Positions 1 through 36,244 of a DNA stretch of 36,244 bases are shown in pieces. A model generated the notes under the pieces. The model was not told where the DNA came from. It saw nothing but the letters and a program-made list of their open reading frames with translations, and made no database searches. The stretch comes from Bryobacteraceae bacterium (lineage in GTDB: Bacteria > Acidobacteriota > Terriglobia > Bryobacterales > Bryobacteraceae): positions 1 to 36,244 of the forward strand of contig JASHSS010000005.1 of NCBI GenBank assembly GCA_030038565.1, given 5' to 3'. Made by a program: the position numbers and the translations under genes. How positions within the stretch are numbered: the first letter of the stretch is position 1; each line of letters starts with the position of its first letter.

Positions 1-352
1 CGACCCGGGCGGCGGTGAGGCGAGGGTTGAGGCTGGCGGCGGGCTGCTGCGGGATGAGTTGGATGCGAGCGCGCAGGCGTGCACGCTCTTCGGGTCGGGC
101 GGCCCACAGGTTGCATCCTTCGAAAAAGATGGCGCCGGAATCGGGAGGCTCGACCAACGCCAGCGCGCGGGCCAGCGTGGATTTGCCGGCGCCCGACGCT
201 CCCACCAGGCCCAGCAGCCGGCCGCGGGCCAGATCAAAGGAGACCTCGTGCAGGGCCGGCGGGGCGTCCGGGGCAATCGGGCGGCGCTGGAAACCGCGGG
301 GCACATGACGCTTGGAAACCCGCTCCACGCGGAGGAATGGATCAGGAGGCAT
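1..352 (-). CDS. Peptide/nickel ABC transporter ATP-binding protein, DppF/OppF type (partial, cut by window start)
   Basis: Reading the minus strand from an ATG at 352 gives an ABC ATPase N-terminus of about 117 residues before the window ends. Seen: a Walker A motif GASGAGKST at residues 51-59 and a Q-loop region IPQQPAASLNPR near 100-111, which is typical of the DppF/OppF subfamily. The signature and Walker B motifs lie outside the window. It follows the DppD-like gene by about 100 bases on the same strand, so the two probably form the heterodimeric ATPase pair of an oligopeptide or nickel importer (family knowledge). Permease and binding-protein genes are not visible; they could lie beyond the left edge. 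No clear Shine-Dalgarno precedes the ATG, and the frame stays open further upstream, so the start is uncertain. Confidence 0.85.
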   Translation of the reverse strand, partial: MPPDPFLRVERVSKRHVPRGFQRRPIAPDAPPALHEVSFDLARGRLLGLVGASGAGKSTLARALALVEPPDSGAIFFEGCNLWAARPEERARLRARIQLIPQQPAASLNPRLTAARV

Positions 353-450
353 GGGAGGTGGACTCGCGGCCGGAGGGTGAGATGGGCGAGGGCGAGGTGG
401 GATGCGGGTGGTTTGCGGACACGCTAAAGCATGCCGCACCGGGGAATGCG

Positions 451-1302
451 TCAGGCGGCATGCGGGGGTCCTTCGCCCGGAAGAGGGAGGCGTGGCACAT
501 CCCGCAGAAGGGCGGCGGTATAGGGATGGGCGGGGTGGTGGAACACCTGGCGGGGAGGGCCGCTTTCGACAATCCGGCCGCGCTCCATTACGAGCACCTG
601 GTCGGCGGTGCGGGCCAGCACTCCGGGGCTATGGCTGATGAGCAGGAACGAGGCGCCCAACTCGTCGCGCAGGCGGCGGAAGAGCGCGGTGAGGGCGGCC
701 ACCAGGGTCGTGTCGAGGGCGCTGAACGGCTCGTCGGCCACGATCAGCGGGGGATGACAGGCCAGCGCCTGGGCGATGGCGACGCGCTGCCGCTCACCGC
801 CGCTCAACTGGTGCGGCCAGGCGCGGGCAATCCGGAGAGCCGCCGGGCCCAATCCGGCCAATTCGAGGAGCGCCGCGACATCGGCGGCGGTGCTCGGGCG
901 GCGGTGCGCGCGCAGGACTTCGGCCACCTGGTCTCCGGCGCGCAGGAGCGGGTTCAGGGCGAGCAAGGGATCTTGAAAGACCAGAGCCATGGAAGCGCCC
1001 CGCACGGCTTCCAGCGGCCTCTCCGCGAGGGACAACAATTCGCGTCCGGCCAGACGGACCGAACCGCGCACCCGGAACCGCGGCGGAAGCAGCCGGAAGA
1101 GGGACTGTGCGAGGGTGGTTTTGCCGCATCCGGATTCGCCGAACAGCCCGGTGATGGATCCCCGGGCGATGGTGAAAGACACGCCGGAAAGGATTGGGGC
1201 CACGCGCCCGTGCGCCGCCAGATCGATTTCCAGATTTCGGACGTCCAGCAACAGGCGCGAATCCTGGCCGGCCGGACCGTTCGGCTGAGACACTCCTGTC
1301 AT
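451..1302 (-). CDS. Peptide/nickel ABC transporter ATP-binding protein, DppD/OppD type
   Basis: This is a 283-residue ABC ATPase that would energise import of peptides or related solutes at the cytoplasmic face of the inner membrane. Seen: Walker A GESGCGKTT near residues 55-63, the Q-loop at Q110 (VFQDPLLALNP), signature LSGGE at 166-170, Walker B LIVADEP at 186-192 and the switch histidine H224 (LISHS). The C-terminal stretch with HPAHPYTAALL is characteristic of the DppD/OppD/NikD group. It is shorter than the usual 320 residues of DppD because the C-terminal tail is abbreviated and lacks the cysteine cluster often found there. It lies 36 bases after the HIT gene and about 100 bases before the DppF-like gene, all on one strand, so the three are probably co-transcribed. 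The transported substrate cannot be deduced. Confidence 0.88.
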   Translation of the reverse strand: MTGVSQPNGPAGQDSRLLLDVRNLEIDLAAHGRVAPILSGVSFTIARGSITGLFGESGCGKTTLAQSLFRLLPPRFRVRGSVRLAGRELLSLAERPLEAVRGASMALVFQDPLLALNPLLRAGDQVAEVLRAHRRPSTAADVAALLELAGLGPAALRIARAWPHQLSGGERQRVAIAQALACHPPLIVADEPFSALDTTLVAALTALFRRLRDELGASFLLISHSPGVLARTADQVLVMERGRIVESGPPRQVFHHPAHPYTAALLRDVPRLPLPGEGPPHAA

Positions 1303-1338
1303 TCCGGCTCACCGTACGGCCGGCGGCAATGCGGGGCG

Positions 1339-1695
1339 TTAGAGCGCGTCCCGGACCCACTCGACGTCGGGCGGCAACTCGATCCCGTCATCGCCGGTTC
1401 GTGGAATCACCTGCACGTAAGCGTGTGTATCGCTGGCGGGGGTGCCATCGACAAAGCCCACGGCAAAGCCCTTCACCAGGAGCACCGCGGAGATCCGGTT
1501 GCGGATCTCGGTGACCAGTTCCCAAAGGACGCGCTGCTCCTCGACATCCAGGTCGTAGAACGCCCGGACGTGGCGCCGAGGCAACACCACCATGTGGCAC
1601 GGCGTGAGGGGCTGCGGATGTGGTACAGCCAGAGCTAGATTGGTGGAGATCCAGGCATCCTCCGCCGGGACGTCGCAAAAAGCGCATTTAGTCAA
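1339..1695 (-). CDS. HIT-family protein with degenerate histidine triad
   Basis: This 118-residue protein has the size and layout of HIT (histidine triad) nucleotide hydrolases/transferases. Seen: an N-terminal CxxC (C4, C7), the segment HMVVLPRRHV near 34-43 where the family has its first conserved block, and the C-terminal block THAYVQVIPR at 90-99. The last block should read H-x-H-x-H; here it is H91-x-Y93-x-Q95. The middle histidine, which forms the covalent nucleotidyl intermediate in the family, is therefore a tyrosine. The third histidine is a glutamine, as in the GalT branch. The only in-frame start after an upstream stop is TTG at 1695, with no good Shine-Dalgarno. It heads a minus-strand cluster with the two ABC ATPases. 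The activity is doubtful; it may bind nucleotides without hydrolysing them. Confidence 0.8.
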   Translation of the reverse strand: MTKCAFCDVPAEDAWISTNLALAVPHPQPLTPCHMVVLPRRHVRAFYDLDVEEQRVLWELVTEIRNRISAVLLVKGFAVGFVDGTPASDTHAYVQVIPRTGDDGIELPPDVEWVRDAL

Positions 1696-1881
1696 TGTTC
1701 TACTAATATATATCGACTCGGCCGCACATGAAAGTGCTTTTGGTACGGCCAGTTCAACAGAAGTAAGGAGTGAGAGCGCGGGATGGGCCGTTCCCGGCGG
1801 CCTTCAGCCTCCCGGCCGGGCATGGGCAGGGGGTTGGTCCTGTCCAGCCCTAACCGGGCGGCGGCGCGCTCGCAGGCGGCG

Positions 1882-3318
1882 CTATTTCTTCTTTCTCGCG
1901 GGCGCAGCGGGGCCGCAAGGCTCGGTCTTCAAGCCTTCAATATTGGTCTTCTCGGTGTCCATGGTCAGCAGGAAGGGATCCTTGGTGAAAGCGGTGGGGA
2001 CGCCTTCCCATTGAATCTCCGTGCCGGGCACGGGCTTGGAGGTGAGCGGCAGCGGCTTGTGGTCCGCATCCACCAACTTCAGGCTGATCTCGGCGATCGG
2101 CGGCCCCTGGTTATCGGGAAGCGGAACGGAGACCAGGATTTCCTTGGAGCGGCAGGCGGGCTTGCCCTCCACGACGACACCCCGCAACTTGGGCACCTGG
2201 GTGTCCTTGAGCTGGGATTCGAAGTACTGCTCACCGTTGGCGTCGGCCAACTGGCCCTTGATGCCCATCCACATGGCGAGCATGGGATTGCTCTGGGCAA
2301 ACTCGTTCTGCTTGCGGACGGCTACGGCCGCGGCGCTCTCGATGGTGAAGCCGGAGGGGGGCAGAGCCGAGGTCTTGGCGGTCTCCTTCAACTTGTCGAG
2401 GCCTTCGTCGCTGCCGTGGAATCCGACATAGATCTTGTTGGCAAAATCGGTGACCTGCTTGGGGTCGGTGGTTTTGCCGAGGCTCGGATCGGTGACTGCG
2501 GCGCGCACGAATTCGTAGATCGCCTTGGGCGCCACATCGGCGGCTTTGGTCGGGTCGCCGCGCGCGATGCAGTTCTGAGCCGCTCCGAGGTTGTAGGCGA
2601 TGTAGGCGTTGTCCGGATAATCCGTAAGGGCCTTGGTGAACAGAGTGGCAGCGGTGGGACAATCCTTTTTGGCCATGGCCGCGGTGGCGGGGGCCACCTC
2701 GATGTACATCAGGGCCGCTTTGGGACCGGCCTCCAGGTCGGTGCGGGCTTTGTTCCAGGCGGCATCATCCATGCCGGCGGGCTTATTGGCTGCCGTGAAG
2801 TAGGAGGGCGCATAATCCAGCAATGCCTTGGCGGCTTTCTGGGCGGTGGCGATCTGATCGGGGGTGGGGTCCTTGATGCCGGTGATGGCGATGGAAGCCT
2901 GGTAATACGTGCCCAGAATCAGCTTGGGGTCTTTAGGGAAAACGGTGGTGAGGTCTCGCTGCATCAACTGCCCGGCGACATCCAGAACCTTGTCGTGCTG
3001 CTTGGCGCCGGCGTAGGCCATTATGTAGTAATAGAGGCGGTCGTCCTTGTAGTCCGACTCCGGGTACTTGGTCTTCCAGCTATCCAGGTCGGTGACCGCC
3101 TTGGCGAAATTCTGCGACTGAATGTCTTTTATGACGCTGTTAAACAGGTCGTATTCCTGTTGGTCTTTGAGCTTTTTTTCATGTTGGCCGGCCGCGGCGG
3201 GCGCCTGTCCCTGCGCCGGCGCCTGGCCGTGGGCGTACTGAACACTGCCCATCCAAATGGCGATGCCGCAGACGGCCACCGCCCGAATTCCCTTCGATCT
3301 CCTCAAAACTATGTGCAC
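1882..3318 (-). CDS. Secreted TPR-like repeat protein of unknown function
   Basis: This is a 478-residue protein starting at GTG 3318, chosen because a perfect AGGAGG (3324-3329) sits five bases upstream; a longer frame runs to 3411 without such a site. The first 31 residues form a signal peptide: basic RRSK, then a hydrophobic stretch ending near YAHG. A short Gln/Pro/Ala linker follows, and then helical repeats resembling tetratricopeptide units (about residues 50-260). Examples are the segment around KAVTDLDSWKTKYPES and the one around AYIAYNLGAAQNCIARGD. The C-terminal third looks beta-rich (ILVSVPLPDNQGPPIAEISL) and ends in a lysine tail. It is probably periplasmic or envelope associated. 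I cannot name a function; TPR regions usually act as protein-binding scaffolds. It stands alone, divergent from the symporter gene. Confidence 0.85.
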   Translation of the reverse strand: MHIVLRRSKGIRAVAVCGIAIWMGSVQYAHGQAPAQGQAPAAAGQHEKKLKDQQEYDLFNSVIKDIQSQNFAKAVTDLDSWKTKYPESDYKDDRLYYYIMAYAGAKQHDKVLDVAGQLMQRDLTTVFPKDPKLILGTYYQASIAITGIKDPTPDQIATAQKAAKALLDYAPSYFTAANKPAGMDDAAWNKARTDLEAGPKAALMYIEVAPATAAMAKKDCPTAATLFTKALTDYPDNAYIAYNLGAAQNCIARGDPTKAADVAPKAIYEFVRAAVTDPSLGKTTDPKQVTDFANKIYVGFHGSDEGLDKLKETAKTSALPPSGFTIESAAAVAVRKQNEFAQSNPMLAMWMGIKGQLADANGEQYFESQLKDTQVPKLRGVVVEGKPACRSKEILVSVPLPDNQGPPIAEISLKLVDADHKPLPLTSKPVPGTEIQWEGVPTAFTKDPFLLTMDTEKTNIEGLKTEPCGPAAPARKKK

Positions 3319-3323
3319 GTGCG

Positions 3324-3329
3324 CCTCCT
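3324..3329 (-). promoter_or_regulatory. Ribosome binding site that fixes the GTG start at 3318
   Basis: The minus strand reads AGGAGG at 3329-3324, followed by a five-base spacer and GTG at 3318. This consensus site decides between the GTG and the longer open frame that begins at 3411. Confidence 0.75.
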
Positions 3330-3528
3330 GCCTGTCTTTGCCTTGAGAATAATGTTTGCTGATCCGCTTCGCAACCGGGCGACGGTCGGCCGCCACGCCG
3401 TCTGTGGACACTTCGGGAGTATAGCCGAACCACCCACGAGGTGCAACTCATTCGACACCGATTCCGTTCACTTGGTTCCGAATCCCAAATCATAGCAGAT
3501 CAAAGGTATCCTGGAAGTCGCCGTTTCC

Positions 3529-5094
3529 ATGCATACCGTAGATCTGGCCGTCATAGCGGTTTACCTCGTGGCGATCACGTGGTTCGGAAGCCGTTTCCGG
3601 CGGGGACAAAAGACCCTGCGCGATTATTTTTTGGGGGGCCGGACGGCTCCCTGGTGGGCCATCGGGCTCTCGATTGTGTCGGCGGAGACCAGCACGCTCA
3701 CGATTGTGGGGACGCCCGCGCTGGCGTTCACGGGCAATCTCGGGTTTCTGCAAATCGTGCTGGGCTACCTGGTGGCGCGCGTGGCCATCGCCGCGTTGTT
3801 CCTGCCGCAATACTTCCGCGGCGAGATGTTCACGGCGTACGAACTGATGCGGAGACGCTTCGGGCCGCGCATCGGCAAACTGACGGCCTCGATTTTTCTG
3901 GTGACGCGGGCGCTGGCCGAAGGGGTGCGGGTATTCGCGATTTCGCTGGTGATCGGGATCATTCTGGGGACGGGCGAAGTTGCCTCGATCGTGCTTATCA
4001 CGGTGCTCACGCTGTTTTACACCTTCGAGGGCGGCATGACGGCGGTGATCTGGACGGACGTGGTGCAGATGAGCCTGTACATTCTGGGCGCGTTGCTGAG
4101 CTTCTGGATGGTGCTGGGGCAGATTGCGGGCGGGTGGGGGCACGTGGCGGCGCTGGCGGGCGCGGCGGGCAAGTTCACGATTTTCGATTTTCGCTTCTCC
4201 CCCAGCATGGATTTTTTTTCGCGCAGCTACACGTTCTGGGCGGGGCTGGCGGGGGGCTGTTTCCTGACCATGTCGAGCCACGGCACGGACCAACTGATGG
4301 TGCAGCGCCTGTTGAGCGCCCGCGGCGAACGGCAGAGCCGGGCGGCGCTGTTTGGAAGCTGGCTGGTGATTGCGGTGCAGTTCACGCTGTTTCTTCTCAT
4401 CGGAGTACTATTGTGGGTCTATTACCAGGACCGGCATCTGGCTCCGCCCGCCCGCACCGACCAGATTTATCCCGCCTTCATCTGGAGCCATTTGCCGACT
4501 GGTCTGGCGGGGCTGATTATGGCCGCGATTCTGGCGGCGGCGATGGCTAATCTGAGCGCGGCTTTGAACGCGCTGGCCTCCACCACGGTGGTGGATATCT
4601 GGCGCGCGGCGGGACGGGACAGAGCGCGGCGCGAGGACGTCTTGCGCGAAGAAGCCCGGCGGCTGGGGATGGCGCGCTGGGCCACCGTGGTATGGGGCCT
4701 GGTGTTGCTGGGAATCGCCATCGTGTCGGCCAGGGTTTCGCACTCGGTACTGGAGGCGGGCCTGACCATCGGGTCGATTCCGGCCGGCGCGCTGTTGGGG
4801 GTCTTTCTGCTGGGAGTGCTGACCCGGCGTCCGGGGGAGCGGGCGGCTATGGCGGGGGTCGCGGCGGGCCTCGCGGCCATCGTGCTGGTGATCTGGCGGA
4901 CGCGCATCGCGTTCACCTGGTACGTGCTGATCGGGACGGGGGTGACGTTCCTGGTAGGGCTGGCGGCATCCTGCTTCGAGCGGCCCGAGCCGCCCGACGA
5001 AGCGCTGGTGCGCGAACCGGCGGGGCGGCTTCCGCACCTGCCGTCGGAGTCGGCGCGGCGGCCGAGGCCGGGCACGGGAGAGGAGGAGGAATAA
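3529..5094 (+). CDS. Sodium:solute symporter family (SSS) transporter
   Basis: This is a 521-residue polytopic inner-membrane protein. Seen: about 13 hydrophobic segments beginning at residue 4 (AVIAVYLVAITWFG). The N-terminal block DYFLGGRTAPWWAIGLSI is the SSS hallmark. The segment AAAMANLSAALNALAS around residues 335-350 corresponds to the family's sodium-site helix. These proteins co-transport Na+ with sugars, amino acids, organic acids or similar solutes; the substrate here is not evident. The tail after the last helix is hydrophilic and Pro/Arg/Glu rich. The length fits the family (450-550). The next gene, an amino acid permease, starts six bases downstream and its ribosome binding site lies in this gene's last codons, so the two are translationally linked. 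Together they suggest an uptake cassette for amino acids or related compounds (inference). Confidence 0.9.
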   Translation: MHTVDLAVIAVYLVAITWFGSRFRRGQKTLRDYFLGGRTAPWWAIGLSIVSAETSTLTIVGTPALAFTGNLGFLQIVLGYLVARVAIAALFLPQYFRGEMFTAYELMRRRFGPRIGKLTASIFLVTRALAEGVRVFAISLVIGIILGTGEVASIVLITVLTLFYTFEGGMTAVIWTDVVQMSLYILGALLSFWMVLGQIAGGWGHVAALAGAAGKFTIFDFRFSPSMDFFSRSYTFWAGLAGGCFLTMSSHGTDQLMVQRLLSARGERQSRAALFGSWLVIAVQFTLFLLIGVLLWVYYQDRHLAPPARTDQIYPAFIWSHLPTGLAGLIMAAILAAAMANLSAALNALASTTVVDIWRAAGRDRARREDVLREEARRLGMARWATVVWGLVLLGIAIVSARVSHSVLEAGLTIGSIPAGALLGVFLLGVLTRRPGERAAMAGVAAGLAAIVLVIWRTRIAFTWYVLIGTGVTFLVGLAASCFERPEPPDEALVREPAGRLPHLPSESARRPRPGTGEEEE

Positions 5095-5100
5095 GCGGCT

Positions 5101-6465
5101 ATGCAGGAGACTGCCGCGCGCGGCGAATTACGGCGGGAATTAGGGCCCTGGGCGGCCGCCTCGATTGTGGTGGGCACGGTGATCGGCAGCGGGATTTTTC
5201 TGGTGCCGAGGGCGATGGTGCTGCGGGTGGGGACGCCGGCAATGGTGTTCGCGATCTGGATTTTTGGAGGAATGCTCTCACTGGCCGGGGCGCTCACCTA
5301 TTCCGAACTGGCGGCGGCGATGCCGGAAGCCGGCGGAGAATATGTGTATCTGCGGGAAGCCTACGGCCCGCTGTGGGGATTTCTGTATAGTTGGACGCAA
5401 ATGTGGGTGGCAAAAAGCGGTTCGATTGCCACCCTGGCGACCGGATTTTTTTATTATTTGACGAATTTCTTCCCGGGTATGGACCGTGTTTTCTATACTC
5501 TGCGGTTGCCGGTAGGACCGGGAGGCGGGTTCCTGGAGTTACGGTACGGCCAATTACTGGCAATGGGACTGATTATCGGACTGGCGGGTCTGAATTATTT
5601 CGGCGTTAAGCTGGGAGGCGCGGTACAGGTGGGGGTGACGGGAGTAAAGGTGGCATTAATCCTGTTTATTATTGTTGCCGGACTGGGTTTCGGAAAAGCC
5701 CACGGCATGGCGGCGGCGCCGGCCCTTCCGCTGAGCGGCGCGGGGTTCTTCGCGGCCCTGGTGGCCGCGCTATGGGCCTATGACGGCTGGAACAATGTGA
5801 GCATGGTGGCGAGCGAGGTACGGAATCCGCAGCGCAACCTGCCGCGCGCGCTGGTGTGGGGAACCGGGGCGGTAATCGGCATTTATTTGTTGGCGAATGC
5901 CGCGTATTTTCACGTGTTAACGGGGCCGGAAGTGGGCGCCAGCGCGCGTGTGGCATCGGAAATGATGGGGCGTATTCTGGGAGAACCGGGGGCCGCGGCG
6001 GTGTCGATTGCGGCTATGATCAGTATCTTCGCGGCGCTCAATGGCTCGATTCTTACGGGATCGCGGGTGCCGTATGCGGCGGCGCGCGACGGGCTGTTTT
6101 TCCAGGCCGTGGGGAGGGTAGACCCGCATTATTCGACGCCCGCGGTTTCGATTCTGGCGCTCAGCGGGTGGGCGGCGCTGCTGGTGCTTTCCGGGCGCTA
6201 CGAGCAATTATTTACTTACGTTATCTTTGCGAGTTGGATACTATATGGGATGACGGCTGCAGCGGTGATCGTTTTACGCCGGAAACGCCCGGATTTACCG
6301 CGGCCTTATCGTACGTGGGGATATCCGTGGGTGCCGGCCGCATTTGTGGTAGTGGCCTTGGCGTTGATATTTTCAACATTAATGGACTCACCGAGGGAAT
6401 CTCTGATGGGTATTGGTCTAATCGTTCTAGGACTTCCGTTCTATTTCTATTGGAAAAAACCATAG
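5101..6465 (+). CDS. APC superfamily amino acid permease (LAT-like)
   Basis: This is a 454-residue membrane transporter with about 12 hydrophobic segments. Seen: the glycine-rich first helix GTVIGSGIFLVPR at residues 25-37, which binds the amino acid backbone in APC proteins. The segment AMPEAGGEYVYLREAYGP follows, and ALWAYDGWNNV lies in the middle; both are typical of the LAT/SteT branch of amino acid exchangers. It probably moves neutral amino acids across the inner membrane, but specificity cannot be read from sequence. It is preceded by a GGAGGAGG run inside the end of the symporter gene, so it is likely expressed with it. The last 250 bases are visibly richer in A+T than the surrounding genes, continuing into the AT-rich spacer after 6465. 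Confidence 0.9.
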   Translation: MQETAARGELRRELGPWAAASIVVGTVIGSGIFLVPRAMVLRVGTPAMVFAIWIFGGMLSLAGALTYSELAAAMPEAGGEYVYLREAYGPLWGFLYSWTQMWVAKSGSIATLATGFFYYLTNFFPGMDRVFYTLRLPVGPGGGFLELRYGQLLAMGLIIGLAGLNYFGVKLGGAVQVGVTGVKVALILFIIVAGLGFGKAHGMAAAPALPLSGAGFFAALVAALWAYDGWNNVSMVASEVRNPQRNLPRALVWGTGAVIGIYLLANAAYFHVLTGPEVGASARVASEMMGRILGEPGAAAVSIAAMISIFAALNGSILTGSRVPYAAARDGLFFQAVGRVDPHYSTPAVSILALSGWAALLVLSGRYEQLFTYVIFASWILYGMTAAAVIVLRRKRPDLPRPYRTWGYPWVPAAFVVVALALIFSTLMDSPRESLMGIGLIVLGLPFYFYWKKP

Positions 6466-6657
6466 CGGCGCGGCGCAGTATAAACGTACTAGGCCATACC
6501 CTTGGTACATATTCGATTAATACAGGGTTCATAAATTGAAAATAAAACCTTGAAAATGGGGCGGCATGGCGAGAGAATTAAGGCGGATAGATTTAATCGA
6601 ATTGAGTTTATCCGAGCCACACCAGCACGACCGAGGGCGTGCGGAGAGGGGCGAGTT
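6466..6657 (+). other. AT-rich spacer upstream of the small AT-hook-like gene
   Basis: About 190 bases between the permease stop and the small gene are distinctly AT-rich for this window, with runs such as AAATTGAAAATAAAACC. A promoter for the downstream gene is plausible, but no clean -35/-10 pair with correct spacing was identified. No RNA gene or open frame is evident. Confidence 0.4.
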
Positions 6658-6885
6658 ATGGATGTCACGCAAATTTTGGCGGAACTGAAGGAAGAACGAC
6701 AACAAATCGAAGAAGCCATTGTGAGCTTGGAGCGGCTGGCGCGGGGCCGTGGGCGCCGCCGGGGCCGCCCGCCTGCCTGGATGTCGCCGGAGTTGCCTGT
6801 GAAACGGCGGGGCCGTCCGCCGGGGAGCAAGAACAAAGTGCCGGTGGAAACGGCCGAAGCCGCTCCCAAGGGCGCCGTCGCATAG
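6658..6885 (+). CDS. Small basic protein with AT-hook-like motifs
   Basis: This is a 75-residue protein. The ATG at 6658 is chosen because GGAGAGGGGCGAG lies just upstream; a longer frame back to 6550 lacks support and would read through AT-rich spacer. Seen: an N-terminal acidic/basic helix suited to a short coiled coil (residues 4-26, ILAELKEERQQIEEAIVSL). Two basic Gly-Arg-Pro motifs follow: GRRRGRPP near 31-38 and KRRGRPPGSKNK near 49-60. The core RGRPP is the AT-hook, a minor-groove DNA-binding element best known from HMG-A-like proteins and found in some bacterial chromatin proteins (family knowledge). This suggests a dimeric DNA-binding protein, possibly nucleoid-associated. It is monocistronic, with an AT-rich leader and a strong terminator after it. 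Function is inferred from motifs only. Confidence 0.75.
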   Translation: MDVTQILAELKEERQQIEEAIVSLERLARGRGRRRGRPPAWMSPELPVKRRGRPPGSKNKVPVETAEAAPKGAVA

Positions 6886-6910
6886 CCCAGAACAGATCGG
6901 AAATTTGCAA

Positions 6911-6946
6911 GGCCGGGCAGTCCCGAGCGGGACGCCCGGCCTTTTT
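6911..6946 (+). terminator. Rho-independent terminator after the AT-hook-like gene
   Basis: GGCCGGGC (6911-6918) pairs with GCCCGGCC (6934-6941), with an inner GTCCCG/CGGGAC extension. The stem is followed at once by TTTTT. It lies 25 bases after the stop codon at 6885. Confidence 0.9.
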
Positions 6947-7268
6947 GCGTTTCTGGGGTCCCGGTTCTGCGAAGGGACCGCGGAGGGGGTCGTTTTTCAG
7001 GGCCGGGGCTGTCGGCAGATGGGAAGGAAGGCGGGAACACTCCTTATTGCGGCCGGGCAGGCCTTCCGCGCCCGCCGCCGTCTCCGGGCGAGGCATCTGC
7101 ACGCCGACCCCTCCCTCCCGTGCCAAGTGGGTGCGAGGCCCATGCGCGTTCCATGGAATTTACCGGCCTTTGAGATTCGCGGTGGATGGCCGTCGGAAGG
7201 GGAGCCGAGCGGGCGGTCGCGGCGGCGGAACTAAGCCTGGCGGGCTACCAGTGGAAAAAAATCGGGAC

Positions 7269-7301
7269 AAAAAAAGCCGGGCGGCTGGAAACCGCCCGGC
7301 T
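7269..7301 (-). terminator. Rho-independent terminator of the OmpA/Ig-repeat gene
   Basis: On the minus strand AGCCGGGCGG (7301-7292) pairs with CCGCCCGGCT (7284-7275), with a short loop. A run of seven T follows (A-run 7269-7275 on the plus strand). It lies about 25 bases after the stop of the minus-strand gene. Confidence 0.9.
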
Positions 7302-7324
7302 CTCAGTGCGCGACTAAACGGCCG

Positions 7325-10054
7325 TCACCTGACGAACACCGATATGGTGGCGCTTACGGTTTGTCCTCCTGCTCCGTAGGCGGTCAGAGTGTAGGTCGAG
7401 TTGGTGATCGGGGTCACCGTGAAGGTGCCGTTGACCGGCAACGTCTGGGTGCCCAGTTCGGCGCCGATCAGGATGACCTGAGTGGCGTTCAGGGTGGTCC
7501 AGGCGAGGACCGAGGGGGCGCCGGCGGCAGTCGTGGTCGGCGGGCTGGCGGTGAACGAGGTGATCTGCACCGTGCCGACAAAGACTGTCGTGTTGGCCTG
7601 GATCTGTCCCGCCGAATTCGTGGCGGTCAGGGTGTAGGTAGTGGTCGTGCTCGGGCTGACCGTGGCGCAATCGTTGCTGTTCAAATTGCTTCCGACGGTC
7701 GGCTGGATGGAGATGGACGTGGCGTTATTGACCTGCCAGCACAGCTTGGTGGAAGTGCCCGGCTGGATGGTCTGCGGGTTGGCCACAAACACCACGACTT
7801 GCGGGATCTGGCCGGTGGAGACGGTCACGGTAACCGGATCGGTGACCGATTGGCCGGCGGAGTTGGTGGCCGTCAGGACGTAAGTGGTGGTCTGAGTCGG
7901 CGATACGGTGACGCTGCCGTTGGGCTGCACGCTGCCCACGCCGTTATTGATGCTGACGGTGGTGGCGTTGTTGGTGGCCCAGCTCAAGGTGGAATTCTGG
8001 CCCGGAGCGATGGTTACCGGATTGGCTTCGAAGCGCACGATCTGCGGAGAGTTGGCGGTTACCGCGGACACCGTTACGGTGGTGGTGGCGTTGATGGAGC
8101 CGCCGGGGCCGGTAGCCGTCAGAGTGTAGGTGGTGGTCTGAGTGGGCGTTACCGAAGTGGAGCCGGACTGGGCATTGACCGCGCCCGGGCCCGGGCTGAT
8201 GGTAACGTTGGTGGCATTCTGCACGACCCACGTCAGAGTCGAGGCTTGGCCGGCAGCGATGCTGGCGGGATTGGCGGTGAACTGAATGATATTGACCTGT
8301 CCCGGCGCCACTGTGCTGACTTCCGTAGTAGCGGTGGCGCGCAGGCCGTCGGTGTTGACAACGGTCAGGCGGAAGGCGTAGTTCTGGCCGGCCGCCGCGG
8401 TGAAGGTGGCCACGGCCTGATTGGCGTTGGTGATGGTAACGGCGGGGCCGAGGACCTGCACCCAGCTATAAGTCAACGATTCGCCCAGCGGGTCGTAAGA
8501 GCCCGAACCGTTCAGGGTGACCGTTCCAGCGGGAATGCCGAGCTGGTTCGGTCCGGCGTCGGCGATGGGCGGGCTGGATCCCACCTTGCGGGTGGCGAAT
8601 TCGTAGCGGATGCGCGGCACATCCATAGGCACGGGAGTGGTGACCTTGGTGTAATCCTTGGGCGCGATGAAGGTGCCGGCCTGGAGACCGACGGTGAACT
8701 GGCCGCTGCCGTGCGCCTGGAGGTAAGTTTCGTTCCACCCGGCTTCGGCGGTGAAGGCCACGTGCGGCGAGAGGGGCTGAATCAGCTTGATGTCCGCGCC
8801 GATATGCTGGCTGGAAGGACCTTGATAGGTGCGCAGCCAACCGACATTGCCCTGGATGTAAGCGTTACCCCAGGTGGCGAAGAGGAAGTTGGCGCCATAT
8901 TGATTGACCAGGCGGGCGATGGTTTGCAGATAAGCTCCGGGAGCCAGGGTCATGCTGTTGACAACGCCGATATCCTTGAATCCCTGGGTGCCGAACAGAC
9001 CGATGCGGCCGCCGCTGAAGAGGTAATCCAACATGAAGGCTGCTTCACCCAGCCCGGCGCCGCCCTGATACTGCTTAAAGTCGAGGTACTTGAAGCTGCC
9101 AAAGGCGCCGGCCTGCACGTTACCCCAGCGGTTTACCAGACCTATATCGAACTGACCCTCGACGCTTCCGGGGTAGTACATCATTTCGCCCTGGGCCTGC
9201 ACGGCGTGGGTGCCATCGCCGCCGAAGGGGGAGAAGAACTGGCCGCGGCCGCTGGCGGTGAAATCGCCGGTGCGTCCGGCTCCAAAAGCGGGTCCGATAT
9301 CGAGGCCGACGATGGAGAATTTCTTATTGCGCCGCTGGGCCTCGTCGAGCGCGCCCTGGGCCTCGGTATGGGCGATATTCTGAGTCTGCTGCTCGGAGAG
9401 CGGCTTGGGCAGCGCGGCCACCTGATCCTTGAGCATGTTGTGCTGGTTGCGGAGGTCGTCGAGATCGGCGCGCAGTTTGTCGTTGTCGCCCTGTAGATTC
9501 TTCAATGCGGCCAGGATGTCGTCCAGTTTATCGAGGCGTTTCAGAATCTGCTCGCAACAGTCTTCCTGTTTCTTCATGAAGTCCTGGAGCATGGGCAAGA
9601 TGTCGCTGATGCCGCCTTCTTTGATCAGCTTGCCCTGGCCATCGGTAACCGCCAGAATCACGCGGCGGTTCATGAAGCGGCCTTCCTTAGTCCGATTGTC
9701 TACTTCGGGGCTGGCCTTGCCGTTTCCGGCGGTCGAGATCTGGTCGGGTGATGCTCCGTAGTGCACCAGAAAATCTTTCACCGCGTTGGCACGCGCAAGC
9801 GCCAGTTTGTCGTTGTAAGCCGCCGAGCCGACGTAGTCGGTGTTGCCGGTCACTTTCACGTGGTAGTCTCTGTGCTGGCTCAACAGGTCTGCCAGGCGCA
9901 GGAGGCTGGGATAGCCATCGGAGAGAATCGAAGAATTGAACTCGAAATTGATCTCTTCCCAGTCGTCCTTGGTTTGGCCGCCAGTGCTCAACCCCTGCGA
10001 ATACAAGCAGGAGGCCATCAGCCCAAGCGTGCCGATCACCGCTAGTTTTCTCAT
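7325..10054 (-). CDS. Large envelope protein: OmpA peptidoglycan-binding domain, coiled coil, barrel-like region, PKD and four Ig-like repeats
   Basis: This is a 909-residue exported protein. Residues 1-20 are a signal peptide; the sequence LMASC at 12-16 leaves open a lipoprotein. Residues 33-137 are an OmpA-type peptidoglycan-binding domain (GNTDYVGSAAYN at 70-81, R88, MNRRV at 128-132). Residues 155-245 are charged and suited to a coiled coil. Residues 246-480 look like alternating beta-strands, possibly a barrel or porin-like region (inference). A PKD-like domain follows (PPIADAGPNQ at 495-504, SYDP at 519-522). Then come four Ig-like repeats of about 80 residues (about 586-664, 670-746, 751-827, 828-908), each carrying a T-T-T-Y-T/V-L-T-A strand. 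AGGAGA lies 10 bases before the ATG. The gene is monocistronic with its own terminator. It probably anchors the cell wall to a surface or adhesive structure. Confidence 0.85.
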   Translation of the reverse strand: MRKLAVIGTLGLMASCLYSQGLSTGGQTKDDWEEINFEFNSSILSDGYPSLLRLADLLSQHRDYHVKVTGNTDYVGSAAYNDKLALARANAVKDFLVHYGASPDQISTAGNGKASPEVDNRTKEGRFMNRRVILAVTDGQGKLIKEGGISDILPMLQDFMKKQEDCCEQILKRLDKLDDILAALKNLQGDNDKLRADLDDLRNQHNMLKDQVAALPKPLSEQQTQNIAHTEAQGALDEAQRRNKKFSIVGLDIGPAFGAGRTGDFTASGRGQFFSPFGGDGTHAVQAQGEMMYYPGSVEGQFDIGLVNRWGNVQAGAFGSFKYLDFKQYQGGAGLGEAAFMLDYLFSGGRIGLFGTQGFKDIGVVNSMTLAPGAYLQTIARLVNQYGANFLFATWGNAYIQGNVGWLRTYQGPSSQHIGADIKLIQPLSPHVAFTAEAGWNETYLQAHGSGQFTVGLQAGTFIAPKDYTKVTTPVPMDVPRIRYEFATRKVGSSPPIADAGPNQLGIPAGTVTLNGSGSYDPLGESLTYSWVQVLGPAVTITNANQAVATFTAAAGQNYAFRLTVVNTDGLRATATTEVSTVAPGQVNIIQFTANPASIAAGQASTLTWVVQNATNVTISPGPGAVNAQSGSTSVTPTQTTTYTLTATGPGGSINATTTVTVSAVTANSPQIVRFEANPVTIAPGQNSTLSWATNNATTVSINNGVGSVQPNGSVTVSPTQTTTYVLTATNSAGQSVTDPVTVTVSTGQIPQVVVFVANPQTIQPGTSTKLCWQVNNATSISIQPTVGSNLNSNDCATVSPSTTTTYTLTATNSAGQIQANTTVFVGTVQITSFTASPPTTTAAGAPSVLAWTTLNATQVILIGAELGTQTLPVNGTFTVTPITNSTYTLTAYGAGGQTVSATISVFVR

Positions 10055-10333
10055 CTTTTCTTTATCTCCTCAACTCGGTCAACATGTACACGAGACCCAC
10101 AATCACATCGGAACCCTGCCTGAACCGCTGTCGGGCCCGCGGTTCTAACCAGGTTTCCACTAGCGTGCCGGGAAGCGAGCTTTCCGGTCGGGGGCATTTC
10201 TCAGCCCCAAAGCGCAACTAGAAACAGGATACACCGGATTATTTCGTTATCTACTACAAATTGCACAGGGTTAGTACGGGCGACCGGTAATTGACCGTAC
10301 AGTTTTCGGGCGAGAGTGCGACAATAATCAAGT

Positions 10334-10687
10334 GAACTGCCGGACGGGCAGTCGCTTCCCGAGAGGGAAGAGGAAAGTCCGGTCTCCACAGGGCGGCGTG
10401 CCGGCTAACGGCCGGGGTCCGGGTAACCAGGACACGGAAAGTGCCACAGAAAAAAAACCGCCCCGGAAACGGGGTAAGGGTGAAAAGGTGCGGTAAGAGC
10501 GCACCGCGCCGGAAGTAATTCCGGCGGCAGGGCAAACCCCACGCGGAGCAAGACCAAATAGGGGAGGAGGGGCGGCCCGCCCCGCCAGACTTCCGGGTAG
10601 GTCGCTGGAGCCGGATAGTAATATCCGGCCAAGAGGAATGACTGCCACCCGCAAGGGGACAGAAACCGGCTTATAGTCCGGCAGTTC
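10334..10687 (+). ncRNA. rnpB: RNase P RNA (bacterial type A)
   Basis: This is the catalytic RNA of ribonuclease P, which trims the 5' leader of tRNA precursors. Seen: the closing helix P1, with GAACTGCCGG at the 5' end pairing with CCGGCAGTTC at the 3' end. The conserved core GAGGAAAGTCCGG lies near 10370. Further conserved blocks are GTAAGAGCGCACCG, GGCAAACCCC followed by GGAGCAAGACCAAATAG, and AGAAACCGGCTTATAG near the 3' end. Length is about 354 nt, normal for type A. A -10-like AATAAT at 10323-10328 is correctly placed about ten bases upstream of the 5' end, but no convincing -35 element goes with it. Ends are set from the P1 helix and may be off by a few bases. Confidence 0.96.
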
Positions 10688-10962
10688 GCAGCATCAAGTA
10701 GCGGTCGGCCCGCGGGCGGCTGCGCCGGAGTTCCCGGCAGTTCCGCGGTGCGCACAGGCTTGACCGGAAGTTACAGGACGGTCAGAAATACGAGCCGGGG
10801 TCCAGGGGGTTTACCGGGGTGGCAGAGATGCAGCTTAAGTTCAGGTGTTTTCCGGAGTAAGCTGCCGGCGGGTGCGGAACTCAAATAACGCCGCTTGTGA
10901 ACGGGCGAGGCGCCTGGTGGCGGCCGGCTTGCGGCTCTCTTCCGCGTGATAAGCTCTTGCCT

Positions 10963-12606
10963 ATGGTCCGACTCCTGCTTGTTCTGGCTGTGTCGCTGGC
11001 CTGCCGCGCCCAGACCGATTTCCAACCGGTGGAAGGCGATTGGGTGGCCCACGATTTTGTCTTCAAGTCCGGCGAAAAACTGGCCGAAGTGAGGTTGCAC
11101 TACACGACCCTGGGGAAGCCGGAACGGGATGCCGCGGGGCGGGTACGCAACGCCGTCCTGATCATGCACGGCACGGGAGGCAACGGGCGGGCATTTCTCA
11201 GCCCCGCCTTTGCCGGCGAGTTATTCGGGAAGGACCAGCCGCTGGATGCCGGCCGCTTCTACATCATCCTGCCGGACGCCCTGGGCAACGGGAAATCCAG
11301 CAAGCCTTCCGACGGGCTGCGCGCGAAGTTCCCGCATTACCGCTATGACGACATGGTGCGGGCCCAGTACCTGCTGGTTCACGAGGGCCTGAACGTGGAT
11401 CATCTGCGCCTGGTGATGGGGACCTCGATGGGGGCCATGCACACCTGGATGTGGGGCGAGATGTATCCGGATTTCATGGATGCGCTGATGCCCCTGGCGA
11501 GCGCTCCGGTGGAGATTGCGGGACGCAACCGCATGTTCCGGGCCATGATTATTCAGGCCATCCGCGGGGATCCGGATTGGAAGAACGGCGACTACACGAC
11601 TCCGCCGGTGAACGGGCTGATCGCGGCGCAGTATGCGCTGTGGATGATGACCAGCAGCCCGCTGCAACTGCAGAAGGCCAATCCCACGCATGAGAAGGCG
11701 GACGCGGCGGTGGCGGCGCTGCGGCAGAGAGCGGTGCGGACGGACGCCAACGACATGCTGTACTACTTCGAGGCATCCACGGACTACAATCCGTCGCCGG
11801 ACCTGGAAAAGATCCGAGCGCCGCTGTATGCCATCAACTCGGCCGACGACGAGGTGAATCCACCGGAACTGGGGATCCTGGAGCGGGAGATCAAGCGCGT
11901 GCCGCGGGGGCGCTATATTCTGATCCCCACCAGCGACCAGACGCGCGGCCACGGGACGCACTCGCGCCCGGCGGTGTGGAAGAACTACCTGATTGATCTG
12001 TTGCGGATTTCCGAGCCGCGCGCCGCGCTGCTGGACCTGCACGATGCGGTCTGGGCGGAGGCGGCGCCGCGGGTGTTCCAGGTGAAGGTGGCGACCACGC
12101 AGGGGAATTTCAGCATTCGGGCGCATCGCGACTGGGCGCCCATCGGGGTGGATCGTTTCTACAACCTGGCGCGGGCGGGCTTTTTCGACGATTCGCGGTT
12201 CTTTCGCACGGTGGCCGGCTACATCGCGCAATTCGGCATTCCGGGGCAGCCGCGCGTGGCGTCGGTGTGGCGCAACCAGAGCATGCCGGACGACCCGCCG
12301 CACGGCGACAACACGCGCGGCGTGGTGGCGTATGCCATGACCGGTCCGGGCGCGCGCACGACGCAGCTCTACATCAACCTGAAGGACAACTCCGCGCGGC
12401 TGGCCGGGCAAGGCTTCGCGCCCATCGGCGAAGTGGTGGAAGGCATGGAGGTGGTAGACCGGCTGTACAGCGGGTACGGCGAAAATTCGGGCGGCGGCAT
12501 GCGGGCAGGGAAGCAGGCCAGGATGTTCGAGAGCGGCAACGCCTGGCTGGATGCCGGGTTTCCCAAACTGGACCGGCTGCTGTGGGCGGGGGTTGAGGGG
12601 ATGTAG
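10963..12606 (+). CDS. Secreted fusion: MetX-like alpha/beta hydrolase joined to a cyclophilin-type peptidyl-prolyl isomerase
   Basis: This 547-residue single frame starts at ATG 10963, which places a signal peptide (LLLVLAVSLACRAQ) at the N-terminus; a longer frame from 10897 would bury it. Residues 25-355 are an alpha/beta hydrolase resembling homoserine O-acetyltransferases: oxyanion region HGTGGNG at 69-75, nucleophile elbow GTSMGAMH with S155, acid at D295/D296 and H330 in RGHGTHS. Residues 369-505 are a cyclophilin domain: VATTQGNF, FFRTVAGYIAQFG at 413-425, QLYINLKDN at 468-476, and GEVVEGMEVVDRL. The arginine and glutamine of the cyclophilin active site are kept (R415, Q423), while two aromatic positions are tyrosine. 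The signal peptide implies periplasmic action, so methionine synthesis is unlikely. The gene lies between rnpB and an ALDH7 gene. Confidence 0.87.
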   Translation: MVRLLLVLAVSLACRAQTDFQPVEGDWVAHDFVFKSGEKLAEVRLHYTTLGKPERDAAGRVRNAVLIMHGTGGNGRAFLSPAFAGELFGKDQPLDAGRFYIILPDALGNGKSSKPSDGLRAKFPHYRYDDMVRAQYLLVHEGLNVDHLRLVMGTSMGAMHTWMWGEMYPDFMDALMPLASAPVEIAGRNRMFRAMIIQAIRGDPDWKNGDYTTPPVNGLIAAQYALWMMTSSPLQLQKANPTHEKADAAVAALRQRAVRTDANDMLYYFEASTDYNPSPDLEKIRAPLYAINSADDEVNPPELGILEREIKRVPRGRYILIPTSDQTRGHGTHSRPAVWKNYLIDLLRISEPRAALLDLHDAVWAEAAPRVFQVKVATTQGNFSIRAHRDWAPIGVDRFYNLARAGFFDDSRFFRTVAGYIAQFGIPGQPRVASVWRNQSMPDDPPHGDNTRGVVAYAMTGPGARTTQLYINLKDNSARLAGQGFAPIGEVVEGMEVVDRLYSGYGENSGGGMRAGKQARMFESGNAWLDAGFPKLDRLLWAGVEGM

Positions 12607-12658
12607 CCCGTGGGACGCGGGCGATGACGCGGCGCGGCGCGCCCGATAAAATAGGAAA

Positions 12659-14188
12659 GTGCCCACCACCGCTGATTCGATTTCTGAACTCCTTGAAAGC
12701 CTGCACATTGAACCGTTGAACTCCGGCGCGGGTTACGGCGACTGGATCGCGGCGCCGGGCGGCGAGGAAATGGAGTCGCTGAACCCCGCCACCAACGAAC
12801 CGCTGGCCAAAGTCCGGATGGCGGGACTGGACGATTACGAGCAAGTCATGGCGCACGCCTGCGAGGCGTTCACGGAATGGCGCATGGTGCCGGCCCCCGA
12901 ACGCGGCGCGCTGGTGCGCGAAATCGGCGACGAACTGCGCGCGCACAAAGCCGCGCTGGGCGCTCTGGTGACGCTGGAAATGGGCAAGATCCGGGCCGAG
13001 GGGCTGGGCGAAGTGCAGGAGATGATCGACATCGCCGATTTCGCCGTGGGGCTCTCGCGGCAGCTTTACGGACTGACCATGCACAGCGAGCGGCCGGGGC
13101 ACCGCATGTACGAACAGTGGCATCCGCTGGGCGTGGTGGGGGTGATCAGCGCCTTCAATTTCCCGGTGGCGGTGTGGTCGTGGAACGCCCTGATTGCGGC
13201 GGTGTGCGGCGATTGCGTGCTGTGGAGGCCCTCCTCGGAGACGCCGCTCACGGCCATCGCGGTGTCCAAGATCTGCAACCGGGTGACGGAGCGGCACGGG
13301 CTGAAGGGCATCTTCAACCTGGTGATTGGCCCCAGCCGCACGGTGGGGGAAGCGCTGATCCACGACCGGCGCATTCCGCTGGTGAGCTTCACCGGATCGA
13401 CCGAGGTGGGCCGGCACGTATCGAAGGCGGTGGCGGGGCGGCTGGGGCGCAGCATTCTGGAACTCGGCGGGAACAACGGCATCATCGCCATGGACGATGC
13501 CAACCTGGACCTGGTGCTGCGCGCGGTGCTGTTCGGCGCGGTGGGGACGGCCGGCCAGCGGTGCACCACCACGCGGCGGCTGTTTATGCAGCGCGGCATC
13601 GCGGCGCGGGTAACCGAAGCCCTGGTGAACGCGTACCGGCAGGTGAAGATCGGCGATCCCATGGAAGAGGGTACCCTGATGGGGCCGCTGGTGAACCACC
13701 GGGCGGTGGAAGACATGCTGGTGGGCATGCGGCGCATCCGCGAGCAGGGTGGCGAGGTTCTGTTCGGCGGGGAGAGAATCATGGGCAATTACGTGCAGCC
13801 CACGCTGGTGCGGGCGCAGCCGGAGATGCCGATCCTGAAAGAGGAGATTTTCGCGCCAATTCTGTACCTGGTGGAATTCGACGATCTGGACCAGGCGATT
13901 CACTGGCACAACGGCGTGCCGCAGGGGCTGTCCTCAGCCATATTCACGGGGAGCCTGATCGCGGCCGAAACTTTCCTGAGCCACCGGGGCAGCGACTGCG
14001 GGATTGCCAATGTCAACATCGGCACCAGCGGCGCGGAGATCGGCGGCGCCTTCGGTGGCGAAAAAGATACCGGAGGCGGCCGCGAATCGGGCAGCGACGC
14101 GTGGAAGGCCTACATGCGGCGCCAGACCAACACCATCAACTGGTCGGCGCAGTTGCCGCTGGCGCAGGGAATCCGGTTCCAGATGTGA
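12659..14188 (+). CDS. Aldehyde dehydrogenase, ALDH7 (alpha-aminoadipate semialdehyde dehydrogenase) type
   Basis: This is a 509-residue NAD(P)-dependent aldehyde dehydrogenase. Seen: the catalytic cysteine C302 in [14 protein letters not shown], general base E268 in LELGGNN, N167 in SAFNFPV, and the cofactor loop FTGSTEVG at 244-251. The sequences [10 protein letters not shown] and ELGGNN are typical of the ALDH7/antiquitin group. That group oxidises alpha-aminoadipate semialdehyde (or its cyclic piperideine form) to alpha-aminoadipate in lysine breakdown (family knowledge). The assumed start is GTG at 12659, but its Shine-Dalgarno spacing is poor, so the true start may lie slightly downstream. 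It follows the hydrolase-cyclophilin gene by 52 bases on the same strand. No other lysine-catabolic gene is visible, so the physiological substrate is uncertain. Confidence 0.92.
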
Positions 14189-14218
14189 GGCGGGGCGGGC
14201 GGCTCCGTCCGGGGCCGG

Positions 14219-14626
14219 CTAACGCTCGAGGATCTCCTTCAACTTATTCAGTTCGGTATCGAGCTCCCTGGACGCGGCGTCAAAGGCCTGGACATCCATA
14301 ACGGGCGGTTGAAAAAACGTCATCATGAAGGTGGCGCCGCCGCCGTTCGGAATCACCCGCGCCGGAACTGTCCAGGATGCCTGAGGGTCCTTCCACACGT
14401 GATCGAGAAGGCCCCAGGGCTGGCCGGCGAGGATTTTCAATTGGCCTCTTCCCTGGCGTGTCTCGGTCTCGTACCATTCGCCGGTTCCAGGTTTGACCGA
14501 CTTCAGATTGACGACTGCCCAGGAGGGCCAATTCAGCGGATCGCGGAGGAACTCAAAGGCGCGCTCCGGACTTACCTGCAAATCGACCCACCTGGTGATC
14601 GAGCGGCTGATCTTATGCGCGTGCAT
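14219..14626 (-). CDS. SRPBCC/START-like small ligand-binding protein
   Basis: This is a 135-residue protein with the pattern of the SRPBCC (polyketide cyclase/dehydrase, CoxG-like) fold. Seen: an N-terminal strand with [17 protein letters not shown], where bacterial SRPBCC proteins have their first strand and helix. [12 protein letters not shown] follows, and the C-terminal helix (residues 115-134) is long and charged. Members form a hydrophobic cavity for lipids or other small molecules, but function varies widely. No catalytic residues can be assigned. Its ATG lies three bases after the lepA stop codon, and its ribosome binding region is inside the purine-rich last codons of lepA, so translation is probably coupled. 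It ends just 30 bases from the convergent ALDH gene. Confidence 0.75.
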
Positions 14627-14629
14627 GGG

Positions 14630-16441
14630 TCACTCTTCTTCTTCCTGCCCCACTTTGAGGACCGCCAGAAACGCCTCCTGGGGAATTTCCACGCGGCCCA
14701 CGCGCTTCATGCGCTTCTTGCCTTCCTTCTGCTTTTCGAGGAGCTTGCGCTTGCGGGTGATGTCGCCGCCGTAGCACTTGGCCAGCACGTTTTTGCGCAG
14801 CGCTGAGATGGTCTCGCGGGCCACGATCTTGTTTCCGATGGCCGCCTGCAAGGCCACCTCGAACATCTGCCGGGGGATCAGGCGGCGCAGGCGCGAGATG
14901 AGTTCCTTGCCGCGCTCGTAGGCGAAATCGCGGTGCACGATCATGGAAAGCGCATCCACCGGGTCGCCGGCCACCAGTACGTCGAGGCGCACCATGGGGG
15001 AGACGCGATAGCCTGCGAAATGATAGTCCAGAGAGGCGTAGCCGCGCGACGAAGATTTCAGGCGGTCGTAGAAATCCAGGACGATTTCATTCAGCGGCAA
15101 TTCGTAGGTGAGCAGCACGCGGCCGCCGCCTAAATACTCGAATTTCTTCTGGGCGCCGCGCTTCTCCTCCAGCAGCTTCAGGATCCCGCCGAGGTACTCT
15201 TCGCGAGTAATCACGGTGGCGTCGATGATGGGCTCCTCGATCTGCCTGATCTCGCTCGGGTCGGGGAACTTCGTGGGGTTGTCTACTTCCAGCACCTGGC
15301 CATCGGTGGTGGTGACGCGGTAGCGCACGCCCGGCGCGGTGGTGATCAGGTCGATATCGAATTCGCGTTCCAGGCGCTCCTGGACGATTTCCAGGTGGAG
15401 CAGGCCGAGGAAGCCGCAGCGGAAGCCGAAACCGAGGGCCACGGAATTCTCCGGCTCGAAGCTGAAGGCGCTGTCGTTGAGGCGCAGTTTCTCCAGGGCG
15501 TCGCGCAGCAGGCCGTGCTCGTGGGATTCCACCGGGTAGAGGCCGGCGAAGACCATGGGCTTGATTTCCTCGAAGCCGGGCAGCGCTTCCGCGGCGGGGT
15601 TTTCGTGATCGACGATGGTGTCTCCGATCTTGGCGTCGGAAACGGTCTTGATATTGGCGAAGAGGAAACCCACCTCGCCGGCCGAAAGCTCATCGCACGG
15701 AATGGCCTTGGGCGACTGGTAGCCAAGCTCTTCCACTTCGAATACCTGGCCGTTGGACCAGAGGCGGATCTTCTGCCCGCGGCGCAGCCGGCCGTCGAAC
15801 ACGCGCATCAGGATGATCACGCCGCGATAGGGATCGAACCAGGAGTCGAAGATCAGCGCGCGCAGGGGCGCTTCCGACGAGCCGCGGGGCGGCGGCACGA
15901 GGAGCACGATGTGCTCCAGGATTTCGTGCACCCCGGTGCCCTGTTTGGCGCTGGCCAGGACTGCGTCGCGAGCGTCCAGGCCGATGATGGTTTCGATCTG
16001 CTCGCGGATGCGTTCCGGCTCCGCGGCGGGCAGGTCGATTTTGTTAATGACCGGAATGATTTCGAGATTATGATGCAGGGCCAGGTAGGTGTTGGCGAGG
16101 GTCTGGGCCTCCACGCCCTGGGAAGCGTCCACCACCAGCAGGGCTCCTTCGCAGGCCTGAAGGCTGCGGGAGACCTCGTAGGAGAAATCCACGTGGCCGG
16201 GCGTGTCGATGAGGTTTAATTGATAGGTCTGGCCATCGTCGGCGCGGTAATTGAGACGCACGGCGTGGGCTTTGATGGTGATGCCGCGCTCGCGCTCCAG
16301 GTCCATGGAATCGAGCACCTGGTCCATCATTTCGCGCGCGGAAAGCGCGCCGGTGGCTTCCAGCAACCGGTCGGCCAGGGTGGATTTACCGTGGTCGATG
16401 TGCGCAATGATAGAAAAATTGCGTATGAATTCGCGGTCCAT
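14630..16441 (-). CDS. lepA: Elongation factor 4 (LepA), ribosome-associated GTPase
   Basis: This is a 603-residue translational GTPase that acts on the ribosome and can promote back-translocation or assist under stress. Seen: the G1 motif AHIDHGKST at 13-21, G3 DTPGHVDF, G4 NKID, the LepA-specific [13 protein letters not shown] motif in the middle, and the C-terminal domain rich in Lys/Arg ([20 protein letters not shown], ending in a [13 protein letters not shown] segment). The ATG at 16441 gives the standard N-terminus [16 protein letters not shown] and the usual length of about 600. The frame is open to 16597, but the extra residues have no match to the family. It is followed by a coupled SRPBCC gene and divergent from the PBP gene. 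The C-terminus is acidic (GQEEEE). Confidence 0.97.
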
Positions 16442-16688
16442 GTGGTGCGGGGAACTTCGTTTGATTATCCCATGAGACGGCAATGCGCCGCTGCGGACGG
16501 GGAGGTTGCAACAATGCTGCCGCGGGTATTCTCCTTCCGGCCCCGGCCCCGGCGCGGGCACAATCCACGCCCGCAGGCGCGGCCGGATGTGTTCCAAGCG
16601 GGATCACATTTGAGGTTCCTGTATGAAACCGAACCAGGGGCACCGGCGTGCTTCCTAACAAACGGCAGCCAGCCGAAAGGGCCTCTAC

Positions 16689-19088
16689 GTGTCGAACATC
16701 GCCGGCTTTCCGGATCCCGAGACCGTTCCCGAACCTCCACAGACACCGCCTGAGCCATCGAAGTGGCGCAGAATCCTGGTATGGCGTCCGGGGCCGCGCG
16801 CCAAGAAGTGGATCGCCGGCGCGACCATACTCTGTGCCGCGGTGGTTGGCGTGGCGGTCTGCTCCTATCTTAAGCTCGCCCGCCTGGCGGATGAGCGGTT
16901 GCGCACGGGGGTGTTCGCTTCCACGGTGAACCTCTACGCGGCGCCGCGCACGATCACGGTGGGCGAACGGCTCACTCAAAACGACCTGATCGCGTGGCTG
17001 CGCCAAAACGGCTACGGCACCACTTCCGGCAATCGCGCCGGGTGGTACCAGATCCGGCCCGAAGCCGTGGCGATCTTCCCGGGGGATGGCTCCGCCGGAG
17101 GCCAGCAAGGGGCGGTGATTACCTTCTCCGGTCAGCAGATCGCCCGGATCGTGAGCGCCGCCAACACTCTGGAACGGGTATACCAGTTCGCACCCCAGCT
17201 CATCACCAACCTGTCGGACCGCAGCCGCCAGAAACGGCGCCTGGTGCGGTTCCCGGAAATCCCGGCGGCCCTGGTGAATGCGGTGGTTTCCACGGAAGAC
17301 AAACATTTCTTTTCCCACGGCGGATTCGACTTGCCGCGGATTCTCAAAGCCGCCTACGTGGACGTGAGGGACGGACGCAAAGCGCAGGGGGCCTCCACCC
17401 TGACGATGCAACTGGCGCGCGGGCTGTGGCTGGAGCCCGACAAGAAGTGGATGCGCAAGCTGTCCGAGTTGCTGCTCACCATGCACCTGGAGCACGAGCT
17501 GACCAAGCAGCAGATCTTCACGGATTACGCCAACGAGGTTTATCTGGGGCGGCGCGGCACGTTTAGCATTAATGGCTTCGGCGAGGCCGCGCGGGCCTAT
17601 TTCGATAAAGACATTTCCCAGTTGACACTGCCCGAAGCGGCCTTGCTGGCGGGAATGATCCAGCGGCCGAGTTACTACAATCCGTTCCGCTATCCGGATC
17701 GCGCGCGGGAGCGGCGCAACCTGGTGCTGCGCCTGATGCTGGACGACCGGCGCTTGAACGGGGCAGAGTACTCGAGCGCGGTGGCGGCGCCCCTCAAGCT
17801 TTCGGCCGGCGGCATGGAGGGCATGGATTCGCAATATTTTCTGGATCTGGCCAACGACGAGCTGCAAAATCGGCTGGGCGAGCGCGATCCGGCGAGCGCA
17901 ACGGTATACACCACGCTGGACGAGGACTTGCAGCGCGCGGCCGTCGAAGCCGTGCGGATGGGAATCCAGAAGGTGGACGCGCAACTGGCCCGGCGCCACC
18001 CGCACGCCGCCCTGCCGCCGGGCGAGCCGCAGGTGGCGCTGATTGCCCTCGACCCGCACACGGGAGAGATCCGGGCCCTGGTGGGCGGAAGGGATTACGG
18101 CGCCAGCCAATTGAACCATGTCACCGCCGAGCGGCCGCCCGGCTCGGTATTCAAGCCCTTCGTGTATGCGGCGGCGCTGAACACGGCGATCAACGGCGCC
18201 TCCCAGATATTCACGCCGGCCAGCACCCTGGAGGACGAGCCGACGACCTTCCATTTCGGCAACCAGCAATACAGCCCGGGCAACTTCGGCCAGGATTTCA
18301 TGGGAACGGTGACCCTGCGGCAGGCGCTGGCGCATTCGTTGAACGTGGCCACGGTCAGCCTGGCGCAGCAAGTGGGCTACAGGGCCGTGCTGGACGTGGC
18401 CCGGCGGGCGGGGCTGAACAGCAGCATTCAACCCACGCCGGCGATGGCCCTGGGGTCTTACGTGTGTACGCCGCTCGAGATCGCCGGGGCTTACACGGTG
18501 TTCGCCAACGGCGGCACTTACGTGAGGCCCTCGATGCTGGCCGGGGTCCGGTCGCGCGATGGGCGGGTCTTGTACCAGCACTCTCCGGAGACCCGGCGGG
18601 TGCTGGATCCACGGGTGAACTACCTGATGGTGAGCCTGATGGAGGAAGTGCTGCGCACCGGAACGGGCGCCAGTGTATGGTCGCTGGGATTCAATGCTCC
18701 CGCCGCCGGCAAGACCGGCACTTCGCACGACGGCTGGTTTGCCGGATTCACGTCGCGGCTGCTGTGCGTGGTGTGGGTGGGTTTCGACGATTACCGCGAC
18801 CTGGGACTGGAAGGCGCCCGGTCGGCGTTGCCCATCTGGGCGGAGTTCATGAAGCGGGCTCTGCAGTACGACAGCTATGGCGACGTCCGCGAATTTCCGG
18901 TGCCCTCCGGCGTGGTCAGCGAGAAGCTGTGCGAGGATTCGGGTCAACCGGCCGGGTCGGGGTGCCCGGATACGTATACCGAATTCTTCGTGGATGGCAC
19001 CGAGCCAGCCGCGGAAAAGACAGATACATCCACGACGGGCGCTGCGGCGCCTCCACTATCGGCTCTGGCGGCCGCGCAGGGGCATTAG
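16689..19088 (+). CDS. mrcB: Bifunctional class A penicillin-binding protein (PBP1b type)
   Basis: This is a 799-residue inner-membrane enzyme that polymerises and cross-links peptidoglycan. Seen: a cytoplasmic tail, a membrane anchor at residues 41-61, and a UB2H-like region (about 78-185, with VNLYAAPRTITVGERL) that typifies PBP1b. The glycosyltransferase domain carries catalytic E203 in STEDKHFF and the QGASTLTMQLAR motif. The transpeptidase domain has nucleophile S486 in GSVFKP, HSLN at 549-552 and KTGTS at 675-679. All catalytic motifs are intact. The start is GTG at 16689, with purines (GAAAGGG) upstream. The C-terminal tail contains two cysteines (SEKLCEDSGQPAGSGCPD), which may form a disulfide in the periplasm. 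The gene is divergent from lepA. It may be named pbp1b in other genomes. Confidence 0.93.
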   Translation: MSNIAGFPDPETVPEPPQTPPEPSKWRRILVWRPGPRAKKWIAGATILCAAVVGVAVCSYLKLARLADERLRTGVFASTVNLYAAPRTITVGERLTQNDLIAWLRQNGYGTTSGNRAGWYQIRPEAVAIFPGDGSAGGQQGAVITFSGQQIARIVSAANTLERVYQFAPQLITNLSDRSRQKRRLVRFPEIPAALVNAVVSTEDKHFFSHGGFDLPRILKAAYVDVRDGRKAQGASTLTMQLARGLWLEPDKKWMRKLSELLLTMHLEHELTKQQIFTDYANEVYLGRRGTFSINGFGEAARAYFDKDISQLTLPEAALLAGMIQRPSYYNPFRYPDRARERRNLVLRLMLDDRRLNGAEYSSAVAAPLKLSAGGMEGMDSQYFLDLANDELQNRLGERDPASATVYTTLDEDLQRAAVEAVRMGIQKVDAQLARRHPHAALPPGEPQVALIALDPHTGEIRALVGGRDYGASQLNHVTAERPPGSVFKPFVYAAALNTAINGASQIFTPASTLEDEPTTFHFGNQQYSPGNFGQDFMGTVTLRQALAHSLNVATVSLAQQVGYRAVLDVARRAGLNSSIQPTPAMALGSYVCTPLEIAGAYTVFANGGTYVRPSMLAGVRSRDGRVLYQHSPETRRVLDPRVNYLMVSLMEEVLRTGTGASVWSLGFNAPAAGKTGTSHDGWFAGFTSRLLCVVWVGFDDYRDLGLEGARSALPIWAEFMKRALQYDSYGDVREFPVPSGVVSEKLCEDSGQPAGSGCPDTYTEFFVDGTEPAAEKTDTSTTGAAAPPLSALAAAQGH

Positions 19089-19130
19089 AACTTGCAGCCG
19101 CCAGGACTTCGGGCGGGCCGCATGAAATAA

Positions 19131-19313
19131 CGGCGGCAGCCGGGGGGCCGCGTGGGATACCGAGGCTGCCGGCGGGAGGCACATGGCAGTGAACGGCGGC
19201 AGCCGGGGGTCGCGTGGGATACCGCGGCAGCCGGCCGGGCGCAGGCAGTAAACGGCGGCAGCTTCGGGGCCGCGTGGGATAAAGCGGCTGCCGGCCGGAG
19301 GCGCACGGAATAA
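19131..19313 (+). repeat. Three tandem GC-rich imperfect repeats of about 60 bases
   Basis: Three head-to-tail units lie at 19131-19193, 19194-19252 and 19253-19313 (63, 59 and 61 bases). Each starts with CGGCGGCAGC, has CGCGTGGGATA in the middle, then a second GGC(T/A)GCCGG arm and a variable tail ending near a short A-rich stretch. In the first and third units the two arms are inverted (GGCAGC against GCTGCC), so each could form a hairpin; the middle unit has lost the symmetry by one base. A weaker partial copy (GCAGCCG ... GGGCCGCATGAAATAA) precedes at about 19094-19130. They occupy the spacer between the PBP gene and polX. Confidence 0.8.
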
Positions 19314-19386
19314 CCACGGCGCGCTTTTCTTCCGGCTGCGGGGCGTCTAATCTCTCCTGGTTGTCTACAATTGAAGCGGGGGCTTT

Positions 19387-21120
19387 TTGGAGAACAAGGA
19401 AATCGCGCGCCTGCTCTGGGAGACTGCCGACCTGATGGAGATCGCCGGGGAGGATTCCTTCCGAATTCGCAGTTACCGTAACGGCGCCACCGCCATTGAG
19501 GGCTTCCCTGAGCGGGTGGCCGATATTCTGGCCGATCCGGCGCGCAAAATCACCGACATTCCGGGCATCGGCAAGGGGCTGGCGGTGGTGTTGGGCGAGA
19601 TTGTCGAGCGCCAGTCCTGCGAGCGGCGCGACCTGCTGCTGCAGAAATTTCCGCCCGGCGCGCTGGAGTTCCTCAAGATTCAGGGCCTCGGCCCCAAGGG
19701 CATCGCGCTGATCTTCGAGCATTACCAGATCGGCACCATCGACGAATTGGAACGCCTGTGCCAGGAGCAGAAGCTGCGGGTCCTGCCGCGTATGGGCGCC
19801 AAGCTGGAGGAGAAGGTGCTGCGGTCGATCGCGCAATATCGCCAGCGTACCGGGCGCTACCTGCTGAGCTACGCCGAAGGAGTGGCGGAGGAATTGAGCA
19901 CGCTGCTCTCGGAAACGCCGGGCGTCACCGCGGTCACGCCGGCGGGGAGCCTGCGCCGCGGGCGTGAGACGGTCGGCGATCTGGACCTGCTGGTGACCGG
20001 CCCCGACCCCATTCCGGCCCTGGCGCGGTTCACCGCCTACCCGAAAGTCTCCGAAGTGCTGGCGTCGGGCGAGAATAAAGCCAGCGCCCGCGTGGGACAC
20101 GAAGGGCTGCAAGTGGACGTGCGCACGCTGCCTCCAGAGAGCTTCGGCGCGGCCATGCAGTATTTCACCGGCAGCAAGGACCACAACGTGGCGGTCCGCA
20201 CGCGCGCCGTCCGCATGGGCTTGAAACTCAGCGAGTACGGCCTCTACCGCCTGGAAGACGACCGCAAGGTGGCGGGCGAAACCGAGGCCGGCGTGTACCA
20301 GGCCATCGGCCTGCCGTGGATCGCGCCCGAGCTGCGCGAGAACTGCGGCGAAATCGAAGCGGCGCTGGAAGGCCGACTGCCGGAACTGGTGGAGCTGAAG
20401 GATGTGCGCGGCGACCTGCACATGCACACCACCGAGACCGACGGCCGCGCCACGCTGGAAGAGATGGCCCAGGCAGCCCATGAACGCGGCTACGAGTACA
20501 TCGCCATTACCGACCACTCGAAGGCGCTGGCCATGTCCAACGGATTGGATGAAGCGCGGGCGGTGGCGTTCGCCCGGCAGGTGCGCGAGCGCAACCGCGA
20601 AGGGCGCACGCCGGTGCGGCTGTTCTCCGGTATCGAGTGCGACATTCTGAAGGATGGCGCGATGGACCTGGCCGGCGACGCGCTGGCCGAACTCGACCTG
20701 GTGATCGGCAGCGTGCACAGCCACATGAATATGGAAGCCGCCGAGATGACCGACCGGCTCCTGCGCGCGCTCGAGTGCCCACAACTGCGCATCCTCGGAC
20801 ATCCCACGGGCCGCATTCTGCTGCAACGCGATGCGTTTCCCTTCGACTTCGACCGCGTGGTGGCCGAAGCCGTGCGCCGCGGCGTGTGGCTGGAGATCAA
20901 CGCCAGCCCCGAACGGCTGGATTTGAACGGCCCGCAGGTGCGGGCGGCCAAGGCCAAGGGCGCGCGCTTCACCATCTCCACGGATGCGCACCATCCCAAG
21001 CACCTCGCCTCCATGCGCTACGGCGTGGCCATGGCGCGCCGCGGCTGGCTGGGCCCGGCCGATATCCTCAACACGCTGCCGGCGGCGCGTTTTGCCGCCG
21101 CGCTGGAAAACAAGTCATGA
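19387..21120 (+). CDS. polX: DNA polymerase/3'-5' exonuclease PolX (family X polymerase with PHP domain)
   Basis: This is a 577-residue repair polymerase. Residues 1-80 are the lyase-like N-terminal domain, with a helix-hairpin-helix at DIPGIGKGLA (57-66) and a second one at QGLGPKGIALI. Residues 180-330 hold the polymerase core with the metal aspartates D198 and D200 (GDLDLLV) and D244 (LQVDVR). Residues 337-577 are the PHP metal-dependent nuclease domain with DLHMHT (H345, H347), ITDHS (D376, H377) and a later NASPERLD/STDAHH pair. The family fills gaps and processes ends in base-excision repair. The start is TTG at 19387. The stop overlaps the start of the NUDIX gene (ATGA), so both are made from one message. 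The length is normal for bacterial PolX. Confidence 0.95.
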   Translation: MENKEIARLLWETADLMEIAGEDSFRIRSYRNGATAIEGFPERVADILADPARKITDIPGIGKGLAVVLGEIVERQSCERRDLLLQKFPPGALEFLKIQGLGPKGIALIFEHYQIGTIDELERLCQEQKLRVLPRMGAKLEEKVLRSIAQYRQRTGRYLLSYAEGVAEELSTLLSETPGVTAVTPAGSLRRGRETVGDLDLLVTGPDPIPALARFTAYPKVSEVLASGENKASARVGHEGLQVDVRTLPPESFGAAMQYFTGSKDHNVAVRTRAVRMGLKLSEYGLYRLEDDRKVAGETEAGVYQAIGLPWIAPELRENCGEIEAALEGRLPELVELKDVRGDLHMHTTETDGRATLEEMAQAAHERGYEYIAITDHSKALAMSNGLDEARAVAFARQVRERNREGRTPVRLFSGIECDILKDGAMDLAGDALAELDLVIGSVHSHMNMEAAEMTDRLLRALECPQLRILGHPTGRILLQRDAFPFDFDRVVAEAVRRGVWLEINASPERLDLNGPQVRAAKAKGARFTISTDAHHPKHLASMRYGVAMARRGWLGPADILNTLPAARFAAALENKS

Positions 21121-21641
21121 AGATCATTTCCTCCAAGGAAGTTTATCAGTGCAACCTGTTTCGGGTAACCGAAGACGAAGCCGAGGAGCCTAAGGGCGGC
21201 TTTCACATCAGGCGATCGATTGTGCGCCACGCGGGATCGGCGGTGATGATGGCGGTGGACGATCGCAAGCGCATCCTGCTGGTGCGCCAGTACCGGCTGC
21301 CGGCCGCGGATTACCTTTGGGAACTGCCGGCGGGGCGCCTGGACCCGGGAGAAAAGCCGCTGCAGGCGGCCAGGCGCGAGCTGATTGAAGAAACCGGCTA
21401 TCGCGCCAGGCAGTGGATCAAGCTCGCGTCGTTCTTCGTGAGCCCCGGTTACGTGGCCGAGCGCATGACCATTTTTCTGGCGCGCGGGCTGACCGAGGGC
21501 GAGCCCCAGCCGATGGAGGATGAGCGCATCGAAGTGGGCTGGTTCAAGGGCAAGGAAATCGCGCGGATGATCGAGAGCGGCAAGATCCACGACGCCAAAA
21601 CGATGATCGGCTATTACACCTGGAAGGCGCGCAAAGGGTAG
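21117..21641 (+). CDS. NUDIX hydrolase, ADP-ribose pyrophosphatase type
   Basis: This is a 174-residue NUDIX enzyme. Seen: a complete Nudix box from G73 to Y95 (GRLDPGEK, then RRELIEETGY), preceded by LLVRQYRLPAADYLWELPAG, which is the signature of the ADP-ribose pyrophosphatase subfamily (NudF/YqkG-like). Such enzymes cleave ADP-ribose or related nucleoside diphosphate derivatives to AMP and a sugar phosphate, using Mg2+ bound by the box glutamates. The ATG overlaps the polX stop in an ATGA, so it is probably translationally coupled to the repair polymerase. The pairing hints at a role in nucleotide clean-up, but this is inference; the housekeeping ADP-ribose role is equally possible. Confidence 0.92.
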   Translation: MKIISSKEVYQCNLFRVTEDEAEEPKGGFHIRRSIVRHAGSAVMMAVDDRKRILLVRQYRLPAADYLWELPAGRLDPGEKPLQAARRELIEETGYRARQWIKLASFFVSPGYVAERMTIFLARGLTEGEPQPMEDERIEVGWFKGKEIARMIESGKIHDAKTMIGYYTWKARKG

Positions 21642-21686
21642 GCCTGACCAGTTTTCAGCCCGCGGCCGTGCGGTAGAATCTCCCCT

Positions 21687-23306
21687 ATGGTCAAGCCTGT
21701 CTGCGCTCTTGCCGTCCTGGCCGGCGCCTGCTTTGCGGCCGATACGCGCTTTGAGATCTCCTATCCGGCGGCCGTAAACCGGGGACCCCTTACCGGCCGT
21801 GTGTTCGTGATGCTCTCGCGCACCAATCAGCGCGAGCCGCGCACGCAGGTGGGGCGCGTCGGCGTGCCATTCTTCGGACGCGATTTCGAAAATCTGGCGC
21901 CTGGCCAGGCGGCTGTGGTGGATGGTTCGGATTTGGGAACACCGGTGGAGAGCCTGGCCGAAATCCCGCCGGGGGAGTATTGGGTGCAGGGCTTCCTCAA
22001 CCTGTACTCCGAATTCCGGCGCGCCGATGGCCACGTGGTGTGGATGCACGACGACCACTGGGAAGGCCAGCGCTGGAACCGCTCGCCGGGCAATCTCTAC
22101 AGCACGCCGCGGATGGTCACGCTGGATGCCTCCAAGGGTTACACCATCCCGCTGATGTGCGACCAGGTGATTCCGCCGGTTGATGTGCCGGCGGATACGG
22201 AATGGGTCAAGCGGTTCAAGATCCAGAGTCAGATCCTGACTAAGTTCTGGGGACGGCCGATTTACCTGGGAGCTACCGTGCTGCTGCCGCGGGATTATGC
22301 GCGCAGCACCATGAGTTACCCGGTGCTCTACGAGCAGGGACACTTCGGGCTCGGTGCGCCGCTGGGATTTTCGACCGGCGGGGCGGCCTCTGCGTCCGGC
22401 CAGGCGCTGGCCTCCGCGTGGATGAGCGATAACTTCCCGCGCATGATCGTGGTTACCCTGCAACATCCCAATCCGTATTTCGACGATTCCTACGCGGTCA
22501 ATTCGGTGAACGTGGGACCCTACGGGGACGCCATCCACCAGGAGCTGATTCCGGAGATTGAGAAGCGCTTCCGGGTAATCCGGCAGCCCTGGGCGCGGAT
22601 CCTCTCAGGCGGCTCGACGGGAGGCTGGGAGGCCCTGGCGCTCGAGGTCTTCTACCCCGATTTCTACGGGGGAACGTGGTCGTATTGCCCCGATTCGGTG
22701 GACTTTTCCGACGTGGAAGGCATCGACGTCTACCAGGACAAGAACGCCTTTTACAAGCAGATCGACTGGCGGCGCGAACCCACCATCAACAGCCGGGAGG
22801 TGAACGGGCAGGTGCGCCAGACCTCCGAGCAGCGGAATCATTTCGAGCTGGTCAATGGAACGCACGGACGCTCGGGCGAGCAGTTGGACATCTGGTCGGC
22901 GGTCTTCGGCCCGCTCGGCAAGGACGGCTATTTCGAGCCGCTGTTCGATAAGCGCACCGGCGAAATGCACCCGGAGGTGGCGCAGTATTGGAAGGAACAC
23001 TACGACCTGCGCTATTACCTGGAGAAGAACTGGTACTCGCTCGGTCCGAAGCTGGTGGACCGTATCCACGTATTTGTGGGGGATGCCGATAACTTCTTCC
23101 TGAACAACGGGGTCCACAAGTTACAGGAATGGATGAAGACCACTAAGGATCCGCATTACGAAGGTTACTTCGTGTACGGCGCGATGCGCGGCCACTGTTA
23201 CAGCGGCCCGGAGAATTCCGCCGACCGCTTGCGCGAAATGGCGCAGTATCTTTTAAGCAAGATGCCCGCCGGGACGGTGGCGGAATGGTGGAAGCCGGGG
23301 CCGTGA
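21687..23306 (+). CDS. Secreted esterase-like alpha/beta hydrolase
   Basis: This is a 539-residue exported protein. Residues 1-17 form a signal peptide (ALAVLAGACFA, cleaved before ADTRF). Residues 20-165 form a beta-rich N-terminal domain. Residues 190-530 resemble the putative esterase (esterase D/antigen 85-like) fold, with YPVLYEQGHFG at the first strand and the nucleophile elbow GGSTGG with S310. Candidate acid and base are in FVGDADNFF and the C-terminal MRGHCYSG histidine. The family hydrolyses acyl or feruloyl esters, but the substrate is unknown. It starts 45 bases after the NUDIX gene, with a weak ribosome binding site, and may share its transcript. It ends facing the GAF-ANTAR gene. 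Confidence 0.82.
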   Translation: MVKPVCALAVLAGACFAADTRFEISYPAAVNRGPLTGRVFVMLSRTNQREPRTQVGRVGVPFFGRDFENLAPGQAAVVDGSDLGTPVESLAEIPPGEYWVQGFLNLYSEFRRADGHVVWMHDDHWEGQRWNRSPGNLYSTPRMVTLDASKGYTIPLMCDQVIPPVDVPADTEWVKRFKIQSQILTKFWGRPIYLGATVLLPRDYARSTMSYPVLYEQGHFGLGAPLGFSTGGAASASGQALASAWMSDNFPRMIVVTLQHPNPYFDDSYAVNSVNVGPYGDAIHQELIPEIEKRFRVIRQPWARILSGGSTGGWEALALEVFYPDFYGGTWSYCPDSVDFSDVEGIDVYQDKNAFYKQIDWRREPTINSREVNGQVRQTSEQRNHFELVNGTHGRSGEQLDIWSAVFGPLGKDGYFEPLFDKRTGEMHPEVAQYWKEHYDLRYYLEKNWYSLGPKLVDRIHVFVGDADNFFLNNGVHKLQEWMKTTKDPHYEGYFVYGAMRGHCYSGPENSADRLREMAQYLLSKMPAGTVAEWWKPGP

Positions 23307-23352
23307 AGTAAGGCTTGGACCGCGATCAGGCTCCCGGTTCGCCGCGGGGCTG

Positions 23353-24585
23353 TCAGGCGCTCGCGGCGCGCAGGTTCTTCTGCTTTTCCAGGTCGTCGGC
23401 CAGAATTACGGCCTCGGCCAGATCGCGCATGGGGCGGCGCAGGCGGCGGCTCTCGTTGCGCAGCCTGAGGTAGGCCTCTTCTTCGGTCAAGCCGTGCTTG
23501 TGCTGGAGGATGCCCTTGGCCCGTTCCACCAGCTTGCGGACTTCGAGTGTCCGCTTCATCTCCAGGGCTTCCGACATCAGGCGGGCGTTTTCGGCCGCGA
23601 TGGCGGCCTGTCCGGCCACCACTTTGACGAAGCCCACTTCTTCGTCGCTGAAGCGGCGCACGTCGCGGGTGTAGATATTGATAGTGCCGATGACTTTTTC
23701 CCGCGTGATGAGGGGCACGGAGAGGAGCGAAGCCAGACCGGCGCGGCGGGCCAACTCGGGATATCGGTACTGCTTCTCCTCGAGCACATTGGGCACCACG
23801 ATGGGCCGCGCCTCGCGGACCACCCGTCCAATCAGCGAGTCCTCAATGCGCAGGGGCATCTTGTGGAGGTAATCGGGGGAGGAGCAGCGGGCCGCCGAAA
23901 TCACCAGTTCGCGGCGGTCTTCATCCACCAGCATGATGGAGCAGACCGGGGCGTCGAAGATCTCGGCCACTAACTCGGAAATCGATTGCAGGATGTTATC
24001 GAGATAATTCTGCTCGGCGATGGTGCGGGCCAGTCCGGCCAGGGCTTCCATGCGGCGGGTAGCGCCGGCGGAGTGCGCTTCGAGCCACGACTTGGTGAAG
24101 GCGCCGCCCATCTGCTCGCCGATGAAACTAACCATGGCGATTTCCTCGGGGGTATGCTTGTGGCGCGCGCGGTGGTGAATGTTGATCACGCCGATCAGTT
24201 CGCCGTCGCCGATCAGGGGCACCGAAAGAAAGGCCTCGTAGGTGTCTTCGGGCAGCGCCTGGAACCGCTTGAAGCGCGCATCGGCGGAGGCGTTCGAGGA
24301 AAGTGCGACCACCGAACGGTGCTCGGCCACCCATCCGGTGATGCCTTCGCCCATTTTCATACGGATGTTCCCGATTTCCGAGGCGTGCGGCTGCTGCGAA
24401 GCACGCAATACAATCTCATTGGTTTGGCGGTCCAGCAGGTAAACCAGGCACGCGTCGCAATCGGTTACGTCCAGAGCCAGGCTGATGAGTTCCTGGAGCA
24501 TTTTCTCCAGGTCCACACCGGAGCTGACAATGTTACTGATCTGATGGAGTAGAGCGATCTGGGTACTGGCCTCGGTTGCCGCCAT
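23353..24585 (-). CDS. GAF-GAF-ANTAR regulator (putative RNA-binding antiterminator)
   Basis: This is a 410-residue cytoplasmic signalling protein. The ATG at 24585 is chosen because AGAGGTGA lies seven bases upstream; the frame extends to 24639 without support. Residues 26-165 and 194-335 are two GAF sensor domains (GEGITGWVAEHRSVV and SVPLIGDGELIGVINIH in the first; EDSLIGRVVREARPIVVPNV and SVPLITREKVIGTINIY in the second). Residues 343-398 form an ANTAR domain with the typical LVERAKGILQHKHGLTEEEAY. ANTAR domains bind paired RNA hairpins and prevent transcription termination (family knowledge). The ligand of the GAF domains is unknown. The matrixin-type gene lies about 90 bases upstream on the same strand. 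No two-hairpin target was identified by eye in this window. Confidence 0.93.
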   Translation of the reverse strand: MAATEASTQIALLHQISNIVSSGVDLEKMLQELISLALDVTDCDACLVYLLDRQTNEIVLRASQQPHASEIGNIRMKMGEGITGWVAEHRSVVALSSNASADARFKRFQALPEDTYEAFLSVPLIGDGELIGVINIHHRARHKHTPEEIAMVSFIGEQMGGAFTKSWLEAHSAGATRRMEALAGLARTIAEQNYLDNILQSISELVAEIFDAPVCSIMLVDEDRRELVISAARCSSPDYLHKMPLRIEDSLIGRVVREARPIVVPNVLEEKQYRYPELARRAGLASLLSVPLITREKVIGTINIYTRDVRRFSDEEVGFVKVVAGQAAIAAENARLMSEALEMKRTLEVRKLVERAKGILQHKHGLTEEEAYLRLRNESRRLRRPMRDLAEAVILADDLEKQKNLRAASA

Positions 24586-24678
24586 CTGCTTATCACCTCT
24601 TAGATTCCAGTGTAGGAACCGGGCCGGAGGGGAGTCCAATCCAAAATTTCTATGGAGGGGATAGGGCGGCGGAAAGTA

Positions 24679-25311
24679 CTAGCGCCAGAGCTCCTGGAAG
24701 CGGCGCCGGTCTGCCTCGGAAGTGCCGGAATACTTGGGGATATCGCCGCGCGACGTCAACTGGCGGCGGTAGCGCGCAAAATATTCGGCGATGTCACCCC
24801 CGTACTGAAAACTGTACATAATGTCGGCGAATGCCGAGGTGTGGGCGAGGCCCAGGGCGTGGCCGGTTTCGTGCAAGCAGGTGAGATAGACGATCGTGTC
24901 TCGAAGTAACAGGTCGTTTCCGTAAGCCTCGAGTGGAGGTGGAAGAACGTACACTTCGGCGCCGCGGATGCCCTCCACTTCGATGGGGCGGGCTTCGCCG
25001 TAGAGGCCCTCGCGTCCGCCGGTCCACAGGATGCGGATGTGAGCGCGGCCGCGGATGGGGGTGCTTTCGAAAACCAGCTTGCCGCCGGAAATCTTCCGCC
25101 AGGCATCCAAAGCCCATTGGGCCAATTGAGGATCGCCGGGGCGGCAGGCGCTGGAGGAAACGGGACAGGGTTGAATCCAGTAGCGAAGGGTTGCGCCGGG
25201 CAAGTGCGGAGGGGAGAGCAGCAGCAGGGAGAGCAGCGGCCCGAGGCGTCTTGCGGCATTTTTAGTTGACGCCCCAAAGGGCCGTGGCGTGGATGTGGTT
25301 TTTCGGCGCAA
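24679..25311 (-). CDS. Matrixin-like zinc metalloprotease, secreted
   Basis: This is a 210-residue putative protease of the metzincin clan. Seen: the zinc-binding motif HETGHALGLAH (H147, E148, H151, H157), followed by DIMYSF with M165, the Met-turn expected of matrixins. A hydrophobic signal-like stretch LLSLLLLSPP lies at 26-35, so the enzyme probably acts outside the cytoplasm. Two cysteines (CPVSSSAC) sit just after it. No propeptide cysteine switch is evident. The start is uncertain: the frame opens with TTG at 25311 in an AT-rich leader without a ribosome binding site. An in-leader ATG is out of frame. The gene is divergent from the SpoIIE-type phosphatase gene and may be co-transcribed with the GAF-ANTAR gene. 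Confidence 0.85.
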   Translation of the reverse strand: MRRKTTSTPRPFGASTKNAARRLGPLLSLLLLSPPHLPGATLRYWIQPCPVSSSACRPGDPQLAQWALDAWRKISGGKLVFESTPIRGRAHIRILWTGGREGLYGEARPIEVEGIRGAEVYVLPPPLEAYGNDLLLRDTIVYLTCLHETGHALGLAHTSAFADIMYSFQYGGDIAEYFARYRRQLTSRGDIPKYSGTSEADRRRFQELWR

Positions 25312-25392
25312 TGTGCTTTTTTATCAACAGCTTGAAGTTCGTAAAGTTTTATTAACCGGGAGTCCATTTCGAAGATCTGCGCGTCTCACCTT

Positions 25393-26358
25393 ATGTACAG
25401 GACATTTCATACAATGCGCACTTCTCACTTTATCCTGAACTCATCGCCCCGGTGGCCCATGGTCCCCGCGGGCAATTCTTTGCCAATCCAACCGGCCTCA
25501 CCCGAGCGGCCGTCCGACCGGGTCCGCCAGACCCAACGCCGCATGTGGCCGACGGCGCGTCCGGCCGTTCCGGGGCTGGACTACTACGCCGGATGGCGCA
25601 TCGGCGAGAGCCGCGACATTGACTACCTGGACTATTTCGAAAGCGACGGAGGCAATTTCACCCTGGCGGTCGGCGACCTGGTGGCCGGGAACGCGGGCGG
25701 GGAGGGAAGCGGGGGGACCTCCGAGCCGGCCCTGCTGCTCTCCTCGCTGCACGCCATGGTGCGATCCCTGGATGCGGGGCGCCAGGAGTATCCCGGCGAG
25801 CCGGTTTCGCACAGCCTCGGCAGCCTGGTGGACGCCATCCACCAACTGTTCTACGAGGCTGCTCTGGAAGGCAGCTACGCCACGCTTTTCCTGGCGCGCT
25901 ACGATCCCGTCGAGCGGCGGCTGGATTATTGCAACGCGGGGCATGAAGCGCCGCTACTCCTGCGTAAATCCGCCGGGCGGCGGCGCACCATCCTGCTGGA
26001 GAGCGGCGGACCGGTGATTGGGGTATTGCGCCGTTCCGCGTATCACCAAACCTCGCTGCGCCTGCAGCCGGGAGATATCCTGGCGGCCTATACCGCCGGC
26101 GTGGCCGAATCGCGCAATCGCCTGGGAGAGGAATGGGGGTACGGGCGCCTGGTGGGGGCTATCGAAGCGGCCAGCGATCTTCCGGCGCGGGACATGGTCG
26201 AAGGGGTCTTGGAAGAGGCGGACGCTTTCGGGGCGGCTGCCCGGCGCGCCAACGATATGACCCTCTGGCTGGGGCGGCTGGACGAGGCGCTGACCACCAA
26301 CGCGCCGCTCGAAGCGGAGACCGCCGAGCACGTGGAGCCGGCGGCGCTGGCCGCCTGA
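25393..26358 (+). CDS. SpoIIE-type (PPM) phosphatase domain protein with altered metal site
   Basis: This protein of up to 321 residues carries a SpoIIE/RsbU-type PP2C phosphatase domain from about residue 60 to 296. Seen: DIDYLDYF at 75-82 (the family's GDYYD), VGDLVAG at 93-99, the landmark NAGHEAPLLLR at 181-191, YTAGVAESRN at 233-242 and NDMTLWLGRL at 287-296. The family normally has YTDGVTE and DDxT, where these aspartates hold Mn2+/Mg2+. Here the first is alanine (A235) and the DD pair reads N287-D288. Activity may be lost or altered. The first 58 residues are Pro/Arg rich and of no known domain. Starts at 25393 or the next in-frame ATG (25414) are both possible, without clear ribosome sites. 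It precedes nuoB by about 90 bases. Confidence 0.83.
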   Translation: MYRTFHTMRTSHFILNSSPRWPMVPAGNSLPIQPASPERPSDRVRQTQRRMWPTARPAVPGLDYYAGWRIGESRDIDYLDYFESDGGNFTLAVGDLVAGNAGGEGSGGTSEPALLLSSLHAMVRSLDAGRQEYPGEPVSHSLGSLVDAIHQLFYEAALEGSYATLFLARYDPVERRLDYCNAGHEAPLLLRKSAGRRRTILLESGGPVIGVLRRSAYHQTSLRLQPGDILAAYTAGVAESRNRLGEEWGYGRLVGAIEAASDLPARDMVEGVLEEADAFGAAARRANDMTLWLGRLDEALTTNAPLEAETAEHVEPAALAA

Positions 26359-26435
26359 GGGCAGGGTTTCGGCAGACTCCGCCGGGGCGGGCGCTTCGGC
26401 ATCCCTCCGCTGGTGATACAATTCCGTTTAAGCAC

Positions 26436-26441
26436 AAGGAG
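26436..26441 (+). promoter_or_regulatory. Ribosome binding site fixing the GTG start of nuoB
   Basis: AAGGAG lies 10 bases before GTG 26452. The resulting N-terminus fits the NuoB family, whereas the longer frame from 26413 adds unrelated residues. Confidence 0.65.
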
Positions 26442-26451
26442 AGAGAGCTCG

Positions 26452-27018
26452 GTGTCGACCTTCCTGCAAAACCAGTTTGAGCGCAACGTGGTGACAACTT
26501 CGGTGGACTATGTGTTCAACTGGGCGCGCAAATCGGCGCTTTGGCCGCTGACGTTCGGTCTGGCGTGCTGCGCCATCGAAATGATCGCCTCCAGCACGTC
26601 GCGGTTCGATATCGCCCGCTTCGGCGCGGAGGTCTTCCGTCCCAGCCCCAGGCAGTCGGATCTGATGATCGTGGCGGGCACCGTGACGCTCAAAATGGCG
26701 CCCGTGCTGAAGCGCATCTGGGACCAGATGCCGGATCCGAAATGGTGCATCTCGATGGGGGCCTGCTCAAGCGTGGGTGGCCCGTTCAACACCTACGCGG
26801 TGTTGCAGGGCGTGGATAAGATTGTACCGGTGGATGTGTACGTGACGGGGTGCCCTCCGCGCCCCGAGAACCTGTTCTACGCACTGCTGAAGCTGCAGGA
26901 TAAGATCGACCAGATGAACACCTTGGTGAAGCGGCCCACCGAGGTGCGGCTGGATGAGAGCATGCTGGCGAACTTCAAGGAGCAGGTGCGCATCGCGCAG
27001 ATCCAGAACCCGGCGTAG
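26452..27018 (+). CDS. nuoB: NADH-quinone oxidoreductase subunit B
   Basis: This is a 188-residue subunit of respiratory complex I that carries the N2 iron-sulfur cluster at the quinone site. Seen: all four cluster ligands, C39 and C40 (GLACCAIEM), C105 (GACSSVGG) and C134 (VTGCPPRPE). Also seen are the adjacent FGLACC and FRPSPRQSD segments typical of NuoB. The length fits the family (160-220), and GTG is preceded by AAGGAG. In most bacteria nuoB sits inside an operon nuoA-N; here no other complex I gene is in the window. The gene is flanked by the degenerate phosphatase gene and pgeF, so it is a detached or duplicate copy. It looks functional from its residues. Confidence 0.94.
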
Positions 27019-27039
27019 CGGCAGGTTCGACGCCTTTTC

Positions 27040-27681
27040 GTGTTCTATAAGGATTCCCAACACATCTATCGCGTCCCGGAACTGGACGCTTTCCCGTGGC
27101 TGGTGCACGGGTTCGGCACGCGGTGGTCCGATATCCCGGCGCTTTTCGGCAACCTGGGCACGCTGAAGCAGATTCACTCCGCCGGGTGCGTGGCGGCGGA
27201 GGGGCGCGCCGGGGAATTGGGGCGCGGCGACGCGCTCCTGGAGAACCGGCCGGGCGCCGTGGTGGCGGTGAAAACCGCCGATTGCGTGCCGGTGCTGCTG
27301 GTGGACGAGCGTCGGCGGGCGGTGGCCGCGGTGCACGCCGGATGGCGGGGCACGGCCGCTGGGATTACCCGCCGCGCGGTTGAGGCGATGCACGAGCGTT
27401 TCGGCACAGCGCCCGGGGATCTGCACGCCGCCATCGGCCCGGCCATCGGCGTGTGCTGCTACCAGGTGGGGCCGGAAGTGGCGGTGCAGTTCGGCGGGGA
27501 GGGACGCATGCATCTCGACCTGGCGGCCGGCAACGGTCGCCAGCTCGAGGATGCCGGGCTGGCCGCGGAGCGGATTTACCAGTCGGGCCTGTGCACCATG
27601 TGCCACGCGGAAGAATGGCATTCGTTCCGGCGGGACCGGGAGAAAGCCGCGCGGCAGCATTCCTTCGTGGGCATCCGCTAG
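27040..27681 (+). CDS. pgeF: Peptidoglycan editing factor PgeF (YfiH/laccase-domain family)
   Basis: This is a 213-residue protein of the DUF152/YfiH family, reported to edit peptidoglycan precursors and to have purine nucleoside phosphorylase activity (family knowledge). Seen: metal-site residues H46 (KQIHSAGC), C82 (TADCVPVLL) and H99 (HAGWRGTAAG). The segments IGPAIGVCCYQVG and CTMCHAEEWHSFRRD are also characteristic. It is shorter than the usual 240-260 residues at its N-terminus. The start is GTG at 27040, 21 bases after the nuoB stop, with only AGG as a possible ribosome site. It is likely co-transcribed with nuoB. Confidence 0.93.
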   Translation: MFYKDSQHIYRVPELDAFPWLVHGFGTRWSDIPALFGNLGTLKQIHSAGCVAAEGRAGELGRGDALLENRPGAVVAVKTADCVPVLLVDERRRAVAAVHAGWRGTAAGITRRAVEAMHERFGTAPGDLHAAIGPAIGVCCYQVGPEVAVQFGGEGRMHLDLAAGNGRQLEDAGLAAERIYQSGLCTMCHAEEWHSFRRDREKAARQHSFVGIR

Positions 27682-27933
27682 CGGCGGGCGCTGGCGGTCC
27701 GGGCGGGCGTGCGGAAGGTACCCGCCCCCCGGTGGCGAGCCCGGCAGCCAAGCGATCGGGCGAAACGGAGCCGCCGATGGAGACGTCCAGCCGGTTATAC
27801 CCATGGCGCCAGCATAGGCACGGCTTGGCCTGCCTCCGACAGGTGGCGACGAGACCGCCGGGAAGGACTGTTTTCCGCGACCCGCCGCTAACGGGCTGTC
27901 CGCTGGCGGTACAGTAGAGATTGAGGCGAGCTA
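27682..27933. other. GC-rich spacer upstream of the zinc-ribbon gene
   Basis: About 250 bases hold several short GC-rich inverted segments. I checked them by eye against common riboswitch cores (cobalamin, c-di-GMP, TPP, glycine) and found no match. Short frames lack ribosome sites. Nothing is assigned. Confidence 0.35.
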
Positions 27934-29187
27934 ATGTTCACGTGGATTTGCCCGCAATGCGGGCGGGAAGTACCCCCATCTTACACGGACTGTCCGGACT
28001 GCGCGGGTAAGACCGCGGGGGCGGGCAAACCCGCCACAGCGGGTCCGCCGGCCGGTCCGCCGGCCTATCCACCGCCTCCACCGCAGGCCGCGCCGCTGCC
28101 CCCCGCCGCGGCGCCACCGGCACAGGGCGCACCACCGGCGCCACAACCTCCCTACGCGCCGCAGACGGGACAATATTACGCGCCGCAGCCGTACCCTCCA
28201 CAGCAGTATCAGCAGCCCTATCCGCCGCAGGGATACCCGCCGCAGGCGTATCCTCCGCAGCAGTACCCCACACAGCAATACCCCACGCAGCAATACCCTC
28301 CGCAACCGTACCAGGGCTCGCCGTATCCACCGCAGCAATACCCGCCGCAGTACGGGCCGCCACAGTACACCGCGCCTTATCCTCCTCCGCCGCAGCAATC
28401 CTATGCGCCGCCGGCGCCTGCGCATACCGAGGCCGCGCCCCCGTTTTCAGCGCCTCCGCCGGAGCCGCCGGTGTACGTCGAGCCGCCTCCGCAGCGATCG
28501 GGTGGAACACTGTTCGGGTCCGCGCCTGCGGAACCGCCGGCCTATGCGCCGCCTCCGCCGCCCGCGCCTCCGTTCGTGGAGCCCGCGCCGGTGCCGGTGT
28601 CCGCGCCGCCCGAGCCTTCTCATGAGCCGGGAGCTCCGCGGGCCGGTGGCATGCTTTTCGGCCCCGCGACGCCGGAAGAGGCTGCGCCGCGCAAAGGGCC
28701 GGCCCTGCCCACCTGGTTGATGGCCGTGTTGTTCGCCGTGGGCGGCATAGCCGTGATCTGGGGCATCTACTCGCTGGTGGGATCTCACCCGCCGAAGCCC
28801 TCGACCACCGTGGAGAGCGCCGCCGCGAAACCCGGCGCTCCGACCAACGTCTGGCAGAAGTACATTGAAGTCTCGGGAGTACGCTTTGTCGAAAACGCCA
28901 AGAAGGAGCCCGTGGTGAAGTTTGTGCTCATCAATCACTCGGGCGAGGATGCCGAGGGGCTGGCCGGCAATGTGACCCTGTGGGCGCGCACTCAGAAATC
29001 GGAAGAAGAGGCCGCCGGAACCTTCACCTTCAACACCAACGTGCCGGCCAACGGCACCAAGGACCTGGAAGCGCCTCTGACCACCAAGCTGAAGATCTAC
29101 GAGTTGCCCGACTGGCAGTACCTCTCGACGGACCTGCAGATCACCGCGCCGGGCCCCGCATCGGCGGGCGGAGGCGCAGCGAAGTGA
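27934..29187 (+). CDS. Zinc-ribbon, Pro/Gln/Tyr-rich membrane protein
   Basis: This is a 417-residue protein of unknown function. Residues 1-25 are a zinc ribbon (C6, C9, C20, C23). Residues 30-255 are low complexity, rich in Pro, Gln, Tyr and Ala, with about ten copies of a YPPQQ/YPTQQ-type pentamer at 86-145. Two short linear motifs, GGTLFG (190-195) and GGMLFG (238-243), repeat near its end. A single membrane helix spans about 260-283 (LMAVLFAVGGIAVIWGIYSLVG). The C-terminal 130 residues look like a beta-sandwich ligand or adhesion domain (VRFVENAKKEPVVKFVLIN). The zinc ribbon has no signal peptide before it, so the N-terminus is probably cytoplasmic and the C-terminus periplasmic (inference). 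A purine-rich GAGGCGAG precedes the ATG. Confidence 0.82.
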   Translation: MFTWICPQCGREVPPSYTDCPDCAGKTAGAGKPATAGPPAGPPAYPPPPPQAAPLPPAAAPPAQGAPPAPQPPYAPQTGQYYAPQPYPPQQYQQPYPPQGYPPQAYPPQQYPTQQYPTQQYPPQPYQGSPYPPQQYPPQYGPPQYTAPYPPPPQQSYAPPAPAHTEAAPPFSAPPPEPPVYVEPPPQRSGGTLFGSAPAEPPAYAPPPPPAPPFVEPAPVPVSAPPEPSHEPGAPRAGGMLFGPATPEEAAPRKGPALPTWLMAVLFAVGGIAVIWGIYSLVGSHPPKPSTTVESAAAKPGAPTNVWQKYIEVSGVRFVENAKKEPVVKFVLINHSGEDAEGLAGNVTLWARTQKSEEEAAGTFTFNTNVPANGTKDLEAPLTTKLKIYELPDWQYLSTDLQITAPGPASAGGGAAK

Positions 29188-29377
29188 CGGTAGCCGGGCG
29201 GGCAGGCAGAGCCTGAAACCCAGCCATCCCCTGAGTGGGGGCGTGGCGCGCCGGACCCGAAAATGGTGGACGAGGCGAACCGCGCGGGCGGAGCGGAACT
29301 CCGCTCCGCGGCGGAAACGGGAATGCTCCGCGGCGTGCGCGCAGGGATGCCTGCAAGCATCGGGACGCGGCGGAAGG

Positions 29378-31015
29378 CTATTCGATGGCCGGTCCGAAGT
29401 AGCCCTGCGCCAGGGCCGGTTCGGATTCCAGGGCCTTGGTCCAGCAGGAACGCGCTTCGTCGCTCTTGCCGTTGGCTTCCAGAATCCGTCCCAGGTTCAG
29501 CAGCGCTTCGGGCATCTCCGGCTGCAGGGCCAGGGCGTCGCGGTAGAGCTTGAGGGCCTTGTCGAACTGGTTGGCCTTCTCATACAGCAGGCCGGCGTTG
29601 TAGAACACCTCGGGAGTGCGCTCGCCCAGGTCGATCAGGCGCACGTGCAATTCCAGGGCGGCTTCGCTGTCGGAGGCCTGAATGGCCAGCGACGCCAGGC
29701 CGCGCAGGGCGTCCAGGCACTTGGGATCGGCGTCCAGCATCTTCTCGTAGAGCCGCTCGGCCATCCCGCGCTCGCCCAGCCCGGAGTAGGCCAGCGCGAG
29801 GTTGGCTTGCGCATCGGGCCATTGCGGGCGGTATTTCAGGCAGGCTTCGAAGGCCTCCACAGCGCCTCGGAAATCCTGGCGGTGCAGCCGCAGGTACCCC
29901 AGGCGGAAGCGGGCCTCTTCCTCCTTGGGGGCGTGCTCCAATACGGTCTTGTACCAACGCTCGGCCTCTTCGGTCTGGCCGGAGTGTTCCAGCAGCAGGG
30001 CCATGTTCCAGAGCGGCGCCAGGGCATCGGGGTTGGCCTGAATGGCGCGCTCGTACGCTGTGCGGGCGCCTTTCCAATCGCCGGTCTGCTCGCGTACGAT
30101 GCCCAGGTTGGTAAAGGCTTCCGCGGATTGCGGGCGCAACTTGATGGTTTCCTCGTAAGCTTCCGCGGCCTGCTCCCAGCGGGCCGATTTCTGGTGCGCC
30201 AGGGCCAGGTTGAACCAGCCCTCGAAATGGGTCGGAACGGCGGAGACCAGCAGGGTGCAGAACTTGGCCGTCATGGCGTGCTCGCCGGCGGCCGAGGCCC
30301 ACGCGGCCAGGCCTTCGAGCGCCACGGTGGATTCGGGGCGCAGGTCGAGCAGCCGCTCGGAGTACTCCCGCACCATGTCGAAATCCTGCCGGGCCATCCC
30401 GATCAGCACCAGGTTCGAGAGGGATTCCTCGGATTCCGGATTGTGCGACAGAATGCGCTCGTACAGGCTGCTGGCCTCGTCGGGATGACCGAGAGACTGG
30501 AGCGCGGCGGCCTTGCCGAAGAGCGCGTCTTCGTGCTCGGGCGCCAGTTCCAGGCAGCGCTCGAAGGACACCAGCGCGGTTTTGGGGTCTTCCAGACGCA
30601 GGTTGCAGACGCCCTGGCCGAGGTGCGCCTCGACGTGCTTGGGGTCGAGGGTGGAGGCCTTGCGGAAGGCCTCAGCGGCGTCGTCCCAGGCGCTCAGCCG
30701 TTCCAGGCAGACCGCCAGGTTGAACCAGCCCATGGCGTATTGCGGTTTGAGCTGGGTAAGGGTGCGGTAAGTGCGGCCGGCCTCCTTATAATCCCCCATC
30801 TCGAATTGGATGTGCGCCATGGCGCGGTAAATCTCCGCCGAGGCGTCGCCTCCGGCCACCGCGCGCTGCAGTTGCTTGAGGGCCTCCTCGCGTTTTCCGG
30901 CCAGGTGCAAAGCGACGGCGCGCGCCAGGTAGCCGGCGCCGGAACCCCTTTCACCTTCGGCTTCGGCCGGACGAAGCGTCTGGACTTTGGATACTTTGAT
31001 AGCTGTGGTGCTCAT
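29378..31015 (-). CDS. Tetratricopeptide-repeat protein
   Basis: This is a 545-residue protein made almost wholly of TPR units, about a dozen 34-residue helix pairs from residue 30 to the end. Typical signs are A-x-x-x-Y/F-x-x-A and the P at unit ends. Examples are the segments AWDDAAEAFRKASTLDPK, WEQAAEAYEETIKLRPQS and FDKALKLYRDALALQPEM. No signal peptide or membrane span is seen, so it is probably cytoplasmic. The start is ATG 31015, which overlaps the stop of the upstream gene in an ATGA, with GGAG twelve bases before it. TPR proteins assemble complexes; the partner may be the product of the upstream coupled gene (inference). No enzymatic domain is present. Confidence 0.93.
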   Translation of the reverse strand: MSTTAIKVSKVQTLRPAEAEGERGSGAGYLARAVALHLAGKREEALKQLQRAVAGGDASAEIYRAMAHIQFEMGDYKEAGRTYRTLTQLKPQYAMGWFNLAVCLERLSAWDDAAEAFRKASTLDPKHVEAHLGQGVCNLRLEDPKTALVSFERCLELAPEHEDALFGKAAALQSLGHPDEASSLYERILSHNPESEESLSNLVLIGMARQDFDMVREYSERLLDLRPESTVALEGLAAWASAAGEHAMTAKFCTLLVSAVPTHFEGWFNLALAHQKSARWEQAAEAYEETIKLRPQSAEAFTNLGIVREQTGDWKGARTAYERAIQANPDALAPLWNMALLLEHSGQTEEAERWYKTVLEHAPKEEEARFRLGYLRLHRQDFRGAVEAFEACLKYRPQWPDAQANLALAYSGLGERGMAERLYEKMLDADPKCLDALRGLASLAIQASDSEAALELHVRLIDLGERTPEVFYNAGLLYEKANQFDKALKLYRDALALQPEMPEALLNLGRILEANGKSDEARSCWTKALESEPALAQGYFGPAIE

Positions 31016-32718
31016 GTGCGTGGGAACTCCTTGGCCGGGCCGGGATAAAACCGGACCCAGTAGATGCGCGCGCGGTCTTCCGGCGCGCCGATAAATCCGA
31101 CCCCGCCGGAGGAAAACCGGCTGTCTGTCCAAGACTCGATCAGTTGCCCGTCGATCGAGAGCGAGAATTGATTTCCCGCGATACGCATGCGGATCAGGTA
31201 AGCGCTCTTGGGATTGGGTAGAATGCTGAGCGGCGCGGTGTAGGCGGCGCCGGGCTTGCCGCGCCACACGGTGCGGCGGGTGAAGGCGTAGCCCTTCCCG
31301 GGCAAGGCGGTCAAGGCGGCCATGTAATAGTCGTTCAAGCCGGCCGCGCGGTACACCCAGGTGAGGCTGTGATTCTCGATGCGGGTGAAGAACTCCAACT
31401 CGTAATCGCGCCATTCGAGCGAAGGGGTGAAGAGCGCCAGGGATCCCGTGCGGGCTCCGGCGGCGTCCACGGTCCAACTGGCATAGCCGCCGGTCCAGTT
31501 CTTCCAACCGGCATCGAAGCGCTCTTCGAAGCTGCTGCGGCTTTCGGGCGGTGCGCCGGGGCGTGAATCGACGCCGTCGGCCACGCAGCCGATGGGTACC
31601 GCGGCGGAGCGCGGGGCGGGCGGGTCTCCGGCGGGCCGGGCAAGGTGCAGTCGGAGCCGAGCCCGGTCGCGGCCGCCATGGCGGATGGGCGGCGGGACGG
31701 CGGCAACCGGGACGGCGCGCATCTCGCCGTGCCAACGCAATTCCAGTTTGGGTCCGCGGAAGGGAAGCGGTCCCGCGACCGGGCCTTCCCGGTCCTCTTG
31801 CGGGCAGGGGGGAAGCAGACCGGGCCACTCCATGCGCGTCCGGAGCTCGGCCCACTCCAAGGCGCGAATACCGGGCGCCTTCACCGCGAAGGCCGCCGCG
31901 CGGGCCACGCGTGGAGAGGGCTGCCCAGCGGGCGGCTGGTTCTCCACCGGCATCTCGTGGCGCTCGCGCGGCACCTGCGGCGCGGGCGGCTCGAACTTGA
32001 GTCCGCGCAACCGGGTACTTTGGATGCGAAAGCCGGCGCCCAGGGAGACGCGCAAACTGTAACCGGGGGGCGGAGCGGGATTGGCGGGGCGGCAGCCGCG
32101 CGGGTGGCTGAAGGCGTGAAAGTATGCCGGAGTCACGCGCCGGGGATCCAGGTGCGGCCCGGGCGTTCCATTCCAGCGGATCGCGGAATCGCGCGCCAGG
32201 CCGACGCCGTCTGCGAGCGCGCCGCGGCTTCTTCCGCGGCAAGGTACCGCCCCGGCGGCCACAATGTGCACTGACTGGCGCGTGCGGTGGGAGTGAATCA
32301 CGGGGGACGTGCGCGGCAGGAGGCGCGGCGCCTCGGCCGCGTGGCGCGCCCGGACGGTCTGCGGCGCGCGTGCGGCCGAGCCGTCCAAAAAACCGGTTTC
32401 GGCAGCCACCAGCAGCGGGCGCGTGGCGCCGGAACGCTGCCAGACTCCCGGCAGCAGAGGCGCGTCCGCAAGGCGGGCGATTTGCGGGTCGAAAAAGCCG
32501 CGCCGCGGAATGCCGGTCTCGTCGAGGTCGCGGAACGGGGAAAGCGCTTTGGGACTCTCCCGCCGCCGCATCAGGCTGGCGACTTTATTGGCCTCCAGCA
32601 GGCGGTCCATGCCGGCACGCAAACGGTACTGGTTGCGGTGTTCGCGCGAGCAAAAGTCCTCGCCCGCGCCCAGCCAGATGCGGCTGAGCGGTTTGTCGCA
32701 CAGCTTGCACGTCCTCAT
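31012..32718 (-). CDS. Zinc-finger protein with LamG/DUF1080-like C-terminal domain
   Basis: This 568-residue protein is of unknown function. Residues 1-35 carry a small treble-clef or TRASH-like finger: CKLC (C4, C7), then DFCSREH with C23 and H27 (from ATG 32718; a TTG four codons earlier is possible). Residues 40-370 are Pro/Arg/Ala rich with few recognisable features. The C-terminal part (about 375-565) looks like the concanavalin-type jelly-roll of LamG/DUF1080 proteins: FEERFDAGWKNWTGG, YELEFFTRIENHSLTWVYRA, FSLSIDGQLIESW and GGVGFIGAPED. Such domains often bind or hydrolyse carbohydrates. No signal peptide or membrane segment is seen, which is unusual for that fold. It is translationally coupled to the TPR gene by a 4-base overlap and divergent from the TonB-type gene. 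Confidence 0.8.
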   Translation of the reverse strand: MRTCKLCDKPLSRIWLGAGEDFCSREHRNQYRLRAGMDRLLEANKVASLMRRRESPKALSPFRDLDETGIPRRGFFDPQIARLADAPLLPGVWQRSGATRPLLVAAETGFLDGSAARAPQTVRARHAAEAPRLLPRTSPVIHSHRTRQSVHIVAAGAVPCRGRSRGALADGVGLARDSAIRWNGTPGPHLDPRRVTPAYFHAFSHPRGCRPANPAPPPGYSLRVSLGAGFRIQSTRLRGLKFEPPAPQVPRERHEMPVENQPPAGQPSPRVARAAAFAVKAPGIRALEWAELRTRMEWPGLLPPCPQEDREGPVAGPLPFRGPKLELRWHGEMRAVPVAAVPPPIRHGGRDRARLRLHLARPAGDPPAPRSAAVPIGCVADGVDSRPGAPPESRSSFEERFDAGWKNWTGGYASWTVDAAGARTGSLALFTPSLEWRDYELEFFTRIENHSLTWVYRAAGLNDYYMAALTALPGKGYAFTRRTVWRGKPGAAYTAPLSILPNPKSAYLIRMRIAGNQFSLSIDGQLIESWTDSRFSSGGVGFIGAPEDRARIYWVRFYPGPAKEFPRT

Positions 32719-32730
32719 GCCTGCGCACAA

Positions 32731-32933
32731 TTATAGGAAATATGGAACGTAAAATACTAGCATAAATGCCGCTAACTAACGCCTGCTATCCAAAGTTAAT
32801 ATCCCGACAACACTAACGTTATCTATGCTGTACCGAGGATAAAAAACTCTTGCTAATTTTGGATAACCAACCCTACAAATCCAGTGAATTTGGCGAAATA
32901 TTCGCGTAAAATAAACCGTGACGGAGGACCACG
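32731..32933. promoter_or_regulatory. AT-rich divergent promoter region
   Basis: The 200 bases between the divergent finger gene and the TonB-type gene are sharply AT-rich compared with the flanks. GGAGG at 32923-32927 serves ATG 32934. A -10-like TAAAAT lies near 32907-32912, and AACGTT palindromes occur further up. No well-spaced -35 was found, so exact promoters are uncertain. Confidence 0.45.
32893..32905. promoter_or_regulatory. Short palindrome, possible operator
   Basis: GCGAA-ATA-TTCGC is a perfect 5-3-5 inverted repeat about 30 bases upstream of the TonB-type start codon, directly before the TAAAAT element. Its position is suitable for repression, but no binding factor is known. Confidence 0.35.
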
Positions 32934-35063
32934 ATGATTGATTCGGCGGCGCGCGCAGAGCGTTACGATCCGGCGCCTTCCATTTCGCCGTGCTACACCT
33001 GGGAAGTTCCCGAAAAGCCAGTCCTGGTGCGGCTACCCCTGGTACTAATCGACCGGCTGGAACGTGAGGCCGTGGAGAACTTCCGTTCGGTGAGCTCCCG
33101 TGGCTCGGAAATCGGCGGCGTCCTGTGGGGAGCCGTAGAGCCGGGCCAACCCACCGCGCTGGCGGTGGTGGAGTATGAACTGGTGCCGTGCGATTATACG
33201 CTGGGGCCGTTATACCGGTTGACGGAGGAGGATCTGGCGCGCCTGGACAAGACCCTGGCACAGCGCGGCGGCTCGGGACTACGCCCGGTAGGCTTCTTCC
33301 GCAGCCACACGCGCAAAGGCCTCTCGCTCGATCCGGACGACGTGACGCTGATGGACTCGCGCTTCCAGGAGCCGCACCAGGTGGCGCTGGTGATCCGTCC
33401 GTATGCCACCAAGGCCAGCACGGCGGGAATCTTCATCCGCGAAAACGGCGCCATTCACGCCGAGGCCAGCTACCTGGAATTCCCGTTCCGCTCGGGGCAA
33501 CTGGCGTCCACCAAGCACCTGGCGGAGGCTGTTGAACCGGCGGCGAATTTGTCCGCCGCCCCGCCCGCGGCCCGCCCGGCAGTGCGGGCACAGATCGTGC
33601 CGATCGCCTCGCGGCGCGATATTGCCGCGGTGCCGCCCCTGGCCACCGAATCGCTGCCCGCTCCGGCGCCGCAGCCCGTGGCGCAGCCGGTTCCCCAGCC
33701 GGTGGCGCAAGCGATGCCGCAGCCGGTCCCGCAACCGGTTCCTCAACCCGTGGCGCAACCGGTTCCTCAACCGGCAACAGAGACGCCGGCGCAGCCGATT
33801 CCGCAGCCGGTGGCGGCAGTGGTGGCGCAGCCCTCCGCGCCGGCCGCCGCGCAAGTTCGCGAAACCACGCCCGCGGTGGAACCGCCGGTTTCGGTGACCG
33901 GCAAAGACAGCATGCAGGACACCGCCGAGCAGACCGACGCGGCGGAGCCTGCGCCGGCTCGCGCCAAGGGCAGCAGCAAGCTGATGTGGATTGCCGTGGG
34001 GGCGATTTTCCCGTTGTTGCTGAGCGGCGCCCTGGTCTATTCGGGGGTCTTCCGCCATGCCACGCTGCCGGGCGGGATCTCGGGACAGGACTCCTCGCCG
34101 CTGGCGTTGCGCGTGGAGCGCACCGGCAGCGAGTTGCTGCTGACCTGGAATAACGATGCCAATGTCATCCGCAACGCCACCCGCGCAGTACTGTCGATCT
34201 CCGATGGCGACCAGCACGAGAACGTGGAAATGGACCTGGCCCAGCTTCGCAACGGCAGAATCGAATATCTGCCGGTGACTGGCGACGTGGTGTTCCGCAT
34301 GGAGGTGTCGGGGAAGGGCAACACCAAGACGGACAGCGAATCGGTACGGGTATTGCGCACGCGGCCTTCGCCCATGCCGACGGATTCGCAAACCCAGGCC
34401 GGGCAAAATCCGGCCGGCAAATCTCCCGCGCCCAACACCGCGCCGAATGCCTCCGCGGCGGCCAATACGCCCGGCGTCAACACGCCCGGCGCCAATCCGG
34501 CCGGGCAAAATCCGGCCGCGCCCAACGCGGCTCCCGGCGACATCGCAGCGGGGGCGCAGCCTGGAGCGCCGACGACCCCACCAACGCCGTTGAAGCAGTT
34601 CAACACAGCCTCGCTTTCCGGGCGGCTGCGCCCGGTGCGCCCCGACGACATCTCGCTGCCCGACGCTCCCACGGTGGGCGGCGCCGGTGTGGCGGCGACC
34701 CCCGCGGCCCTCGGGCTGACAGCCATTACGCCCCCGGCGCCGCCGCCGACGCGCGACGCGGCTCCCCCAAAGCAGGCAGCCATGCCGACGGGCGGGGACG
34801 TCCAGCAGGCCCAGTTGATCTACCGCAAGAATCCCGAATACCCGGCCCTGGCTCGCAGCGCCGGAGCGAAGGGAACCGTGGAACTGGTCGCCACCATCGG
34901 GACCAATGGAAGGGTCAAGACGGTGAAGGTGACCAAGGGCCACCCGCTGCTGCAAAAAGCCGCCGTGGACGCGGTCAAGCAATGGCAGTATCGGCCCACC
35001 ATCCTGAACGGCCACCCGGTGGAAACCGAGACCACCATTACTCTGAACTTCATCGACCGGTAA
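32934..35063 (+). CDS. JAB/MPN-like domain fused to a TonB-type energy-transducer C-terminus
   Basis: This is a 709-residue membrane protein. Residues 28-180 resemble a JAB1/MPN fold: EIGGVLWG at 59-66 (E59), GFFRSH at 120-125, LSLDPDDVTLMD at 130-141, VALVIRP and AGIFIRENG. The metalloprotease form would have H-x-H; here it is R123-S-H125, and the spacing to S131 is short, so catalysis is doubtful. Residues 245-300 hold PQPV/AQPV repeats. A membrane helix lies at 350-371. The periplasmic part has a beta-rich domain (390-475), an Asn/Pro/Ala linker (485-560) and a TonB C-terminal domain (630-708, with YPALARSAGAKGTVEL and WQYRPTILNG). Ordinary TonB proteins have only a short cytoplasmic tail. 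GGAGG lies six bases before the ATG. No exbB/exbD is nearby. Confidence 0.88.
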   Translation: MIDSAARAERYDPAPSISPCYTWEVPEKPVLVRLPLVLIDRLEREAVENFRSVSSRGSEIGGVLWGAVEPGQPTALAVVEYELVPCDYTLGPLYRLTEEDLARLDKTLAQRGGSGLRPVGFFRSHTRKGLSLDPDDVTLMDSRFQEPHQVALVIRPYATKASTAGIFIRENGAIHAEASYLEFPFRSGQLASTKHLAEAVEPAANLSAAPPAARPAVRAQIVPIASRRDIAAVPPLATESLPAPAPQPVAQPVPQPVAQAMPQPVPQPVPQPVAQPVPQPATETPAQPIPQPVAAVVAQPSAPAAAQVRETTPAVEPPVSVTGKDSMQDTAEQTDAAEPAPARAKGSSKLMWIAVGAIFPLLLSGALVYSGVFRHATLPGGISGQDSSPLALRVERTGSELLLTWNNDANVIRNATRAVLSISDGDQHENVEMDLAQLRNGRIEYLPVTGDVVFRMEVSGKGNTKTDSESVRVLRTRPSPMPTDSQTQAGQNPAGKSPAPNTAPNASAAANTPGVNTPGANPAGQNPAAPNAAPGDIAAGAQPGAPTTPPTPLKQFNTASLSGRLRPVRPDDISLPDAPTVGGAGVAATPAALGLTAITPPAPPPTRDAAPPKQAAMPTGGDVQQAQLIYRKNPEYPALARSAGAKGTVELVATIGTNGRVKTVKVTKGHPLLQKAAVDAVKQWQYRPTILNGHPVETETTITLNFIDR

Positions 35064-35232
35064 GGCGGTCCGGTGAGGAGCCGGCGGGCGCGGAGGAAGG
35101 CGCCGGGTTCGCCGGAGCCAGCACAGCACCGTTAGTATTAGGGTCCTGCAGGCGAGCAGAATGGCGAGCGCCAGGCACACCAGCGCCGGATCACGGCTAA
35201 CAGCGTTTTCTCCCTGAGGCCCGGCTTTTGAG

Positions 35233-35772
35233 TTACTGGCTGGCTCTCAATTGAGCCACACTCATCCCGGGAAGAATCTTGGGCGGCGCGGGCCTGGTTT
35301 GCGGCTGAGCGACACGCACCGGCTTCTGCGGAGAGGTGGAATCGGGGGCGGGGGCCGATGGGAGCGGCTCTCCGGCGCCCCGGTCCCACCAGGCCACCGA
35401 TTCGGCGCAATAGAGACTCAGGATATCGAGTAACTGGTGCAATCCATCGGCCTCGTCGCCATCGAAGGCGCGCTTCTCCTCGGCATTTCCCATGGTGGCG
35501 TCGTCGGGCGAGATTTCATACTTCTCCTCGGACGCCGGTACGAACTGGCCGTTGACCAGACTGCCAGTCTGCACGGTCCACCGGAGTTTATGGGCGTCCG
35601 GATCCCAGGTTACGGTCCCCATCTTCTTCACGATCTGGGCATCACCCTTGGCGGGCGGATTGGTCGCGGTGTGAGCTGCGGCCGGAGCCGGGGGTTGGGC
35701 GGGCTGGGCAGACTGGGCCGCCGCATAAGTCAAGGCGGCGAATGAAAGTAAGAGAGCACTTGGAAGCTGCAT
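35233..35772 (-). CDS. Small secreted protein of unknown function
   Basis: This 179-residue protein has a signal peptide (residues 1-19, LLLSFAALTYAAAQ), then a Pro/Ala linker, then a compact region (about 45-130) with many acidic residues. Landmarks are GTVTWDPDAHKLRWTV, where WDP and RWTV look like beta-strands, and YEISPDDATM. The C-terminus is Pro-rich (PSAPAPDSTSPQKP). It is not a family I can name. Its ATG has a good AAGGA ribosome site upstream. It is isolated: the TonB-type gene lies on one side on the opposite strand, and a methyltransferase starts divergently about 290 bases away. It is probably periplasmic. Confidence 0.75.
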   Translation of the reverse strand: MQLPSALLLSFAALTYAAAQSAQPAQPPAPAAAHTATNPPAKGDAQIVKKMGTVTWDPDAHKLRWTVQTGSLVNGQFVPASEEKYEISPDDATMGNAEEKRAFDGDEADGLHQLLDILSLYCAESVAWWDRGAGEPLPSAPAPDSTSPQKPVRVAQPQTRPAPPKILPGMSVAQLRASQ

Positions 35773-36063
35773 AAAGTCCTTTCGATCCGGCCGGCCGGAG
35801 GCCCCGGATTACGCTTGGGACTGGTGCACTTTGCTGGCCGACGCTGGTGGCTGGCGGTGAGGGTCCGCACAAGCGGGCCGTACGGCGCCCGGCAACTCTC
35901 AAGCCTTTGGGCAAGGTCTCGCGCGACGGTGCGGGAACGGACAGGCCGCCGGCGCTATGCGGGTGTCGCGACCGGGCTTGCGGGTTGCACGCCGGGGATT
36001 GGGAGGCGCGGAATCCGGCAAGGGCCGACGGAGACCCCACTCCGTGACGGGCCATAATGGGCC
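35773..36063. other. Divergent spacer before the methyltransferase
   Basis: About 290 bases separate divergent genes. Short frames on both strands lack ribosome sites and protein features. No promoter or RNA could be assigned with confidence. Confidence 0.35.
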
Positions 36064-36244
36064 ATGGCCCAGAGCGCATACGACCGGATTCCGTATCCGA
36101 CTTTTCCGCAGCCGCAGACGCATCCGGACCGGTTGGCCGCCGTCGGCAGACTCTTCGGTATGCGGCCGGCGCCGGTGACGGAGTGCCGGGTGCTGGAGAT
36201 CGGTTGTGGCGACGGCGGCAACCTCATCCCCATGGCCTATGGAC
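36064..36244 (+). CDS. SAM-dependent methyltransferase (partial, runs off the window)
   Basis: The last 181 bases encode the first 60 residues of a class I methyltransferase. Seen: an N-terminal YDRIPYPTFPQPQTHPDRL, a block found in methyltransferase-regulatory-domain proteins of soil bacteria. The SAM-binding motif I follows, VLEIGCGDGGNL at residues 43-54. The ATG at 36064 is chosen by frame and by the family N-terminus. The rest lies outside the window, so substrate and regulatory domain cannot be judged. Confidence 0.85.
   Translation, partial: MAQSAYDRIPYPTFPQPQTHPDRLAAVGRLFGMRPAPVTECRVLEIGCGDGGNLIPMAYG

Follow-up and report, generated by a model that had tools for sequence, protein, structure and literature searches.

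A TonB-tailed MPN-domain protein of Bryobacteraceae with an altered JAMM motif: a candidate inside-to-outside adaptor

Known designs and the architecture of the fused protein

Known MPN domains act either as proteases in the cytosol or as scaffolds within proteasome-like complexes, and in the eukaryotic MPN-minus subunits Rpn8, CSN6 and Abraxas the zinc-less domain is kept as a scaffold. The protein described here is encoded in a window of 36,244 nucleotides (the whole stretch of DNA that was analysed) from a member of Bryobacteraceae. It shares with these subunits an MPN fold that appears to have lost its zinc site, but differs from them in that an Arg is fixed in its family at the position of the first His, and in that the domain is fused to a transmembrane (TM) helix, a fibronectin-III-like (Fn3-like) domain and a TonB C-terminal domain (TonB_C); in addition, nothing pointed to a proteasome or signalosome in the present case. 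Cap3 and BilC, bacterial JAB proteases of ubiquitin-like systems, also have the MPN fold, and Cap3 was among the Foldseek matches of the present domain. However, the window protein lacks the JAMM motif, no E1, E2 or ubiquitin-like genes were seen near its gene, and a PADLOC search for anti-phage defence systems gave no match to it. Because of the latter result, a link with anti-phage defence was dropped.

With regard to overall layout, GltG of the gliding machinery of Myxococcus xanthus carries an FHA domain at residues 26-90 and a TonB domain at residues 570-637, and a contact with the motor subunit AglR has been both proposed for it and tested (PMC3169522). GltG (PglI) and GltJ (AgmX) resemble the window protein in having a cytosolic binding domain, one TM helix and a long periplasmic part that ends in a TonB-like domain. 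They differ in that the window protein has an MPN domain instead of FHA and an extra Fn3-like domain, and comes from another lineage, Bryobacteraceae. By analogy of domain order (FHA-TM-TonB_C), GltG appears to be the closest known design; no AglRQS-type motor or glt genes were recognised among the genes read near the fused loci. TonB energy transducers share TonB_C, the inner-membrane helix and a Pro-rich linker with the window protein, whereas the latter has a 350-residue N-terminal part including the MPN domain and the extra Fn3-like domain, and lacks both the SxxxH motif and exbBD neighbours. A literature search for TonB joined to Mov34/MPN, judged on titles and abstracts, found no such fusion.

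The domains and residues of the fused protein and its neighbouring genes are listed in Table 1. The ATG of the 709-aa open reading frame (ORF) is supported by the N-terminal tail, since relatives keep the sequence [ST]xARAER. A hydropathy scan gave a single membrane helix in the whole protein, and the TonB_C domain matched PF03544 at 73.1 bits against a cut-off of 24.6. The Pro-Gln repeat region, the one membrane helix and the TonB C-terminus described in an earlier note on this DNA were thus all recovered. The beta-rich domain of that note proved to be a fibronectin-III-like sandwich: its model was confident (pLDDT 91.2), and the Foldseek matches, weak in E-value (8e-4 to 4e-3) but consistent, were mostly to fibronectin-III domains and monobodies, while a Pfam search of this domain gave no match above chance.

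Table 1. Coordinates of the fused gene, its domains, its JAMM-position residues and its divergent neighbours in the window
Feature	Position	Strand	Basis or remark
F2, TPR protein, 545 aa, no TM	29378..31015	-	Conserved neighbour; 4-base overlap with F3
F3, zinc-ribbon-like N-terminus, variable middle, jelly-roll C-terminus, no TM	31012..32718	-	Conserved divergent neighbour
Intergenic gap between F3 and the fused gene, 215 bases	32719..32933	.	Gene layout
TonB-fused MPN gene, 709-aa ORF	32934..35063	+	Order MPN - Pro/Gln linker - TM - Fn3-like - Pro/Ala/Asn linker - TonB_C
N-terminal tail, residues 1-22 (MIDSAARAER...), conserved	32934..32999	+	Also in relatives; mean pairwise identity 0.59 in the TonB-fused clade
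MPN (JAB) domain, residues 23-190	33000..33503	+	Alignment, profile search, AlphaFold2 model, Foldseek
E59, catalytic Glu position	33108..33110	+	Invariant in the Arg clade
R123, in place of the first zinc His	33300..33302	+	Arg in all 53 of 53 sequences of the clade
H125, second metal His position	33306..33308	+	Varies in relatives (H, N, Q, T)
D133, in place of the JAMM Ser	33330..33332	+	Asp in all TonB-fused sequences of the motif alignment
D136, third metal ligand position	33339..33341	+	Invariant in the Arg clade
Pro/Gln-rich linker, residues 191-345	33504..33968	+	Poorly conserved: identity 0.37, dN/dS 0.23-0.60
Transmembrane helix, residues 350-368	33981..34037	+	Hydropathy scan
Fibronectin-III-like domain, residues 387-474	34092..34355	+	Model and Foldseek
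Pro/Ala/Asn-rich linker, residues 475-630	34356..34823	+	Alignment of the TonB-fused clade
TonB_C domain, residues 633-706	34830..35051	+	PF03544 match

The MPN fold and the altered JAMM motif

When the window protein was searched alone against Pfam and NCBIfam at their own cut-offs, the MPN domain was not detected (11.3 bits for PF01398, below the cut-off of 22.5), and its detection required family profiles. When relatives were searched for with residues 21-190, every one of the 24 Bryobacteraceae sampled had a match, and PF01398 matched 30 of 37 relatives at E<=1, with a best value of 1.5e-9. A profile built from 37 sequences and searched against the PDB matched Caldiarchaeum Rpn11 (2.8e-11) and CSN5 (~1e-7), followed by Rpn11, AMSH and Rpn8; the E-values for the Rpn11-like, CSN5 and AMSH chains ranged from 2.8e-11 to ~1e-5. 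The AlphaFold2 model of residues 21-190 had a pLDDT of 92.6 and a pTM of 0.90, and all 50 of the Foldseek matches listed for it were MPN/JAMM proteins or complexes holding one, with modest TM-scores of 0.45-0.57. On the basis of the predicted structure, the N-terminal domain is an MPN fold. The JAB/MPN landmarks pointed out in the earlier note are therefore real, and the structure prediction and profile search that it had proposed gave no indication of an unrelated fold.

In JAMM proteases, a Glu residue bonds the zinc-bound water. The zinc is held by His and Asp residues (PMC300881). The alignment of relatives spans everything from a perfect JAMM motif to the form seen in the window protein. 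The canonical paralogue in the same genome, on contig C831, reads AEIGG ... HSHTRSEIFLSDVD, with an intact E...HSH...S..D, whereas the window protein reads SEIGG ... RSHTRKGLSLDPDD. The pattern H-x-H-x7-S-x2-D is absent from the latter and is represented by R-S-H-x7-D-x2-D, the positions E59, R123, H125, D133 and D136 being assigned by alignment. The Arg at the first metal His reported in the earlier note was confirmed as R123, but it is not the only residue changed, because the Ser is also replaced, by D133. The Ser position varies across the Arg clade and is Asp in the TonB-fused members. As read from these motifs, the zinc site of the Arg-type MPN domain is lost, so that zinc-dependent cleavage should not occur. 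We infer that the Arg side chain may occupy the place of the metal between the Glu and the Asp.

The MPN domain is the best-conserved part of the TonB-fused protein (identity 0.68), and its dN/dS in five pairs was 0.09-0.20, compared with 0.22-0.60 in the linkers. This conservation indicates that the domain is retained for a purpose other than zinc catalysis, and the simplest role for a strongly selected domain that has apparently lost its metal site is that of a binding module. Binding is therefore the likelier role of the Arg-type MPN domain than cleavage, and the same preference in the earlier note is upheld by the apparent loss of the metal site within a conserved MPN fold. A different reading makes the MPN domain a passive relic or folding cap, and TonB_C a generic periplasmic domain of a type frequent in this genome. 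The genome indeed has 27 TonB_C matches, and several of these lie in proteins built differently; an M56-like protein, for example, has two copies. However, we consider this reading very unlikely, given the strong purifying selection on the MPN domain and the unvarying Arg123, Glu59 and Asp136 in 53 sequences. The M56/BlaR1-like protein with two TonB_C domains comes next in the contig C831 run that holds the canonical paralogue and the GAF and YCF48-like genes (L057, G000:C831, 1-5270).

Distribution of the family and its gene neighbourhoods

Bryobacteraceae are abundant, hard-to-culture soil bacteria, and a membrane-anchored MPN family is present in almost every genome: at E 1e-5 it was found in 231 of 237 genomes and in 75 of 76 genera. 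Across 396 genomes drawn from the whole phylum, the Arg-type profile gave five matches at 1e-15, three of which were in Bryobacteraceae, and the wider MPN family was almost absent from the rest of Acidobacteriota. The named relatives were metagenome-assembled genomes of Bryobacteraceae/Solibacteraceae, Candidatus Solibacter and Sulfopaludibacter. A search for plasmid relatives of the window protein found none.

A tree of 73 MPN domains separated a canonical clade, which includes some decayed members, from an Arg clade (split 100/100). The TonB-fused members fell within the Arg clade, where 17 of them, including the window protein, formed a group supported at 100/99. Most Arg-type members and the canonical members read have the order MPN-linker-TM-Fn3 without TonB_C, and this layout is commoner than the full fusion. 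Judging from these layouts, the conserved core of the family is MPN-TM-Fn3, with TonB_C as an optional part, and in one clade an apparently dead MPN domain is joined to a domain whose place of action is the outer membrane. The intact JAMM, Arg-type and TonB-fused Arg-type proteins form a natural series that would show a protease becoming a binding module. The full fusion, with the MPN, Fn3-like and TonB_C domains in one ORF, was found by local gene calls in 19 genes, which come from at least 11 different genera of Bryobacteraceae. The survey proposed in the earlier note thus shows a conserved fusion, and the two parts are not always encoded by separate genes. The 19 include a degenerate second copy (MPN - TM - Fn3 - TonB_C) from the genome of the window itself (contig C794; L058, 14516-16051), whose MPN motif has decayed. 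In two further genomes, divergent MPN - TonB_C proteins for which an Fn3 domain was not observed (L032, G022:C232, read by eye; L067, G006:C85) possibly represent a second origin of the fusion.

The two clades raise the question of pairing. The Arg-type MPN domain could dimerise with the canonical JAMM paralogue encoded in its own genome, in the manner of Rpn8-Rpn11, in which case the fused protein would place an active isopeptidase at the membrane. Both clades have the TM-Fn3 design, and under a strict threshold (1e-42) a canonical paralogue was present in 18 of the 19 TonB-fused genomes, compared with 48 of 100 Arg-type genomes without TonB_C; the Fisher p value for this co-occurrence, 9e-5, ignores the relatedness of the genomes. 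However, at the same threshold the canonical paralogue was absent from 53 of 119 Arg-type genomes, and 22 genomes had the canonical type only, which suggests that pairing is not obligate; moreover, the two genes were not adjacent in the loci read. Pairing is thus rather unlikely as an explanation of the fusion, and the idea of an obligate active/inactive MPN pair is weakened by the 53 Arg-type-only genomes. Still more speculative, and in our estimate improbable, is a membrane MPN pair of an active JAMM isopeptidase and a dead TonB-tailed subunit, in which the recognition or processing of cytosolic conjugates or peptide tails would be mechanically linked to the outer membrane.

In close TonB-fused loci, the fused gene is divergent from F3, which is followed by F2, and the gap between the fused gene and F3 is presumed to be a promoter region common to the divergent genes. 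Among 25 named loci (identity >=56%; one of them, L165, with only part of the domain), F2 was found beside the fused gene in 25 and F3 in 21, with one more F3 at a looser threshold. F3 orthologues, scored at >=225 bits, occurred in exactly 18 of 170 genomes, the next best score being 158 bits. All 18 genomes carry the fused gene or a copy cut at a contig end, the fusion being judged from open-frame length alone in a few of them (G180, G240). Since the F2/F3 synteny was seen in related genera, co-inheritance accounts for part of it. No confident domain was found in F3 by Pfam; its jelly-roll had a weak match of the 3-keto-disaccharide-hydrolase type, and this C-terminal part, which Pfam does not match with confidence, belongs to a large Bryobacteraceae domain family that is present in 120 of 170 genomes.

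The other branches of the family have neighbours of their own. Arg-type genes without TonB_C were divergent from rsmI in eight loci (L046, L047, L049, L051, L052, L056, L078 and L079). In L056 and L079 among these, and also in L055, two signal-peptidase-like genes were observed downstream. Canonical JAMM genes were divergent from GAF and YCF48-like genes in five loci. The canonical gene of the window genome (L057), which is cut by the end of contig C831, is likewise divergent from GAF and YCF48-like genes. In another family of the same order, a relative (L074, G032:C10) encodes a membrane protein that carries two canonical MPN domains in tandem. Its gene lies in a run at 6825-16347 which, read by eye, comprises a ThiF-type E1, a YukD/ubiquitin-like protein, an E2-like protein, the tandem-MPN protein, a VWA protein that weakly matches prokaryotic RING, and a CpaF-like ATPase.

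A possible role at the envelope

On balance, we lean towards regarding the fused protein as a trans-envelope adaptor with a non-catalytic MPN recognition or docking domain in the cytosol; it looks like an undescribed inside-to-outside adaptor of Bryobacteraceae. As a hypothesis, the earlier note's proposal that an internal module is coupled to the outer membrane is a reasonable one. The single helix would serve as an inner-membrane anchor with the Fn3-like domain just outside, and the following linker of ~155 residues would be long enough for TonB_C to get to the outer membrane and bind a partner there through strand addition, the usual mode of binding of TonB_C domains. We infer the cytosolic side of the MPN domain, its non-catalytic binding role, its clients and the outer-membrane contact: with a single helix, TonB_C outside demands that the MPN domain be cytosolic. 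The positive-inside charge bias flanking the helix is weak, and the orientation therefore rests on domain logic. A cytosolic MPN domain would have cytosolic clients, and F2 and the zinc-ribbon/jelly-roll protein F3, which are encoded divergently and have no membrane helices, are the obvious candidates if they are cytosolic. Because most relatives have no TonB_C, the ancestral function had no need of the outer membrane. Such an adaptor would be a testable protein for the passing of cytosolic recognition across the Gram-negative envelope, beyond the classical Ton and Tol systems.

An energised TonB, on which ExbBD or TolQR exerts force with the MPN domain as a cytosolic switch, would account for the same layout. 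The TonB_C score lies far above its cut-off, exbBD and tolQR genes are present in the window genome, and the motor contact proposed for GltG would be in line with such a role. However, a PF01618 search gave zero matches on the window contig and five elsewhere in the genome, so that exbB is not on the window contig, and S-x3-H is absent from the helix in 19 of 19 fused proteins. SxxxH belongs to the SHLS motif, the site of contact between TonB or TolA and the respective motor (PMC12215075). We consider energisation quite unlikely, and the adaptor remains the preferred reading. The absence of SxxxH does not separate the two, and was set aside as a test of energisation, because the genome's own TonB beside exbB (L175, G000:C261, 386-1962) also lacks the motif. 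The TolA encoded in a tolQRA-like run of the same genome (L174, G000:C406, 756-2705) keeps it.
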